In this document: positions 1-64,000 of the stretch, piece by piece
Position numbering within the stretch: the first letter of the stretch is position 1
Layout: each line of letters starts with the position of its first letter
Assembly: GCF_008152325.1 (NCBI RefSeq)
Contig: NZ_CP042243.1
Span: 1,369,026-1,433,025 of the forward strand
Source of the DNA: Crassaminicella thermophila
GTDB taxonomy: Bacteria; Bacillota; Clostridia; Peptostreptococcales; Thermotaleaceae
DNA length: 64,000 nt
Direction: 5' to 3'
The notes under the pieces: generated by a model
Databases searched by the model: none
Told to the model about the DNA's origin: nothing
What the model saw: the letters and a program-made list of their open reading frames with translations, nothing else
Program-made: the position numbers and the translations under genes

Positions 1-1
1 T

Positions 2-1384
2 TCCACCTATTTACTATTAATTATGCTTACATTATTTTTGATTAGTTTATTTATAAATGAAGTTATTTATAAAAATTATATTGATGAGAAAAAGAGTAGT
101 CTTTTATTACAAGGGAATATTATTGCAGATAGAGTTATTGCTTATCATATAGACATAAATAGAAGTAGGAACGGTATCGATCATATTATAAAAAAATATA
201 GCAAAGAAATAAAATCAAGAGTTATGATTATAAACAAAAAAGGAATAGTGGTGCATGATGCTTATGAAGCATTAAAAGATAGAAAATTAGGACATTGGGA
301 AATAAAGGAAGCTTTAAAAGGTAAAAGTATTGCAAATGAATATAATTTAAAAGAATATGGAAGAACCATGTATGTTACTGTTCCAATAGTATTAAATGAT
401 CAAGTGCATGGTGTGGTTTTTATTTCGTCTTCTCTTGAAGATATATATAGAAAAATTCAAAATATTATGAAGAGCTATATGATATTGTCTGTATTATGTG
501 TAGGTATTACTGGATTTATTAGCTTTGTATTTGCTCATGTTATTGCTAATCCAATAGAAAAACTTACAGATAGCATAAAAAAAATGTATAATGGTAATTT
601 AGAACAAAAGGTAGAGATTATAGGAAATGATGAATTAACAAATCTCGCAGGTGCATTTAATATGATGAGTACCAAATTATCTCAAGTAGATAAACAAAGA
701 AAAGAATTTGTTGCTAATGTATCTCATGAATTAAGAACACCTTTGAGTGCAATGAAATTGTTGTCAGAGTCATTATTACATCAAGAAAAGGTAGATCCTA
801 AAACTTATAGAGAATTTTTTAGTGATATCGCTTCGGAAGTAGATAGATTAGACAGGATTATAGAAAGCTTACTAGCATTAGTAGATATAGATAAAGGAAA
901 ATTAGAACTAGATTATCAAGTTACATATGTTAATTATTTACTAGAAAAATTAATACGTCCACTAAAACCTTTAGCAGATAAGAAACAAATTGATATAGAT
1001 TTTGTTAATTTAGAAAAAGTACAAATTCAACTAGATCGAATTAAAATTCAACAAGCTCTAACAAATATTATCAATAATGCTATAAAATATACTCCTGAAG
1101 GTGGAAAAATCAAAATATCCCTATATACAGAACATGATGAAGTAATTATAAAGATTCAAGATAATGGCATTGGTATACCTGAGGAGAGTCTACCTTATAT
1201 ATTTGAAAGATTTTATAGAGTTGATAAAGCAAGAGCAAGAAAAACTGGAGGTACCGGATTAGGACTAGCAATAACAAAGCAAATTATAGAACTTCATCAA
1301 GGGAAAATAGAAGTAATAAGTCAATTAAATAAAGGAACAACATTTTATATATATTTACCCCAAAATATTGGTTTGAATGGTTAA
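2..1384 (+). CDS. Sensor histidine kinase (WalK/ResE/PhoR-like), 5' end cut by window edge
   Basis: Membrane sensor kinase of a two-component system; it would autophosphorylate and pass phosphate to a response regulator, probably encoded just upstream outside the window. The frame is open back to base 2 with no stop, so the ATG at 23 need not be the true start. Counting from that ATG: a first membrane segment at the extreme N-terminus, an extracytoplasmic sensing region to about residue 148, a second membrane segment about 150-172, HAMP, the HisKA phosphoacceptor motif SHELRTPLS (His235), and a HATPase_c domain with the N box NIINNAIKYTPEGG, G1 box DNGIGIP and G2 box GTGLGLAI. All catalytic boxes look intact. 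The signal sensed cannot be read from the sequence. A GerMN protein gene follows after 21 bp and is probably co-transcribed. Confidence 0.9.
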   Translation, partial: STYLLLIMLTLFLISLFINEVIYKNYIDEKKSSLLLQGNIIADRVIAYHIDINRSRNGIDHIIKKYSKEIKSRVMIINKKGIVVHDAYEALKDRKLGHWEIKEALKGKSIANEYNLKEYGRTMYVTVPIVLNDQVHGVVFISSSLEDIYRKIQNIMKSYMILSVLCVGITGFISFVFAHVIANPIEKLTDSIKKMYNGNLEQKVEIIGNDELTNLAGAFNMMSTKLSQVDKQRKEFVANVSHELRTPLSAMKLLSESLLHQEKVDPKTYREFFSDIASEVDRLDRIIESLLALVDIDKGKLELDYQVTYVNYLLEKLIRPLKPLADKKQIDIDFVNLEKVQIQLDRIKIQQALTNIINNAIKYTPEGGKIKISLYTEHDEVIIKIQDNGIGIPEESLPYIFERFYRVDKARARKTGGTGLGLAITKQIIELHQGKIEVISQLNKGTTFYIYLPQNIGLNG

Positions 1385-1405
1385 CATTTTATAGGAGGTA
1401 GTAAT

Positions 1406-2269
1406 TTGAGAATTCTTTATAAAGTATTAATTTTGTTATTATTAGTTATTGCATTGACATATGCTTTAACAAACATAAGGCATAATGATGATTTTAACAA
1501 AAATCAAATACCTATTGCACCAGTACCTGACAAGAGAAGATATGAATTAAAATTATACTTTGGTAATCCTCAAAATGATGCCTTAACTGTCGAAAGACGT
1601 GTTATTGTTTCTTCTGAGCAAAGAGAAGAGAAACTAATTGTTGAGGAATTGATAAAAGGTCCTAGAAATAAAATTTTAAATACCTTTATACCTAAGCAAA
1701 CAAGAATTATTTCAATCAATACAATAGAAGGAATTTGTTATGTAAACTTTTCAAAAGAAATACTAAATAATCCATGGAGAAAAATAAATGAGGATATGAT
1801 GATCTGGTCTGTTGTAAATTCACTTACAGAGGTTGAATATATTCATGCAGTGCAAATATTAGTCGAAGGCAATAAAGATGTGTTCGAAAAAATTTACTCA
1901 TTAAAAGAACCTCTCTATAGAAATGAAAAAGTGTTGATGGATAAGGTTATTACACCTATTGATACTTTTACACGATTTATAGAATATTTAAAAACAGATA
2001 ATTATCAAAAAGCATATAAAATGTTAGATAAATCTAGCAAAGAAAATTTAGATTTTGTAAAGTTTAAATTAATAATAGGTAATTATGCCAAACAAATGAA
2101 AAACTACCATATTTATATGTATCAAACTCAAAAATATAGCAGTGGTGTAGTATTAGTAATTAATTTTAGAAAAACAACCATATCTATTTCTGATGAAGAA
2201 GATGAAATGATTGAAAAATGGAAGCTTATATATGAAAATGGATTATGGAAAATTGTATTACCTATCTAG
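1406..2269 (+). CDS. Membrane-anchored GerMN domain protein
   Basis: Protein of 287 residues starting with TTG behind a good ribosome site (AGGAGG, about 7 bp upstream). A hydrophobic segment at residues 5-21 anchors it, with no lipobox cysteine. Residues about 45-150 form a GerMN-type domain: YFGNPQNDALTVERR, then a conserved VEELIKGP, then a strand ending GICYVNFSKE. The C-terminal half is of unknown function and may be a small alpha/beta domain like those seen in other GerMN lipoproteins. GerM in Bacillus acts at the septal peptidoglycan during sporulation. Other GerMN proteins sit beside sensor kinases and are assumed to act at the cell surface. Its tight spacing behind the kinase suggests one operon, closed by a hairpin at 2282-2315. 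Confidence 0.75.
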   Translation: MRILYKVLILLLLVIALTYALTNIRHNDDFNKNQIPIAPVPDKRRYELKLYFGNPQNDALTVERRVIVSSEQREEKLIVEELIKGPRNKILNTFIPKQTRIISINTIEGICYVNFSKEILNNPWRKINEDMMIWSVVNSLTEVEYIHAVQILVEGNKDVFEKIYSLKEPLYRNEKVLMDKVITPIDTFTRFIEYLKTDNYQKAYKMLDKSSKENLDFVKFKLIIGNYAKQMKNYHIYMYQTQKYSSGVVLVINFRKTTISISDEEDEMIEKWKLIYENGLWKIVLPI

Positions 2270-2281
2270 AAAAATATAGGT

Positions 2282-2315
2282 AAAATAAGCTAGATTGAAA
2301 ATTCTAGCTTATTTT
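2282..2315 (+). terminator. Rho-independent terminator after the kinase/GerMN operon
   Basis: A 13-bp perfect stem, 2282-2294 pairing with 2303-2315 (AAAATAAGCTAGA and its complement), around an 8-nt loop, with a T-rich 3' arm and tail. Confidence 0.85.
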
Positions 2316-2337
2316 TTAAAATTTTTGAAAAAGAGCA

Positions 2338-2366
2338 TTGTAATATAGTCATTATTATTTTATTAT
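2338..2366 (+). promoter_or_regulatory. Possible sigma-A promoter of the chemotaxis receptor gene
   Basis: TTGTAA (2338-2343), a 17-bp spacer, then TATTAT (2361-2366), about 100 bp before the receptor start. The match is moderate and chance is possible in such AT-rich sequence. Confidence 0.35.
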
Positions 2367-2469
2367 AAAATAGAAAAATATGGGTAATATTGAAACATAG
2401 AATCGAAAAAAGAGAGGGTGAAAAATAAGAGATAATACAGTCTAATAAATTTTATATGGAGGTAATTAT

Positions 2470-4143
2470 ATGTTAAATTCAATTAACAAGAAAATTGCAA
2501 TGTTGCTCCTTTTGGTTTTTTCAGTTTTCATTCTTACTATGGGTCAGCTTTTGTATACTTTTAGTTCTTTAAATGATGATGGTGTAGCTATCAATTTATC
2601 TGGAAGTCAAAGAATGAGAACTATGCTTTTAAGCAATTATTCTTTAATGTATAAGGATGCTAAAAAAGGAGAAGCAAGTCTTGATATTAAACAGATTAAG
2701 GATACTCTTGTAAAGGAATTAAATATGTATAATAAGATTAATGATGCTCTTATAAATGGAGATGCTGATTTGCATATTTCCCAAAATAAGAACAAAAATA
2801 TTGTTACAGAGTTTAAAAAAATAAAATCAGATATTGAAAAATATGAAGCTAGTATTAGAAATGTGATTAATGATAAGGATTTGGATGCAAATATAAATTA
2901 TATTTCTTCACATGTTTTATCTTTAAAAGAAAAATTTAATTCAATTGTATTGATGTATCAAAAACAATATGATGATAAGATTTCAAATTTTAAGATTATG
3001 TTGTATGTGTATTTAGCAATAGGAATAGTTATTTTGTTTGTTGGAATTAGAGCTGCTAAGAAAATGATTGTTATTCCTATTAAGGAAATTACAGAAAAAC
3101 TTGGTGAAATTGCATCTAGAGGTGGAGATTTAACTAAAGAGATTGAAGTAAAAAGTAGAGACGAAATTGGCATTCTTGCTAAAAACTTTAATGCATTTCT
3201 AAAGAATATTCGAGAAATGGTAGCAATTATTGATTCTACATCAAAGGATATATTTAATTCAATTGATATACTTGTTTCTTCAACTAATGAAGTTGCTCTT
3301 ACTTCAAACAATCTTTCTACTGTAACTAATGAAATTGCAGTTGGAGCTACTGAGCAGGCGCAAAATGTTTTAGTTACAGCTGAAAACATTGCAGATTTAG
3401 GAAATGAAATTAATTCTATTAGAGATTTGTCACTAGATATGAAAGCTTATTCTGAAGAAATTAAAGCTTTAAATGAAAACAATAAAAATAATATGGATAT
3501 GTTATATTCACATAACCAGGAAAATTATAAAGCTGCAATAGATATTTACTCTGCTATTGAAAAGCTTTATGATAATGCGATTGATATTAGTACAATTACT
3601 GAAGTTATCACAAATATTGCTAATCAAACTAATCTGCTAGCATTAAACGCTTCAATTGAGGCTGCAAGAGCTGGTGAACACGGTAGAGGTTTTGCAGTAG
3701 TAGCGAATGAAGTAAGTAAATTAGCTGATCAGTCTGAACAGTTTACAAGTAAAATTTCTAAATTAGTTTCAATAATTCAAGAAGATGTTAATAATACGAA
3801 AATGCTTATGGAAAAGATTATGGTTCTTACTAAAGAACAGACAAATGCTGTTGAAATTACAAAAAAAGATTTTGAAGTAATTGCAAATTCTTTAGAGAGT
3901 ATTATAGTTAAAATTGATAATGTAACTGATAAAGTAAAAATTGTTGATAACAATAAAAATAATATTATTGAGTCTGTTGAAAATATTTCAGCTGTGTCTG
4001 AGGAAACTGCTGCATCAACTGAAGAAGTTGCTTCATTTTCAGACGAATTTAATGTTTCTGTTGTTGAATTAAACGATATAACAGGTACTCTTAAAGATGC
4101 AAGTAAAAATCTTTCTAATTTAATTGGTCAATTTAAATATTAA
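2470..4143 (+). CDS. Methyl-accepting chemotaxis protein with PilJ-type N-terminal domain
   Basis: Transmembrane chemoreceptor of 557 residues. TM1 is at about 8-30. The extracytoplasmic part starts with the type IV pilus/nitrate-sensor-type four-helix signature [19 protein letters not shown]2 is at about 175-193, then HAMP, then the long coiled-coil signalling domain whose hairpin tip (about residues 384-412) carries [19 protein letters not shown] and [11 protein letters not shown], the CheA/CheW contact region. The start ATG has GGAGG 6 bp upstream. It is a single-gene unit, bounded by terminators on both sides. The ligand is unknown; the PilJ-like module in related proteins senses small molecules or links to surface motility. 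Confidence 0.92.
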
Positions 4144-4159
4144 ATTTTAATATGGTTGT

Positions 4160-4203
4160 AGAAAAACCACTTAAAAATTTTTATAGTTTTAAGTGGTTTT
4201 TCT
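4160..4203 (+). terminator. Strong terminator after the chemotaxis gene
   Basis: A 17-bp perfect stem, 4160-4176 pairing with 4187-4203, with core AAAAACCACTTAAAA. The 3' arm contains runs of T. Confidence 0.85.
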
Positions 4204-4247
4204 ATTTCGCTTTCAAATTATTGTAAAAAAATGCAAAAAAATATCCC

Positions 4248-4275
4248 TTGACACAAAATATAAATGTGCTATAAT
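4248..4275 (+). promoter_or_regulatory. Sigma-A promoter of tRNA-Sec
   Basis: A consensus -35 TTGACA (4248-4253), a 16-bp spacer, and a consensus -10 TATAAT (4270-4275). It lies 30 bp before the mature tRNA 5' end, as expected for a stable RNA gene. Confidence 0.85.
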
Positions 4276-4304
4276 GTAGTAGTATCAATGAGTAGAGAAT
4301 ATTT

Positions 4305-4401
4305 GGGAGTAGATGAGTGCTGGTGTGCTCTCTGGTCTTCAAAACCAGTTTGAGGCGTTAGGAGCGTCTCAGGTGGGTTCGATTCCCACATACTCCCGCC
4401 A
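4305..4401 (+). tRNA. selC: tRNA-Sec (anticodon UCA)
   Basis: Selenocysteine tRNA that reads UGA with SelB. The acceptor arm GGGAGTA pairs with TACTCCC, followed by discriminator G and an encoded CCA. The anticodon arm CTGGT-CTTCAAA-ACCAG gives anticodon TCA. A long variable arm (TTGAGGCGTTAGGAGCGTCTCA, read in two halves) and T arm GTGGG-TTCGATT-CCCAC follow. The 97-nt length, long variable arm and UCA anticodon are diagnostic. selA, selB and selD are not in the window, and I found no in-frame UGA that looks like a selenocysteine codon here. The gene has its own promoter and terminator and is monocistronic. Confidence 0.95.
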
Positions 4402-4460
4402 AATAAAAAAAGCTCTTTGTCAAATAGTGTTGGTGAATAGAATCACAAAGTTAATTATTG

Positions 4461-4496
4461 GCCGTTTAAAACTGAATAGGTTTTAAACGGCTTTTA
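4461..4496 (+). terminator. Terminator after tRNA-Sec
   Basis: A 12-bp perfect stem, 4461-4472 (GCCGTTTAAAAC) pairing with 4480-4491, with a 7-nt loop and a TTTT tail. Confidence 0.9.
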
Positions 4497-4601
4497 AATT
4501 TAACAAATAATTATTAAGCTATAGATTTTATCATGGTTTTTATTTGTTATAAAATATATTTAATGAGATTGACTTTAAAAGAGGTTATGGGGGAGAAAAT
4601 A

Positions 4602-5351
4602 ATGAAAAAAATTTTGATTATAGTATTTATTTTATTTATTATTATGGTTATACAATCATTACCAATTATTATCTTAAAGGATATTGGTATGAAAAAAATA
4701 CATGGTAATTATGTAAATGTATACTATGATAAAGGTGATGATAAGGGTGGTAGGATTGTATTTAAAGAACTGGAAAATAGCGCGAAAGAAATTGGAAATA
4801 AATTAAACTATAAATTTGATTCTAAAATAGTGATTTATGTTTATAAAAATCAATCATTATTACATATTAGAAAATATGGTTTAGCTACACTAGCTATAGC
4901 ACCAGATTGGTATATAGGTGATAACAAAGGTTCCGTAGTGTTAATGGTTTCACCTCAAGCTAATGTAAAGGGACACAATATAAAGAGCATAATGAGTGCA
5001 GCAAAGCATGAACTTGTTCATGTAATTAATTATAGAATTAATCCTAATCTATCGTATTTTATAGATAATGGAGTTGCAACATATTTATCAAAACAAAGTC
5101 CTTATAAAAATTTCATTCAATATAATAGAATACCTTCTATAGAGTTTTTGGAGATTAAAGATGAATTAAAATTCGGAAATGCAGGAGGTTATCAGTATTC
5201 ATATACTTTTATTGAGTTTCTAGATAAAAAATATGGATGGGAAAGTGTGTTTGAATTGATAAAAGGAAATAAATTTTATGTAGAAATATTTTCTAAAACT
5301 AAACAGGAAATATATAATGAATGGGTAAAATATTTAAAGGAATATTATTAA
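4602..5351 (+). CDS. Peptidase-MA-like (gluzincin-fold) membrane-anchored protein
   Basis: Protein of 249 residues with an N-terminal hydrophobic anchor or signal (residues 2-24), so probably extracytoplasmic. The ATG at 4602 is chosen because GGGGGAGA lies 6 bp before it; an upstream in-frame ATG at 4533 lacks a site. The motif HELVH at residues 136-140 matches the HEXXH zinc-binding helix of peptidase-MA/gluzincin proteins. The second conserved segment reads FIDNGVATYLS, where family members usually have W-x-x-E-G-x-A-x-Y with Glu as third zinc ligand. Here that position is Asn156, preceded by Asp155. The protein may therefore have altered metal binding or be catalytically inactive. It is a single gene between tRNA-Sec and a decayed gene. 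Confidence 0.7.
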   Translation: MKKILIIVFILFIIMVIQSLPIIILKDIGMKKIHGNYVNVYYDKGDDKGGRIVFKELENSAKEIGNKLNYKFDSKIVIYVYKNQSLLHIRKYGLATLAIAPDWYIGDNKGSVVLMVSPQANVKGHNIKSIMSAAKHELVHVINYRINPNLSYFIDNGVATYLSKQSPYKNFIQYNRIPSIEFLEIKDELKFGNAGGYQYSYTFIEFLDKKYGWESVFELIKGNKFYVEIFSKTKQEIYNEWVKYLKEYY

Positions 5352-5378
5352 ATACTATGATTTATAGTATTTAATAAT
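5344..5378 (+). terminator. AT-rich hairpin after the peptidase-like gene
   Basis: A 15-bp perfect stem, 5344-5358 pairing with 5364-5378, overlapping the stop codon of the upstream gene. It has almost no G/C and no clear T tail, so terminator activity is uncertain. Confidence 0.4.
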
Positions 5379-5431
5379 AATGTTAAAGGGCACAATTTTA
5401 AATATAATAAAAAAGAAAAAGAGGTAATATT

Positions 5432-5898
5432 ATTGATAAATATGAAGAAATAAAATTGTTAATAGAAAAATTTTGTGATGAAAATTTAAATGAAGAATAC
5501 AAGGAAATGAGCTTAAAACTTTGTGAAAAACTCAACAAAATGAATCCATCTCCACTTTTAAAAGGAAGAAGCAAATCTTTAGCTTGTGGAATTGTTCATG
5601 CTATAGGATTTGTAAATTTTTTATTTGATTCTACGACAAAAATGTTATAGAGGATGTATATGAAGATAATGTAATAGATTTTAATAAATATGCTAAACAA
5701 AAAAGAAATAAAAGCAAAAGTGAATTATTAAATGAAGCACAAGAACTATTGTATATGGCATTTGATGAAGAAAACCCTAAAGAAATAATAAAATTAGCTA
5801 AAAAAGCACTATAAATATCTAAGGATTGTGCTGATGCATATATACTTTATGCTTTAAATTGGTTAAAAGAAAATTACTATATAAGTTTCATGCCATAA
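5432..5898 (+). pseudogene. Decayed gene: DUF6398-like start joined to TPR-like remnant
   Basis: No intact reading frame covers this stretch, but two pieces of recognisable protein do. Piece 1 (from about 5432 to 5650) resembles the start of DUF6398 proteins: LCEKLNKMNPSPLLKGRSKS followed by ACGIVHAIGFVNFLFDSTTK, then a stop at 5648. Piece 2 continues in another frame from about 5641 (EDVYEDNVIDFNKYAKQKR, then SELLNEAQELLYMAFDEENP and IIKLAKKAL). It is cut by TAA at 5812-5814 and resumes in the same frame as ISKDCADAYILYALNWLKE up to 5898. Related repeat proteins commonly read KALEISPDCADAY, so the TAA probably replaced a GAA. There is also no normal start codon near the GAGG site at 5421. 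A frameshift, a nonsense codon and a lost start together indicate a pseudogene, possibly of two neighbouring genes. Confidence 0.6.
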
Positions 5899-5994
5899 TT
5901 TATGAGATGAGGTTTATATATTTAAAAAAGATGATGTGTATAAAATTATAAGAATTGGAAATAATCTACTCCTAGATAGATTAGGAGGGATTAT

Positions 5995-6662
5995 ATGTGG
6001 AGAAGAAGACGCAGAAAAAAATATAAATTTTTTGTTGGGTGTTTAATTCTGCTCTTAATAGGGTTTGTATATGGATATGTTAAAAACGATATACAGCTAC
6101 TAGATCATATAAGGAATAAAGATCATAAGCAAATAAGGATAGGTGAAATTATTTTAAATCCACCAAGTGATACAGATAACAAAACCCCTAAAAATGTACA
6201 GCAAAAAAAGGAAATGTTAGTGATATAGAGACAATTATAAATGACGACAATATTGTAACAGATAATACGCAAATTGTATTTAACACTTATTATAATAAAA
6301 CGAGAGATATGTTTACTAAAAAGAGTAAACTACCTAGTGAATTAGTAGGAAAAAGTTTTGATGAAGTAAAAACTTATTTAAGAGAAAATTATGGGGAATG
6401 GAGAATAAGAGAATGTAATAAATATAAGGTGGAGTTGTATAAGATAACAGATAAAATTCCACCAAACTATTATGTTGCAAAAGAATATAATGGTTACATT
6501 GCAATTTTTCGAGTAAATGAAGAAGGAAAGAGTGTATTAATCGAACAAACAGAAATTCCGATTTCTTCATTAAGTGATATGGATTTACAATATATTAAGC
6601 AAGGGATTATTAGAAAAGAAAGAGATGAAATTAATCAAATATTAGAAGACTATAGCAGTTAA
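5995..6662 (+). CDS. BofC C-terminal-domain protein, interrupted by a -1 frameshift
   Basis: The first part (5995-6228, 77 codons) starts at ATG behind AGGAGG, begins with WRRRRRKKYK, has a membrane segment at about residues 11-28, and stops at 6226. The conserved C-terminal part lies in the -1 frame and is open from at least 6211 to 6662. It contains SELVGKSFDEVKTYLRENYG and ends LSDMDLQYIKQGI...INQILEDYSS, as in BofC C-terminal domains. The two join exactly if the ribosome slips by -1 on A-AAA-AAG at 6204-6210, where the zero frame reads CAA AAA AAG. The joined product would be about 222 residues. BofC in Bacillus controls SpoIVB and sigma-K activation in the forespore, and bofC lies near ruvAB there too. 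Either programmed frameshifting, a one-base deletion, or a sequencing error in the 7-A run would explain the break. Confidence 0.7.
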
Positions 6663-6692
6663 AATGTACTCATATGGGTACATTTTTATTTT
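6661..6692 (+). terminator. Terminator after the bofC-like gene
   Basis: A 9-bp stem, 6661-6669 (AAAATGTAC) pairing with 6678-6686, followed by TATTTTT. It overlaps the stop codon. Confidence 0.7.
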
Positions 6693-6754
6693 TGTATGAT
6701 ACAATATAAAAGAAATCGAATATTTGTTTGCATATATAAAAAGGAGATGCTATT

Positions 6755-7249
6755 ATGATAATATTAGGAATTGATCCAGGGATTGCTATTTTGGGATATG
6801 GGGTAGTTGAATACAAGGGAAATACTTTTAAACCATTAGGTTATGGTGGGATTTTTACTGATGCAAAAGAAGCTATGCCTATGCGGTTAAAAAAGATATA
6901 TGATGAGCTACAACAAATTATTGATAAATATCATCCAGATGTTGTAGCAATAGAAGAACTCTTTTTTAATAAGAATGTAAAAACTGCTTTGTTAGTTGGA
7001 CAAGCTAGAGGAGTAGCAATATTAGCTGCTGCTAATAATGAAATTGATATTTACGAATATACCCCATTACAAGTAAAACAGGGGGTTGTTGGATATGGTA
7101 GAGCAGATAAAAAACAAGTGCAAGTGATGACAAAAACTTTGTTAAATTTAAAATCTGTACCTAAACCTGATGATGTTGCTGATGCATTAGCGGTAGCTAT
7201 TTGTCATGCACACTCAGGTGCATTTGGTGGATTATTTAAGATTAAATGA
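6755..7249 (+). CDS. ruvC: Crossover junction endodeoxyribonuclease RuvC
   Basis: Resolves Holliday junctions by paired cuts, working with RuvAB. The protein is 164 residues, normal for RuvC. The RNase-H-like fold carries its acidic catalytic set: Asp7 in GIDPG, Glu67/68 in AIEELFF, and the aspartates in [15 protein letters not shown] near the C-terminus. The start ATG has AAGGAGATG upstream. It is the first gene of a ruvC-ruvA-ruvB run, with 14 bp between its stop and the ruvA start. Confidence 0.97.
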
Positions 7250-7263
7250 TGGAGGATATTATA

Positions 7264-7857
7264 ATGTTTGAATATATAAAAGGAAGTCTAGAGTTTATTG
7301 GCAAAGATTATATAGTTGTTGATAATCAAAATATAGGATATAAAATTCACACTTCTAATGCATCTATTGCTGATTTTAAGACGAATTCTGAAAAAGTTAC
7401 AGTATATACTCAATTGATTGTTCGAGAAGATGATATGAGTATTTTTGGATTTTCTACGAGAGAAGAGTTAAAAATGTTTCAATTATTGACAACTGTAACA
7501 GGGATTGGATCAAAGGTAGCATTAGCTATTCTATCCTCTATACCAATTGGAAGGCTCACTGGGATTATTGTTTCAGAAGATGTAAATAGTCTAACAAAAG
7601 CACAAGGGGTAGGAAAAAAAACTGCTCAGAGAATTATCTTAGAATTAAAAGACAAGGTAGATTCTAAAATGGCAATCATTGAGCCATCTCTTATTAGTAC
7701 CCAATTGCTTGATAATGATACTGAAGAAGCAATAAGCGCATTGATGGCTTTAGGATATACTAAAGGAGAAGCAAAAACAACTATAAATAAGGTGAAAGAT
7801 TCTTGTAATAGCATTGAAGAAATTATTAAGAAAGCATTAGTTTTTCTTTCAAAATAG
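7264..7857 (+). CDS. ruvA: Holliday junction branch migration protein RuvA
   Basis: DNA-binding subunit that holds the four-way junction and recruits RuvB. The product has 197 residues. It starts at MFEYIKGSLEFIG (ATG 7264), the usual RuvA N-terminus, with GGAGG about 10 bp upstream; an upstream in-frame ATG at 7246 overlaps the ruvC stop and adds residues absent in the family. The OB-fold is followed by two helix-hairpin-helix motifs (TGIGSKVALAILS and QGVGKKTAQRIILELKDK). The C-terminal domain III that contacts RuvB ends with KKALVFLSK. Confidence 0.96.
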   Translation: MFEYIKGSLEFIGKDYIVVDNQNIGYKIHTSNASIADFKTNSEKVTVYTQLIVREDDMSIFGFSTREELKMFQLLTTVTGIGSKVALAILSSIPIGRLTGIIVSEDVNSLTKAQGVGKKTAQRIILELKDKVDSKMAIIEPSLISTQLLDNDTEEAISALMALGYTKGEAKTTINKVKDSCNSIEEIIKKALVFLSK

Positions 7858-7876
7858 ACTAGAAAGAGGGATTTAA

Positions 7877-8890
7877 ATGTTTAAAGATATTGATGAAAAT
7901 AGAATTGTAACTACTTCTCTTAGAACGGAAGATCATGATGTAGAGAATAGTCTTAGACCTAAAGTCCTAGGAGATTATATTGGACAGAATAAAGCTAAAG
8001 AAAAATTAAAAATTTTTATTGATGCTGCTAAAATGAGAAAAGAATCATTAGATCATGTATTATTATATGGCCCACCTGGACTTGGAAAAACAACATTATC
8101 TAACATTATTGCTAATGAAATGGGAGTAAATCTTCGAATTACGTCAGGACCAGCTATTGAAAGACCTGGTGATTTAGCAGCAATACTTACAAATCTTGGA
8201 GAAAACGATGTGTTGTTTATAGATGAGATACATAGATTAAACAGAACTGTCGAAGAAATACTATATCCTGCAATGGAAGATTTTGCATTAGATATAATTA
8301 TAGGTAAAGGACCTAGTGCACGATCAATTCGATTGGACCTATCAAAATTTACATTAATTGGAGCAACGACGCGGGCAGGATTGTTGACATCTCCACTAAG
8401 GGATAGGTTTGGTGTAATTTGTAAACTTGAATTATATGATAAAGAAGATCTAAAGAATATTGTTATTAGGGCAGCTTCTATATTAGGAATAAAAATAGAT
8501 GAGAAAGCGGCAGTTGAAATTGCAAGACGATCAAGGGGGACACCACGTATTGCAAATAGACTCTTAAAAAGAGTAAGAGATTTTGCGCAAGTAAAAGGAA
8601 ATGGGATGATTACATGCAAAATAGCTAAGGATGCTTTATTTCTTTTAGAAGTGGATTCACTGGGTTTGGATAATGTGGATCGCAATATATTGTTTACAAT
8701 CGTTCAAAAATTCAATGGTGGGCCAGTAGGATTGGATACATTAGCAGCATCTACAGGAGAAGAAAGAAATACAATCGAAGATGTATATGAACCGTATTTA
8801 CTTCAATTAGGATTTATTCAAAGAACACCAAAAGGAAGAATTGTGACAAAACTTGCATATGATCATTTAGGAATACCTATGAAGGATTAA
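7877..8890 (+). CDS. ruvB: Holliday junction branch migration ATPase RuvB
   Basis: AAA+ motor that drives branch migration with RuvA. The product has 337 residues, family-typical. The N-terminal segment [13 protein letters not shown] precedes Walker [10 protein letters not shown] (about residues 65-73), Walker B FIDEIHR, sensor 1 GATTRAG, and the sensor 2/arginine region [14 protein letters not shown] winged-helix C-terminal domain contains GPVGLDTLA. It is 19 bp downstream of ruvA with GAAAGAGG before the ATG. No anomaly seen. Confidence 0.97.
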
Positions 8891-9037
8891 ATGAGTGCTT
8901 TTGATGTAGTCTTTAGGTTAATTATTTTCATTTGTTTCAAGTTTATTACAATTTGCAAGCATATGGAGGATATTTATAATATATGTTGAATTTTGTAATA
9001 TATTTAAAACTTAACAACACAACTAAGGGAGAGAAAG

Positions 9038-10711
9038 ATGATGATAAATTTTAAAAAGCTTTCTTTTAGGTTTTTATTGCTATTAATTCTAATAATAATT
9101 CTACCTTTTCAAGTTAATGCTAATACGCAATCTAAGCTTATAAATCAAGTAAAAATAGGTATTCGATTTGGTGATAGTGCTACGCCCTTAGTTTCAATGT
9201 ATTCACCTAGCGGTTTAGAGCTAGGGTATTATATTGGAAATGAATTCAAAAGTATGATAAGCTTTATAGAAAATGAGGAAATTATAATTAGAAAAGATAG
9301 CTATTTTATGGAGATAAATGGAACATTTATTGAGTATGATTTTGATAGTCAGAGTGATAGCTATAATACAAATATTCAAGGACCTATTCATATTCAAATT
9401 GGTGATAAATTTGATAGCTTAGATGAAGCAAATTCTTTTAAAAAATCTCTTCCAGATTTAATGGATAACACCTATATTGTTTATGAGGATGGTTGGAGAG
9501 TTTGGATAGGACTTTATAGTAGTTATTCGGATGCAGAAGCTGCATTTTCAAATATTAAAGCTTTAATTTCAAACGCTGAACTAAGAATTATTGCCAAAGA
9601 TAGTAAAAGAATTCAAGTGTTAAATAAGTCTGGTAAAGTATTGTTTATGTATAATACTTCTAATGAAACTTATCATTTTAGACCAATTCCTCAAAAAGAT
9701 AATCCTTCAGTAATCCAATTAGATGGGAAAAGTTTTAGAGGAACTATTATTATAAATAGGTATTTAGATAGTGATCTAACAGTAATAAACCAGCTTGATT
9801 TAGAAGAATATCTTTATGGTGTTGTACCTAGAGAAATATCAGGTGATTGGCCTTTAGAAGCTCAAAAAGCTCAAGCTGTTGCTGCAAGAAGCTATGCAAT
9901 TGTTAATTTAAATAGACACAAAGATTATGGTTTTGATTTATGTTCTACTATACATTGCCAAGTATATGGGGGATATAGCAGTGAAAATCCTATAACTAGA
10001 AGGGCTGTTGATGAAACAAAAGGTGAGGTTCTAACGTATAATGGAAAAGTTGTTACAGCCTTTTATCATTCAAATAGTGGTGGACATACTGAAGATAGCG
10101 AAAGTGTTTGGTCTAATTCGTTGGGATACTTAAGAGGAGTAGAGGATCCATATTCTATTGGTGAACCTAATGATAAATGGACAAAAGTTTACACAAGGGA
10201 GCAAATTGAAGAAATTTTAGCATCTAATGGCTTATCAGTAGGAAGATTGGAAAATATAACTGTTGAAGAACGCTCAAAAAATGGAAGGGTTTTAAAAGTA
10301 GTGTTTTATGGATCTAAAGGAAATAAAACTTTAGAAAAAGGACAGATAAGAAATATATTTGGTTATAATAATATTAAAAGTACATGGTTTGATATTATGT
10401 CTAATGCGGATTCAACTGTAAAAGTGCTATCTGATTTAAATGAGTTGCCACAAGAAATAAGAACTGTAAATAAGTATATTATCACAGCTGAAGGAATTAA
10501 AGAAATTGAATTGCAAAATAAATATATGGATAATGGAAATAAAATGAAAGTGATTCCTACTCCAACTGGATCAGATCAATATTTATTTACTGGAAAAGGT
10601 TGGGGCCATGGTTTAGGAATGAGTCAATGGGGAGCTAAAAAAATGGCTGAAGAAGGTTTTAAATATAAACAGATATTAACACACTATTATACAGGAACTA
10701 AGATAGAGTAA
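9038..10711 (+). CDS. SpoIID/LytB domain protein with SPOR-like region
   Basis: Secreted or membrane-tethered protein of 557 residues. A long hydrophobic signal segment (about residues 10-28) is followed by an unknown N-terminal region. Next comes a SPOR-like repeat around residues 125-190 (FDSLDEANSFKKSLPDL, YEDGWRVWIGLYSSYSDAEA). The SpoIID domain follows: LEEYLYGVVPREISGDWPLE, QAVAARSYA, YGGYSSENP, AFYHSNSGGHTED, and finally GKGWGHGLGMSQWGAKKMA. SpoIID is a lytic transglycosylase that cuts peptidoglycan denuded of stem peptides during engulfment. The catalytic Glu of the PxE motif appears present (PREISG). It lies between ruvB and queA, a common position for LytB-type genes in Clostridia. 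The ATG doublet at 9038/9041 has GGGAGAGA upstream. Confidence 0.9.
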   Translation: MMINFKKLSFRFLLLLILIIILPFQVNANTQSKLINQVKIGIRFGDSATPLVSMYSPSGLELGYYIGNEFKSMISFIENEEIIIRKDSYFMEINGTFIEYDFDSQSDSYNTNIQGPIHIQIGDKFDSLDEANSFKKSLPDLMDNTYIVYEDGWRVWIGLYSSYSDAEAAFSNIKALISNAELRIIAKDSKRIQVLNKSGKVLFMYNTSNETYHFRPIPQKDNPSVIQLDGKSFRGTIIINRYLDSDLTVINQLDLEEYLYGVVPREISGDWPLEAQKAQAVAARSYAIVNLNRHKDYGFDLCSTIHCQVYGGYSSENPITRRAVDETKGEVLTYNGKVVTAFYHSNSGGHTEDSESVWSNSLGYLRGVEDPYSIGEPNDKWTKVYTREQIEEILASNGLSVGRLENITVEERSKNGRVLKVVFYGSKGNKTLEKGQIRNIFGYNNIKSTWFDIMSNADSTVKVLSDLNELPQEIRTVNKYIITAEGIKEIELQNKYMDNGNKMKVIPTPTGSDQYLFTGKGWGHGLGMSQWGAKKMAEEGFKYKQILTHYYTGTKIE

Positions 10712-10723
10712 GGAGTTTTAGAG

Positions 10724-11749
10724 ATGAAAACAAGTGATTTTAATTTTTATTTGCCTGAAGAATTAATTGCTCAAACACCTTTAGAAAATAGGGATGAGTC
10801 GAGATTAATGGTTTTGGATAAACAAACAGGAGAAATTCAACACAAATTTTTTAAAAATATTATCGAATATTTAAAAAAAGGAGATTGCTTAGTGTTAAAT
10901 AACACTAGAGTATTGCCTGCTAGATTGTTTGGAGCTAAAGAACATACTGGTGGAAAAGTTGAATTTTTACTATTAAAAAGAATAGATAAAGATAAATGGG
11001 AAACTTTAGTTAAACCAGGAAGAAAGGCTAAAATAGGAGATAGAATTGTTTTTGGTGATGGTTTATTAAAAGCAAAGATTGTTGATATTGGACAAGAAGG
11101 CTCAAGAATTGTAGAGTTTGAATACAATGGCATATTTGAAGAAATTTTAGATAAGCTTGGAACAATGCCTTTGCCACCATATATTAAGGAAACACTAAAA
11201 GAAAAAGAAAGGTATCAAACAGTATATTCAAAATATGAAGGATCTGCTGCGGCACCTACTGCAGGACTTCACTTTACGAATGAACTGCTTCAACAGATTG
11301 AAGAAAAAGGAATTAAAATAGTATATATAACATTGCATGTAGGACTAGGAACGTTTAGACCAGTAAAAAGTGAAAATATTTTAGAGCATAAGATGCATTC
11401 TGAGTTTTATATGGTGAGCAAAGAAGCAGCAGAAGTAATAAATAATACAAAGGCAAGTGGAGGGAGAATTATTTCGGTAGGAACTACTTCTACTAGAACT
11501 TTAGAAAGTATTGCTGATAAAAAAGGTTTTATTCATGAAGGACAGGGATGGACAGATATTTTTATTTATCCTGGGTATGAATTTAAGGTGATAGATGGAC
11601 TAATTACAAATTTTCATCTTCCAGAGTCTACATTGATTATGTTAGTTAGTGCATTTTGTGGTAAAGATGTTACACTAAATGCTTACAAAGAAGCTGTAAA
11701 TAATAAATATAGGTTCTTTAGTTTTGGAGATGCAATGTTCATCATTTAG
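10724..11749 (+). CDS. queA: tRNA preQ1(34) S-adenosylmethionine ribosyltransferase-isomerase QueA
   Basis: Transfers and isomerises the ribose of SAM onto 7-aminomethyl-7-deazaguanine in tRNA to make epoxyqueuosine. The 341-residue length is typical. Family segments include FDYDLP-like [14 protein letters not shown] at the start, SRLMVLD, the [15 protein letters not shown] block, [13 protein letters not shown], and THVGLGTF-like [11 protein letters not shown]. It starts 12 bp after the SpoIID-like gene and is followed 32 bp later by tgt, which supplies its substrate tRNA, as in many Firmicutes. Confidence 0.97.
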
Positions 11750-11781
11750 AGATAATGACAAAAATTGTAGGAGGGCTTTGA

Positions 11782-12900
<1,119 letters not shown>

Positions 12901-12971
12901 ACTAATTAAAGGATTTTTTATTTATATGTAGAATACCAAATGTATATCAAAAAAAGGGGAGGCATAGATAT

Positions 12972-13250
12972 ATGAATCAATTATCTTCACCGATTTTTAT
13001 GACTGCTATATTCATTGCAATATTTTATTTCTTGATTATTAGACCACAGAAAAAACGAGAGAAACAAATAAAGGATATGAGAAATAGCTTAAAAGTTGGA
13101 GATAATATTTCAACAATAGGTGGTATATACGGTAAAATCATAAAAATAAAAGATGATATGATAATTATAGAAGTTGGAGCTGATAAAACAAAGCTTCAAA
13201 TTGCAAGATGGGCAGTTGGCAATGTAATAAAAAGTGATGATGTAAAATAA
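12972..13250 (+). CDS. yajC: Preprotein translocase subunit YajC
   Basis: Small single-pass membrane partner of SecDF. The product has 92 residues. One TM segment (about residues 8-23) is followed by the signature FLIIRPQKKREKQ and the beta-rich cytoplasmic domain GDNISTIGGIYGKIIKI. AAAAGGGGAGG lies upstream of the ATG. It sits after tgt as in most bacteria; secD and secF lie 3 kb further on. Confidence 0.95.
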   Translation: MNQLSSPIFMTAIFIAIFYFLIIRPQKKREKQIKDMRNSLKVGDNISTIGGIYGKIIKIKDDMIIIEVGADKTKLQIARWAVGNVIKSDDVK

Positions 13251-13259
13251 AATTAGGAA

Positions 13260-13288
13260 AGAAGATGACTATTTGTTATCTTCTTTTT
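13260..13288 (+). terminator. Terminator after yajC
   Basis: A 10-bp stem with one G-T pair, 13260-13269 pairing with 13275-13284, with loop TATTT and a TTTT tail. Confidence 0.85.
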
Positions 13289-13379
13289 CATTTTTATAAA
13301 AAAACAGAAGTACTTTTAATAGTAATATTTATAAAAGTATAGCATAAATATGATATAAGAATTCTGTGGAGGTGAAAGA

Positions 13380-13775
13380 ATGAAATCTAACAGAAATATA
13401 GAGTTTAATAATGAAGGGATTATATGGATATATTTAAAAGCAATACTTGTAGCATGTATTTTTGTAATATTGGTATTTGTTTTTATGGCTTTGGTTATTA
13501 CTTATACAAATGTTTCTGAATCGATCATCCCAATGGCTTCATCTATTGTTATGATTATAAGTTGTTTAATATGTGGACTATATACAGGTGTAAAACAAAA
13601 AAGAAAAGGATGGCTAAAAGGTTCATTAGCAGGTTTTATATATGCATTTTTAATCATTATCATGAGTTGGGTATTTATCAAAGATTTTACAATAGGAACA
13701 AATGTTTTACTCAAAAGTTTAATTGGTATTGTAGCAGGTGGAATTGGAGGTATGATAGGTGTAAATTTAAAATAA
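13380..13775 (+). CDS. TIGR04086-type membrane protein
   Basis: Integral membrane protein of 131 residues with four predicted TM segments (about residues 18-42, 47-66, 75-97 and 108-128), rich in glycine in the last (GIVAGGIGGMIGVNL). It matches in length and layout the uncharacterised TIGR04086 family, which is regularly found beside yajC or the SCIFF genes in Clostridia. Function unknown. GGAGGTGAAAG precedes the ATG. Confidence 0.7.
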   Translation: MKSNRNIEFNNEGIIWIYLKAILVACIFVILVFVFMALVITYTNVSESIIPMASSIVMIISCLICGLYTGVKQKRKGWLKGSLAGFIYAFLIIIMSWVFIKDFTIGTNVLLKSLIGIVAGGIGGMIGVNLK

Positions 13776-13781
13776 ATGACT

Positions 13782-13809
13782 TTGACAATAACCCCCTTTA
13801 TGTTATAAT
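13782..13809 (+). promoter_or_regulatory. Sigma-A promoter of scfA
   Basis: TTGACA (13782-13787), a 16-bp spacer, TATAAT (13804-13809), both perfect consensus. It starts in the gap after the membrane protein gene, 32 bp before the scfA ATG, and implies strong expression. Confidence 0.85.
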
Positions 13810-13841
13810 TTATTAGAAACTATTTTAGAGGAGGAAGTAGT

Positions 13842-13982
13842 ATGAAATATATAAAGACATTAACAAAAGCGACATTAAAAGAAAGTGCTGCTAAAGGTGG
13901 ATGTGGAGAGTGTCAAACTTCATGTCAATCAGCATGTAAGACTTCTTGTACAGTTGCTAATCAAGAATGTGAAAATAAATAA
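13842..13982 (+). CDS. scfA: Six-cysteine ranthipeptide precursor SCIFF
   Basis: A 46-residue peptide: MKYIKTLTKATLKESAAKGG, then the cysteine core CGECQTSCQSACKTSCTV, ending ANQECENK. Spacing of the six cysteines and the leader match the SCIFF (six Cys in forty-five) family, present in nearly all Clostridia. The maturase ScfB forms sulfur-to-alpha-carbon (later shown as gamma-type in ranthipeptides) thioether crosslinks on it. The GGAGGAAG site is 7 bp before the ATG. It has its own consensus promoter and is separated from scfB by a strong hairpin, which should make peptide mRNA exceed maturase mRNA. The mature peptide's role is debated; a signalling role is proposed in some species. Confidence 0.95.
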   Translation: MKYIKTLTKATLKESAAKGGCGECQTSCQSACKTSCTVANQECENK

Positions 13983-13990
13983 TACATATT

Positions 13991-14026
13991 AAAAAACAGT
14001 AATATGTTGAAATATTACTGTTTTTT
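13991..14026 (+). terminator. Hairpin between scfA and scfB
   Basis: A 15-bp perfect stem, 13991-14005 (AAAAAACAGTAATAT) pairing with 14012-14026, with a 6-nt loop and six T at the 3' end. It is a strong terminator that scfB transcription must partly escape, unless scfB has its own promoter. Confidence 0.88.
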
Positions 14027-14097
14027 AAATGTATTTTTATAAATATGTTGCAATGGATTTATAATGAAAATATTAATAATTTAAAGGAGGACTAAAA

Positions 14098-15447
14098 ATG
14101 ATACATAAATTTAAACAAGATGATATAAGAATTGTGTTAGATGTTAATAGTGGAGCTGTGCATGTAATAGATGAAATAGTATATGAAATATTAGACTATT
14201 ATAAAGAAAAAACAACAGATGAAATTATTGAAAAATTATCTGATAAATATACAAAAAAGCAATTGATTGAAGCAATAGATGAAATTAAAACTCTAGAAAG
14301 TGAAGGATTATTGTATACTGAGGATACTTATGTAAATCATCCTGCATTTATTAATAGAAAGCCTGTTGTAAAAGCATTATGTTTACACATAGCACATGAT
14401 TGTAATATTAGATGTAAATATTGTTTTGCTTCTCAAGGAGATTTTAAAGGGCAAAGAACTCTTATGAGCGAAGAAGTAGGAAAAAAAGCATTAGATTTCC
14501 TTATAGAGAATTCTGGGAAAAGAAGAAATCTTGAAGTGGATTTCTTTGGAGGAGAGCCACTGATGAATTTTGAGGTTGTGAAAAAACTAGTTGAATATGG
14601 ACGAAAAAGAGAAGAAGAAACTGGAAAAAGATTTAGGTTTACAATTACTACAAATGGAGTATTGTTAGATGATGAAAAAATGCAATATATTAATGAAAAT
14701 ATGGATAATGTAGTACTGAGTATAGATGGAAGAAAAGAAGTAAATGATAATATGAGATATACTATTTCTGGTCAAGGAACCTATGATATTATTGTACCTA
14801 AGTTTTTAAAGATGGCAAAAATGAGAAATGGGAAAAGTTATTTTGTTAGAGGAACTTTTACAAGAGAAAATTTAGATTTTGCTTCAGACGTATTACATTT
14901 AGCAGATTTAGGATTTAAAAATACTTCTGTAGAACCAGTAGTTGCAGAGGCTAATAATGATTATGCAATAAGAGAAGAAGATCTACAGACAATTTATAAA
15001 CAATATGAAATACTTGCTAAGGAATTTGTGAAAAGAAAAGAAGAAGGAAGAGGTTTTGAATTTTTTCATTTTATGTTAGATTTAACACAAGGACCATGTG
15101 TGATAAAAAGATTATCTGGATGTGGAGCAGGAGCTGAGTATTTAGCAATTACACCAGAAGGAGATATTTATCCTTGCCATCAATTTGTAGGAAACGATGA
15201 TTTTTGTATGGGAAATATAATGGAGGGCAAATTAAATAAACATCTTCAAGTAGATTTTGGAAATGCCCATGTATATAATAAAGAAAAATGTAATAATTGT
15301 TGGGCAAAATTTTATTGTAGTGGCGGGTGTCATGCTAATGCTTATAATTTTAATGAGGATATTTATAAACCTTATGAATTAGGTTGTGAAATGGAGAAAA
15401 AAAGAATCGAGTGTTCTTTAGTAATTCAAGCAAAATTGTTAAAATAG
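14098..15447 (+). CDS. scfB: SCIFF radical SAM maturase (SPASM)
   Basis: Radical SAM enzyme that installs thioether crosslinks in the SCIFF peptide. The 449-residue protein starts with a RiPP-recognition-like region (about residues 1-90, with beta strand IRIVLDVNSGAVHVI). The radical SAM cluster motif CNIRCKYC has Cys102, Cys106 and Cys109, followed by GGEP for SAM binding. The C-terminal SPASM region holds two auxiliary clusters: CVIKRLSGCGAG, YPCHQF, CNNCWAKFYCSGGCH and a final ELGCEMEKKR. AAAGGAGG precedes the ATG. Pairing with scfA at 115 bp is the conserved arrangement. Confidence 0.96.
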   Translation: MIHKFKQDDIRIVLDVNSGAVHVIDEIVYEILDYYKEKTTDEIIEKLSDKYTKKQLIEAIDEIKTLESEGLLYTEDTYVNHPAFINRKPVVKALCLHIAHDCNIRCKYCFASQGDFKGQRTLMSEEVGKKALDFLIENSGKRRNLEVDFFGGEPLMNFEVVKKLVEYGRKREEETGKRFRFTITTNGVLLDDEKMQYINENMDNVVLSIDGRKEVNDNMRYTISGQGTYDIIVPKFLKMAKMRNGKSYFVRGTFTRENLDFASDVLHLADLGFKNTSVEPVVAEANNDYAIREEDLQTIYKQYEILAKEFVKRKEEGRGFEFFHFMLDLTQGPCVIKRLSGCGAGAEYLAITPEGDIYPCHQFVGNDDFCMGNIMEGKLNKHLQVDFGNAHVYNKEKCNNCWAKFYCSGGCHANAYNFNEDIYKPYELGCEMEKKRIECSLVIQAKLLK

Positions 15448-15458
15448 GAGGAAAAAAT

Positions 15459-15971
15459 ATGATTATAGAGTATCAAGGAAAAATACCAGAGATTGATAAT
15501 AGTTGTTATGTATCTAATAACGCTACTATTATTGGGCAAGTAAGGATAAAAAAAAATGCAAATATATGGTATGGAGCGGTTATTAGAGGTGATGAAAATC
15601 ATGTGATTATTGGAGAATGTACGAATATACAGGATAATTGTACTATTCATATTGCAAAAGATTATCCAACAATTATTGGAGATTATGTAACTGTAGGACA
15701 TGGTGCAATTGTTCATGCATGTACAGTGGGTAATTATGTTCTTGTTGGAATGGGTGCAATTTTACTAAACGGTGCTGAAATAGGAGATAATGTAATTATT
15801 GCAGCAGGATCTATTGTACCACCAGGCAAAAAAATTCCATCTAATGTATTAGTTATGGGTTCTCCTGCAAAGGTAGTAAGAGAATTAACAGAAGAAGATA
15901 GAATAAAGCTAAAGGATTCGGCTATACATTATGTAGAATTAGCTAATGAACATAAAAATAGTAAAAAATAG
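15459..15971 (+). CDS. Gamma carbonic anhydrase family protein (YrdA-like)
   Basis: Left-handed beta-helix hexapeptide-repeat protein of 170 residues. The start at 15459 (MIIEYQGKIPEID) follows AGGAGGAAA, and an earlier in-frame start at 15411 lies inside scfB. Repeats run from NNATIIGQVRIKKNANIWYG through VLVGMGAILLNGAEIGDN. Zinc-ligand histidines typical of the family are in CTIHIAKD and GHGAIVHAC. Family members include active carbonic anhydrases and proteins of unknown substrate, so activity is not certain. It starts 11 bp after scfB and is likely co-transcribed with it. Confidence 0.9.
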   Translation: MIIEYQGKIPEIDNSCYVSNNATIIGQVRIKKNANIWYGAVIRGDENHVIIGECTNIQDNCTIHIAKDYPTIIGDYVTVGHGAIVHACTVGNYVLVGMGAILLNGAEIGDNVIIAAGSIVPPGKKIPSNVLVMGSPAKVVRELTEEDRIKLKDSAIHYVELANEHKNSKK

Positions 15972-15991
15972 AAAAATAAATAAGGATATAA

Positions 15992-16020
15992 TTGACCGTA
16001 TTTTGCACTAGGTATATAAT
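15992..16020 (+). promoter_or_regulatory. Sigma-A promoter of secDF
   Basis: TTGACC (15992-15997), a 17-bp spacer, TATAAT (16015-16020), 35 bp before the secD start. Confidence 0.75.
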
Positions 16021-16055
16021 AATTCTATGAGTAGATAAAGGAGGACAAAGGAGTT

Positions 16056-17318
16056 ATGAAGATAAAAAATGCAATTGTCTTATTATTAATTATTGCCATT
16101 GTTGCAACAGGAGCTATTGCAGGGATCAATGGTTTTGAAATAGGCAATTTTAAAATAAGACCAATCAAACAAATGTTAAAGCTTGGATTAGATTTAAAAG
16201 GTGGCGTGTTTGTAGTTTTAGAAGCACAAACAGATGCTACTGGAGAAGAACTGGACAAGATTATGAATCAAACAAAAGAAGTTATTGAAAGAAGAGTAAA
16301 TGCTATGGGACTAGCAGAGCCTAATGTCATGAGAGAAGGAGATAAAAGGATAAGAATAGAGTTACCAGGTGTAAAGAATGCACAAGAAGCAATTGATGCT
16401 GTAGGAAAAACTGCACAATTGCAATTTATGAATTATAAAGGTGAGGTAATATTAACAGGTGATCAAGTAAAAGATGCTAAAGTAGTATTTGAAAAAAATA
16501 GAGGAAATATTCCTTCTGTTTCATTAGAGTTTAATAGTGAGGGAGCAAAAAAATTTCAAATAGCAACTAGAGAAGCTGCTTCTAAACCAAAAGGATCATC
16601 AGAAAGAATTATAGCAATTGTTTTAGATGATGAGATTATTTCTGCTCCAGCTGTTAATAATGAAATTCCTAATGGACGAGCTGTTATTCAAGGAAACTTC
16701 ACATTAGAAGAGGCTTCGCAGCTAGCAGCATTAATTAGAGGAGGAGCTTTGCCAGTTAATTTAATAGAAGTTCAAACTTCTGTAATTGGTCCTACTCTTG
16801 GTATGGACTCACTAAACAAAAGTATAAAAGCTGCAGCAATAGGGATTGCTCTAGTATTTATTTTTATGCTTATTTATTATAGAGTACCAGGTTTTATTGC
16901 TAGTATTGCACTAATTATTTATATTCTTATTGTCTTATGGATATTAATAGGTTTTGGCGCTGTGCTTACTTTACCAGGAGTTGCAGGTATGATTCTATCT
17001 ATAGGTATGGCGGTAGATGCAAATGTAATTATTTTTGAAAGAATAAAAGAAGAAATACGAAATGGAAAATCTCTTAGAGCATCTGTAAATTCTGGCTTTT
17101 CTAAAGCGTTGACAACAATACTTGATTCAAATGTGACAACATTAATAGCAGGTGTTGTTCTTTATCAATTTGGATCAGGACCTATAAAGGGGTTTGCTGT
17201 GACATTAATGATAGGTGTAGCAGCAAGTATGTTTACTGCTGTTATAATAACAAAAACCTTATTAAAAATATTTATGAATATGAACGTTTTTAACAATACA
17301 AAATTATATGGGGCATAG
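16056..17318 (+). CDS. secD: Protein translocase subunit SecD
   Basis: Proton-driven partner of SecYEG that pulls exported proteins out on the outer face. The protein has 420 residues. An N-terminal TM (about 5-24) is followed by the LGLDLKGGVFVVLE motif, the P1 extracytoplasmic domain (shorter than in E. coli, as usual in Firmicutes), and a C-terminal block of five TMs with GMAVDANVIIFERIKEEI, the SecD signature containing the proton-relay Asp. Two purine-rich ribosome-site-like stretches (AAAGGAGG and AAAGGAG) precede the ATG. secF follows 16 bp later. Confidence 0.96.
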   Translation: MKIKNAIVLLLIIAIVATGAIAGINGFEIGNFKIRPIKQMLKLGLDLKGGVFVVLEAQTDATGEELDKIMNQTKEVIERRVNAMGLAEPNVMREGDKRIRIELPGVKNAQEAIDAVGKTAQLQFMNYKGEVILTGDQVKDAKVVFEKNRGNIPSVSLEFNSEGAKKFQIATREAASKPKGSSERIIAIVLDDEIISAPAVNNEIPNGRAVIQGNFTLEEASQLAALIRGGALPVNLIEVQTSVIGPTLGMDSLNKSIKAAAIGIALVFIFMLIYYRVPGFIASIALIIYILIVLWILIGFGAVLTLPGVAGMILSIGMAVDANVIIFERIKEEIRNGKSLRASVNSGFSKALTTILDSNVTTLIAGVVLYQFGSGPIKGFAVTLMIGVAASMFTAVIITKTLLKIFMNMNVFNNTKLYGA

Positions 17319-17334
17319 AAAGGAAGTGTCATAT

Positions 17335-18216
17335 ATGAAGGTTATTGAAAGAAAGAAATTATGGTTTAGTCTTTCTATTGCCATTATTGTTGTTGGATTA
17401 ATAATGGGAATGATTCAAGGCTTTAATTTAGGAATAGATTTTACTGGTGGAACAATGATGCAGATTAATTTAGGAAAAAGAGTATCAGTTGATGAGATAC
17501 GAAATATTATATCAAAATTTGATTTGAAAGCAGATATTCTTCATGTAGGAGAAGAAAAACATGAAATTATAATAAAAACGAAAAAAGATTTAAATAATAA
17601 TCAAAGACAAGAAATATTTAAAGTTTTTAAAGAAAAATATAATCTAAAAGATGAAGATTTAAGACAAGCAGAGCAATTTGGTCCATCTATTGGAAAAGAG
17701 ATACAAAAAAAAGCATTATTATCAATTGCTATTGCTGCTTTAGGGATGCTTATATATATTACATTTAGATTTGAGTTTAAATTTGGTGTATCAGCTATTA
17801 TAACATTATTACATGACATTTTTGTAGTACTTGCTATTTATGCTATATTTAGAATACCAATAAATAGCTCATTTATAGCTGCTATGTTAACAATTGTAGG
17901 ATACTCAATAAATGATACTATTGTTGTTTTTGATAGGATAAGAGAAAATATTAAGTTTATGAAGAAGAAAAATTATGATGATATTGTAGATGCTAGTGTT
18001 AATCAAACATTAACAAGATCTATTAATACTTCTTTAACAACACTAATAACAATTACTGCACTATACATCTTGGGAGTAGAATCTATAAAAGAATTTGCAT
18101 TACCTTTAATAGCAGGAACTATAACAGGAACATATTCTTCTATTTTTATTGCTAGTCCTATATGGACTTCATGGAAAAATTGGGAAGTTAGGAAAGGCAG
18201 ATATAATGCTAGTTAA
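17335..18216 (+). CDS. secF: Protein translocase subunit SecF
   Basis: Second half of the SecDF pump, 293 residues. The start at 17335 (MKVIERKKLWFSLS) follows AGGAAG; an in-frame upstream start at 17308 overlaps secD. One N-terminal TM is followed by the GIDFTGGTMMQI motif, a short periplasmic-type domain, and five TMs. The SecF signature is YSINDTIVVFDRIREN with its conserved Asp. secDF are separate genes here rather than fused as in Bacillus. Confidence 0.96.
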   Translation: MKVIERKKLWFSLSIAIIVVGLIMGMIQGFNLGIDFTGGTMMQINLGKRVSVDEIRNIISKFDLKADILHVGEEKHEIIIKTKKDLNNNQRQEIFKVFKEKYNLKDEDLRQAEQFGPSIGKEIQKKALLSIAIAALGMLIYITFRFEFKFGVSAIITLLHDIFVVLAIYAIFRIPINSSFIAAMLTIVGYSINDTIVVFDRIRENIKFMKKKNYDDIVDASVNQTLTRSINTSLTTLITITALYILGVESIKEFALPLIAGTITGTYSSIFIASPIWTSWKNWEVRKGRYNAS

Positions 18217-18231
18217 TAAATTATTGATTTG

Positions 18232-18268
18232 GAAATGGTGACAATATAAAAGTTGTCACCATTTCTTA
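18232..18268 (+). terminator. Terminator after secDF
   Basis: A 13-bp perfect stem, 18232-18244 (GAAATGGTGACAA) pairing with 18253-18265, with an 8-nt loop. The T tail is short. The rest of the gap to apt shows a TATAAT at 18376-18381 without a good -35. Confidence 0.75.
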
Positions 18269-18481
18269 TAGATAATGTTGTTCTTTTTATATTTCGTATT
18301 GAAGTTTGTTATCTATAGTTAAAAAATATCTATGTGATATTAAAGTGTTTTGTTTTTAATACTATTGAATAGGGCTATAATATGTCATATAATAAAGTGT
18401 ATGCCAAAATTGTATGAAATAAGCACGGTTTTTTGATAATACATAAGTTATATTCATTAATGAATTAAGGGAGGAATCTTG

Positions 18482-18997
18482 ATGAATTTAAAAGATAAAA
18501 TAAGAATAATACCTGATTTTCCAGAGAAAGGAATCCGTTTTAAGGATATTACAACTCTTTTAAAAGATGGTGAGGCTTTTCGATATACGATTGATAAGTT
18601 GGCAGAAGAAATAGGAAATAAAGAATTTGATTTAATTGTAGGGCCAGAATCTAGAGGATTTATTATTGGAACACCTTTAGCATATGCTACTAAAAAAGGT
18701 TTTGTACCTGTTAGAAAACCTGGGAAATTGCCTTCAGAAACCATAAAATATGAATATGAATTAGAGTATGGTAGTGATGCTTTAGAAATGCATAAAGATG
18801 CCATAAAGCCTGGGCAAAAGGTGATTATTACAGATGATTTGCTTGCTACTGGTGGAACACTACTTTCTACAGTAAAATTAATAGAGCAATTAGGTGGAGA
18901 AGTTGTAGGAATATTATGTCTTATTGAATTAACTTATTTAAACGGTAGAGAATTGTTGAAAGGGTATGATGTAAAATCTCTTATTAAGTATGAATAG
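18482..18997 (+). CDS. apt: Adenine phosphoribosyltransferase
   Basis: Salvages adenine with PRPP to AMP. The product has 171 residues. ATG 18482 is preferred over TTG 18479 given GGGAGG 7-9 bp upstream. It has [17 protein letters not shown], the adenine-binding region [17 protein letters not shown], and the PRPP loop [13 protein letters not shown]. apt next to relA is a common pairing in Firmicutes, linking purine salvage to (p)ppGpp metabolism. A hairpin directly after the stop suggests it is not fully co-transcribed with relA. Confidence 0.96.
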
Positions 18998-19020
18998 TGG
19001 TTGGATATCCAGCCACTTAT
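18996..19020 (+). terminator. Terminator after apt
   Basis: A 9-bp stem with one G-T pair, 18996-19004 (AGTGGTTGG) pairing with 19009-19017, overlapping the apt stop codon. The T tail is weak. Confidence 0.55.
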
Positions 19021-19073
19021 TTACTATACATGCATATACATAAAATCTTTTGTATTGTTTAAGAAAATAGTTA

Positions 19074-19122
19074 TGACAATTTTGTCTAGAAGAGTTGTCA
19101 AATATTTATTGATTTTTGACAA
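19074..19122 (+). repeat. TGACAA/TTGTCA repeats upstream of relA
   Basis: Within about 50 bp there are GACAATTTTGTC and an inverted pair TTGTCAAA (19095-19102) and TTTGACAA (19115-19122), 12 bp apart. The right half overlaps a possible -35 TTGACA (19116-19121), so this could be an operator of the relA promoter. No protein is assigned, and chance is possible in AT-rich DNA. Confidence 0.35.
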
Positions 19123-19231
19123 ATGGATGTATTATATACTAGGCTTTTTAATTTATTTGTTATATAATGTATTTAATATTTTAAGGATGTATATAATTTA
19201 ACTGTTATGAAGTACTAAATAGGGTGATGAT

Positions 19232-21400
19232 ATGTTAGAAAAGCTATTAGCACAAATTCAGCAATACAATCCAAATAGTGACTTAAGTTTTATTATCAAA
19301 GCGTATAATTTTGCTGAGGCTGCTCATGAAGGACAAGTAAGAAAATCTGGTGAGAAATATTTTGTTCATCCTGTTGAAGTTGCAAAAATATTAGTAGAAC
19401 TTGAAATGGATGATGCAACGATTGCTGCTGGATTACTTCATGATGTTATTGAAGATACAAAATATAGTTATGATGAAATCAAAAATGAATTTGGTGAAGA
19501 AGTGGCTATATTAGTAGAAGGAGTAACAAAGCTTGGGAGATTTTCTTATGAAACAAAAGAAGAAAGACAGGCGGAAAGTCTTAGAAAAATGTTTCTTGCA
19601 ATGGCAAGGGATATTAGGGTTATAATTATAAAACTAGCAGATCGACTGCATAATATGAGAACATTAAAATATATGAATGAAGAGAAGAAAAAAGAAAAAG
19701 CAGAAGAAACTCTTGAAATTTATGCACCAATAGCTCATAGACTAGGAATATCTAAAATAAAATGGGAATTAGAAGATCTATCCTTACGCTATATGGATCC
19801 GGAAGGGTACTATGATTTAGTAGATAAGGTAGCAAAAAAAAGACGCGAAAGGGAAGAGTACATTAATCAGGTTATTAAAGAGTTAAGATTGGCACTAGAA
19901 AATGTGCATATAAAAGGCGAAATTAATGGTAGATCGAAACATTTTTACAGCATTTATAGAAAAATGGTATATAGACATAAGTCTTTTGAAGAAATTTTTG
20001 ATTTAACAGCTGTGAGGATTATTGTTGATACTGTAAAGGATTGTTATGGTGTATTAGGAACTGTTCATACTATGTGGAAACCGATTCCAGGAAGATTTAA
20101 AGATTATATTGCAATGCCAAAGCCAAATATGTATCAATCTCTTCATACTACTGTGATTGGACCTCATGGAGAACCTTTAGAAATTCAAATTAGAACATGG
20201 GACATGCATAGAATAGCAGAGTATGGAATCGCAGCTCATTGGAAGTACAAAGAAGGAAAAACAGGGAAAGATGACCTAGATGACAAATTAAGATGGCTTA
20301 GACAGTTACTAGAATGGCAAAGAGATATGAATGATCCTAAAGAATTTATGGAAAACTTGAAAATTGACTTGTTTACAAATGAGGTTTTTGTTTTTACTCC
20401 TAAAGGAGATGTAATTGATCTTCCAGCCGGATCAACACCGATTGATTTTGCTTATAAAATTCACTCTGCAATTGGAAATAGTTGTATTGGTGCAAAAGTT
20501 GATGGAAGAATTGTGCCGATAGATTATAAATTAAAGAATGGTAATATTGTAGAAATTTTAACATCAAAAAATAGTCATGGTCCTAGTAGAGATTGGCTAA
20601 AATTTGTAAAAAGTACCCAAGCAAAAAACAAGATACGTCAGTGGTTTAAAAAAGAAAGAAAAGAAGAAAATATTGAAAAAGGCAGAGACATGCTTGAAAA
20701 AGAAATTAAAAGAAATGGATTTGAAGTACATGAACTTGCTAAACCTCAATGGTTAAATATTTTAGTAAAAAAATTAAGGTTTAATAGTATAGATGATTTA
20801 TATGCAGCAATAGGTTATGGCGGAATTTTATTAAATCAAGTAATTCCAAAACTAAAACAAATGAATAAAGAGTCACAAAAAGATGAAAAAGTAAATAAAA
20901 ATCTAATAATTACTAAGAACAAACAATATAAACCAAAGCAAATAAGAAAAGACAAACAGGGTGTAAAAGTAAAAGGTATAGATAATATACTTGTGCGATT
21001 TGCAAAATGCTGTACACCAGTTCCAGGAGATGAAATTATAGGATTTATTACAAGAGGGCGAGGAGTTACAATCCATAGGTCAGATTGCGTAAATATATTA
21101 AAAGAAACTGATTCTATAGATAGGTTTATAGAAGTAGAATGGGATGAAGATAGACAAAAAGCATATGAGACTGAAATTCAAATTATATCTATTGATAGAA
21201 AAGGATTATTATCAGAAGTTACAAGTGTTTTATCTGATATAAATTTAACGGTAACAGCAGTGAATGCTAGAACTACTAAGGATAAAATTGCAATTGTTAA
21301 TTTGACGATAGAAATTACAAATGTACAACAATTAGACAAATTGATAAACAAAATAAAATCAATGCAAGGAGTCATGGATGTGCATAGGGTAACGTCTTAG
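19232..21400 (+). CDS. relA: Bifunctional (p)ppGpp synthetase/hydrolase RelA/SpoT
   Basis: Long RSH enzyme of 722 residues that makes and degrades the stringent alarmone. The N-terminal HD hydrolase has [20 protein letters not shown] and [10 protein letters not shown] with its metal-binding His-Asp. The synthetase domain has [28 protein letters not shown] and the [21 protein letters not shown] motif. A TGS domain follows ([19 protein letters not shown]), then a zinc-finger-like region with [15 protein letters not shown] and a C-terminal ACT domain. Both catalytic domains look intact. dtd follows 19 bp downstream, as in Bacillus. Confidence 0.97.
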
Positions 21401-21419
21401 TTCAATAAGGAGGTATGAG

Positions 21420-21869
21420 ATGAGAGCAGTTATACAAAGAGTGAAGAATGCAAGTGTTAGTGTAGATAACAATATTACTGGTAAGATAAATAAAGGTCTT
21501 TTAGTATTATTAGGAGTAGAAGAGGAAGATGGAGAAAAAGATCTGAATTATCTAGCTGAAAAAATTGTAAACTTAAGAATATTTGAAGATGAAAATGATA
21601 AGATGAATCTTTCTCTTTTAGATATAGGTGGGGAAATGCTCGTAGTTTCACAGTTTACTTTATTAGGGGACTGTCGTAAAGGAAGAAGGCCTAACTTTAT
21701 GAATGCAGCTAAACCAGAAAAGGCAAATGATCTTTATGTAAAATTTGTTCAAAAGTGCAAAATATATGGAATAAAAGTAGAAACAGGTGTATTCCAAGCT
21801 CATATGGAAGTAAATTTATGTAATGATGGACCAGTTACAATACTAATTGATAGTAAAAAAATTTTTTAG
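21420..21869 (+). CDS. dtd: D-aminoacyl-tRNA deacylase Dtd
   Basis: Removes D-amino acids and glycine mischarged onto tRNA. The 149-residue protein has the family length. It shows [15 protein letters not shown] at the start, the catalytic [17 protein letters not shown] segment, and the cross-subunit motif near the C-terminus (LCNDGPVTI, the N-x-GP variant). GGAGGTATGAG precedes the ATG. It lies between relA and a metallo-hydrolase gene, the usual Firmicutes order. Confidence 0.97.
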
Positions 21870-21881
21870 GAGGAGATAAGC

Positions 21882-22505
21882 ATGATTCTAGAAAGAATTC
21901 CTGCTGGGATTTATGCTGTTAATTGTTTTGTTTTAGCTTGTAAAGATACAAAAAAAGCTTGTGTTATTGATCCAGGTGGAGATGCTGAAGAAATATTAAA
22001 TTATATTAAAAAAAATGATTTGGATTTAGCTTTTATTTTACTTACTCATGCTCATGGAGACCATATTGGTGGAATACCAAAGATAAAGGAAAAGATAGAT
22101 ATTCCTGTTTTGGTTCATGAAGATGATGGATATATGCTTAGTGATGGAAATAAAAATTTGTCAAATTTAATGAGTGGTCCAAATGTGGAGATAGTTGCTG
22201 ATAGATTGCTCAAAGATGGAGAAAGTATTGAACTTGGGAATTTAAAACTTCAAATTATCCATACTCCAGGGCATACTAGAGGAAGTATTTGTATAAAGGT
22301 TGATAATATTTTGTTTACAGGGGATACATTATTTGCAAATTCAATTGGAAGAACAGATTTAGAAGGCGGTTCGTTTGAAAAAATAATTGATTCTATTAAG
22401 AGAAAATTACTTGTGATGGATGATAATATAAAAGTATTGCCAGGACATGGACCTATGTCAACGATAGGAATAGAGAGATTGAATAATCCATTTATAAATA
22501 AGTGA
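21882..22505 (+). CDS. MBL-fold metallo-hydrolase (glyoxalase II-like)
   Basis: Cytosolic zinc hydrolase of 207 residues of the YqgX/GloB-like group. The metal motif THAHGDH gives His56, His58, Asp60 and His61. Other ligands are in HTPGHTRGS, the bridging Asp in LFTGDTLFANSIGRTDL, and the terminal His in LPGHGPMSTIG. Substrate unknown; relatives act on thioesters such as S-lactoylglutathione-like compounds. AGGAGGAGA precedes the ATG 12 bp after dtd, so it belongs to the relA-dtd run. Confidence 0.93.
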   Translation: MILERIPAGIYAVNCFVLACKDTKKACVIDPGGDAEEILNYIKKNDLDLAFILLTHAHGDHIGGIPKIKEKIDIPVLVHEDDGYMLSDGNKNLSNLMSGPNVEIVADRLLKDGESIELGNLKLQIIHTPGHTRGSICIKVDNILFTGDTLFANSIGRTDLEGGSFEKIIDSIKRKLLVMDDNIKVLPGHGPMSTIGIERLNNPFINK

Positions 22506-22573
22506 TAAAATGTATATCTCTGAAGAGTTATGCTAAGAATAACATAAAGTTTAATTCTTCAGGAGGTTTTTCT

Positions 22574-22756
22574 ATGAAAAAAAAAATAGGGAATTATATA
22601 ATGAGAAAAAATATTGCTAGATTAACGGAAATTAATTTTCATGATTTTGTTCATATGGTTCAAGCAGGACTTTGTGATGAAGAAATAGCTGAAGAATTAG
22701 GTGTTCATAAGAGTTATATTGAGAAGTTAAAAAATGAAATGCAGAAGGATTTTTAA
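22574..22756 (+). CDS. Small helix-turn-helix protein
   Basis: A 60-residue protein starting at ATG 22574 behind AGGAGG (22561-22566). Residues about 25-55 (FVHMVQAGLCDEEIAEELGV then HKSYIEKLKNEMQKDF) have the pattern of a small homeodomain-like helix-turn-helix (GLCDEEIAEELGVHKSYIEKL). The N-terminus is lysine/arginine-rich. It is too small to carry an effector domain. It precedes hemZ by 15 bp and is likely co-transcribed. I do not recognise a named family. Confidence 0.65.
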   Translation: MKKKIGNYIMRKNIARLTEINFHDFVHMVQAGLCDEEIAEELGVHKSYIEKLKNEMQKDF

Positions 22757-22771
22757 TATAAGGTGATAGAA

Positions 22772-24262
22772 ATGATAAATATTTTATTAAAAGGACATGA
22801 TTTTAGATATGAAGTTGGAGAATTAATAAAAGTTTTTGTTGGATCTGAAAAGATTAAATTTATTGACAGTGAAGCTTTGGTAGATGACCAAAGCTTTTTG
22901 TTAGTAAACAGTTTTAATAGAGAATATAATAATTTTTCAGTTAGTACAAAAATTATTAAGAATAATAAAATGATTATAGAAAAAAGTATAAATTGTAAAA
23001 TAGAAACGGATAATGAATTGAAAATACGCAAATTAATCAAGCGAAATATTAAGCTTTGTATTTATGACGTACTTAGTGATTTTTATAATACTTCGCCTCC
23101 TTGGGGAATTCTTACTGGTATAAGACCAACAAAAATTGCTTATGAGTTAATGGAACAGGAATTAGATATAAATCAGATTAAGAAAATATTGAAGGACTAT
23201 TATAGGATAAGTGAAGAAAAGATAGATTTAGTTACGAAAATAGTACAAATAGAGAAGCCTATTATATCAAAAAATAATGTAGATACAGTTAGTATATATA
23301 TTAGTATTCCATTTTGTCCAACGAGATGTTTATATTGTTCTTTTCCATCTAATCCATTAGATAAAGGAAAAAACCGTATAGAAGAGTACCTAAAAGCTTT
23401 AATTTATGAAATAAAAGAAACTGGAAAAATATTAAAACAGTTTAATAAAAATGTAGAAACTTTATATATTGGAGGTGGTACTCCAACTGCATTGAATGAT
23501 TTAGAATTAGATATTTTGTTAAAAAAAATTAAAGAATATATTGATTTAAGATGGGTAAAAGAAATAACTGTTGAAGCAGGTAGGCCAGATACAATTACAA
23601 AGAAAAAATTGATGGTTTTAAAGAAACATGGTGTAAATAGGATCAGCATTAACCCTCAAACAATGAATCAAAAAACATTAAGTATTATTGGAAGATCGCA
23701 TGAACCTGAAGATATTGTTAGTGCTTATGAATTAGCAAGACAGATTGGTTTTGATACTATAAACATGGATATTATTATAGGATTGCCTGGTGAAAATTGT
23801 AAAATGGTAGAAGAAACTATGAAAAAAATTCAAAGTTTAAATCCAGAAAATCTTACTATACATACTTTAGCAATAAAGAAAACCTCACAGCTAAGAGAGT
23901 ATATAAAGGATTATGCTTTAGTGAAAGAAGATGAAGTAAAGAAAATGTTAGAGATTACAGATAGATATGCAAAAAAGATGGGACTTATACCATATTATAT
24001 GTATAGACAGAAATATATGCTTGGAAATCTTGAAAATATTGGATATGCTAAGCCAGGACATGTCTGTATATATAATGTTCAAATTATTGAAGAAAAACAA
24101 AGTATTATTGCCTTAGGTGCAGGTGCAGTATCTAAAATATATTATCCATTAGAAAATCGATTAGAAAGAGTACCAAATGTAACAAATTTAGAACAATATA
24201 TTTCTAGAGTAGAAGAAATGGTGGATAGAAAAAAGAAGGAAATAGTTAATATTTATATATGA
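22772..24262 (+). CDS. hemZ: Coproporphyrinogen dehydrogenase-like radical SAM enzyme HemZ
   Basis: A 496-residue protein of the HemN/HemZ branch. ATG 22772 is chosen, with AAGGTG 8 bp upstream, rather than GTG 22763. An N-terminal HemZ-specific domain ends near PWGILTGIRPTKIAYELM. The radical SAM motif CPTRCLYC has Cys182, Cys186 and Cys189, followed by YIGGGTPTAL, the SAM-binding region TVEAGRPDTI, RISINPQTMNQKTL, and GLPGE. HemZ is annotated as oxygen-independent coproporphyrinogen oxidase, but in organisms without a heme pathway its true substrate is unclear; no other heme gene is in this window. Confidence 0.9.
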   Translation: MINILLKGHDFRYEVGELIKVFVGSEKIKFIDSEALVDDQSFLLVNSFNREYNNFSVSTKIIKNNKMIIEKSINCKIETDNELKIRKLIKRNIKLCIYDVLSDFYNTSPPWGILTGIRPTKIAYELMEQELDINQIKKILKDYYRISEEKIDLVTKIVQIEKPIISKNNVDTVSIYISIPFCPTRCLYCSFPSNPLDKGKNRIEEYLKALIYEIKETGKILKQFNKNVETLYIGGGTPTALNDLELDILLKKIKEYIDLRWVKEITVEAGRPDTITKKKLMVLKKHGVNRISINPQTMNQKTLSIIGRSHEPEDIVSAYELARQIGFDTINMDIIIGLPGENCKMVEETMKKIQSLNPENLTIHTLAIKKTSQLREYIKDYALVKEDEVKKMLEITDRYAKKMGLIPYYMYRQKYMLGNLENIGYAKPGHVCIYNVQIIEEKQSIIALGAGAVSKIYYPLENRLERVPNVTNLEQYISRVEEMVDRKKKEIVNIYI

Positions 24263-24317
24263 AAAAAATTATTAGAAATAAGGTTTAATATTAAAATGTA
24301 TTACGAACGAAAGTATA

Positions 24318-24346
24318 TTGACAGATAAGAGGTTCTTATTTATAAT
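24318..24346 (+). promoter_or_regulatory. Sigma-A promoter of the hisS-aspS T-box transcript
   Basis: Perfect TTGACA (24318-24323), a 17-bp spacer, perfect TATAAT (24341-24346). Transcription should start near 24353, just ahead of the T-box stem I. Confidence 0.88.
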
Positions 24347-24352
24347 AATAGA

Positions 24353-24598
24353 CAATTATATATGGTATATGCAATGATAAGGAAGAGTAAATATAATACT
24401 ATTTTCAGCGAGTTGAGAATTGGTGAGAGCTCAATAATAAAGGTTATATTGAAGACACCTTTGAGCAGATTATCTGAAAATTTAGTAAGGTAATACGTAT
24501 TTCGGCGTTAACGAAAGAAAGAGGTTTTTCAATTAGGGTGGCACCGCGGGATATATTACTTCTCGTCCCTGTCAATAATAGGGATGGAGAAGTTTTTT
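24353..24598 (+). promoter_or_regulatory. T-box riboswitch of hisS-aspS
   Basis: tRNA-sensing leader. The conserved T-box sequence GGGTGGCACCGCGGG is at 24536-24550, with the TGG that pairs with the tRNA acceptor end. The alternative terminator is the stem 24558-24570 with 24580-24593 followed by six T. The specifier side of stem I reads GAAGACACCTTTGAG (24451-24465), holding the His codon CAC at 24456-24458 and, overlapping by one base, the Asp codon GAC at 24454-24456. Uncharged tRNA would stabilise the antiterminator and allow hisS-aspS expression. Confidence 0.92.
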
Positions 24599-24631
24599 GT
24601 ATTTTTTATAATAACAAAAGGAGGTATGTTT

Positions 24632-25891
24632 ATGCTAACTAAAGCACCAAGAGGAACAAAGGATGTTTTACCATCAGAGGTATATAAATGGCATTATGTA
24701 GAAAAAATATTTAGAAGCGTTTGTGACAAATTTGGATATAGAGAAATAAGAACACCAATTTTTGAGCATACAGAATTATTTAAGCGTGGAGTGGGTGAAA
24801 CTACTGATATTGTTCAAAAGGAAATGTATTCGTTTGAAGATAATGGAGGAAGAAATATTACATTAAAGCCTGAAGGAACTGCTCCAGTAGTAAGATCTTT
24901 TATTGAAAATAAACTATATGCAGATGCACAACCAACAAAACTTTACTACATAACACCATGCTTTAGGTATGAAAGACCACAAGCAGGAAGATTGCGAGCA
25001 TTTCATCAATTTGGTGTTGAAGTTTTTGGAACAACAAATCCTTCTGTTGATGCAGAAGTAATCGGTATAGCTATGGCTTTTTATAAAGAACTTGGAATAT
25101 CAAATTTGGAACTTAGAATTAATAGTATTGGATGTACTGAATGTAGATCAAAGTATAATCAAATATTAAAAACATACTTAAAAGAGAAGCTACCAAAGCT
25201 TTGTAAAACTTGTAATAATCGATATGAACGAAATCCAATGCGCATTATTGACTGTAAGGTAGAAAGTTGTAAAGAACAACTTAAGGATGTACCGTTGATG
25301 ATTGATTATATATGTGATGAGTGTAAAGAAGATTTTGAAAAATTAAAGGAAAACTTATCGCTTATGGACATAGAGTACATTATAGATCCTAATATAGTAA
25401 GAGGACTTGATTATTATACAAAAACAGCCTTTGAGATTGTTTCAAATGAAATAGGAGCACAAGGAACAGTATGCGGAGGCGGTAGATATGATGGATTAGT
25501 AGAAGAATTAGGTGGACCTAAAACACCTGGAATAGGTTTTGGAATGGGAATAGAGAGACTTTTATTGACATTAAAAAATAATCAAATAGAAATTCCAAAA
25601 CCAGAAGGGCTGGATATATTTATAGCAACTATTGGAGAAAGAGGTGCAAAAGAAGCAATAAAATTGCTACATAAGTTAAGATTAGAAGGAATTTCTGCAG
25701 ACAAAGATCATTTAGAAAGAAGTTTGAAAGCTCAATTTAAATATGCAAATAAATTAGATGCATCCTATACAATTGTAATTGGGGATGACGAATTAGATAA
25801 GGACATAGTAACGCTAAAAAATATGAAATCAGGTGAACAAATAGAAATTAATCTTAGCAACATAATAGCAGAACTAAAAAGTAGACTATAA
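24632..25891 (+). CDS. hisS: Histidyl-tRNA synthetase
   Basis: Class II synthetase of 419 residues charging tRNA-His. The start ATG 24632 is 7 bp after AAAGGAGG; ATG 24626 is too close to that site. Motif 1 lies around [17 protein letters not shown], motif 2 around [20 protein letters not shown]. The HisRS signatures are [14 protein letters not shown] and a GGGRYDGL loop, then motif 3 [13 protein letters not shown]. The C-terminal anticodon domain starts at [11 protein letters not shown]. Controlled by the T-box upstream and followed 23 bp later by aspS. Confidence 0.97.
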
Positions 25892-25914
25892 TTAGAAACA
25901 TAGGAGGAAATATT

Positions 25915-27690
25915 ATGGCAGAATCTTTAGGAAATATGAAGAGAACACACATGTGTGGTACATTAAGAACAAGCAATATAGGTAATGAAGTAGTATTAAT
26001 GGGTTGGGTTCAAAAAAGACGTGACTTAGGAGGACTAATATTTACAGACTTAAGAGACAGATCTGGTATTGCTCAAATTGTATTTGATAAGGATGTTTCA
26101 GAAGAGGCATTTATAAAGGCAGAAAAAATTAGAGGAGAATATGTAATAGGGATTAGAGGAAAAGTAAGAAAGAGAGAATCTATAAATCCAAATTTACCAA
26201 CTGGAGAAATTGAAGTATTTGTTGAAGAGTTAAAAATATTTTCACAAGCAAAAACACCACCTATTTACATTGAAGATGAAGACGAAGTTTCAGAAAATCT
26301 GAGATTAAAGTATAGGTATCTTGATTTAAGAAAGCCTAAGATGCAAAAGAATTTAATGTTCAGACACAAAATGGCAAAAATCACCAGAGATTTTCTTGAT
26401 GAGAATGGTTTTGCTGAAATTGAAACACCGATGCTTACAAAACCTACACCTGAGGGAGCAAGAGATTATCTAGTACCAAGTAGAGTAAATCCAGGAAAAT
26501 TTTATGCTCTTCCTCAATCACCACAATTGTTTAAGCAGTTATTGATGGTATCTGGTATGGATAGATATTTTCAAATTGTAAAATGCTTTAGAGATGAAGA
26601 TTTAAGAGCAGATAGACAGCCAGAATTTACGCAAATTGATATTGAAATGTCATTTGTGGATATTGATGATGTATTATCCTTAAATGAAAAATTAATCCAA
26701 AAAATATTTAAAGAGATGCTAAACGTGGATATTGAGCTTCCGTTGCAAAGGATGTCTTATAAAGAAGCTATGGAAAGATATGGCTCAGATAAACCAGATA
26801 TTAGATTTGGATTTGAATTAAAGTGTATTAACGATATTGTAAAAAACTGCGAATTCAAAGTATTTAGTGCTACAGTTGAAAATAGCGGAGATGTTCGAGG
26901 TATTAATATAAATGGATATGCTGATGCGTTTAGTAGAAAAAATATATCAAAATTAGAAGAATATGTTAAGACTTATGGAGCAAAAGGCTTAGCATGGATA
27001 AAAGTTACAAATGAAGGTGTAAATTCTCCAATAGCGAAATTTTTCAGTGATGAAGAAATGAAAAAAATTATTGAAAGATTTCAAGCAAAGGAAGGAGATT
27101 TAATACTACTTGTAGCAGATAAGCCAAAGGTTGTATTTGATGCATTGGGCCATTTAAGGGTAGAGATAGCAAAAAAATTAGATATTTTAGATAAAAATGA
27201 ATATAAACTTCTTTGGATAACAGATTTTCCATTGTTTGAATATGATGAGGAAGAAAAAAGATATGTTGCAAAACATCATCCATTTACTTCACCAATGGAA
27301 GAAGATATTGATTTATTGGAAACTGAACCATATAAAGTAAGAGCAAAAGCGTATGATATTGTTCTTAATGGTATAGAAATTGGTGGAGGTAGTATTAGAA
27401 TCCATGATAGTGAATTGCAGCAGAAAATGTTTAAAGCTTTAGGTTTTTCGCAAGAAGAGGCATGGGAAAAATTTGGATTTTTATTGGAAGCTTTTCAGTA
27501 TGGAACACCTCCACATGGAGGTATAGCGTATGGATTAGATAGGTTTGTAATGCTACTTACAGGAAATGATAGCATTAGAGAAGTAATTGCATTTCCAAAA
27601 ACACAAAATGCTTCCTCACCTATGACAGAGGATCCGTCAACTGTAGACAAGAGACAATTAGAAGAATTACATATTCAAATTGTTGAATAA
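25915..27690 (+). CDS. aspS: Aspartyl-tRNA synthetase (bacterial type)
   Basis: Class IIb synthetase of 591 residues. An N-terminal OB-fold anticodon domain ([20 protein letters not shown]) is followed by motif 1 in the [19 protein letters not shown] region, motif 2 in [20 protein letters not shown], a bacterial-specific GAD insertion, and motif 3 [15 protein letters not shown]. The bacterial insertion and length distinguish it from archaeal AspRS. AGGAGGAAA precedes the ATG. It shares the hisS T-box transcript, ended by a hairpin at 27701. Confidence 0.97.
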
Positions 27691-27700
27691 AAAAAAGTAT

Positions 27701-27728
27701 AGAGTGCATTTTGGCACTCTCTTTCTTT
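27701..27728 (+). terminator. Terminator after hisS-aspS
   Basis: A 7-bp perfect stem, 27701-27707 (AGAGTGC) pairing with 27714-27720, followed by CTTTCTTTC. Confidence 0.8.
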
Positions 27729-27795
27729 CATTATTTGAAATATTTGTTTATTGTATACGAAAAATAGGCTATAATGGATGTAAGAGGTGAATTTT

Positions 27796-28224
27796 ATGAT
27801 TCAAGTAGGAAAAGTAGTTGAAATTTTAGATAGTAAAAGAGCGAAAGTTTTGATGCGAAAGCATGCTGCGTGTGGAGAATGTGGAGCATGCCAGCATGGG
27901 GATGAAAATATGAATCTAAATATTATAGCTGTTAATGAAATAAATGCAGAAGTTGGAGATATAGTTGAAGTAAATATGGAAACACAGAATGTTTTAGGAG
28001 CAGCTTTTATTGTTTATGTAATTCCATTATTCGCAATGATTTTAGGTATTGGTATAGGTAGTTATTTATTTAAGAAAATGGGGGTTACAGTAAATTTGGA
28101 GATTTATGCAATATGCCTTGGCTTTGTTTTAACTGCTATAGCATATTTAGCTATTAAGTCACGTGAAGGATCTTTTAAAAAGGATAAAAGATATATGCCT
28201 GTAATATCAAAAATTTTAGATTAA
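27796..28224 (+). CDS. RseC/SoxR-reducing-system family membrane protein
   Basis: A 142-residue protein. ATG 27796 lies 8 bp after GAGG and is preferred over GTG 27787. An N-terminal domain with the cysteine motif CGECGAC (Cys26, Cys29, Cys32) precedes two TM segments (about residues 70-92 and 100-120). This matches RseC/RsxC-associated proteins, which in Gammaproteobacteria affect SoxR reduction and sigma-E; in Clostridia they usually accompany Rnf or redox genes. Next to trxA, a redox role is reasonable. No Rnf genes are in the window. Confidence 0.85.
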   Translation: MIQVGKVVEILDSKRAKVLMRKHAACGECGACQHGDENMNLNIIAVNEINAEVGDIVEVNMETQNVLGAAFIVYVIPLFAMILGIGIGSYLFKKMGVTVNLEIYAICLGFVLTAIAYLAIKSREGSFKKDKRYMPVISKILD

Positions 28225-28256
28225 CTCTAATAATAAGCATTTCAAGGGGGGGTAAT

Positions 28257-28586
28257 ATGGGAAACGAGAATATTGTAATACTAAGTGCTGATAACTTTGA
28301 AGATGAAGTATTAAAGTCTAAGAATCCTGTAGTAGTAGATTTTTATGCTGACTGGTGTGGGCCATGTCAAGTAGTAGGGCCTATTATGGATGAGTTAGCA
28401 AATGAGTTAGAAGGAAAAGTGAAAATTTGCAAGGTAAATGTAGATGGGCAGACAGAATTAGCAAGGAAATTTAAAGTAATGAGTATTCCTACCATATTAT
28501 TTTATAAAAACGGAGAACAAGTAAATAGAGTAACAGGTGCTTCATCAAAAAATGAATTTATGAATCTAATTTATAAAATGCTATAG
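28257..28586 (+). CDS. trxA: Thioredoxin
   Basis: Cytosolic dithiol reductase of 109 residues. The active site WCGPC (Cys34, Cys37), the cis-Pro segment MSIPTILFYKNG, and the full thioredoxin fold are present. A long G-run site (AAGGGGGGG) precedes the ATG. Clostridial amino-acid fermenters use thioredoxin with selenoprotein reductases for glycine or proline, but none is in this window. It is convergent with the exporter genes, sharing a hairpin. Confidence 0.95.
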   Translation: MGNENIVILSADNFEDEVLKSKNPVVVDFYADWCGPCQVVGPIMDELANELEGKVKICKVNVDGQTELARKFKVMSIPTILFYKNGEQVNRVTGASSKNEFMNLIYKML

Positions 28587-28620
28587 AGACTCATACCGAG
28601 TCTCTAATGTTTTTTCTTTT
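28584..28620 (+). terminator. Terminator after trxA, between convergent genes
   Basis: A 9-bp perfect stem, 28584-28592 pairing with 28598-28606, with T-rich sequence TGTTTTTTCTTTTT after it. It overlaps both the trxA stop and the end of the minus-strand gene. Confidence 0.85.
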
Positions 28621-29056
28621 TGAATAATTGTGTTTTTGCTTTAAAAATCATACGTGTTATTGATGATATGATTAAAATTGCTGCAGCAATACCGCCAGCT
28701 ACAAATATGGTTTCACTTCCTATAGAAGCAAATCTATTAAAATCTTTTTCAATGACTGCAAGCATGGTATAATACATTCCAGCTCCAGGGACTAAGGGGA
28801 TAATACCAGGAATAATAAAAACGGTTACTGTTTCTTTAAATATTCTAGCAAATATTTCACTAATGATAGCTACGATACATGCACCTATAGAGGATGCTGC
28901 GACGAGTGAATGAAAATATTGGTTTGAATATATAAAAGCCATCCAACCAATAGCACCAACAAATGAGGCCTTAACGATTGCTTTTTTAGGGATATTAAAT
29001 AATATAGAAAATCCAACGGTTGCTAGAAAAGAAGAAATATATTGTAAAAACATCAT
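28604..29056 (-). CDS. Threonine/serine exporter family, C-terminal half (DUF3815-like)
   Basis: Integral membrane protein of 150 residues with four to five TM segments. It contains GAIGWMAFIY and FIIPGIIPLVPGAGMYYTML, the latter a ThrE_2/YjjB-type signature. It corresponds to the C-terminal half of single-chain ThrE exporters, and its start overlaps the stop of the partner gene by 4 bp (ATGA), so the two halves are translationally coupled. Predicted substrates are threonine and serine; the glyA gene next door fits serine/glycine metabolism, but transport is inferred only from family. Confidence 0.88.
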   Translation of the reverse strand: MMFLQYISSFLATVGFSILFNIPKKAIVKASFVGAIGWMAFIYSNQYFHSLVAASSIGACIVAIISEIFARIFKETVTVFIIPGIIPLVPGAGMYYTMLAVIEKDFNRFASIGSETIFVAGGIAAAILIISSITRMIFKAKTQLFKKKKH

Positions 29057-29832
29057 AATATACCTCCGAATATGTATAACCAGAAATTCATAACAGTACC
29101 TACTCCTACAGCTATTGCTACGGCAATGATAATTGCTTCGCCTGACCTAGCTGTACCAGATAGCAAATCACCAGATATATAATCTCTTACGGCATTTGTT
29201 ATGGCAACACCAGGAACTAAAATCATAATTGAACTAATAATGATCTTATCAATATTTATTCCTAAGTGTATATTTATTGATAAAATAGCTAATAAAGCAG
29301 TAATAGTTCCGCCAATAGCATTTTGAATAAATAAATTTGAATCTAGGTTTTCAACAAATGATACTGCAATATAAACAAAAATGGAGATAAAAAAAGAACA
29401 AATAATATCATTGTATGTTGCACCTAATAAGACAGCAAAAAAAGCAGAAGCGATACCAGCACTAATAGCTTTTAATAGTTTTGAATATTTAGGGAGATTA
29501 TCAATATTTCTTAAAATTTCCATACCTTCTTCAACGGATATATAAGATGTAGCAAGTTTACGAGAAAAATTATTGACTTGAGAAACTTTATTTAAGTCAA
29601 TGGTTCTTGTTTTTATTCTTTTAATAAACGCATTTGTTTCAGTATCATCATTACTATCAACAGAAATAAAAATACCAGTAGGTGTTACAAAAGATTCTAC
29701 ATATGGAATATGATAAGCCTTGCATATTCGAATAATGGTATCTTCTACTCGATAAGTTTCTGCTCCATTTTTAAGCATGATTTCTCCTGCATAGAGTGCT
29801 AGAGTAAGAATATTTTTCTTTTTAGTACGCAT
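29053..29832 (-). CDS. Threonine/serine exporter family, N-terminal half (DUF1212-like)
   Basis: A 259-residue membrane protein like YjjP/ThrE. The cytoplasmic N-terminal part has the family signature LYAGEIMLKNGAETYRVEDT and FVTPTGIFISV; five TM segments follow from about residue 118, including ILVPGVAITNAVRDYISGDL. It is the first gene of a two-gene minus-strand operon. GGAGTG precedes its ATG on the minus strand. Confidence 0.9.
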   Translation of the reverse strand: MRTKKKNILTLALYAGEIMLKNGAETYRVEDTIIRICKAYHIPYVESFVTPTGIFISVDSNDDTETNAFIKRIKTRTIDLNKVSQVNNFSRKLATSYISVEEGMEILRNIDNLPKYSKLLKAISAGIASAFFAVLLGATYNDIICSFFISIFVYIAVSFVENLDSNLFIQNAIGGTITALLAILSINIHLGINIDKIIISSIMILVPGVAITNAVRDYISGDLLSGTARSGEAIIIAVAIAVGVGTVMNFWLYIFGGIL

Positions 29833-29865
29833 GTTTAATCACTCCTTTACAGCAAAACAAAATCA

Positions 29866-29894
29866 ATTATATCAGAATAAAAATTAGGTTACAA
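29866..29894 (-). promoter_or_regulatory. Sigma-A promoter of the ThrE-type exporter operon
   Basis: On the minus strand TTGTAA (29894-29889), a 17-bp spacer, TATAAT (29871-29866), about 34 bp before the start codon. Confidence 0.7.
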
Positions 29895-29958
29895 TATGAT
29901 ATAGATGAAGATTTATTATTTTAAACGTTAACTTTTTATTATTGTTTTAATACAAAGC

Positions 29959-29987
29959 TTGTAAATTAAAACGATAAAAATTATAAT
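29959..29987 (+). promoter_or_regulatory. Sigma-A promoter of glyA
   Basis: TTGTAA (29959-29964), a 17-bp spacer, TATAAT (29982-29987), 55 bp before the glyA ATG. It is divergent from the exporter promoter, which uses the same two hexamers and spacing. Confidence 0.65.
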
Positions 29988-30041
29988 AAAAATAAGAAAG
30001 ATTTTGAAAAGGATGAATTAATTAGGAAGGGAGATAAAATA

Positions 30042-31274
30042 ATGAATTTTGACCATTTAAAAGGTATAGACATTGATATTTTTAATGCAATTCAAGATGA
30101 GATAGGAAGACAGGCAAGCAAAATTGAATTAATTGCATCTGAGAACTTTGTAAGTTATGCTGTGATGGAGGCAATGGGAAGCCAATTAACTAATAAATAT
30201 GCTGAAGGATATCCTTCTAAACGTTATTATGGTGGTTGTGAATATGTTGATATAGTAGAAGATTTGGCAATAGAGAGATTAAAGAAGCTATTTAGTGCAG
30301 AACATGTAAATGTTCAACCTCACTCAGGAGCTAATGCTAATATTGCAGTATATTTTACAGTACTTAATCCTGGAGATACTGTATTAGGGATGAATCTTTC
30401 ACATGGAGGACACTTAACACATGGAAGTCCTGTAAATATTTCAGGTAAATATTATAATTTTGTGGATTATGGTGTAGATAAGGAAACAGAGACTATTGAT
30501 TATGAAGAGATTCGTAGAATTGCTAAGGAAGTAAATCCAAAATTAATCGTTGCTGGTGCTAGTGCGTATCCAAGAATAATTGATTTTAAAAAATTTCGAG
30601 AAATAGCTGATGAAGTTGGTGCATATTTAATGGTAGATATGGCACATATTGCGGGATTAGTAGCAGCAGGATTTCATCCAAATCCATGTGAATATGCACA
30701 TTTTGTCACTACAACAACACATAAAACATTAAGAGGTCCTAGAGGTGGAGCAATTCTTTGTAAAAAGGAATTTGCAAAACAAATTGACAAGGCTATATTC
30801 CCAGGAACACAGGGGGGCCCACTTATGCATGTTATTGCAGCAAAAGCAGTTAGCTTTAAAGAAGCATTAACAGACGAATTTAAAGTATACCAACAACAAG
30901 TTATAAAAAATGCAAAAAAATTATCAGAGGAACTAATAAAAAGAGAATTTCGATTAGTTTCTGGAGGAACAGATAATCATCTAATATTAATTGACTTAAG
31001 AAATAAAAATATAACTGGAAAAGAAGCTGAACTATTACTAGACGAAGCTGGTGTAACTGTTAATAAAAATACTATTCCATTTGATCCACAAAGTCCTTTT
31101 ATAACAAGTGGAATTAGAATTGGTACACCAGCAGTAACAACTAGAGGAATGAAAGAAGAAGATATGATAGATATTGCAGAAATTATTAGAACTGTTATTG
31201 ATAATCCTAAGAAAATGCAGGATGCAAAAAAAATGGTGGAAAATTTATGTACTAAATTTCCATTATATAAATAA
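30042..31274 (+). CDS. glyA: Serine hydroxymethyltransferase
   Basis: PLP enzyme that interconverts serine and glycine with tetrahydrofolate. The 410-residue protein is full length. It shows [11 protein letters not shown], the [14 protein letters not shown] block, [25 protein letters not shown], and the PLP lysine Lys228 in [23 protein letters not shown] precedes the ATG. It is monocistronic, ended by a long hairpin. Confidence 0.97.
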
Positions 31275-31302
31275 AACATGACGTTATGTCATGTTTTATT
31301 TA
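31268..31302 (+). terminator. Terminator after glyA
   Basis: A 15-bp perfect stem, 31268-31282 pairing with 31288-31302 (core AAAACATGAC), overlapping the stop codon. Confidence 0.8.
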
Positions 31303-31333
31303 TAGAGGTTTAAAAGATGAAAGGAAGTGTTTT

Positions 31334-32728
31334 ATGGATGTTTATGTTCATGAAATATTAAAAATTATTTTAGAATATGTTGATGAAGGTATACATGCAA
31401 TAGATAATAAAGGAAAAACAATTCTATATAATCGTGCAATGGCAGAATTAGAAGGTATGGATAAGGATGATGTTTTGGATAAACAGCTTTTAGATGTTTT
31501 TCCTACGCTAAATAAAAATAATAGTACATTATTACGCATATTAAGGACGAATGAAAAAATAATAAATCATCCTCAAACTTATTTAAATAACAAGAATAAA
31601 GAAATTACTACAATTAACACAACGATACCTATTTTTTTTAATAATAAGAAAGTAGGAGCCTTAGAGATTGCAAAAGATATTACTAAAATTAAGCAATTAT
31701 CAGATCAAAATATGTCTCTTCAGCTTCAATTATCACAACCAGAGAGTCAAAAAATATTTCTTAAAAAATTCACATTTTCAAGTATTATTGGAAATAATAA
31801 AAATTTCTTAAATGCTATCAATTACGCAAAAAAAGCTTCAAAATTTTCATCGAGTGTTTTCATATATGGAGAGACTGGTACAGGAAAAGAATTAGTTGCT
31901 CAAAGTATACACAATGCAAGTCAAAGAGCGAATAAACCATTTCTTGCTCAAAACTGTGCAGCAATTCCAGAAACTTTGTTAGAGGGAATTCTTTTTGGAA
32001 CTGTCAAGGGTAGCTTTACAGGTGCGATTGATAGACCTGGATTATTTGAACAGGCTAATAACGGTACAATTTTTTTAGATGAAATTAATTCAATGGGGTT
32101 ACAGTTGCAGTCAAAATTATTAAGGGTATTACAGGAGGGTACTGTAAGACGAGTAGGAGGGATAAAAGATATTCCAATAGATGTAAGAGTCATTGCTAGC
32201 AGTAATGAAGAACCTTATGAGGCAATTGAAAAAGGTAATTTAAGGAAGGATTTATTTTATAGGATTAATGTCATTCCTATTAATTTACCCCCTTTAAGAG
32301 AAAGAAAAGATGATATTGAACTCTTAACCAAACATTTTGTAGATAAATATAATAAAAAACTAAATAAAAAAATAAGAGAGATTGATTTTTACATTTTAGA
32401 TGCTTTTAAAAATTATAAATGGCCTGGTAATGTGAGAGAATTAGAAAATGTTATAGAAGGTGCAATGAATATTGTTGAAAATGATACTATATTAAGAAGA
32501 GAACATTTTTCGCCTCAAGCTAATGCAAAAATTTTTGCATTAGCTCATGAGCGAGATTATGAATTAAAGAATAATTTACCAGATACACTTGCAGATATCG
32601 AAAAAAATATTATTCAAAAAGTATTAAAATCTTGTAATCATAATATCTCAAAAGCTGCATTTCTATTAGGTATAAAGAGACAGACATTGCAACATAAATT
32701 AAAAAAATATAATATAGTTCAAAAATGA
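31334..32728 (+). CDS. Sigma-54-dependent PAS/AAA+ activator of the ornithine genes
   Basis: Transcription activator of 464 residues. ATG 31334 follows AAGGAAGTG. The N-terminal PAS domain (about residues 10-115, with [20 protein letters not shown]) probably binds the signal. The AAA+ domain has Walker A GETGTGKE (179-186) and the sigma-54-contacting loop GSFTGA (226-231, usually GAFTGA). It also has Walker [10 protein letters not shown] and the R-finger region [22 protein letters not shown] Fis-type helix-turn-helix is at the end ([19 protein letters not shown]). It is immediately upstream of a -24/-12 promoter for the ornithine cluster, so it most likely switches that cluster on. rpoN is not in the window. 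Confidence 0.93.
32521..32542 (+). promoter_or_regulatory. 22-bp perfect palindrome, candidate activator site inside the regulator gene
   Basis: The half TAATGCAAAAA is followed directly by its exact reverse complement. It lies in the linker codons of the activator gene, about 350 bp before the -24/-12 promoter, a normal distance for an enhancer-like site. The same TGCAAA/TTTGCA halves recur at 32732-32770. Confidence 0.5.
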
Positions 32729-32780
32729 AACTGCAAAAATATTTGCATATACTCGCAAATATTTTTGCAGTTTTATTTTT
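32728..32780 (+). terminator. Terminator of the activator gene, possibly doubling as activator site
   Basis: A 19-bp perfect stem, 32728-32746 pairing with 32755-32773, with an 8-nt loop and tail ATTTTTAT. Each arm contains TGCAAAAAT or its complement, resembling the palindrome at 32521, so the DNA may also bind the activator dimer. Confidence 0.8.
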
Positions 32781-32889
32781 ATAGAAATAAAAGATATATA
32801 AAAACAATAGAATAGATGTATAAATATGCAGAATATACAAAAAAGTGACAATAAATGCAAAAAAACTGTGATAAATAAAGACTGAAAGA

Positions 32890-32905
32890 TGGCATAAAAA
32901 TTGCT
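32890..32905 (+). promoter_or_regulatory. Sigma-54 (-24/-12) promoter of the ornithine cluster
   Basis: TGGCATAAAAATTGCT matches the sigma-54 consensus (TGGCAy...TTGCw) with the required spacing between GG (32891-32892) and GC (32903-32904). The start would be near 32916, giving a leader of about 37 nt before ord. Confidence 0.9.
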
Positions 32906-32952
32906 TTAATAAATAATGAAAAAAATAAAAATTATTTTGGAGGTGTAATAAT

Positions 32953-33996
32953 ATGGAAAATGTAAAGGTTATTATTTATGGTTTAGGTGCAATGGGTAGA
33001 GGAATGGCAGAAATGTTATTAAAGAAAAAAGGTGTTGAAATTGTAGGTGTAGTAGGTAGAGGAAAAATGCTAGGTACTAGTATGTATGATTATCTTTCTG
33101 TAGAGAGAGGAGACAGACCGGATGTAATAATTAGTACATATGATAAAGTAATCACTGAAAAAGCTGCTGATGTAGTTTTATTATGCACTGATTCTTTTAC
33201 AAAAAATGCATTTGAAAAAATTAAGTATTGTTTAGAAAATAAAATAAATGTAATATCTAGTGCTGAGGAAATGTCATATCCAAAAGCACAAGAACCAGAA
33301 CTTGCAAAAGAAATAGATAAAATAGCAAAAGAAAATGGTGTTACTGTATTAGGAACAGGAATTAATCCAGGATTAATGATGGATTTATTGGTTGTTCTCT
33401 TAACTGGAGCTTGTGAAGAAGTAGAGCATATTACAGCTAGAAGAGTTAATAGTTTATCACCGTTTGGTCCAGCTGTAATGGAGGAGCAAGGAATAGGTTT
33501 AACTGTAGATGCATTTAAAAAAGGTATTGAAGAAGGTACATTAGCTGGACATGTAGGTTTTTGCGAATCAGTAAATATGATTGCGGATGCGATTGGTTGG
33601 AAATTAAGTGATAAGGTGAAGCAGACAATGGAACCAATTGTTACAAATGTATATAGAAAATCTCCTTATGCAGAAGTACAACCTGGGGATGTTGCTGGAT
33701 GTGCTATGAAAGGATACGGATATGTTGATGGTAAGCTAAAAATAGAAATGGATCATCCACAACAAATAGAACCAGAACTAGAAGGGGTTCATACAGGTGA
33801 TTATATTATTATTAAAGGAAGACCAAATATTAATATGTCTATAAACCCTGAAGTGCCTGGTGGAATAGGAACAATTGCTATGTGTGTAAATATGATTCCT
33901 CATGTTATTAATGCAAGAGCGGGTCTAAAGACTATGTTAGATTTACCTGTACCAAGAGCTATTATGGGAGATATGAGAGAGTTAATAGAAAGGTAG
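32953..33996 (+). CDS. ord: 2,4-Diaminopentanoate dehydrogenase
   Basis: Oxidatively deaminates (2R,4S)-2,4-diaminopentanoate to 2-amino-4-oxopentanoate with NAD(P), the third step of Stickland-type ornithine oxidation. The 347-residue protein belongs to the dihydrodipicolinate-reductase-like group. The N-terminal Rossmann motif is GLGAMGRGMAEMLLKK; GTGINPGLMMDLL and GVHTGDYIIIKGRP are conserved in the family. Length and position at the head of the ort/ora cluster match C. sticklandii. It is the first gene behind the sigma-54 promoter, with TGGAGGTG before the ATG. Confidence 0.93.
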   Translation: MENVKVIIYGLGAMGRGMAEMLLKKKGVEIVGVVGRGKMLGTSMYDYLSVERGDRPDVIISTYDKVITEKAADVVLLCTDSFTKNAFEKIKYCLENKINVISSAEEMSYPKAQEPELAKEIDKIAKENGVTVLGTGINPGLMMDLLVVLLTGACEEVEHITARRVNSLSPFGPAVMEEQGIGLTVDAFKKGIEEGTLAGHVGFCESVNMIADAIGWKLSDKVKQTMEPIVTNVYRKSPYAEVQPGDVAGCAMKGYGYVDGKLKIEMDHPQQIEPELEGVHTGDYIIIKGRPNINMSINPEVPGGIGTIAMCVNMIPHVINARAGLKTMLDLPVPRAIMGDMRELIER

Positions 33997-34005
33997 GGTA
34001 TAAAA

Positions 34006-34314
34006 ATGAAAGCGAGTAAGGGAGACTGGGTATTAATTCATAATATTGTTTTATGTTCTAACGAAAGAGCACCACAAGTGCCTGATGATACAAAAAAAGT
34101 TCCTCTTGAATCATGGGTAAAAGGTTTTTTACAGCATGATGCAGAAGTTGGAGAGGAAGTGCAAGTGAGAACGATTACAGGAAGATTAGAAAAAGGAAAA
34201 CTAATAGATGTAAATCCAACCTATAAGCATAATTATGGAAATTTTGTACCAGAGCTTCTTCAAATAGGAATAAAACTTAGAAAAATCCTATATGGAGGTG
34301 AAGCAAATGAATAG
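34006..34314 (+). CDS. ortA: 2-Amino-4-oxopentanoate thiolase, small subunit
   Basis: A 102-residue subunit of the enzyme that splits 2-amino-4-oxopentanoate with CoA into acetyl-CoA and alanine. It shows the family start KASKGDWVLIHNIVLCSNERAPQ (read as two pieces) and ends near VPELLQIGIKLRKILYGGE. It starts 9 bp after ord and overlaps the start of ortB by 8 bp, which indicates coupled translation of the two subunits. Confidence 0.92.
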   Translation: MKASKGDWVLIHNIVLCSNERAPQVPDDTKKVPLESWVKGFLQHDAEVGEEVQVRTITGRLEKGKLIDVNPTYKHNYGNFVPELLQIGIKLRKILYGGEANE

Positions 34315-35731
34315 AGATGTAAGTTACGCAGGGATAATGTCAAGACGTAACGAAATAATGAAAAAAGCTATAGGAATAGATTATAAAGCATTTGAATCAG
34401 GTTCTATTGCTTTTGATTACGAAAAAATGATGAGAGAAACGGGATATACGCTTGAAGAAATGCAGAAAATTCAAGGAAATGCAGGGGTTGGAAATACACC
34501 TCTTTTAGAATTGAAAAATCTAACAAAACTATCTAGAGAAATAGCACCGAAGGGAAAAGGTGCTAGAATTTTCATAAAAGATGAAGCTGCTAATCCTTCA
34601 GGAAGTTTTAAGGCTAGAAGAGCAGCAAATGCAGTTTATCATGCAAAAAGACTAGGATATAAGGGAGTTATTGCAGCTACTAGTGGAAATTATGGTGCTG
34701 CTGTAGCAAGTCAAGCAGCAATAAATGGGCTTAAATGTATTATTGTACAGGAATGTTATGACAGTAAAGGTATGGGGCAGCCAGAAATTATTGAGAAAGC
34801 TAGAAAATGTGAGGCCTATGGTGCAGAAGTTGTGCAGCTTACTGTTGGACCAGAATTATTCTATACATTTCTAAAGTTATTGGAAGAAACAGGATATTTT
34901 AATGCTTCATTATATTCACCTTTTGGTATAGCAGGTGTTGAAACTCTTGGTTATGAAATAGCAATGCAATTTAGAGAAAAAGAAGGTAGAGACCCAGATG
35001 TAGTTGTATGTACAAATGCAGGTGGGGGAAATTTAACAGGAACAGCTCGTGGTTTAATAAAAGCAGGTGCAGATGGAGTAGAAGTAGTTGGAGCAAGCGT
35101 AAACTTAAAAGGATTACATATGGCTAGTGATATGCAATTTAATAAAAAATCTTTTACAACAGGACATACAGGATTTGGAATCCCTTTTGCTACATGGCCT
35201 GATAGATCAGATGTGCCAAGATCAGCAGCACGTCCACTAAGATATATAGATAGATATGTTACTATTACACAAGGAGAAGTATTTTATATGACAGAAGCTC
35301 TTGCACAAATTGAAGGATTAGAAAGAGGACCAGCAGGGAATACATCTTTAGCTGCTGCATTTAGTATTGCACAAGAGCTAGATGAAAACCAAATTATTGT
35401 TGTGCAGGAAACGGAATATACAGGAGCAGGTAAACATATTCAGCCTCAATTATCTTTTGCAAAAGATAATGGAATACATATAAGATTTGGCAATCCAAAT
35501 GAAGAGGTTCCAGGAGAAAATATTATATTGCCAGAACATCCCAAATTGATAAAAGCTAAAGATTTAGATTTAGATAAGCTAAAGAGATCATACATTCATC
35601 ATTGTGTTGAAATATATGAAAAAAAAGAAATTAGTTTAGAGGATTTAGAATTTTTAGTGCAAGATACAAAATCTAGCGTTGAATTTGTAAAAAAAGCTTT
35701 AAGTGAAAAAGACGTTATAGTTCTAGAATAA
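34307..35731 (+). CDS. ortB: 2-Amino-4-oxopentanoate thiolase, PLP subunit
   Basis: Catalytic PLP-dependent subunit of 474 residues, resembling threonine synthase/tryptophan synthase beta (fold type II). PLP lysine Lys102 is in NPSGSFKARRAAN. The glycine-rich phosphate loop is CTNAGGGNLTGTARG, and GNTPLLELKNL precedes it. ATG 34307, 8 bp after GGAGG, is preferred over an earlier in-frame start at 34292. The preceding gene is the small subunit. The next gene is 83 bp away; the gap has a weak AGTAAG/CTTACT hairpin. Confidence 0.93.
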   Translation: MNRDVSYAGIMSRRNEIMKKAIGIDYKAFESGSIAFDYEKMMRETGYTLEEMQKIQGNAGVGNTPLLELKNLTKLSREIAPKGKGARIFIKDEAANPSGSFKARRAANAVYHAKRLGYKGVIAATSGNYGAAVASQAAINGLKCIIVQECYDSKGMGQPEIIEKARKCEAYGAEVVQLTVGPELFYTFLKLLEETGYFNASLYSPFGIAGVETLGYEIAMQFREKEGRDPDVVVCTNAGGGNLTGTARGLIKAGADGVEVVGASVNLKGLHMASDMQFNKKSFTTGHTGFGIPFATWPDRSDVPRSAARPLRYIDRYVTITQGEVFYMTEALAQIEGLERGPAGNTSLAAAFSIAQELDENQIIVVQETEYTGAGKHIQPQLSFAKDNGIHIRFGNPNEEVPGENIILPEHPKLIKAKDLDLDKLKRSYIHHCVEIYEKKEISLEDLEFLVQDTKSSVEFVKKALSEKDVIVLE

Positions 35732-35814
35732 ATAAAGGAGTAAGAGTAAATGTAAAGTAAGTTATCAATTTTGCTTACTAATTCTGTTAATTAAATAAGA
35801 ATGGGGGAGAAATT

Positions 35815-36195
35815 TTGAAAGCATATTTAAAGAGAGAAGATGATTTTCAAGCTAGAAGAAAGCATCTAGCAAATCTTTCTGATGAAGAATTAAAGAAACG
35901 GTTTTGGGAGTTAGCAGAAAAAGCTGTAGATCCTTTACTAGAGCTTGCTAGAACACACACTTCACCATCAATAGAGCGTTCAGTGCTTTTGAGAATGGGA
36001 TTTTCAAGTTTGGAAGCAAAGCCATTAGTTGAAGGAGCAATTGCTAGAGGACTAATAGGAAAAGGTGTAGGACATATTGTATATAGAATTGCTAAAGAGA
36101 AAAATATCCCTCTTAGACAGGCAGGTCTTGAAATGATTGAAGGAAAGCATTGGGACGATGCTGTAGCAATCTTTAGAGGAGGGATTGAGGAATGA
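35815..36195 (+). CDS. oraS: D-Ornithine 4,5-aminomutase small subunit
   Basis: A 126-residue subunit of the B12- and PLP-dependent aminomutase that moves the terminal amino group of D-ornithine to C4. It starts with TTG behind GGGGGAGA. Family features include EDDFQARRKHLANLSDEELK, the ARTHTSPSIERSVLLRMGFS segment, and the end EGKHWDDAVAIFRGGI. Its stop overlaps the oraE start by 4 bp (ATGA), coupling the two subunits. Confidence 0.93.
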   Translation: MKAYLKREDDFQARRKHLANLSDEELKKRFWELAEKAVDPLLELARTHTSPSIERSVLLRMGFSSLEAKPLVEGAIARGLIGKGVGHIVYRIAKEKNIPLRQAGLEMIEGKHWDDAVAIFRGGIEE

Positions 36196-38408
36196 AAAAA
36201 TTGGATATCAATAAAAAATTAGACGTTAGAGAGATTTTAGATGATTTAGAGAACTATAGACCAAAGAGAAGAGGATGGACTTGGAGAGAAAAGATAGATA
36301 ATCTTCAAATTGGACCACATACATATAATGATTGTTCAAAACCTTTAAAGAATTCTATTGGAATTCCTGCTGCTGTACAATACTTTGATAATTTAGATCC
36401 CCAGCCAAAGGAGACTATTACTACAGAAATTGCTTCAGGTAGATTTGAAGATGATATTAGAAGAATGAGAATGGCTGCATGGCATGGTGCAGATCATATG
36501 ATGGTAATTAGAACTGCTGGTCAATCTCACTTTGATGGTCTTATAGAAGGAACACCACAGGGGATAGGGGGTATTCCTGTTACAAGAAAACAAATTAGGG
36601 CACAAAGAAAAGCTATAGATTTAATAGAAGAAGAGGTAGGAAGACCAATAAATTATCATTCATATGTTAGTGGTGTTGCAGGACCTGAAGTAGCAGTTAT
36701 GTTTGCAGAAGAAGGAGTAAATGGTGCTCATCAAGACCCTCAATATAATGTTCTTTATAGAAATATTAACATGATTAGATCTTTTGTAGATGCAGCAGAA
36801 TCTAAAAAAGTAATGGCATGGGCAGATATAGCTCAAATTGATGGTGCGCATAATGCTAATGCAACTGCAAGGGATGCTTGGAAAGTCATGCCTGAATTAA
36901 TTGTCCAACATGCAATAAATGCGATTTTTTCTTATAAAGCTGGTATGAAGAAAGAAAATATCTGTCTTTCAACAGTGCCACCTTCAGCTTCTCCTGTACC
37001 TTGTATGAAATATGATCTTCCATATGCTGTAGCATTAAGAGATTTTTTATCTGAATATAAGATGAGAGCACAACAAAACACAAAATATATAACTTCTTCA
37101 TCAAGGGAAGCTACTGTGACTCATGTTATGAATATGATGATTTCTAAGCTTACAAGGGCTGATATTCAGTCAACAATTACACCTGATGAAGGAAGAAATG
37201 TTCCATGGCATATGTATAATATAGAAGCTTGTGATACAGCAAAGCAAACACTTGTAGGATTAGATGGTTTAATGGATATGGTAGAAATTAAGAAGGATGG
37301 ATATTTACCTAAAAAAGTTAGAGAATTAAAAGAAAGAGCAGTATTGTTTTTAGAAGAACTTATTGAAGTTGGTGGATATTTTGAAGCAGTAGAAAAAGGG
37401 TTTTTTGTTGATTCAGGTATGTATCCAGAAAGAAATGGTGATGGCATAGGAAGAAAAATTAATGGTGGGATAGGTGCAGGAACAGTTTTTGAAAGAGATG
37501 AAGACTATATGGCACCTGTAACAGCTCATTTTGGTTATAATAATGTTGCCCAGTATGATCCTGATGCGATAGATAATCCATCAAGCTTAATAGGTGGTTG
37601 TACTTTTGAAAAACCAGAAAAAATAGTTTATATTGATGAATTAGATGAAAATGATAATGTATATATTCGGTTAGATGAAACTGAAAAGTATAGAAATTCT
37701 AATCTTATTAAACCAGAAGTAGAATGGCTAGCTGATGGAACTGTTCAAGTTGAGCTATTTCTCCCAACAAGTAAGAGAATTGCAGAATTTGCTGCATTAG
37801 AATTTGCTAAGAAAATGAATCTTTCAGACCCTGAGGTTATACATTCTGAGGTTATGCATCCATCGGAGGGAACAAGAATACAATTAAAAGGGAAACTTGA
37901 TTTTGATGTTGATATTACTAAATTAGATATTCCTCCAGAAGCTGAAGTGCTTAGTGATGAAGAACTGTGGGCTGAGATTGAAAGAAAACCTATGAAGGTT
38001 GTAGCTGCAACTGTTGGAGAAGATGAACACTCTGTTGGACTTCGTGAAGTTATTGATATTAAACATGGAGGTATAGAAAAATGGGGTATAGAAGTTGAGT
38101 ACCTTGGAACTTCCTGTCCTGTAGAAAAACTTGTAGATGCAGCTATCGAACTTAATGCTGATGCGATTTTAGCATCTACAATTATTAGTCATGATGATAT
38201 TCACTATAAAAATATGAAAAGAATTCATGAATTGTGTGTAGAAAAAGGAATAAGGGATAAGATTATAATTGCTTGTGGGGGTACACAAGTTACACCTGAA
38301 ATAGCTGTAAAGCAAGGAGTAGATGCTGGATTTGGCAGAGGATCTAAAGGAATTCATGTGGCTACATTTCTTGTTAAAAAAAGAAAGGAAATGAACAATG
38401 AAAGTTGA
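36192..38408 (+). CDS. oraE: D-Ornithine 4,5-aminomutase large subunit
   Basis: Catalytic subunit of 738 residues. A TIM-barrel-like N-terminal part (for example ASGRFEDDIRRMRMAAWHGA, MAWADIAQIDGAHNANA) is followed by a C-terminal Rossmann domain for adenosylcobalamin. GEDEHSVGLREV carries His613, and IDIKHGGIEKWG carries Lys624. Their 11-residue spacing equals that which I recall for the axial His618 and PLP-binding Lys629 of the C. sticklandii enzyme. IIACGGTQVTPEIA and DAGFGRGSKGIHVA complete the B12 site. It overlaps oraS at its start and the next gene at its end. Confidence 0.96.
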   Translation: MKKLDINKKLDVREILDDLENYRPKRRGWTWREKIDNLQIGPHTYNDCSKPLKNSIGIPAAVQYFDNLDPQPKETITTEIASGRFEDDIRRMRMAAWHGADHMMVIRTAGQSHFDGLIEGTPQGIGGIPVTRKQIRAQRKAIDLIEEEVGRPINYHSYVSGVAGPEVAVMFAEEGVNGAHQDPQYNVLYRNINMIRSFVDAAESKKVMAWADIAQIDGAHNANATARDAWKVMPELIVQHAINAIFSYKAGMKKENICLSTVPPSASPVPCMKYDLPYAVALRDFLSEYKMRAQQNTKYITSSSREATVTHVMNMMISKLTRADIQSTITPDEGRNVPWHMYNIEACDTAKQTLVGLDGLMDMVEIKKDGYLPKKVRELKERAVLFLEELIEVGGYFEAVEKGFFVDSGMYPERNGDGIGRKINGGIGAGTVFERDEDYMAPVTAHFGYNNVAQYDPDAIDNPSSLIGGCTFEKPEKIVYIDELDENDNVYIRLDETEKYRNSNLIKPEVEWLADGTVQVELFLPTSKRIAEFAALEFAKKMNLSDPEVIHSEVMHPSEGTRIQLKGKLDFDVDITKLDIPPEAEVLSDEELWAEIERKPMKVVAATVGEDEHSVGLREVIDIKHGGIEKWGIEVEYLGTSCPVEKLVDAAIELNADAILASTIISHDDIHYKNMKRIHELCVEKGIRDKIIIACGGTQVTPEIAVKQGVDAGFGRGSKGIHVATFLVKKRKEMNNES

Positions 38409-39756
38409 TATTTTAGTTGCTGAGATTGGAAGTACAACTACAGTAATAAATGCTTTTTCAAATATTAATACTGATAATCCAAAATTTTTAGGGCAAGGGC
38501 AGGCTCCTACTACGGTATTAGAGGGAGATGTGAATGTTGGCTTACAAGGAGCGATAGAAGATTTAAAAAGAAATTTAGGAATAACTACATTATCCTATAA
38601 AGAAATGTTAGCAACAAGTAGTGCAGCAGGTGGACTTAAAATGACTGTTCATGGATTGGTTTATGATATGACAGCACGTGCTGCAAAAGAAGCTGCTTTA
38701 GGAGCAGGAGCTATTATTCATAAGGTTACTGGGGGAAAACTAAGAAGAACGGATATAAAGAAAATAAAAGAAATAAAACCCAATCTACTCCTTCTTGCGG
38801 GAGGAGTAGATTATGGGGAAAGAGACACAGCGCTTCATAATGCTGAGTTAATTGCTAATGCAGGAATTGATACGCCAATTATTTATGCTGGAAATATTGA
38901 AAATCAAGAAGAAATACGTGAGATATTTAAAGATAAGTCCAACAAGTTATATGTAGTAGATAATGTGTATCCTAAAATAGATCAATTAAATATCGAACCT
39001 ACTAGAAAAGTTATTCAACAAGCCTTTGAAGAACATATTATTCATGCCCCAGGAATGTCAAGAGTAAGACAATTAGTCACAGGACCAATTATTCCAACAC
39101 CAGGAGCAGTAATGGAAGCATCAAAGGTATTAAAAGAAGCTATTGGAGATTTAATTACTTTAGATGTAGGGGGAGCAACTACTGATCTTCATTCAGTTAC
39201 AGAAGGCAGTGAGGAAATTAATAGAATTCTTATTAGTCCTGAACCTATTGCAAAAAGGACGGTAGAAGGAGACTTAGGTGTCTATGTGAATGTGAAAAAT
39301 ATTGTTGAAAGAATAGGAAAAGATAAATTAGAAGAAGAAATGGGCTGCGATGTAGATGAATTACTGCAAGATCATAAACCAATACCAGATACACCAAGAC
39401 TAAAACGATTTGTTGAAATTCTTACAACGGAGGCCGTTTTAACTGCCGTATGTAGGCACGCAGGAAAACTTAGAAATCTATTTGGACCAACTGGCAAAAA
39501 AATATTTGCAGAAGGGAAAGACCTTACTAATGTAAAGTGGATTATAGGGACAGGAGGAGCATTGACAAGACTACCTAATAGAATAGAAATTTTAAAAAAA
39601 ATTGCGATTCAAAATAAAGGAGATTATCTATTGCCTAATAAAGAAGCAAAGATATTGATAGATAATCACTATATTATGGCATCATTAGGTGTGTTGTCAA
39701 AAAAATATCCAGAAACAGCTTTATATTTAATGAAGCAAAGCTTAGAAATAGAGTAA
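38398..39756 (+). CDS. GlmL/MutL-family protein of ornithine degradation (putative aminomutase reactivase)
   Basis: A 452-residue protein of the actin/Hsp70-like ATPase superfamily, related to GlmL/MutL. The phosphate-binding loops are EIGSTTTVINAF at the N-terminus and TLDVGGATTDLHSV in the middle; KWIIGTGGALTRLPNR lies near the C-terminus. It is encoded with B12 mutases in several amino-acid fermentation clusters and is presumed to exchange damaged cobalamin; this is inference from family and position. It overlaps oraE by 11 bp. Confidence 0.85.
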   Translation: MKVDILVAEIGSTTTVINAFSNINTDNPKFLGQGQAPTTVLEGDVNVGLQGAIEDLKRNLGITTLSYKEMLATSSAAGGLKMTVHGLVYDMTARAAKEAALGAGAIIHKVTGGKLRRTDIKKIKEIKPNLLLLAGGVDYGERDTALHNAELIANAGIDTPIIYAGNIENQEEIREIFKDKSNKLYVVDNVYPKIDQLNIEPTRKVIQQAFEEHIIHAPGMSRVRQLVTGPIIPTPGAVMEASKVLKEAIGDLITLDVGGATTDLHSVTEGSEEINRILISPEPIAKRTVEGDLGVYVNVKNIVERIGKDKLEEEMGCDVDELLQDHKPIPDTPRLKRFVEILTTEAVLTAVCRHAGKLRNLFGPTGKKIFAEGKDLTNVKWIIGTGGALTRLPNRIEILKKIAIQNKGDYLLPNKEAKILIDNHYIMASLGVLSKKYPETALYLMKQSLEIE

Positions 39757-39758
39757 TG

Positions 39759-39784
39759 ACAGCCGGGGGATATCCCGGCTGTTA
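39759..39784 (+). terminator. GC-rich hairpin between the GlmL-like gene and orr
   Basis: A 9-bp perfect stem, 39759-39767 (ACAGCCGGG) pairing with 39774-39782. It is unusually GC-rich for this genome and its T tail is poor (TTAATTTA). It may stabilise the upstream mRNA or reduce orr expression rather than end transcription. Confidence 0.55.
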
Positions 39785-39805
39785 ATTTAAGGGGAGGGAA
39801 AGAAT

Positions 39806-40870
39806 TTGAATATATGTCCTAGAGTCGAAGTTAATTTAAGTAAGATCAGACATAATACAAGAGTGATAACGAAGCTGTGTAGCAAGTTAAATATTCAAGT
39901 AGCAGGAGTAACAAAGGTATTTTGTGCTATGCCAGAGATTGTACAGGCAATGATAGATGGTGGCATAGAAATGCTTGCTGATTCAAGAATAGAGAATTTA
40001 AAGAAGCTAGATAATTTTAAAATACCAAAGATTCTTTTAAGATTACCTATGAAAAGTCAAGCAATGGAAGTAATTAAATATGCAGATATTAGCCTAAATT
40101 CTGAATTAGCTACTATAGAGGAACTTTCACGAGCTGCTCGAAAAGAGAAAAAAATTCATAATATTATCCTTATGATAGATTTAGGAGATTTAAGGGAGGG
40201 AGTGTGGAAAGATAAAATATTAGATACAGTAAAGGAGATATTAAAATTAGATCAAATTAAATTAATAGGGATTGGAACTAATTTAACTTGTTACGGAGGT
40301 GTAATTCCTGATAATAAAAATTTAGGAATGTTAGTAGAAATATCAAATCAGATAGAAAAAGAATTTAATATTTCTTTAGAAATTATATCAGGAGGAAATT
40401 CAAGTAGCTTATATTTGATAGAAAAAGGAGAAATGCCAAAAAAAATAAATCATTTAAGGCTAGGAGAAGCGATTGTATTAGGCAGAGAAACAGCCTATGG
40501 ACATATCATAAAAAATACATTTAAAGATGCATTCACATTTGTTGCAGAAATCATAGAATTAAAGGAAAAACCTTCTGTACCTATAGGTGAAATTGGTTTA
40601 GATGCATTTGGAAATAAACCAACCTTTACAGATAATGGAATTCGAAAAAGAGCTATTCTTGCGGTAGGAAGACAGGATGTATTAGTAGATAATATAACTC
40701 CTTTCAATAGAAAAATCAAAATTCTTGGAGCAAGTAGTGATCATTTAATTATTGATGTAACTGATTGTGAAGAAGAATATGCTATTGGAGATGAAATAAG
40801 ATTTCAAGTTGAATATGGTGCATTACTTCAATTAATGACTTCAGGATATGTGTATAAAGAAATTCAATAA
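39806..40870 (+). CDS. orr: Ornithine racemase
   Basis: PLP racemase of 354 residues supplying D-ornithine to the aminomutase. It starts with TTG behind GGGGAGGG. The fold is alanine-racemase-like. PLP lysine Lys37 lies in VAGVTKVFCAMPEI. GISG-like ISGGNSSSLYLIE and LRLGEAIVLGRE form the phosphate-binding region. The size and place at the end of the ora/ort cluster match C. sticklandii orr. A PLP racemase for lysine/arginine would look similar; the context decides. Confidence 0.92.
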   Translation: MNICPRVEVNLSKIRHNTRVITKLCSKLNIQVAGVTKVFCAMPEIVQAMIDGGIEMLADSRIENLKKLDNFKIPKILLRLPMKSQAMEVIKYADISLNSELATIEELSRAARKEKKIHNIILMIDLGDLREGVWKDKILDTVKEILKLDQIKLIGIGTNLTCYGGVIPDNKNLGMLVEISNQIEKEFNISLEIISGGNSSSLYLIEKGEMPKKINHLRLGEAIVLGRETAYGHIIKNTFKDAFTFVAEIIELKEKPSVPIGEIGLDAFGNKPTFTDNGIRKRAILAVGRQDVLVDNITPFNRKIKILGASSDHLIIDVTDCEEEYAIGDEIRFQVEYGALLQLMTSGYVYKEIQ

Positions 40871-40892
40871 CCCATATGATGTGGGTTATTTA
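40866..40892 (+). terminator. Terminator after the ornithine cluster
   Basis: A 9-bp perfect stem, 40866-40874 (AATAACCCA) pairing with 40882-40890, followed by TATATTTGTATATTT. Confidence 0.75.
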
Positions 40893-40985
40893 TATTTGTA
40901 TATTTAGTTTATTTAAACTATACCATGTCATTTTACTATTTATAAGAATATAATGGTACAAAAAACTAAAATGGAGTTGATAAGT

Positions 40986-41258
40986 GTGGTAAAAAATAAT
41001 GAAAAATACGTGATTATTTTTTCATCTAATTATCATGGATATTATATTGAACAACTGTTTAAAAGAAATGAGATTAAGAACACATTAAGGAAAGCACCTA
41101 TATCCATAGCAAAATCATGTCATTATGCTATTTATATACAAGATAAAGATTTAGAAAAAGCATTAGAATTGTTGAAAAATTCTAGAATATCCCCTCAAGG
41201 AATCTATGAAATTATTGAAATATCTGGTTATATAACTTATAAGAAGTTGCATATATAA
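40986..41258 (+). CDS. DUF3343 protein (putative Se/S carrier-like)
   Basis: About 90 residues: EKYVIIFSSNYHGYYIEQLF, then KAPISIAKSCHYAIYIQDKD, then LEKALELLKNSRISP. This fits DUF3343 proteins, small ferredoxin-like-fold proteins with a conserved Cys-Gly/His segment, often encoded near selenium genes and called putative Se/S carriers. Here the motif is SCH, not SCG. The GTG at 40986 is proposed as the start, 9 bp after TGGAG. The ATG at 40953 lies inside a TATAAT (40949-40954) that looks like its own -10 box; ATG 40971 is also possible. It is a single-gene unit. Confidence 0.7.
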   Translation: MVKNNEKYVIIFSSNYHGYYIEQLFKRNEIKNTLRKAPISIAKSCHYAIYIQDKDLEKALELLKNSRISPQGIYEIIEISGYITYKKLHI

Positions 41259-41284
41259 TAAATTTTTCAATAGAAAATAGAAAC

Positions 41285-41306
41285 AGACATACACGAAAGT
41301 ATGTCT
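41285..41306. terminator. Bidirectional terminator between convergent genes
   Basis: An 8-bp perfect stem, 41285-41292 (AGACATAC) pairing with 41299-41306. It has A/T runs on both sides and serves the DUF3343 gene and the minus-strand gene that ends at 41343. Confidence 0.65.
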
Positions 41307-41342
41307 AAAAATATAAAAAATAATCATTAATTATAAATTTTA

Positions 41343-42878
41343 TTAAAACAAGCGTTTAAACAAACTCATATTTTTAAGATTTTCAATTTCTTTTTTTAGT
41401 ATATTATTTTGTGTATATAATTCTTCAATATCTAATTTTAATTTTTCCAGTTGTGTCTGATAAATTTGTATCTTGTTTAATAAATCTTTATTTTTTAATT
41501 CACTTAATTTATAATCTGATAGTATTTTATCATAATCTTTTTTTAGTTTTTCAATATTGTTTTTATAACTCGTATTTTTTTCATTATTTTTATAAATAGT
41601 GTTAATGTAATTTTTGTTTTGTAAATTCAATCGTTTTACTTCTTCCTTCAAATAAGAGATATTGCTTTCTAAAGACTTCAAAAGATTATTTTTCATTACT
41701 AATTCTTGATTTTTTTTGTATAATTCTAATTTTAACTTTTTTATGGAGTCAATAGATATATTATTTTTGTCTGTGGAGAGTATTTCATTTTTATTTAAAT
41801 TATTATTTCTTGAAGTCATAGAAAAATTTTGATTTGTTTCCTTATTATATAAGGGATGCTTTGTTACTTGTATAGTTATAGGTGTAATATTAGCTAGACT
41901 TTCAGATAAAATATAATTTGCATTATATTTTACAAATGAATTATTAGTAGGTTGAACGATTTTTACTAAATGAATAGAATCAGAGAATAATTTTAATGTT
42001 TCAGAATTTGTCCAAGTTGAATAACTGTTTGTAATGTTTGTAGTTTTGGCTGAATAATAAATGTGTTTTTTTGTAATTCCATAACAAATCATTAGGTTAT
42101 CTTGATAAAAAAATTGATGTCGTATAAATGGAGTATCCATTTCGAAAATTTTTGTTAAATTCGAAGTGGTGTTTTTTTTGCTATTGTAATAAATATATTT
42201 TACACAATAGTTTTTTTTATGTTTATCGATCCAACTTATATGGACGAGTCCATCTATATCAATAATGGCATCTAAGTAAAAATAATTCAAAAATATACTA
42301 TTACATAGAAAAACAGGATGAGTCCATTCATAAGATTTAGTAGTTAAGGTTATCATTAGCAAATCATAAATCATATTATTGTTGCTTAAATATATTAAAT
42401 ATAGGTGAGAATGTATGTCTTTAATGAGTATGTAAGGTTTTATGTTCTTTTTTAAATAAATGCGATTAAGCACCTTTTTTTTCCAATTGTCATTTTCTTT
42501 ATAGTAAGAAACAATAGACCACAAGTTAGGATCGGATAAGTTATGCCAGCAAAATAAAATGTAAGGAGAATCAAATAGAAATTTAATGCTAATATGTTTA
42601 AATATTTCTAAATGAATATCTACTTCATATAATAAATGACTAGTCCATATTTCTCCATCATAATAATAATAAATGAATTTTCCATTGCAGTCTAAAACGA
42701 TCATACCGATATTGCCATTAGAGTCAATATCAATATCAAATTCTAATATATCATTATTACAAACTTGGATTTTTTCATTGTTAATAAAATAATTAATTCC
42801 AATATGTGAATCTGAAGAAAAATGCATAATATCGTTGTTTGTATATAAAAGTATGTTTGTAGTTTTGTTTATAGACAT
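41343..42878 (-). CDS. Beta-rich repeat protein with long C-terminal coiled coil (module A)
   Basis: A 511-residue protein I cannot name. No signal peptide or TM is visible. Residues 1 to about 330 are aromatic- and asparagine-rich with recurring strand pairs ending in W or Y and D-x-D-x-N-G/DIDSNGNIG or DIDGLVHISW turns, which resemble BNR/sialidase-like beta-propeller blades. Residues about 365-500 form a long coiled coil (KKLKLELYKKNQELVMKNN, then SNISYLKEEVKRLNLQNKN), ending in a short basic tail MSLFKRLF. It is paralogous to the protein encoded at 43994-45340: both share NLW(S/T) followed by aromatic-rich strands and W-x-x-KKV. It is divergent from the cysteine-motif gene at 43069 and probably expressed with it. 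Likely a structural or binding protein of the spore surface; this is inference. Confidence 0.75.
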   Translation of the reverse strand: MSINKTTNILLYTNNDIMHFSSDSHIGINYFINNEKIQVCNNDILEFDIDIDSNGNIGMIVLDCNGKFIYYYYDGEIWTSHLLYEVDIHLEIFKHISIKFLFDSPYILFCWHNLSDPNLWSIVSYYKENDNWKKKVLNRIYLKKNIKPYILIKDIHSHLYLIYLSNNNMIYDLLMITLTTKSYEWTHPVFLCNSIFLNYFYLDAIIDIDGLVHISWIDKHKKNYCVKYIYYNSKKNTTSNLTKIFEMDTPFIRHQFFYQDNLMICYGITKKHIYYSAKTTNITNSYSTWTNSETLKLFSDSIHLVKIVQPTNNSFVKYNANYILSESLANITPITIQVTKHPLYNKETNQNFSMTSRNNNLNKNEILSTDKNNISIDSIKKLKLELYKKNQELVMKNNLLKSLESNISYLKEEVKRLNLQNKNYINTIYKNNEKNTSYKNNIEKLKKDYDKILSDYKLSELKNKDLLNKIQIYQTQLEKLKLDIEELYTQNNILKKEIENLKNMSLFKRLF

Positions 42879-42918
42879 TTATATCACCTACCTTAGTTAT
42901 ATATATTAATAGTAAATC

Positions 42919-42944
42919 TACTTTATGTTAAATATTTTATGAGT
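42919..42944 (-). promoter_or_regulatory. Possible sigma-K-like promoter (minus strand)
   Basis: On the minus strand, CATAAAGTA (42927-42919) fits CATAnnnTA, with AC at 42944-42943, 15 bp upstream. Spacing is one short of the usual 16-17, so the call is weak. Confidence 0.3.
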
Positions 42945-42963
42945 AAATTTTTGATCTTTAATC

Positions 42964-42991
42964 ACCAAAATAGAGGGATATACATAATATA
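42964..42991 (+). promoter_or_regulatory. Possible sigma-K-like promoter of module A plus-strand gene
   Basis: AC (42964-42965, in CACC), 17 bp, then CATAATATA (42983-42991), which fits the Bacillus sigma-K pattern mACm-N16/17-CATAnnnTA. It would give a leader of about 70 nt. The pattern is short, so chance is possible in AT-rich DNA. Confidence 0.4.
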
Positions 42992-43068
42992 CAAGTAGAA
43001 CAATAACATTAAATGGTTACTTAGAATTATTATTGAAATTATTTTATGAAAGTAAAGGGGGAAAATAT

Positions 43069-43881
43069 ATGTATAAGTCAACATCTTGTGGAACTAGTAT
43101 GTATACTCCAGGAGTAATTCCAGAAGAATTAAGGGAGCAGTTTGGAAATGCATGTGAGTTAGTATGCGTTCAGGTTCCTAAAGTTTATGATTCATGTTTA
43201 TTAAGAACATGTTTGGTAGGGGATCCCGACAAAGAAAAAACAGAAGATGGAATCTATTTTGATTCTGATTTACGCGTTAGAATAGATTGTAGTGCAGATG
43301 GTATAGTTAATCCAAGAGTAATTGGTCTTGTTCCTGGGTCATTTAAAATTATCAGCAAAAAACCTGTTGCTTCAGACCCAGATAGAAAGTTTATTAGTTT
43401 CACATATCAATTGAAAATACTATATGACGTAGTATTCGATGATGGTACAGTATCTAGAGATAATGAACTATTACTAAGAAGAAGTGAAACGGTTGGACCT
43501 TTATATTGTCCCGATTCAAAAGCAATTATTAGAGAATCAAAAGTAGATCAATCAGGTACAATTCATCCAGCAACAGATGAAGATGATGAAATTGTAAAAT
43601 TAGAAATTATAGCAAGAGTACTTGATGTTCAAATTGAGAGAGAGTGTACCTGTACTTGCGATCCCTATGATGATGTATGCTATGCAGTCTTTACAGTAGG
43701 AATTTATCACATTATTAAATGTGAATTAATAGTACAGCTAGTTATTCCAGCATTTGGATTCTGTCCACCACCACCACCATGTGAAAGAATGGGAGAGGCT
43801 TGTGAGCAATTTAATCAAGAATTACCACCAGATTTCTTCCCACCACAACTTGATCAATTTATTACTGGACCTGGAGTATAA
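43069..43881 (+). CDS. Cysteine-rich protein with KVYxxCxxRxC and DFFPPQ motifs (module A)
   Basis: A 270-residue protein I cannot name. ATG 43069 follows AAAGGGGG; an in-frame ATG at 43033 lacks a site. No signal peptide or TM. KVYDSCLLRTC is at residues 38-48. A middle of beta-type strands follows, then a cysteine cluster (CTCTCDPYDDVC, later FGFCPPPPPCE), and the C-terminus has DFFPPQ (255-260). Both motifs recur in the otherwise divergent protein at 45575. Similar Cys-framed KVYD motifs occur, as I recall, in uncharacterised clostridial spore proteins. Disulfide crosslinking in a spore coat or exosporium layer is a reasonable guess, not shown here. Confidence 0.75.
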   Translation: MYKSTSCGTSMYTPGVIPEELREQFGNACELVCVQVPKVYDSCLLRTCLVGDPDKEKTEDGIYFDSDLRVRIDCSADGIVNPRVIGLVPGSFKIISKKPVASDPDRKFISFTYQLKILYDVVFDDGTVSRDNELLLRRSETVGPLYCPDSKAIIRESKVDQSGTIHPATDEDDEIVKLEIIARVLDVQIERECTCTCDPYDDVCYAVFTVGIYHIIKCELIVQLVIPAFGFCPPPPPCERMGEACEQFNQELPPDFFPPQLDQFITGPGV

Positions 43882-43895
43882 TACAAATTTACAGA

Positions 43896-43940
43896 AAAAC
43901 AGAAGGGGATGTTCTATATTTGAACATCTTCTTCTGTTTT
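43896..43940. terminator. Long bidirectional terminator between modules A and B
   Basis: A 19-bp stem with two G-T pairs, 43896-43914 pairing with 43922-43940, 7-nt loop, with A-run on the left and T-run on the right. It serves the convergent genes on either side. Confidence 0.85.
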
Positions 43941-43993
43941 GTATTTAATATGGTAAATATTTGCATAACTTAGAAATAAACTTAGTAAAAATA

Positions 43994-45340
43994 TTATTTT
44001 AATAGATTTTTTAATTTTGTCCAAAAATGATTATTTGTGTTTTGAATGTTTATATGAAGTGTTGAAAGTAATTGTATAATTTCGTTCATTTTCCATTCAT
44101 TTATTTCTAGTTGTTTATTTATATCATTGAGCAATTTATTTACAATATCTTGTTTGTTTTTAATGTCTTCAAGGATATCTGTTGATTTTTGTAATTGGGA
44201 ATCTATACTTAACATTTCTTTATCTTCGTTTTTTGGGGATTCTTTTGACAAGTTTTTACAAACACAAATCTCTGTACTATTATATGTATTTGTTGAGTTA
44301 TTTTTAGGTAGTATTACATCTAGTCCAATTATAAAAAATTCATAATTTATTTGTAGTCCATAACTAATAGGCATTTTAAGTTGTGTCCATGATTTATAAT
44401 TATTTCCGATTATAGAAATTGGAAATAATTTGAGATTATAATTAGATTGAATTTTTTCAGGTTGACTATATGTATTATCTAATAAGTTTATAGTATTTGA
44501 AAAATAAGAATTGTTTTGTTTCCATAAAACTTTTAGATTGTTACCGTCTTGAAAAATGAAAGGATGAGTGCTATTAGAGCCTTCATTAGATAATCGTTTG
44601 ATTTCTGACCAATAGTTTTTAGATGAATTAATTTTAGTATTATGTAGATAGAATATCTCTAGATTATTGTTATAAAATCCGGACCACGTAATATGTGTAC
44701 CATTTTTACTATCACAAAATATAAATGGATGTGAATTGTCTTGCGAAATATGGCTTACTCTTATAGGCATACTCCATGTATTGTATGTAGTGTTGTATTT
44801 ACAATAATATATTTGATATTTTTTATCATATAAAGATTTAAAAACAATATGAATATTATGATAAGGATCGATATCTGAATGAAAAGGTAAATCATATTTT
44901 TCAGAGATAATATCACATACTTTCTTATTCACCCATGATTCATTATTCCAATAATGGTGTTTTAATGTCCAAAGATTAGAATGAATAATATTTGAAATGG
45001 CTATTAATATATGAATTTTGTTATTGACAATAAATAGCTTTAAGTTTTTGAACTTGTAAGATTTTGCATTATATTTTGTTAGACATCTACAATCCCATTT
45101 GTTATCTCTATAGATACAATATTTTAAATCACCTAAAGAAGAAATACTAACAAGATGAAATATACCAGAATCATCTATATCTACACAATAATCTATTATA
45201 TTTTCAGTAATTTTAACCGTTGAGTAGATTTCCTTATTTTTAATGATATTCATATATACGTTTTTGTTTTCCGTGTAAAAATAATATATAAATCCTGACT
45301 TGCTATAATGGATATATTGTATATTAGAAGTAAATTCCAT
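43994..45340 (-). CDS. Beta-rich repeat protein with C-terminal helical tail (module B)
   Basis: A 448-residue paralogue of the 41343-42878 product; function unknown. Residues 1 to about 300 show propeller-like strand repeats with VDIDDSGIFHLVSI, NLWTLKHHYWNNESWVNKKV, HSDIDPYHNIHIVFKS, and two HPFIF repeats (NSHPFIFCDSKNGTHITWS and STHPFIFQDGNNLKVLW). About residues 365-448 form a shorter coiled coil (LQKSTDILEDIKNKQDIVNK) ending in a basic amphipathic tail NHFWTKLKNLLK. No signal peptide or TM. GGAGGTG precedes its ATG on the minus strand. It is divergent from the gene at 45575. Confidence 0.75.
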   Translation of the reverse strand: MEFTSNIQYIHYSKSGFIYYFYTENKNVYMNIIKNKEIYSTVKITENIIDYCVDIDDSGIFHLVSISSLGDLKYCIYRDNKWDCRCLTKYNAKSYKFKNLKLFIVNNKIHILIAISNIIHSNLWTLKHHYWNNESWVNKKVCDIISEKYDLPFHSDIDPYHNIHIVFKSLYDKKYQIYYCKYNTTYNTWSMPIRVSHISQDNSHPFIFCDSKNGTHITWSGFYNNNLEIFYLHNTKINSSKNYWSEIKRLSNEGSNSTHPFIFQDGNNLKVLWKQNNSYFSNTINLLDNTYSQPEKIQSNYNLKLFPISIIGNNYKSWTQLKMPISYGLQINYEFFIIGLDVILPKNNSTNTYNSTEICVCKNLSKESPKNEDKEMLSIDSQLQKSTDILEDIKNKQDIVNKLLNDINKQLEINEWKMNEIIQLLSTLHINIQNTNNHFWTKLKNLLK

Positions 45341-45574
45341 TAAAATACACCTCCAGTTTGTATATAGATTTGTCCTATTATAATGTATTTGTAAAAAATA
45401 AAAAAATGATATGTAATATAAGTTTTATATAAATTTTTGAAAATTATAATTTATATAAATCTAATATTTAATAATGAAAATAAATTTTAAATCATATGAT
45501 AGTATGAGAGAGATTATGATAAAAGTACAGTTTGTATAATGCATAAATATATAAAAAGAAAGGGGACATGATAG

Positions 45575-46327
45575 ATGGAGAAGAGTATTTCTCATACTAA
45601 TCAATCAATACATCGTAAAATTACTGAACCTGCTCCATATTCTACATATGATAGTCATATAAACATACAGACTAATATAAAACAATCCAAACAAGACATG
45701 ACAGAACCAATATGTATTTTAGCTGATAAGGTTTACTCTTATTGTCAGCAAAGAGATTGTTTTCCAAGGTTTAGGATGGAGACATCAAATAAAGGAGAAG
45801 AACTTCAATTCATCGGAATAAATTTCCAAGAAGGATATATATCTGAAGGAACGTTAAAAGTAACACCAATAGGACCTAAAAGACCCAATTTTTCAAGAGT
45901 AAAGTTTATCTTAAAAATTCCTTTTACAATAAAATTAAGAAATGCTTCATCTGGTGATATTGTGAGTATGAATGGTTTATTGCCAGATATGATAAAAGAT
46001 GTTGTTCTATTTATGCCAGAAGCAAGAAATGAATTTAATTACAGAATTGTTGTGGAAACACGTTCAGAAGTTTTAGCACCTCCAGAAATTATTGATAATC
46101 ATATTGAAATTCCAATAGGAGTATTATCAGTAATTAGAGTGGTTGGAAGGGTTCATTTATTGATACCAGTCTATAGTTTGCAGCTTGAACCACCTGAAGC
46201 TGAGAATTTTGAAGAATCTGAAAAATCTATAAGCCAAGAGTTTGATAATCGTCCATTTCCAGATGATTTTTTTCCACCTCAATTTGAAGATTTAGATATT
46301 GGTATACAGATGCTTAAGAAAGAATAA
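45575..46327 (+). CDS. Protein with KVYxxCxxRxC and DFFPPQ motifs (module B)
   Basis: A 250-residue protein with no named family. Residues 1-50 are polar; KVYSYCQQRDC is at 52-62; beta strands follow (FIGINFQEGYISEGTLKVTP, KFILKIPFTIKLRN, GVLSVIRVVGRVHLLIPVYS); and DFFPPQ is at 231-236 in PFPDDFFPPQFEDLD. It shares only these end motifs and general strand pattern with the 43069 product, and it has far fewer cysteines. AAAGGGG precedes the ATG. The stop is 49 bp before a glycosyltransferase gene, possibly one transcript. Confidence 0.75.
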   Translation: MEKSISHTNQSIHRKITEPAPYSTYDSHINIQTNIKQSKQDMTEPICILADKVYSYCQQRDCFPRFRMETSNKGEELQFIGINFQEGYISEGTLKVTPIGPKRPNFSRVKFILKIPFTIKLRNASSGDIVSMNGLLPDMIKDVVLFMPEARNEFNYRIVVETRSEVLAPPEIIDNHIEIPIGVLSVIRVVGRVHLLIPVYSLQLEPPEAENFEESEKSISQEFDNRPFPDDFFPPQFEDLDIGIQMLKKE

Positions 46328-46376
46328 TCATTATATCTTAAGTTTTAAGTCCTTAAAATTTCAAAAGGGTGATTTA

Positions 46377-47369
46377 ATGAACGTATTATTTCAAATAAGA
46401 AAAGATTATTTAAGTAATATTGCAGGAGATAGTATTATAATGCAAAATCTAAAAAAAAATTTAATAAATTTTGGAATAAGGATAGATGTTTGCACTGATA
46501 CTAAGATAAATCTAAATAAGTATGAAATCGTTCACATTTTTAATACGATAAGAGTACAGGAAAGTTATCAATTTATGAAACATGCAAAAAATAATAATAA
46601 AAAAATAGTTTTAACACCAATATACTGGGATTTAAGAAATTATTTTAAAGATACAAAACAGCAAAAAAAACTAGAATCTTGGTATCGTAGTGAAAAAAAG
46701 AGGAAATTTTTGTTTGATAATTGTGATATATATTTACCGCATTGCTATAGTGAAGCAGCATTAATTATAAAAAATTACAATACTTCGTCAAAGTATAAAT
46801 GTATCCCTTATGGGGTAGATGAAAACTTTTCTAATGGAAGTAAGCGTTATCTTATAAATACATATGGAATAGATGATTACATTTTGTGTGTAGGAAGAAT
46901 CAATTACCAGAAAAATCAGCTTGGTTTAATTAAAGCAATTTCAAAAGAAAAAATACCAATAGTACTAGTAGGTTCTGTTAATGATAAGGATTATCTTAAA
47001 CAATGTATGAAAGTAAGAAGCGAGAATATATACTTATTAGAAAATATAAAAACATCAGAATTAAATTCAATTTATAAAAGTGCAAGGGTCCATGTGTTAC
47101 CTAGTTGGCTTGAATACCCAGGCCTTGCAAATCTTGAAGCAGGTATGGCTGGATGTAATGTAGTAACAACAGAGATCGGTTCAACAAAAGAGGTTTTTGG
47201 AGAGTTTGTAAGATATTGTAATCCTTATGATAATGAATCCATATACAAAGAAGTTATGGAATCATTTGAAGAAAAAGGAAATGGTTTGTTTAGAGATTTT
47301 ATTAGAGAAAATTATACATGGAAAAAGGTTGCAAAGAAAATTTTAGAAATTTATTTATCTTTAATATAA
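46377..47369 (+). CDS. Glycosyltransferase, GT4-like
   Basis: A 330-residue GT-B fold protein. ATG 46377 follows AAAAGGGTG; an earlier in-frame start at 46299 overlaps the previous gene. The C-terminal nucleotide-sugar domain begins ILCVGRINYQKNQLGLIKAI, continues IYLLENIKTSELNSIYKSAR, and has the donor-binding motif SWLEYPGLANLEAGMAGCNVV with two Glu (E-x7-E). Donor and acceptor are unknown. It lies between the spore-surface candidate genes and a sugar-nucleotide pathway, so it may glycosylate one of those proteins. Confidence 0.85.
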   Translation: MNVLFQIRKDYLSNIAGDSIIMQNLKKNLINFGIRIDVCTDTKINLNKYEIVHIFNTIRVQESYQFMKHAKNNNKKIVLTPIYWDLRNYFKDTKQQKKLESWYRSEKKRKFLFDNCDIYLPHCYSEAALIIKNYNTSSKYKCIPYGVDENFSNGSKRYLINTYGIDDYILCVGRINYQKNQLGLIKAISKEKIPIVLVGSVNDKDYLKQCMKVRSENIYLLENIKTSELNSIYKSARVHVLPSWLEYPGLANLEAGMAGCNVVTTEIGSTKEVFGEFVRYCNPYDNESIYKEVMESFEEKGNGLFRDFIRENYTWKKVAKKILEIYLSLI

Positions 47370-47405
47370 AATTCGCATATAGTCAGAACATTTAAGATCA
47401 TAATG

Positions 47406-47446
47406 AGGTGATAAGCATTATGTGAAACGATGCTTATCATCTTTTT
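47406..47446 (+). terminator. Terminator after the GT4-like gene
   Basis: About 12 bp of stem, around 47407-47418 pairing with 47430-47441, with an 11-nt loop and tail CTTTTTC. Confidence 0.8.
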
Positions 47447-47565
47447 CAATTTATATATGAAAATTCGTAACAAAATTATCTTTTTACACATAATTTGAAT
47501 TGAGTAGGTATTATGAAGTTGTACGAGCTGGATTAATACTTAAAAAACCTTAAAGGAGGCGAAAA

Positions 47566-48336
47566 ATGAAAGTCGTAATTTTATGTGGTGGAAAAGGATC
47601 AAGAATGAAGGAAATTACAGATGATATACCTAAGCCTTTAGCTATGATTGGAGATAAACCTATATTATGGCATATTATGAAAATTTATTTATATTATGGA
47701 TTGAATGATTTCGTTTTGTTACTTGGGTATAAAGGAGATAAAATTAAAGAATATTTTATGAACTATTACTGGAAAAATCATAATTTTTTACTAGATAGTG
47801 AACAGCAAAGTATACGATTACTGGAAAAACCAGAAAAATGGAAAATTACTTTTATAGATACAGGCATAAATACTATGACAGGAGGAAGAATTAAACAAAT
47901 ACAAAAGTATATTGAAGATGAAACTTTTATGTTAACTTACGGAGATGGTTTAGCAGATATAAACTTAAAAAAATTACTAGATTTTCATAACAGTAAAGGG
48001 AAAATTGCTACAGTAACAGGTATAGCAAAGGTAAATCAGTATGGAACTTTACTTGTAGAAAATGATATAGCCAAATCATTTCAAGAAAAACCATATACAA
48101 AGGATATAATAAATGGCGGTTTCTTTGTGTTAAATAAAGAGGTTTTTTCATATATAAAAAATGATAGTGATTGCATTTTTGAACAAGAGCCATTAATGAA
48201 TTTAGCAAAAAATGAACAATTGGCGGTTTATCAACACAAAGGATTTTGGGTAGCTATGGATACGTATAAAGATCTACTAAAGGTGAATGAAATGTGGCAA
48301 AATACTAAAGCTCCTTGGAAGGTGTGGTTTAGATGA
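47566..48336 (+). CDS. Glucose-1-phosphate cytidylyltransferase-like nucleotidyltransferase
   Basis: A 256-residue NTP-sugar transferase. It has the N-terminal nucleotide loop LCGGKGSRM (residues 6-14) and [17 protein letters not shown], then FLDTG-like [15 protein letters not shown] and [10 protein letters not shown], with a C-terminal WVAMDTYKD. The RfbF-type segment [18 protein letters not shown] and the dehydratase gene directly after it (4-bp overlap) support CDP-glucose synthesis. Another pyrimidine nucleotide or sugar cannot be excluded. GGAGGCG precedes the ATG. Confidence 0.88.
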
Positions 48337-49310
48337 AAAATACAAATTACTGGCAAGATAGAAATGTTTTTATAACGGGAGCAACAGGATTTTTAGGAAG
48401 TTATTTGGCAAAAGAATTGATTGATTTAGGTGCAAACGTTACAGGTTTAGTTAGAGACTGCGTTGCAAATTCAAATGTTTATGAAAATGACTATGCAAAT
48501 AAAATGAATTGGGTAAGAGGATCTTTAGAGGATTTTTGTGTTTTAGAGAGAGCATTGGCAGAATATGAAATTGATATAGTTTTTCACTTAGCAGCACAAG
48601 CCATTGTAGGGATTGCAAATAGAAATCCAGTTTTAACTTTCAAATCCAATATACTAGGTACATGGAATATATTAGATGCCTGTAGACGAAGTCCGTTGAT
48701 AAAAAGTGTTATTGTTGCATCTACTGATAAAGCTTATGGGGATCAAGAAAGCTTGCCATATAATGAAAGTATGCCTCTACAAGGGAGACATCCTTATGAT
48801 GTATCTAAAAGTTGTGCTGATTTGATTGCACAATCTTATTATCATACCTATAATTTACCAATATGCATTACACGCTGTGGTAATTTATTTGGAGGAGGAG
48901 ATCTTAATTTTAATCGTATCATACCGCAGACAATCAAATCTATATTAAACAATGAAGCACCTGTTATTCGAAGTGATGGGACCTTTATAAGAGATTATTT
49001 TTATGTTGAAGATGCAGTAAAAGCTTATTTATTATTAGTTGAAAAGATGGAAGAACTTCAGCTATATGGAGAAGCCTTTAATTTTAGCAATGAAACTCAA
49101 CTAACAGTTTTGGAAATAGTAGATAAAATATTGAAAATTATGGATAGTGATTTAAAACCCATAATTTTGAAGCAGGGAAAAAATGAAATTAAACATCAAT
49201 ATCTTTCAGCTCAAAAAGCAAGAGAAATTTTAAATTGGCAACCTATATTTGATATAGATGAAGGATTATGTAAAACAATTAAATGGTATAAAAGTTATTT
49301 TAAACTTTAG
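48333..49310 (+). CDS. CDP-glucose 4,6-dehydratase-like SDR enzyme
   Basis: Extended short-chain dehydrogenase of 325 residues. NAD-binding [14 protein letters not shown] is at the N-terminus. [22 protein letters not shown], and the catalytic Tyr155/Lys159 in YDVSK follow, then [17 protein letters not shown]. It resembles RfbG-type dehydratases that make CDP-4-keto-6-deoxyglucose from CDP-glucose, or a general NDP-sugar epimerase/dehydratase. It is coupled to the nucleotidyltransferase by an ATGA overlap. No later enzyme for a dideoxy sugar is present. Confidence 0.85.
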
Positions 49311-49346
49311 TATAGTGAAGAATAATAAAGCACTAGGAGGAAGACA

Positions 49347-50264
49347 ATGAAAAATGGATTTTGTATTATTATGACAAAATATAGATTGTATCAAGGTATA
49401 GCTTTATACTATTCTCTAAATACTATTATGAAAAATTTAGAAATATTTATTCTTTGCATAGATGAAGAAACATATGAAATTTTATCAAAACTAAATCTAA
49501 TAAATACGACTTTAGTCAGTATAGAGGAGATAGAAAATGAAGTTTTATTGAAAAAGAAAATTGAAAGACCATTAAACGCATATTGCTGGACTTTAAAACC
49601 AGTATTTTTAGAATATGTAATCAATAAATTTAAAAATATTAACAGAATCACTTATATAGATTCGGATATGTATTTTTTTAATGATCCAAATCCAATTTTT
49701 GAAGAAGGTGCTAAGTACTCAGTATTATTGTCTCCACATAATTATACTAGGAGTTTAAAACATCTAGAAAGTATATGTGGAAAATATAACTCTGGATTTA
49801 TAAGCTTTAAAAAAGATATAGAAGGTTTAAATGCATTAAAATGGTGGAAAGAAAGATGTATTGAATGGTGTTATGATAAGGTTGAAGAAGGTAAGTTTGG
49901 AGATCAAAAATATTTAGATAATATACAGTCTATTTTTAACAATACTTATGATATAAAAACGCCTGGTGTAAACATAGGATTTTGGAATCATGGGAGATAT
50001 AAAACGACAATTATAAATGGAAAAGTATATATTAATAATGTGCAGTTAATATGTTATCATTTTGCAGGACTTAGATTATTAAGTAAAAAAGAAGTTGCTT
50101 TTATTATTGGGTTCAAAAAAGAGTTTATTAGAGATATTTATAACCCATATATAAACACACTACAAAATGTAATTTCAAAGGTAAAAGCTATATCAAATTT
50201 TAATGGATATTTTATAGATAAAAAACAGGTACAGGGTGCTATTATCCATAGGGTGAATGTTTAA
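49347..50264 (+). CDS. GT8-like glycosyltransferase 1
   Basis: A 305-residue GT-A-type protein. It begins FCIIMTKYRLYQGIALYYSL, and the metal-binding D-x-D is DSDMYFFNDP (Asp105, Asp107). WTLKPVFLEYVI precedes it, and GKYNSGFISFKK, GDQKYLDN and CYHFAG follow. It is 36 bp after the dehydratase, with GGAGGAAG before the ATG. The next gene is a paralogue sharing the same order of motifs. Donor and acceptor unknown. Confidence 0.8.
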   Translation: MKNGFCIIMTKYRLYQGIALYYSLNTIMKNLEIFILCIDEETYEILSKLNLINTTLVSIEEIENEVLLKKKIERPLNAYCWTLKPVFLEYVINKFKNINRITYIDSDMYFFNDPNPIFEEGAKYSVLLSPHNYTRSLKHLESICGKYNSGFISFKKDIEGLNALKWWKERCIEWCYDKVEEGKFGDQKYLDNIQSIFNNTYDIKTPGVNIGFWNHGRYKTTIINGKVYINNVQLICYHFAGLRLLSKKEVAFIIGFKKEFIRDIYNPYINTLQNVISKVKAISNFNGYFIDKKQVQGAIIHRVNV

Positions 50265-50280
50265 GAGAGGAGAAATTCCT

Positions 50281-51210
50281 ATGAGAAGGTTTCACTTTTC
50301 TACCATTGCATCAAATAACTATCTATATAAATTGATTGTAATGTATAAATCCTTAGAGTATTATAATAATGATTTTCATTTACATGTTTTGTGTGTAGAT
50401 GAAGAAGTTTATAATATACTTTCTAATTTAAAGTTTAAGCATTTAAAATGCTATAAAATATATCATATTCAGGATAAGGATCTGATGAAAGCAAAAGCGA
50501 ATCGTACACGACAAGAATATGCATGGACATTAAAGCCTGCAATGATGTATTATGTTATGAAAAATTTTTCTAGTGCACAATATTATGCACATATTGATGC
50601 TGATATTTGTTTTTACTCGAGTTTAGAAAATATATTTAATGAAAATATTGATGCGTCATTATATTTAACTGACCATAATAATTCGAATAGATTTATGGAT
50701 ACTTACGATGTAACAGGTAGATATAATACTGGTTTTGTTGGTTGTAAGAATAATAATGATGCACTAAGTGCTGTAGTATGGTGGAAAAAACAATGCATAA
50801 AGTGGTGTTATAAAGAACCAGATATAAAAGCAAAATTGTTTGGAGATCAAAGATATGTAGAAAGATGGGCTAATCTATTTTCAAATGTGCATATTGTGAA
50901 CACAAAGGGAGCAAATGTAGCAGTATGGAATATAGATAATTATCATATATCTTATAGAGATGGAGCTATTTATGTGGATGATGATAAGTTAATTTTCTAT
51001 CATTTTTCAGGTTTAAGCATATATAATTCAAGAGAGTTTAATCTCGCGTGGTTTAAAGGTTTACCTGATTCAGCAGTAAAATTAATATATATACCTTATT
51101 TAAACTTGTTATCTGAAGCTATTGAAAATGTTCAAAATATATTTCATAATTTTACAAAAGGATTTACAAGAAAAGGACAAATTCCAGATATTTATTATTA
51201 TCGACTATAG
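50281..51210 (+). CDS. GT8-like glycosyltransferase 2
   Basis: A 309-residue paralogue of the preceding protein: FHFSTIASNNYLYKLIVMYK at the start, WTLKPAMMYYVMKNF, D-x-D in HIDADICFYS (Asp106, Asp108), GRYNTGFVGCKN, FGDQRYVERW, and FYHFSGLS. The start ATG 50281 follows GAGAGGAGAAA; an earlier in-frame ATG at 50257 overlaps the upstream gene. Two adjacent paralogues suggest two sequential or alternative sugar additions. It ends the sugar cluster before a large terminator. Confidence 0.8.
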   Translation: MRRFHFSTIASNNYLYKLIVMYKSLEYYNNDFHLHVLCVDEEVYNILSNLKFKHLKCYKIYHIQDKDLMKAKANRTRQEYAWTLKPAMMYYVMKNFSSAQYYAHIDADICFYSSLENIFNENIDASLYLTDHNNSNRFMDTYDVTGRYNTGFVGCKNNNDALSAVVWWKKQCIKWCYKEPDIKAKLFGDQRYVERWANLFSNVHIVNTKGANVAVWNIDNYHISYRDGAIYVDDDKLIFYHFSGLSIYNSREFNLAWFKGLPDSAVKLIYIPYLNLLSEAIENVQNIFHNFTKGFTRKGQIPDIYYYRL

Positions 51211-51246
51211 AAAGTTAAAATGGATCTAATAAAATTTGTATAGATA

Positions 51247-51304
51247 AAAATAAGTATAGACCTAGATTTATAATAAGATTAACTAGGTGCTATACTTATT
51301 TTTG
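51247..51304 (+). terminator. Large terminator after the sugar cluster
   Basis: A long stem, AAAATAAGTATAG plus CCTAG on the left (51247-51265) pairing with CTAGG plus CTATACTTATTTT on the right (51283-51302), with one bulge and an 18-nt loop. It ends in TTTTTG. Confidence 0.8.
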
Positions 51305-51373
51305 TATGTAGGATGTATACAATACATATTAGATAAAAGTACTTAAAACTAAGAAAAATATTATTGTTGAATG

Positions 51374-51419
51374 TTGACAAAAATACTTGGGTATAATATA
51401 CTTAGAATTGAATTCTGAG
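51374..51419 (+). promoter_or_regulatory. Promoter and candidate operator of the isc operon
   Basis: TTGACA (51374-51379), a 17-bp spacer, TATACT (51397-51402). An inverted repeat CTTAGAATT-G-AATTCTGAG (51401-51419, 8 of 9 pairs) overlaps the end of the -10 box and the start point, a position suited to repression by the Rrf2 regulator encoded next. Confidence 0.6.
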
Positions 51420-51452
51420 TAAATCACTTGGGATTTTGAAGGGAGTGATAGA

Positions 51453-51902
51453 ATGAAGCTATCTACCAAAGGAAGATATGGTGTGAAAGCCATGTTTGAA
51501 TTAGCATTAAGTTATGGTGATGGCCCAATTGCTCTGAATAGTATTGCAGATAAACAAAATCTTTCTGTGCACTATTTAGAACAATTGTTTTCAAATCTTA
51601 GAAAAGCAGGTTTGGTAAAGAGTGTTAGAGGAGCACAAGGTGGATATATTCTTGCGCGAAAACCAGAGGATATTACTGTTGGAGATATTATCAGAACTCT
51701 TGAAGGGCCACTTGCTCCAGCAGAGTGTGTAATAGAGAATGACTCGAAAGAATGTTATAAGGCAGATTACTGTGTTACAAGAACCATATGGGAAAAAATT
51801 CGAGATAGTATAAACAATGTAGTGGATAGTATAACACTACAAGATATGATCAATGATTATAAGAAAATGAATAATAATGATTCATATATGTACTATATAT
51901 AA
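51453..51902 (+). CDS. iscR: Rrf2 family regulator (IscR/CymR-like)
   Basis: A 149-residue winged-helix regulator: KLSTKGRYGVKAMFELALSY start, helix-turn-helix SIADKQNLSVHYLEQLFSNL, wing GAQGGYILARKP. Three cysteines that could hold a [2Fe-2S] cluster are present (AECVIENDSKECYKADYCVT; Cys spacing close to IscR), which favours IscR over CymR. It is at the head of an iscS-iscU-mnmA run and probably controls it from the repeat at 51401. Confidence 0.88.
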   Translation: MKLSTKGRYGVKAMFELALSYGDGPIALNSIADKQNLSVHYLEQLFSNLRKAGLVKSVRGAQGGYILARKPEDITVGDIIRTLEGPLAPAECVIENDSKECYKADYCVTRTIWEKIRDSINNVVDSITLQDMINDYKKMNNNDSYMYYI

Positions 51903-51921
51903 ACTTCAGGGAGATGATGAA

Positions 51922-53103
51922 ATGAGTAAAAGAGTATATCTTGATTATTCTGCAACAACACCAATGAAAAAAGAAGTATTAGATGAAATGCTACCTTATT
52001 TTACAGAGAAATTTGGAAATCCATCTAGTATATATTCTTTTGGTAGAGAAGCAAAACAAGCAGTAGATACAGCAAGAGAAAGAGTAGCAAAATTGATTGG
52101 AGCAAAAACTAATGAAATTTATTTTACTGCAGGCGGATCTGAAGCAGATAACTGGGCGATAAAAGGGATTGCTTATGCAAATAAAGATAGAGGAAATCAT
52201 ATTATAACAACAAAAATTGAGCATCATGCAGTACTTCATGTTTGTGAATATTTGGAGAAAAATGGTTTTGATGTGACTTACTTAGATGTAGATAAATATG
52301 GATTGATTGATTTAGAAGTATTGAAAAATGCAATTACAGACAAAACAATACTTATTTCTATTATGTTTGCGAATAATGAAATTGGTACAATTCAGCCTAT
52401 AAAACAAATTGGTCAGATAGCTAAAGAAAGAGGAATAATTTTTCATACAGATGCTGTTCAAGCATTAGGAAATGTAGAAATTGATGTAGATGAATTAAAT
52501 ATTGACTTAATGTCTATGTCTGCTCATAAAATATATGGTCCAAAGGGAATTGGTGCATTGTATATAAGAAAAGGTGTAAAAATACATTCTTTTGTCCATG
52601 GGGGAGCACAAGAAAGAAGGAGAAGAGCAGGAACTGAAAATGTTCCAGGAATTGTAGGATTCGGAAAAGCTGCTCTAATGGCTATGGAAAATATGGATCA
52701 TCACATAAATCATTTAAAAATGTTGAGGGAAAAATTAATAAAAGGTATAATGGAAAAGATAGATTATGTGAGATTAAATGGGCATCCAGAAAAAAGATTA
52801 CCTGGAAATGTGAATATGGTGTATGAATTTATTGAGGGGGAATCTTTACTATTAAGCTTAGATATGGTTGGTATAGCAGCTTCTAGTGGATCAGCATGTA
52901 CTTCAGGTTCATTAGATCCATCACATGTTTTAATGGCAATTGGATTACCGCATGAGATTGCACATGGTTCTTTGAGACTAACAATTGGTGATTTTACAAC
53001 AGAAGAAGATATAGATTATGTGCTAGAACAACTACCTAAAATTGTAGATCGATTAAGACAAATGTCACCATTGTATGAAAACGTAAAGGGAGGACAAAAA
53101 TAA
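51922..53103 (+). CDS. iscS: Cysteine desulfurase IscS/NifS
   Basis: PLP enzyme of 393 residues delivering sulfur from cysteine to iron-sulfur clusters and to tRNA thiolation. ATG 51922 (MSKRVYLDYSATTP) follows GGGAGATGATG. PLP lysine Lys203 is in SAHKIYGPKGIG, and catalytic Cys326 is in SGSACTSGSLDPSH. It is 19 bp after iscR and overlaps iscU by one base (TAATG). Confidence 0.97.
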   Translation: MSKRVYLDYSATTPMKKEVLDEMLPYFTEKFGNPSSIYSFGREAKQAVDTARERVAKLIGAKTNEIYFTAGGSEADNWAIKGIAYANKDRGNHIITTKIEHHAVLHVCEYLEKNGFDVTYLDVDKYGLIDLEVLKNAITDKTILISIMFANNEIGTIQPIKQIGQIAKERGIIFHTDAVQALGNVEIDVDELNIDLMSMSAHKIYGPKGIGALYIRKGVKIHSFVHGGAQERRRRAGTENVPGIVGFGKAALMAMENMDHHINHLKMLREKLIKGIMEKIDYVRLNGHPEKRLPGNVNMVYEFIEGESLLLSLDMVGIAASSGSACTSGSLDPSHVLMAIGLPHEIAHGSLRLTIGDFTTEEDIDYVLEQLPKIVDRLRQMSPLYENVKGGQK

Positions 53104-53546
53104 TGTATTCAGAAAAAGTAATGGATCATTTTACTAATCCAAGAAATGTTGGTGAAATAGAAAATGCAGATGGAGTAGGGCAAGTTGGAAATGCTAAATG
53201 TGGCGATATTATGAAAATTTATCTAAAAATTGAAAATGATATCATTGAAGATGTGAAATTTAAAACTTTTGGATGTGGATCTGCTATAGCATCGTCAAGT
53301 ATTGCTACTGAAATGATAAAAGGAAAAACAATTCAAGAAGCATTGGAATTAACAAATAAAGCTGTAGTTGAAGCATTAGGTGGACTTCCAGCTGCAAAAG
53401 TACACTGTTCAATTTTGGCAGAACAAGCTGTAAAAGCTGCTTTGCTTGACTATGCACAAAAAAATAATATTGAAATAAAAGGATTAGAGGATTTTAATCC
53501 AGACGCAGATCATCATGAGCATCATGATGAAGAAATTGATGAATAA
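53103..53546 (+). CDS. iscU: Iron-sulfur cluster scaffold IscU/NifU
   Basis: Scaffold protein of 147 residues. The three cluster-binding cysteines are Cys33 (NAKCGDIMKIY), Cys58 (FKTFGCGSAIASSS) and Cys102 (KVHCSILAEQAVKAA). The C-terminal tail is His/Asp/Glu-rich (DADHHEHHDEEIDE), which is found in some clostridial NifU-type proteins and could bind metal. Translationally coupled to iscS. Confidence 0.96.
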   Translation: MYSEKVMDHFTNPRNVGEIENADGVGQVGNAKCGDIMKIYLKIENDIIEDVKFKTFGCGSAIASSSIATEMIKGKTIQEALELTNKAVVEALGGLPAAKVHCSILAEQAVKAALLDYAQKNNIEIKGLEDFNPDADHHEHHDEEIDE

Positions 53547-53567
53547 GCCCAGGATTTCCTGGGTTTT
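53547..53567 (+). terminator. Small terminator after iscU
   Basis: A 6-bp GC-rich stem CCCAGG/CCTGGG (53548-53553, 53558-53563) with a 4-nt loop and TTTTAT tail. mnmA starts 55 bp later. Confidence 0.75.
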
Positions 53568-53621
53568 ATAATTGAATAAAAATTGCATAAAAAAGAAAAA
53601 ATAAAAGAAGTAGGTGATAAA

Positions 53622-54725
53622 ATGACTTTTTTAGATAAGAAAAAAGTAGTTGTTGGTATGAGTGGTGGAGTAGATAGTTCAGTAGCAGCATATATCTTGC
53701 AAAAACAAGGATATGAAGTAATTGGTGTTACAATGCAGGTATGGCCGGATATGGAGGAAGAAGAAGTAGAAAGAGTAGGTGGATGTTGTGGCTTATCAGC
53801 AGTTGATGATGCAAGGCGTGTTGCAAATAAACTTGGGATTCCTTTTTATGTAATGAATTTTAAAGACATATTTGAGAAAAAAGTTATAGACTATTTTGTA
53901 GATGAATATTTATCAGGAAAGACCCCAAATCCTTGTATTGCATGCAATAAATTTATGAAATTTGATGAATTATTAAGACGTGCGCATAACTTAGGTGCAT
54001 ACTATGTAGCAACAGGACATTATGCAAAAATTGTATATGATGAAAAAATAGATAAATATAAGATAAAAAAATCTAATGCAGTTGCTAAGGATCAAACTTA
54101 TGCATTATATAACTTTACACAAGAACAATTAAAACATACCTTAATGCCATTAGGAGAATTTTCTTCAAAGGAAGAGGTTCGACAATTAGCATTAGAACTT
54201 GGGCTTATAACTGCTTCTAAACCGGATAGTCAAGAAATTTGTTTTGTAAAAGATAATAACTATGGAAAATTTATAGAAGACAGAAAACCTGGGAAAATTG
54301 CTCCAGGAGATTTTGTTGATAAAAATGGAAAAGTATTAGGAAAACATAAAGGAATTGTTTATTATACCATTGGGCAAAGAAAAGGATTGGGAATTGCATT
54401 AGGAAAGCCAATGTTTGTAGTGGATATTATTCCTGAAAAGAATCAAGTTGTACTAGGAGAAAATGAAGATGTTTTTGGAAGAGAATTGTTAGCTAGTGAT
54501 GTAAATTTTATTTATTTGAACAGAATAGAAGGCAGTTTACGTGTGAAAGCACAGATTAGATATAATGCAAAACCGGCAGATGCAACAATATATATAGAAA
54601 AAGACAACGTAGTACGTGTTGTTTTTGATGATAGTCAAAGAGCAATAACTCCAGGACAGGCTGTAGTATTTTATGATGGAGATTATCTTGTAGGTGGTGG
54701 AACTATTACAAAAAAAGTAAGATAA
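53622..54725 (+). CDS. mnmA: tRNA-specific 2-thiouridylase MnmA
   Basis: Thiolates U34 of tRNA-Lys/Glu/Gln using sulfur from IscS. The 367-residue protein starts at ATG 53622 after TAGGTGAT; an upstream in-frame start at 53583 has no site. PP-loop [12 protein letters not shown] is near the N-terminus. The catalytic cysteines are Cys105 ([12 protein letters not shown]) and Cys207 ([13 protein letters not shown]), and [12 protein letters not shown] lies beyond. [15 protein letters not shown] is the family insert. Position after iscSU is common in Firmicutes. Confidence 0.97.
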
Positions 54726-54728
54726 TTG

Positions 54729-54759
54729 AAGTGCACGAATAAGTGCATTTTTTTTTTAT
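54729..54759 (+). terminator. Terminator after mnmA
   Basis: About 8 bp of stem (54729-54736 with 54743-54750), core TGCAC/GTGCA, running into nine or more T. Confidence 0.85.
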
Positions 54760-54815
54760 AAGGTGGAATGATAACAATACAGCAATTACTTTTAAAGATA
54801 AGCGTGGTGTATTTA

Positions 54816-55346
54816 ATGATAAAAATAGGAAAAGATATTGTTGGTTTACCTATAATCTGTTTAGAAAAAGAAAATGAAAATATAGAAATTAAAGATATTA
54901 TTTGTTGTAAAAAAAGCTTTAGAGTAATTGCTTTTTTAGTTGATGAAGGTGGATATTTTCATCAACCTAAGATTATTTATTTTAAAAATATTAAAAGTAT
55001 TGGAGAAGATGCAGTTGTTATTCAAAAACAAGAATGTATTAAAAGCACAAAGGAGTATATAGGCAAATTTTATTTGAGAAAAAAGCTTTTAGGATTAAAG
55101 GTAATAACAGATACTGGTGATTATGTAGGTAATGTTCAAGATATTTTGATAGAAATTCTAACTGGTAAACTTTTAGGATTGATTTTGACAGAGGGATTAT
55201 TTGACGATTTAGTGGAAGGAAGGCCAATTTTACCTTTACAAGATTCTTTATATATTAATAAAAATTCTATTATTATTCCTAAAAGTTTAAATACGTCTAC
55301 TCTTTATAATACTGGAGGATTAAAAAAATTACTTCCACTAGAATAG
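54816..55346 (+). CDS. PRC-barrel domain protein
   Basis: A 176-residue protein with two PRC-barrel-like domains: MIKIGKDIVGLPIICLEKEN at the start and GKFYLRKKLLGLKVITDTGD from about residue 85, then VGNVQDILIEILTGKLLGLI. ATG 54816 is chosen because it begins at the usual PRC start and has GGTG 7 bp upstream; ATG 54768 lies almost on top of its own site. Related proteins in Firmicutes (YlmC/YmxH-like and others) are uncharacterised. It is followed by a small membrane protein and a permease. Confidence 0.75.
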   Translation: MIKIGKDIVGLPIICLEKENENIEIKDIICCKKSFRVIAFLVDEGGYFHQPKIIYFKNIKSIGEDAVVIQKQECIKSTKEYIGKFYLRKKLLGLKVITDTGDYVGNVQDILIEILTGKLLGLILTEGLFDDLVEGRPILPLQDSLYINKNSIIIPKSLNTSTLYNTGGLKKLLPLE

Positions 55347-55386
55347 CTTTAATAATATTTTTATTTAATAGAAAGGAGTTCTAATT

Positions 55387-55569
55387 ATGAAAAATAGATT
55401 TATTTCTGGTATGATAGCTGGAAGCGTAATTGGTGCTACAACTGGTATGTATGCATATAAAAGAATGAATCCTAGACAGAGAAGGATGATTATGAGACGA
55501 GGTAGAAAAATTGTGAAGAGTGCAGCCAATATGATAGATGTGATTCAATCTATAAATATGTTAAGGTAG
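55387..55569 (+). CDS. Small YtxH-like glycine-rich protein
   Basis: A 60-residue basic protein: FISGMIAGSVIGATTGMYAY is a glycine-zipper hydrophobic segment (about residues 5-24), followed by RMNPRQRRMIMRRGRKIVKS. It resembles YtxH/DUF3918-type small membrane proteins; function unknown. AAAGGAG precedes the ATG. Compact spacing (40 bp) suggests co-transcription with the PRC-barrel gene. Confidence 0.65.
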   Translation: MKNRFISGMIAGSVIGATTGMYAYKRMNPRQRRMIMRRGRKIVKSAANMIDVIQSINMLR

Positions 55570-55573
55570 TTTA

Positions 55574-55610
55574 ATGAAAAGCAGCTAGTAAAATAGCTGC
55601 TTTTCATCAA
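55574..55610 (+). terminator. Hairpin between the small YtxH-like gene and the permease gene
   Basis: A 14-bp perfect stem, 55574-55587 pairing with 55594-55607 (core AAAAGCAGCTA), 6-nt loop, without a T tail beyond the stem. Confidence 0.6.
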
Positions 55611-55632
55611 ACTTAGTAAGGATGTGAAGGAT

Positions 55633-56856
55633 ATGATAGATGAAGGATTGAATTTATTATATTTTATACAAATGAAACCTATATTTTATATATTTTTAGT
55701 ACTTATTGTGAGTATAAATATTCTAATATTACTATTATTAGGATTTTCCATATATTACTTAATACATATTGGAAATCAGTATGTTGAAAATATGAAACAA
55801 CTGAGAATAAAGAAAAAGTATTTTTTCTATTTATTGATTTTTATGATTATATTTTTGTTAATCATTGTGTTATATAATTTTAGAGTAATATTGTGGAAAA
55901 TTTTTACTCCTGTCATTTGGGCTATTATATTTGCATATTTGCTAAATCCAATAGTTCATTTAATTGATAAAAGAGGAATTTCAAGAACATGGAGTGTTAT
56001 TGTTGTTTACATCTCAATAATATTAGTAATTATACTAATTTCTATTACTGTAACACCTAAGATTGTAACTGAGACAAGAAAATTAGTGGAGTTATTGCCA
56101 AAGTATACAACTGAAGTAGATAATTTTTTAAATAATGTATATATAAAAATTGAACAGTTGGATAATTTTTCTCCACAGTTAACTACTGTAAAAAATATAA
56201 TAAGAGATCATTTATCAAAAACTCAGTATTATATTGTTGAGACTATAAAAGAAATAACAAGTGAAATATTTAATATGTTTTCACAAATTGTAACATTAGT
56301 ACTTATACCAATTTTTACTTTTTATTTTTTGAAAGATGCAGATTATTTCAAAAAAAAATTAACATTTATTATTCCGAGAGTATTAAGAAATGAGTTAGTA
56401 AATATTTTTAAGGATATACATGTTTTGCTGAACAAGTTTATTAGAGGCCAATTAATCGTAGCAGCTTGTGTTGGTGTATTGAGCATAATTGCATTATTAA
56501 TAATCAAGGTAAATTTTGCTTTTCTTATTGGAACGATTGCTGGAATTTCAGATATTATACCATATTTTGGGCCTGTTATCGGTGCTATACCTGCGATAGT
56601 AGTGGCTTTATTAGATACACCTACTAAGGCTTTGTGGGTAATTATTGCTTTTATAATTATTCAACAAATAGAAAGTGGAATTATTACCCCTAAAATTGTT
56701 GGCGAAAGTGTTGGGCTTCACCCTGTTACAGTTATTTTAGCGTTGTTAATAGGAAGTGAGTGGCTTGGAATTGTTGGTTTAATTTTTGCTGTGCCTATCG
56801 CAGCAAGTATTAAGATAGTTATGAAGCATATCATAGACATAATTATAAAAACGTAA
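55633..56856 (+). CDS. AI-2E family transporter (YtvI/PerM-like)
   Basis: About 407 residues with eight TM segments. An extra N-terminal TM (about residues 13-40) precedes the canonical core: NFRVILWKIFTPVIWAIIFAY with LLNPIVHLIDKRG, a soluble loop (about 130-210), then VTLVLIPIFTFYFLKD, GAIPAIVVALLDTPTKA, QQIESGIITPKIVGESVGLH and IGSEWLGIVGLIFAVPIAA. The family name comes from E. coli TqsA; many members instead move sodium/protons or polyprenyl compounds. ATG 55633 or GTG 55624 is possible as start; ribosome sites are poor for both. Often found before alaS in Clostridia. Confidence 0.85.
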   Translation: MIDEGLNLLYFIQMKPIFYIFLVLIVSINILILLLLGFSIYYLIHIGNQYVENMKQLRIKKKYFFYLLIFMIIFLLIIVLYNFRVILWKIFTPVIWAIIFAYLLNPIVHLIDKRGISRTWSVIVVYISIILVIILISITVTPKIVTETRKLVELLPKYTTEVDNFLNNVYIKIEQLDNFSPQLTTVKNIIRDHLSKTQYYIVETIKEITSEIFNMFSQIVTLVLIPIFTFYFLKDADYFKKKLTFIIPRVLRNELVNIFKDIHVLLNKFIRGQLIVAACVGVLSIIALLIIKVNFAFLIGTIAGISDIIPYFGPVIGAIPAIVVALLDTPTKALWVIIAFIIIQQIESGIITPKIVGESVGLHPVTVILALLIGSEWLGIVGLIFAVPIAASIKIVMKHIIDIIIKT

Positions 56857-56894
56857 ATAATTATTGAAAATATAGGAATAATATATTTAAATGT

Positions 56895-56923
56895 TTGACA
56901 AATAGTACTAATTTTTATATAAT
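56895..56923 (+). promoter_or_regulatory. Sigma-A promoter of the alaS T-box transcript
   Basis: Perfect TTGACA (56895-56900), a 17-bp spacer, perfect TATAAT (56918-56923). Confidence 0.88.
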
Positions 56924-56929
56924 CAACTC

Positions 56930-57190
56930 AAGTTAATATAGAAAATACAATGATGAAGAGGAGTACATTAACTCAAAATCTATAGAGAGGAAGTTCGCTG
57001 GCTGAAAGATTTCCGATTTGAGTTTTTGGAAGCAGCTTCTGAGTATTAACCTTGAAATAGTAGTAGAGGTTAACGGAAGACAACCGTTATAAAGTCAGGT
57101 ATTGTGCTTAATGAGAGACCAAATTTTTGGTAAGTAGGGTGGTACCGCGAGAAACTCTCGTCCCTATATGTGGGATGGGAGTTTATTTTT
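56930..57190 (+). promoter_or_regulatory. T-box riboswitch of alaS
   Basis: The T-box core GGGTGGTACCGCGA is at 57137-57150, and the alternative terminator stem is 57152-57164 with 57172-57184, followed by ATTTTTA. The specifier side of stem I reads GAAGCAGCTTCTGAG (57029-57043), which contains two adjacent Ala codons, GCA (57032-57034) and GCT (57035-57037). By position relative to the conserved GAG the GCT is favoured. Confidence 0.9.
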
Positions 57191-57217
57191 ATAAAGTAGT
57201 AGATGGAGGTTGATATA

Positions 57218-59857
57218 ATGAAAAAGATGGGTTTAAATGAATTGAGAAAGCAATTTCTAGACTTCTTTGAAAGCAAGGAGCATTATATTAGAAAGAGTTA
57301 TTCATTAGTTCCTGAAAATGACAAGAGCTTATTATTAATAAATGCAGGAATGGCTCCTTTAAAAAATTATTTTATGGGAATAGATACGCCTCCTAAGAAA
57401 AGAATGGCAACATGTCAAAAATGCATTCGTACAGGAGATATTGAAAATGTAGGAAAAACAGCAAGACATGCAACTTTTTTTGAAATGCTTGGAAACTTTT
57501 CTTTTGGAGACTACTTTAAAAATGAATCTATTCAATGGGGTTGGGAGTTTGTAACAAAGTATTTGAATCTTCCTGCTGATAAATTATGGGTATCCGTATA
57601 CGAAGAAGATTATGAAGCATATGAAATTTGGAATAAAAAAATAGGAATTTCTCATGAAAAAATTGTAAAACTGGGAAAAGATGATAATTTCTGGGAAATT
57701 GGAATTGGGCCGTGTGGACCGTGTTCTGAAATTTATTATGATAGAGGAGAAAAATATGGGTGTGGTAGTCCAAATTGCAAACCGGGTTGTGATTGTGATA
57801 GATATATAGAATTTTGGAATCATGTTTTTACACAATTTGATAAAGATGAAAATGGAAACTATAATTCTTTGCCGAATCCTAATATTGATACAGGAATGGG
57901 ATTAGAAAGGATTGCATGTATTATACAAGATGTTGATTCAATATTTGAAATTGATACAATAAAACACATATTAGATAAAGTAGTTGATATATCAGGTAAA
58001 AAATATGGAAAAAATGAAAAAATAGATATATCTATTAGGATTATTACAGATCATATTCGTTCTGTTACATTTATGGTATGTGATGGTATTATGCCAAGTA
58101 ATGAAGGTAGAGGATATGTACTTAGAAGATTGCTCAGAAGAGCAGCAAGACATGGTAAACTTATTGGTATAGAGGGAGCATTTTTAAATCGATTAGTAGA
58201 TAGTGTAATAGAAGTATCTGGAGAAGCTTATCCTGAGCTAATAGAAAGACAAGAGTATATTAATAAGGTTATTGCTATTGAGGAAGAAAGATTTCAAGAA
58301 ACAATAGACCAAGGCAGTGAAATATTAAAAGGATATATTAATGAACTTAAAGAAAAAAATGAAAAAATTTTATTAGGAAAAAATGCTTTTAAATTATATG
58401 ATACTTATGGATTCCCGTTAGAGCTTACAAAAGAAATATTAGAAGAAGAAAATATGATAGTTGATGAAGATGGTTTTAAGGTTGAGATGGAGAAACAAAG
58501 GGAAAGAGCAAGAAATGCTAGACAAAATAATGAGGGAGAAGGTTGGAAAGAAGATATTTATACAAAATTAGACGAGAGTATAAAATCTGAGTTCAAAGGA
58601 TATGAAGAATATACAATGCCTTCAAAAATTTTAGCTATAGTTAAAGATGGAGAGTTTGTAGAGAAAGCAGAACAAGGAGATAATGTAACTATAATATTAG
58701 ATGTTACGCCATTTTATCCTGAAGGAGGAGGGCAGTCAGGAGATAGAGGTGTTTTATCTAATGAAACATGCAATATAGAAGTATTAGATTGTAAAAAAGC
58801 TAGTAATAATAGAATATTACATGTAGGGAAGGTAATAGAAGGTACAATAGCATTAAATACAGTTGTTAAGTCTGCTATTGATGTGGAAAATAGAATAAAT
58901 GCTTCAAGAAATCATACAGCTACACATCTTTTGCATGCGGTTTTAAGAAATATAGTGGGACAGCATGTTGAACAATCTGGGTCATTGGTAACTGATGATA
59001 GATTGAGATTTGACTTTTCACATTTTAGGCCTTTAACAGAGTCAGAGTTAGAAAAGGTTGAAGAATTGGTAAATAAAAAGGTATTAGAAGGTTTAAGGGT
59101 TATAGCTGATGAGATGAGTATACATGATGCTAGAAGAAAAGGAGCAACAGCTTTATTTGGTGAAAAGTATGGGGATATTGTAAGGGTAGTTTCTATTGAT
59201 GATTTCAGCATGGAATTATGTGGAGGAACACATATAGATAATACAAGTAAAATAGGATTATTTAAGATTATAAGTGAAAGTGGAGTTGCTGCTGGTATTA
59301 GAAGAATTGAGGCTATTACAGGGTATAAAGTATATGAATATATAAGAGAACAGGAATTTAAAATAAATGAAATTGCTAAAACTTTAAAGAGTAATCCAAA
59401 AGAAGTAGTAACAAAGATAGAAAATATAGTAAATGAGTTGAAAGCTGCACATAGAGAAGTAGAAATACTTAAAAATAAATTAGCAAGTGGAGAAGTAGAT
59501 CAGATACTAAAAAATGTTGTTGAAATTAATGATATTAAAGTGATAAGATATAAATTAGCTGATTTAGATATGGATAGCTTACGAAAGTTAGGAGATCAAT
59601 TAAAAGACAAATTAGGATCTGGTCTTATAGTATTAGGAGTGCAGAATGATAGTAAGGTGAATTTTCTTGCTATGGCAACAGAAGATGTAGTAGCAAAAGG
59701 GATTCATGCAGGAAACATTATAAAGCATATTGCGAAAATTACAGGTGGTGGTGGTGGTGGGAAACCAACCATGGCACAAGCTGGAGGAAAAGATGCTTCA
59801 AAAATTGATGAGGCGCTTGAATATGTAATTCAGTTAGTAAAAGAGCAAGTAAAATAG
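57218..59857 (+). CDS. alaS: Alanyl-tRNA synthetase
   Basis: A 879-residue class II synthetase. ATG 57218 lies 7 bp after GGAGGT; an in-frame start at 57203 overlaps that site. Aminoacylation domain: LINAGMAPLKNYF, RTGDIENVGKTARHATFFEM, GIGPCGPCSEIYYD. A cysteine-rich insert CGSPNCKPGCDCDR is notable. Editing domain: His566 and His570 in HTATHLLHAVL, Cys668 and His672 in CGGTH. The C-terminal C-Ala domain ends with GGGGGGKPTMAQAGGKD. Under T-box control. Confidence 0.97.
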   Translation: MKKMGLNELRKQFLDFFESKEHYIRKSYSLVPENDKSLLLINAGMAPLKNYFMGIDTPPKKRMATCQKCIRTGDIENVGKTARHATFFEMLGNFSFGDYFKNESIQWGWEFVTKYLNLPADKLWVSVYEEDYEAYEIWNKKIGISHEKIVKLGKDDNFWEIGIGPCGPCSEIYYDRGEKYGCGSPNCKPGCDCDRYIEFWNHVFTQFDKDENGNYNSLPNPNIDTGMGLERIACIIQDVDSIFEIDTIKHILDKVVDISGKKYGKNEKIDISIRIITDHIRSVTFMVCDGIMPSNEGRGYVLRRLLRRAARHGKLIGIEGAFLNRLVDSVIEVSGEAYPELIERQEYINKVIAIEEERFQETIDQGSEILKGYINELKEKNEKILLGKNAFKLYDTYGFPLELTKEILEEENMIVDEDGFKVEMEKQRERARNARQNNEGEGWKEDIYTKLDESIKSEFKGYEEYTMPSKILAIVKDGEFVEKAEQGDNVTIILDVTPFYPEGGGQSGDRGVLSNETCNIEVLDCKKASNNRILHVGKVIEGTIALNTVVKSAIDVENRINASRNHTATHLLHAVLRNIVGQHVEQSGSLVTDDRLRFDFSHFRPLTESELEKVEELVNKKVLEGLRVIADEMSIHDARRKGATALFGEKYGDIVRVVSIDDFSMELCGGTHIDNTSKIGLFKIISESGVAAGIRRIEAITGYKVYEYIREQEFKINEIAKTLKSNPKEVVTKIENIVNELKAAHREVEILKNKLASGEVDQILKNVVEINDIKVIRYKLADLDMDSLRKLGDQLKDKLGSGLIVLGVQNDSKVNFLAMATEDVVAKGIHAGNIIKHIAKITGGGGGGKPTMAQAGGKDASKIDEALEYVIQLVKEQVK

Positions 59858-59868
59858 TATTATGATTT

Positions 59869-59912
59869 GTGGACGAAGGTTTTTATGTAAACTTTCGTCC
59901 ACTAAATTCTTT
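59869..59912 (+). terminator. Terminator after alaS
   Basis: A 14-bp stem with one G-T pair, 59869-59882 pairing with 59889-59902, tail TAAATTCTTTTT. Confidence 0.8.
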
Positions 59913-60003
59913 TTAATATTAAAATGGTCATAGTACGTTTATTGAAGGATTATGTATAAATAAAGAGAATATATATATTATAAAAGAAAGGAAGGAGTGT
60001 TTA

Positions 60004-60264
60004 ATGATGAATGATAAATCTAATTTTACAATGAAGTTTAGTGTTGATAAAGAAAAAATTAATGAAGCAGAAGAAATTTTAAAAAATGTATACAGATCAT
60101 TAAAGGAAAAAGGCTATAATCCAATTAATCAACTAGTAGGATATATTCTTTCAGGAGATCCTACCTATATTACTAGTTATAATAATGCAAGAAGTTTAAT
60201 AAGACAGCTAGAGAGGGATGAATTATTAGAAGAATTATTAAAGAAATATTTAGAAAATAAGTAG
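60004..60264 (+). CDS. ireB: IreB family regulatory phosphoprotein (UPF0297)
   Basis: An 86-residue protein. It has the family core [40 protein letters not shown] and [20 protein letters not shown]. In Enterococcus, IreB is phosphorylated by the Ser/Thr kinase IreK and affects cephalosporin resistance. ireB between alaS and ruvX is widely conserved in Firmicutes; here two further genes separate it from ruvX. AAGGAGTG is 4-7 bp upstream of the ATG doublet. Confidence 0.93.
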
Positions 60265-60276
60265 GAGAGAGATAAA

Positions 60277-62430
60277 TTGAAAAACAACATATTGAAAATA
60301 TATACAGCTATTGTTCTAATATTTGTCATACTAACTTCATTCTCATATGCTGATAAAAGTAAAAAAGTGGTTTTGATTGTGATGAATGAGGTAAATTATG
60401 AAGATCTCTATAGCATGCGTACCATTCAAAAACTAGTTGATAATGGTGCCATTGCATTGATGAATAATAGAACTTCATCAAAAGAAAATATTTATAAAGC
60501 ATATGCAACAATAGGGTCAGGAGTAAGAGCTGAAGCTTCATCTAACTCAACGAGTTGTTTTAATCTTAATGATGAAATTAAAGCTATTTATTATAGAAGA
60601 ACTGGTGTAAATATTCCAAATCAAGGGATTATCAATATAGATATGCCTAGACTCATACGCTTAAATAAAAGTGGACAATATGGAGCAGTTCCCGGAACTT
60701 TAGGACAATCTCTTCATGATAAAGGAATGAAAACAGCAGCTATAGGAAATGCAGATACTAAAGATAATCTTATTAGACTTGCACCCATAATTGCTATGGA
60801 TCATATTGGATATGTAGATTATGGTAATATTGAGCAAGATGCTTTAATAAATGATGAAACATATCCTTTTGGTTTTAAAAGTAATTATTCTAAATTAACA
60901 GAAATTTTTCGAGATGTGTATAATAAATCGGAATTAATTGTAATTGATATTGGCGATCTTGGAAGATTAGAAAGGTATAAATCTAATTTATCAGATGAAA
61001 TGTATTTAGAGCAAAAATCAAAAATTTTAAAAGATGTTGACCACTATATTGAAAATATATTCAATGTTATAAATGAAGATAATACAAGAATTATTCTTGT
61101 AACGCCTTATCCATCATCAGTAGATAGAAAGATTGGTAATAAATTAACACCTGTTATATTTTATGGAGATGGAATCAGTAAAGGGATTTTGACTTCAAAC
61201 ACTACAAGAAGAATAGGTATTATTGGTAACGTTGATATTGCCCCATCTATTGCTGAGTATCTTGAAACAAGCATGCAAAATATGAGTGGAAGACCTGTTG
61301 GAGTTATTCTGAAAAATAATAATTTTGATTATTTAATGAAATTGAATGAAAGAGTTGTAAATATATCACAAAATAGGTATCCAGTATTATCTGCTTTTGC
61401 AGTATTTGAAATATTTGTTTCAATCATAGCATTAATTATGATTTTAATTGAAGATAAGATAAATAAAAGGTTATTTTGCCACTTTAAAAATATTTTATTA
61501 AGTACCATGACAGTACCTTTTGTAATGTTAATTTTGCCTATATTTCACGTTCAAAATCTTTTTATAACTTTTGTTATATTGGTTGGATTGACTTTTATAA
61601 TTACGTATGTTGCTAAAAAAATAAGTAAAAATACATTGGATAGTTTAATTATACTATCTTTTATTACTACATTTGGATTACTTTTAGATATATGTACTAA
61701 TGCCAACTTAATGAAAAATTCACTTTTAGGGTATGACCCTATTATTGGTGCAAGATATTATGGTATAGGCAATGAGTATATGGGGGTGCTAATTGGTTCA
61801 ACTCTTGTATTTTCAACAGCTATAATTGACAGGTTCAAACTTAATAAAATATGGGCAATCTTAACTTTTTTGATTACAATATTAATAATAGGGTTTCCAA
61901 AGTTAGGAGCAAATGTAGGAGGAACGATTACGGCAGTAGCAGCTTTTGCTTTTACAGCTTTAAGACTATCTAATATTAAAATAAAATTAAAACAGTTTAT
62001 GCTTATTGGTATATCAGTAGTATTTGTTGTGGCATGCATGGCTTTTATTGATATAAAACTATTAAAAAGCCAATCACATTTAGCAGGAGCAATTCACCAA
62101 ATCATACAAAGTGGGCCAGGAATTATATTTGTAATTATAAAAAGAAAGATTTCAATGAATTTGAGATTGATTGGAATTACTATATGGAGCAAAGTTTTAA
62201 TATCGGCTATTATAATATTAGCTACGTTATTTTATAGACCAGTTGGTACAATATATAAATTAACTAATTTATATTCTAATTTATCAATTGGTTGGTCAGG
62301 CATTATTATGGCTTGTATAGTAGCATTTTTTGTGAACGATTCGGGTGTTGTTGCTGCAGCAACAGGAATCATATTTTTAGCAATGAGTATGTTGTATCTT
62401 ACTTTTATTTACTTAAAAGAAAATAGTTAG
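60277..62430 (+). CDS. Membrane protein with alkaline-phosphatase-like exterior domain
   Basis: A 717-residue protein starting with TTG behind GGAGAGA. Signal/anchor at residues 5-24, then an extracytoplasmic domain to about 365: KKVVLIVMNEVNYEDLYSMR, ATIGSGVRAEASSNS, IRLAPIIAMDHIGYVDYG, VIDIGDLGRLERY, and IGNVDIAPSIAEYL. This layout matches the phosphoglyceromutase/alkaline-phosphatase-like fold, though I do not see a complete set of metal ligands. About ten TM segments follow, with the conserved-looking loop GYDPIIGARYYGIGNEYMG and KLGANVGGTITAVAAF. Substrate unknown; a role in cell-surface polymers is possible. Confidence 0.75.
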   Translation: MKNNILKIYTAIVLIFVILTSFSYADKSKKVVLIVMNEVNYEDLYSMRTIQKLVDNGAIALMNNRTSSKENIYKAYATIGSGVRAEASSNSTSCFNLNDEIKAIYYRRTGVNIPNQGIINIDMPRLIRLNKSGQYGAVPGTLGQSLHDKGMKTAAIGNADTKDNLIRLAPIIAMDHIGYVDYGNIEQDALINDETYPFGFKSNYSKLTEIFRDVYNKSELIVIDIGDLGRLERYKSNLSDEMYLEQKSKILKDVDHYIENIFNVINEDNTRIILVTPYPSSVDRKIGNKLTPVIFYGDGISKGILTSNTTRRIGIIGNVDIAPSIAEYLETSMQNMSGRPVGVILKNNNFDYLMKLNERVVNISQNRYPVLSAFAVFEIFVSIIALIMILIEDKINKRLFCHFKNILLSTMTVPFVMLILPIFHVQNLFITFVILVGLTFIITYVAKKISKNTLDSLIILSFITTFGLLLDICTNANLMKNSLLGYDPIIGARYYGIGNEYMGVLIGSTLVFSTAIIDRFKLNKIWAILTFLITILIIGFPKLGANVGGTITAVAAFAFTALRLSNIKIKLKQFMLIGISVVFVVACMAFIDIKLLKSQSHLAGAIHQIIQSGPGIIFVIIKRKISMNLRLIGITIWSKVLISAIIILATLFYRPVGTIYKLTNLYSNLSIGWSGIIMACIVAFFVNDSGVVAAATGIIFLAMSMLYLTFIYLKENS

Positions 62431-62439
62431 GAGTATAGT

Positions 62440-63390
62440 ATGGAATATAGAGTATTAGGGAATACAGGAATAAAAGTATCTAGATTATGCTTTGGTGGAT
62501 TAACCATAGGACCGCTACAAGCAAATTTACCAATTGAAATAGGTGCTCAAATAATTTTAGAAGCTTTTAATAGAGGTGTAAATTTTATTGATACTGCAGA
62601 GTTATATGAAACTTATCCATATATTAAAATGGCATTAGAAAATTATAATAAGAATCATATTGTTGTTGCTACAAAATCATATGCTTATGATGAAGAAACT
62701 GCTAAGGTAAGCTTATATAAAGCATTAACTGGATTAAATATTGAAAAAATTGACATATTTTTATTGCATGAGCAGGAAAGTGAGCATACATTAAAAGGAC
62801 ATTATGGAGCCTTAAATTACTACTTAAAAATGAAAGAGCAGGGAATAATAAAAGCTGTAGGTATATCTACTCATACCATTAGAGCAGTTGATGTAGCAGC
62901 TAAGATGGAAGAAATAGATGTAATTCATCCTATTATTAATAAGACGGGGATAGGAATACAAGATGGTAGTAGAGATGATATGCTAAAAGCTATTAAAAAA
63001 GCCTATAAAAATGGAAAAGGTATATACGGAATGAAACCTATTGGAGGAGGGAATTTAATACATTCTGTTGGTGAATGTTTAGACTATGCAATTGGTATAA
63101 ATGAACTTCATTCCATTGCTGTTGGAATGCAAACAAAAGAAGAAGTTATTGCGAATGTATTAAAATTTAGTGGAGAAAAGATTCCAGACGAAATATTAAA
63201 TAAGATTTCAACAAAGAAAAGAAAACTTCATATAGATTATTGGTGTGAAAAGTGTGGAAACTGCGTTAAGCATTGCAAACATAAAGCATTAAGTATAGTT
63301 AGTAATAAAGTAGTTGTAGATATAGATAAATGTGTCCTTTGTGGGTATTGTAGTAGTTATTGTCCACAATTTTGTATAAAAATTGTATAG
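62440..63390 (+). CDS. Aldo/keto reductase fused to a 2[4Fe-4S] ferredoxin domain
   Basis: A 316-residue protein. The AKR barrel begins EYRVLGNTGIKVSRLCFGGL and has the catalytic residues Asp, Tyr and Lys in FIDTAELYETYP and VVATKSYAYD, with His in FLLHEQESEHT. The C-terminal 60 residues carry two cluster motifs, CEKCGNCVKHCKHKAL and CVLCGYCSSYCPQFC. Such fusions are common in anaerobes, and their substrates are mostly unknown; electrons could pass between ferredoxin and a nucleotide or radical partner. It starts 9 bp after the previous gene. Confidence 0.92.
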   Translation: MEYRVLGNTGIKVSRLCFGGLTIGPLQANLPIEIGAQIILEAFNRGVNFIDTAELYETYPYIKMALENYNKNHIVVATKSYAYDEETAKVSLYKALTGLNIEKIDIFLLHEQESEHTLKGHYGALNYYLKMKEQGIIKAVGISTHTIRAVDVAAKMEEIDVIHPIINKTGIGIQDGSRDDMLKAIKKAYKNGKGIYGMKPIGGGNLIHSVGECLDYAIGINELHSIAVGMQTKEEVIANVLKFSGEKIPDEILNKISTKKRKLHIDYWCEKCGNCVKHCKHKALSIVSNKVVVDIDKCVLCGYCSSYCPQFCIKIV

Positions 63391-63405
63391 AGATGAGGGT
63401 CAAAA

Positions 63406-63816
63406 ATGAGAATAATGGGACTAGATGTTGGTGATAAGACGATAGGGGTTGCAGTAAGTGATGCAATGGGATTAACGGCACAAGGAATTGAAACTATCAG
63501 AAGAACAAATAAAAAAGCAGATTATAAAAGGCTAGGAGAAATTATACAAGAAAAAGAAGTAACAAAAATTATCGTAGGATTACCTAAAAATATGAATGGT
63601 ACAATTGGACCACAGGGTGAAAAAGTTCTACAATTTGTAGAAGGACTCAAAAATCGTTTTAATATGGAAATTGTTTTATGGGATGAAAGATTAACAACTG
63701 TAGCCGCTGAGAGAGTATTAATAAGTGCTGATGTCAGCAGAAAAAAAAGAAAAAAAGTAATTGATATGATAGCTGCAACTTATATTTTGCAAAGCTATTT
63801 AGACTCACAAAATTAA
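63406..63816 (+). CDS. ruvX: Holliday junction resolvase-like protein RuvX/YqgF
   Basis: RNase-H-fold protein of 136 residues: [18 protein letters not shown] at the start, [20 protein letters not shown], then [14 protein letters not shown] and [17 protein letters not shown]. In E. coli, YqgF takes part in 16S rRNA 5' processing; nuclease activity on junctions has been proposed. The alaS-ireB-ruvX-DUF1292 order is typical of Firmicutes. Confidence 0.95.
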
Positions 63817-63832
63817 TAAAGAGGTGATCATA

Positions 63833-64000
63833 GTGGAAAATAATAATATAATAACTTTACTTGATGAAGATGGAAAAGAGATGGATTTTGAAATAATTGC
63901 AACCTTAAAAGTGAATGATTTTGAATATGCAATTCTTCAACCATTAGATGAAAATGATGATGAAGAGGTAGTGATTTTTAAAATTGTACAAGTAGATAGA
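63833..64000 (+). CDS. DUF1292 family protein, 3' end beyond window
   Basis: The first 56 codons of an acidic protein, starting with GTG behind GAGGTGAT: ENNNIITLLDEDGKEMDFEI, then ATLKVNDFEYAILQPLDEND and EEVVIFKIVQVDR. This matches DUF1292 (YrzB), a small acidic protein regularly encoded after ruvX. Function unknown. It is cut by the window end with the frame still open. Confidence 0.9.
   Translation, partial: MENNNIITLLDEDGKEMDFEIIATLKVNDFEYAILQPLDENDDEEVVIFKIVQVDR

Follow-up and report, generated by a model that had tools for sequence, protein, structure and literature searches.

Divergent beta-propeller and KVY gene pairs as candidate spore-surface modules in Crassaminicella thermophila and other Clostridia

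Two divergent gene pairs, A and B, are present in the window, the 64,000-nucleotide stretch of Crassaminicella thermophila DNA (contig NZ_CP042243.1) analysed here. In each pair, a minus-strand gene for a predicted beta-propeller with a coiled-coil tail faces a plus-strand gene for a protein with a KVY motif. Each unit is probably a two-gene spore-surface module of the mother cell, in which the propeller acts as the dedicated partner of the KVY protein. This reading is based on sigma-K promoters, on the csxA/CsxC locus in relatives, on collagen-like and glycosyltransferase neighbours, and on remote similarity to the BMQ_0737 family of coat proteins. To our knowledge, the outer layers of clostridial spores have few proteins in common with Bacillus, most of their components are unnamed, and their construction is largely an open question. 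The pairing described here has no name in protein databases and is kept head to head across Clostridia; it appears, consequently, to be a widespread but so far uncharacterised means of constructing the spore surface.

Gene layout

The sequence-only reading had described two units with the same divergent layout, and all four open reading frames (ORFs) were found in their places:

41343..42878, minus strand: propeller A (A-), 511 aa; a propeller-family domain with a coiled coil; the short tail (..LFKRLF) is amphipathic
43069..43881, plus strand: KVY protein A (A+), 270 aa; beta-rich, 15 Cys; motifs KVYDSC and FFPPQ
43994..45340, minus strand: propeller B (B-), 448 aa; seven-bladed beta-propeller at about residues 5-345, coiled coil at 379-447
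45575..46327, plus strand: KVY protein B (B+), 250 aa; KVYSYCQQRDC and DFFPPQ, 3 Cys

The sequence AGGGGG immediately precedes the ATG of A+ at 43069, and a longer start at a TTG at 43033 is possible. None of the four proteins matched a Pfam or NCBIfam family at the curated cut-off, in line with the earlier failure to name one. Inspection of the sequences of A-, A+, B- and B+ shows no apparent hydrophobic signal sequence, as would be expected of proteins deposited by the mother cell.

The two protein families

The minus-strand proteins had been regarded as coiled-coil repeat proteins. Instead, the predicted structure of B- (mean pLDDT 87.2) is a seven-bladed beta-propeller followed by a C-terminal coiled coil. 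The number of blades was taken from the order of the strands and from the structural match. The closest solved folds in a structure search were the Photorhabdus PLL lectins (Z 22-23.8). A- and B- are homologous (E 9.5e-4 by direct whole-genome search), and both are strong members of one profile. The minus proteins thus form one family, predicted to have the architecture seen in the B- model, rather than two unrelated structures.

The plus-strand proteins had been called paralogous by motif, and this assignment holds. A+ and B+ share the KVYxxC motif and a C-terminal block ending in DFFPPQ, with a profile-profile probability of 98.2 (E 3e-14). The predicted model of A+ is beta-rich and of moderate confidence (pLDDT 74.9); a fold search with it returned no Foldseek match at E 0.001, and the best VIA Z was 2.8. 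A PDB sequence search with the KVY profile or with the KVY protein of locus L366 gave no match. The C. thermophila genome has a third pair (C) at another location. Direct profile comparison gives weak support to homology of the type-C KVY protein with A+ and B+ (probability 11-13, E ~0.002); the putative relationship is drawn from N- and C-terminal motifs that the proteins have in common, from bridging members and from the common partner.

Pairing and co-inheritance

Of 391 Clostridia genomes surveyed, 229 have the KVY family and 121 the propeller family. The divergent pairing is far above chance, since at least 75 of the 126 listed propeller genes across Clostridia have a KVY gene facing them at a distance of no more than 1.5 kb. 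The suggestion that the pairing has been retained is therefore borne out, and homologues were found mostly together rather than apart.

In the propeller tree and in the KVY tree alike, each of the four pair types (A, B, C and the Clostridiaceae type, K) falls into a single clade, with 4 changes against 38 in shuffles. These matching clades indicate that the partners of each pair were inherited together. Partner identities also correlate within pair types (r 0.53-0.92), a result that relatedness alone would give. In the tree, A+ is closer to the Clostridiaceae KVY proteins than to B+. The term tandem duplication is appropriate for the layout of the two units, but pairs A and B are ancient paralogues.

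The divergent layout could reflect ancestral gene order only, with the two proteins acting independently on the spore surface. About 50 of the 126 listed propellers lack a KVY gene within 1.5 kb among the matches listed, the KVY family is the commoner of the two, and a clear promoter motif is found on the KVY side only. However, the pairing persists in many different genomic surroundings and in four types that are co-inherited, even though the propellers of one type share only ~30-36% identity. Independent action is accordingly considered improbable, and a module of two dedicated partners is preferred.

Promoters and regulation

Two candidate regulatory elements are located in the window:

42964..42991, plus strand: sigma-K-type promoter of A+, AC-N17-CATAATATA, 77 nt upstream of the ATG
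45368..45377, minus strand: SpoIIID-like box TAGGACAAAT upstream of B-

A strict sigma-K motif, AC-N16/17-CATANNNTA, was compared with shuffled sequences and 173 control genes. It occurs upstream of 11 of 13 type-A KVY orthologues against 0.33 expected in shuffles, 4 of 5 type-C KVY genes, and 10 of 16 KVY genes from Clostridiaceae and others (fewer than 0.4 expected in each set); only 4 of the 173 control genes carry it. No strict site was found before the B+ genes (0 of 14) or before propeller genes in any set. Strict sigma-K motifs therefore mark the KVY side of three of the four pair types. The shared promoter regions that had been suggested gain no support from this pattern, as a clear sigma-K site belongs to the plus gene only and B+ lacks a strict one.

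The SpoIIID-like box, which also occurs in two orthologous loci, is weak evidence; it fits the SpoIIID consensus, which we take to be WWRRACARNY. Sigma-E sites were considered on the propeller side (7 of 14 type-B and 4 of 13 type-A genes, against 0.9 and 0.7 expected). They are not claimed, because several are palindromic -10 boxes read in reverse or are too distant from the start.

Adhesion systems include lectin-like propellers, and divergent gene pairs are frequent in many systems. On these general grounds, the pair could belong to a cell-surface, adhesion or other growing-cell system unrelated to spores. The strict sigma-K motifs, the absence of an apparent secretion signal, the csxA/CsxC locus context in relatives and the BMQ_0737 match of KVY relatives all argue against such a role, which is considered very improbable. 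Spore-surface modules remain the preferred reading.

Genomic neighbourhood

The pairs in the window are bordered by two genes whose homologues recur near propeller genes:

40953..41258, plus strand: Se/S carrier-like small protein (PF11823, Pfam 5.2e-16)
46377..47369, plus strand: GT4-type glycosyltransferase (Pfam Glycos_transf_1); start inferred, ORF opens at 46299

Of 82 propeller genes, 31 have a homologue of the glycosyltransferase within 5 kb, and 45 have one of the PF11823 protein at that distance. In locus L300, a collagen-like gene adjoins the pair. The window locus is flanked by ora (ornithine aminomutase) genes on one side and nifS/nifU on the other, not by pheT-zapA-U32. In the Clostridiaceae loci L344-L346, the order is pheT-zapA-DUF4489-KVY-propeller-KVY-CsxC family-U32.

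Rather than a structural component, the propeller might be an assembly factor or chaperone that binds the KVY protein in the mother-cell cytoplasm, carries it to the surface of the forespore and does not persist. Such a role would suit a single dedicated, co-inherited propeller per type of shell protein, and in all 290 comparisons made within a pair type the propeller had diverged more quickly than the KVY protein it faces. C-terminal tails that are basic or amphipathic are a recurrent feature of the propellers, and some propellers adjoin another, unrelated Cys-rich protein. However, glycan-binding lectins are the closest folds, a known chaperone fold is absent, and glycosyltransferase neighbours recur. 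A transient chaperone is thus regarded as unlikely.

Proposed role at the spore surface

In the preferred spore-surface module, each pair would be expressed in the mother cell. The KVY protein would be a beta-rich, often Cys-rich structural protein, synthesised late under sigma-K in most pair types and deposited in the outer coat or exosporium. Cross-linking is probable in the cysteine-rich types; it cannot be general, because B+ has only 3 Cys. The propeller, on its coiled-coil stalk, probably attaches to the KVY layer, and the coiled coil may mediate this contact. Its head would present a glycan-binding or scaffolding surface, tied to sugars made through the neighbouring glycosyltransferase genes. 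In this scheme, we infer the spore location in this organism, self-assembly, partner contact and sugar binding. The two-part spore-surface system suggested from the sequence thus gains from conserved pairing, sigma-K sites and the exosporium locus in relatives, while the many propellers without a detected KVY partner speak against it.

A wider reading is offered tentatively, as a possibility that we lean against. The pairs could represent an unnamed, Clostridia-wide assembly module built on a shell superfamily that includes CsxA and, distantly, BMQ_0737. Each shell protein would be docked or positioned by its own co-inherited propeller, and duplicated pairs would serve distinct layers.

A substantial fraction of Clostridia genomes contains the pair, and its promoter pattern and propeller head offer a testable handle. 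Both protein families can now be searched for in spore proteomes and deleted singly.

Comparison with known systems

The Photorhabdus PLL/PHL lectins resemble B- in their propeller fold (Z 23.8, 294 residues, rmsd 3.2). However, identity is only 12%, and the lectin fold does not imply sugar binding. We know of no coiled-coil stalk or sporulation context among the features of these lectins. A literature search for propellers together with the spore coat or exosporium in Clostridium gave nothing on point.

Some large multidomain DUF11/DUF4183 proteins contain a type-B KVY domain. Unlike the KVY genes of the window, they are single large proteins, and pairing with propellers was not seen in this analysis.

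The BMQ_0737 family (NF052457) belongs to the outermost layers of B. megaterium spores. Two KVY relatives cover most of its model, weakly, with a match that begins near the KVYD motif and scores below the curated cut-off. For the L228 relative, 184 of 199 positions are covered (E 2.3e-4) at 21.4 bits against a cut-off of 71. The window proteins gave no match to this model, and a search of the C. thermophila genome for BMQ_0737 gave no hit.

A close parallel by description is CsxA, a protein of the exosporium basal layer of C. sporogenes with 299 aa and 25 Cys (PMC7333573, PMC4942563). Its gene sits in the interval from zapA to a U32 peptidase gene, where genes for collagen-like proteins and glycosyltransferases are also found, and a 'highly conserved ORF' is divergent to it (PMC7333573, PMC4942563). 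In C. sporogenes, the pheT-zapA-U32 interval contains csxA, bclA and bclB (PMC7333573); in the relatives L344-L346, the same interval holds KVY/propeller pairs and a CsxC-family gene. A 23-Cys protein at L305 was considered as CsxA itself and rejected as too rare, since it occurs in only 5 of 195 family genomes. A+ (270 aa, 15 Cys) and B+ (250 aa, 3 Cys) differ from CsxA in length and cysteine content. Some KVY proteins are alike to it in size, cysteine content and divergent partner, compared by description and not by sequence; the KVY protein at L366:8590-9483, for example, is 297 aa long with 22 Cys, and a propeller gene faces it. The pair also suggests what the conserved but uncharacterised gene opposite csxA may be.

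Gene Pairs and Their Neighborhood

All four open reading frames (ORFs) proposed in the sequence-only reading are present in the window as two divergent pairs. That reading could name no family for their products, and none of the four proteins matches Pfam or NCBIfam. The minus-strand proteins belong to a propeller family (beta-propeller with a C-terminal coiled coil) and the plus-strand proteins to a KVY family. The partners are separated by 190 bases of intergenic DNA in pair A and 234 bases in pair B. Type C denotes a third pair type that also occurs in this genome (3.08 Mb, two contigs). L-numbers denote loci outside the window, with coordinates local to each locus.

Gene pairs of C. thermophila
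41343-42878 (-), A-, propeller family
43069-43881 (+), A+, KVY family
43994-45340 (-), B-, propeller family
45575-46327 (+), B+, KVY family
L135:4447-5688 (-)/5884-6834 (+), third pair in the same organism

To the left of the pairs are ornithine aminomutase genes (presumably ora, names assigned by sequence recognition) and genes for an alanine-racemase-type protein and a Se/S carrier-like protein. To the right, genes for glycosyltransferases and nucleotide sugars come before rrf2-nifS-nifU-mnmA-alaS. A small Se/S carrier-like protein (PF11823) is encoded at most 5 kb from 45 of 82 propeller genes, often immediately adjoining, and a class-V aminotransferase or cysteine-desulfurase-like gene, a set that may mix families, is found near 27 of them. 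These neighbors may connect Cys-rich spore proteins with sulfur or selenium. A YkwD/CAP spore-type gene is located near 15 of the 82.

Neighboring genes, examples
Window 40953-41258; L121:5713-6000; L298:10466-10744, Se/S carrier-like protein (PF11823)
L127:8433-9320; L224:1831-2574, YkwD/CAP spore-type gene

Descent and Conservation of the Pairs

Propeller and KVY partners are co-inherited. In trees of 62 propeller/KVY pairs, a single branch separates each of types A, B, C and the Clostridiaceae type (K) from the rest, for propellers and KVY proteins alike, with KVY-tree support low for B (76) and K (57), and the pair type changes 4 times compared with 38 in shuffles. The KVY tree joins A to K (support 97); therefore, the A/B split predates Thermotaleaceae. 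The earlier description of the pairs as tandemly duplicated thus holds in that they are side-by-side paralogues, while a recent tandem duplication does not fit this grouping. Judged from the trees, A and B are neighboring paralogous pairs of old origin. The propeller diverges faster than its KVY partner in all comparisons, with mean identities of 35 vs. 73% (type A) and 30 vs. 47% (type B).

Across 391 Clostridia genomes, the KVY profile matches 229 and the propeller profile 121. Among the KVY matches listed, at least 75 of 126 listed propeller genes have one opposite them at no more than 1.5 kb. This is a lower bound, and several "unpaired" loci (among them L289, L290, L296, L304 and L308) proved to be paired once their flanks were read. 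Genuine exceptions are L291, L293, L306 and L307, with no KVY gene opposite the propeller, and L305 and L309-L313, where the propeller adjoins a Cys-rich protein of another family. Members of that family start with MKDIQEIM and contain 13-23 Cys; at L305, the propeller gene (4853-6310 (-)) is divergent from the Cys-rich gene (6465-7160 (+)), whose product weakly matches CryBP1 (E 4.5e-5). A propeller is directly upstream and divergent at 29 of 80 loci with a type-C KVY gene (named genomes), or at 30 with L139, whose pair is interrupted by a small ORF call. These paired loci lie nearly all in the better-scoring half, and most others face something else.

Propeller Proteins

Searches of 59 relatives yielded orthologues of both A- and B- with identical layout, and one profile covers all minus proteins, which form a single family. 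An AlphaFold2 model of B-, based on 30 aligned family members, is a confident predicted beta-propeller (pLDDT ~95 across most of residues 10-340) with a 69-residue helix at its end, and the order of its strands is consistent with seven blades. Among solved structures, the model is closest to the Photorhabdus PLL/PHL lectins (Z 23.8, 294 residues, 12% identity). The propeller may be pictured in two ways: it may stay as a lectin-like surface part, or it may serve as an assembly factor only, which we regard as unlikely.

Beyond the coil, a short basic or amphipathic tail is frequent in the family. At L121 and L123, no coil is present in the type-C propeller; a small coil-like ORF follows instead, resembling a division of propeller and stalk between two genes. 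At L125 and L218, such an ORF stands opposite the type-C KVY gene, and no propeller was seen in between. Because of these split or stand-alone ORFs, which are short and weakly scoring, the data suggest that the coil may be the part kept with KVY.

Small coil-like ORFs (start MMxYxxxNxNFIPK; located after or in place of the type-C propeller)
L121:416-985
L123:6247-6684
L125:5153-5578
L218:2566-3012

KVY Proteins

A+ and B+ have in common a KVYxxCxxRxC start and a C-terminal VQLxIPAxGFC..FFPPQ block. Type-C proteins carry KVYD and a C-terminal PVQLCVLSTGF..LFPxQ pattern in common with the family and match A+ and B+ weakly in direct profile comparison. Class-wide members such as those at L224, L226 and L228 are hit by all three profiles (A, B and C) and therefore link the types. 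The model of A+ is rich in beta structure, with long strands and moderate confidence, and no match was found among solved folds. In a scan of 18,950 NCBIfam models, KVY proteins matched a single spore-related one, below its curated cut-off, namely BMQ_0737 (L228, positions 1-184 of 199, E 2.3e-4; L226, 0.021), a protein of the outermost layers of B. megaterium spores (PMC4656864). KVY domains also form part of DUF11 or DUF4183 proteins and, elsewhere, are joined to a YVTN-type propeller.

Fused KVY proteins
L131:3211-6303; L132:3798-7058; L130:6323-11878, large DUF11-repeat proteins (~1,030-2,400 aa, one with DUF4183) with the KVY domain or its C-terminal block
L377:7126-8682, KVY domain and YVTN/YncE-type propeller in one protein, same cluster as a propeller/KVY pair
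L295:6883-8340; L297:4541-6007; L298:10840-12351, possible further proteins of this kind, same cluster as a propeller/KVY pair

Promoters

The strict sigma-K pattern AC-N16/17-CATANNNTA precedes KVY genes in 11/13 type A, 4/5 type C and 10/16 Clostridiaceae-and-other intergenic regions (0.33, 0.03 and 0.28 expected from shuffles); these counts are non-independent, the orthologues being of common ancestry, and three separate pair types agree. Control genes of the same loci carry it in 4/173 cases. In the window, the match of A+ is ACCAAAATAGAGGGATATACATAATATA, 77 bases upstream of its ATG. The strict pattern is absent before B+, and no clear promoter match was found on the propeller side. In type B, a SpoIIID-like TAGGACAAAT box is present on that side in three genomes.

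Probable Spore-Surface Locus and Comparison with Known Systems

In relatives (L344-L346), pheT and zapA are followed, in this order, by a Cys-rich gene (DUF4489), a propeller gene flanked by two KVY genes, a gene of the CsxC family (NF045794, E 8.2e-56) and one for a U32 peptidase; pheT, zapA and U32 are assigned from sequence. A collagen-like gene adjoins the pair at L300. At L366, a KVY protein (297 aa, 22 Cys) encoded near zapA faces a propeller; in size and cysteine content, it resembles the published CsxA (299 aa, 25 Cys). In C. sporogenes, csxA, bclA and bclB are located in the pheT/zapA-to-U32 interval, csxA adjoins a highly conserved divergent ORF, and CsxA forms a self-assembling exosporium lattice (PMC7333573); CsxC was detected in exosporium (PMC4942563). 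Likened by description and locus, csxA and its divergent partner are predicted to be a KVY/propeller pair.

The pairs probably encode a mother-cell spore-surface module, a reading to which we give fair confidence. The KVY protein would be a late structural subunit and the propeller with its stalk its dedicated partner; spore location, partner contact, cross-linking and sugar binding would be features of such a module. The module as such has no name in Pfam or NCBIfam, and no paper on it was found in the open literature. Its parts resemble known kinds, namely coat or exosporium proteins and lectin propellers.
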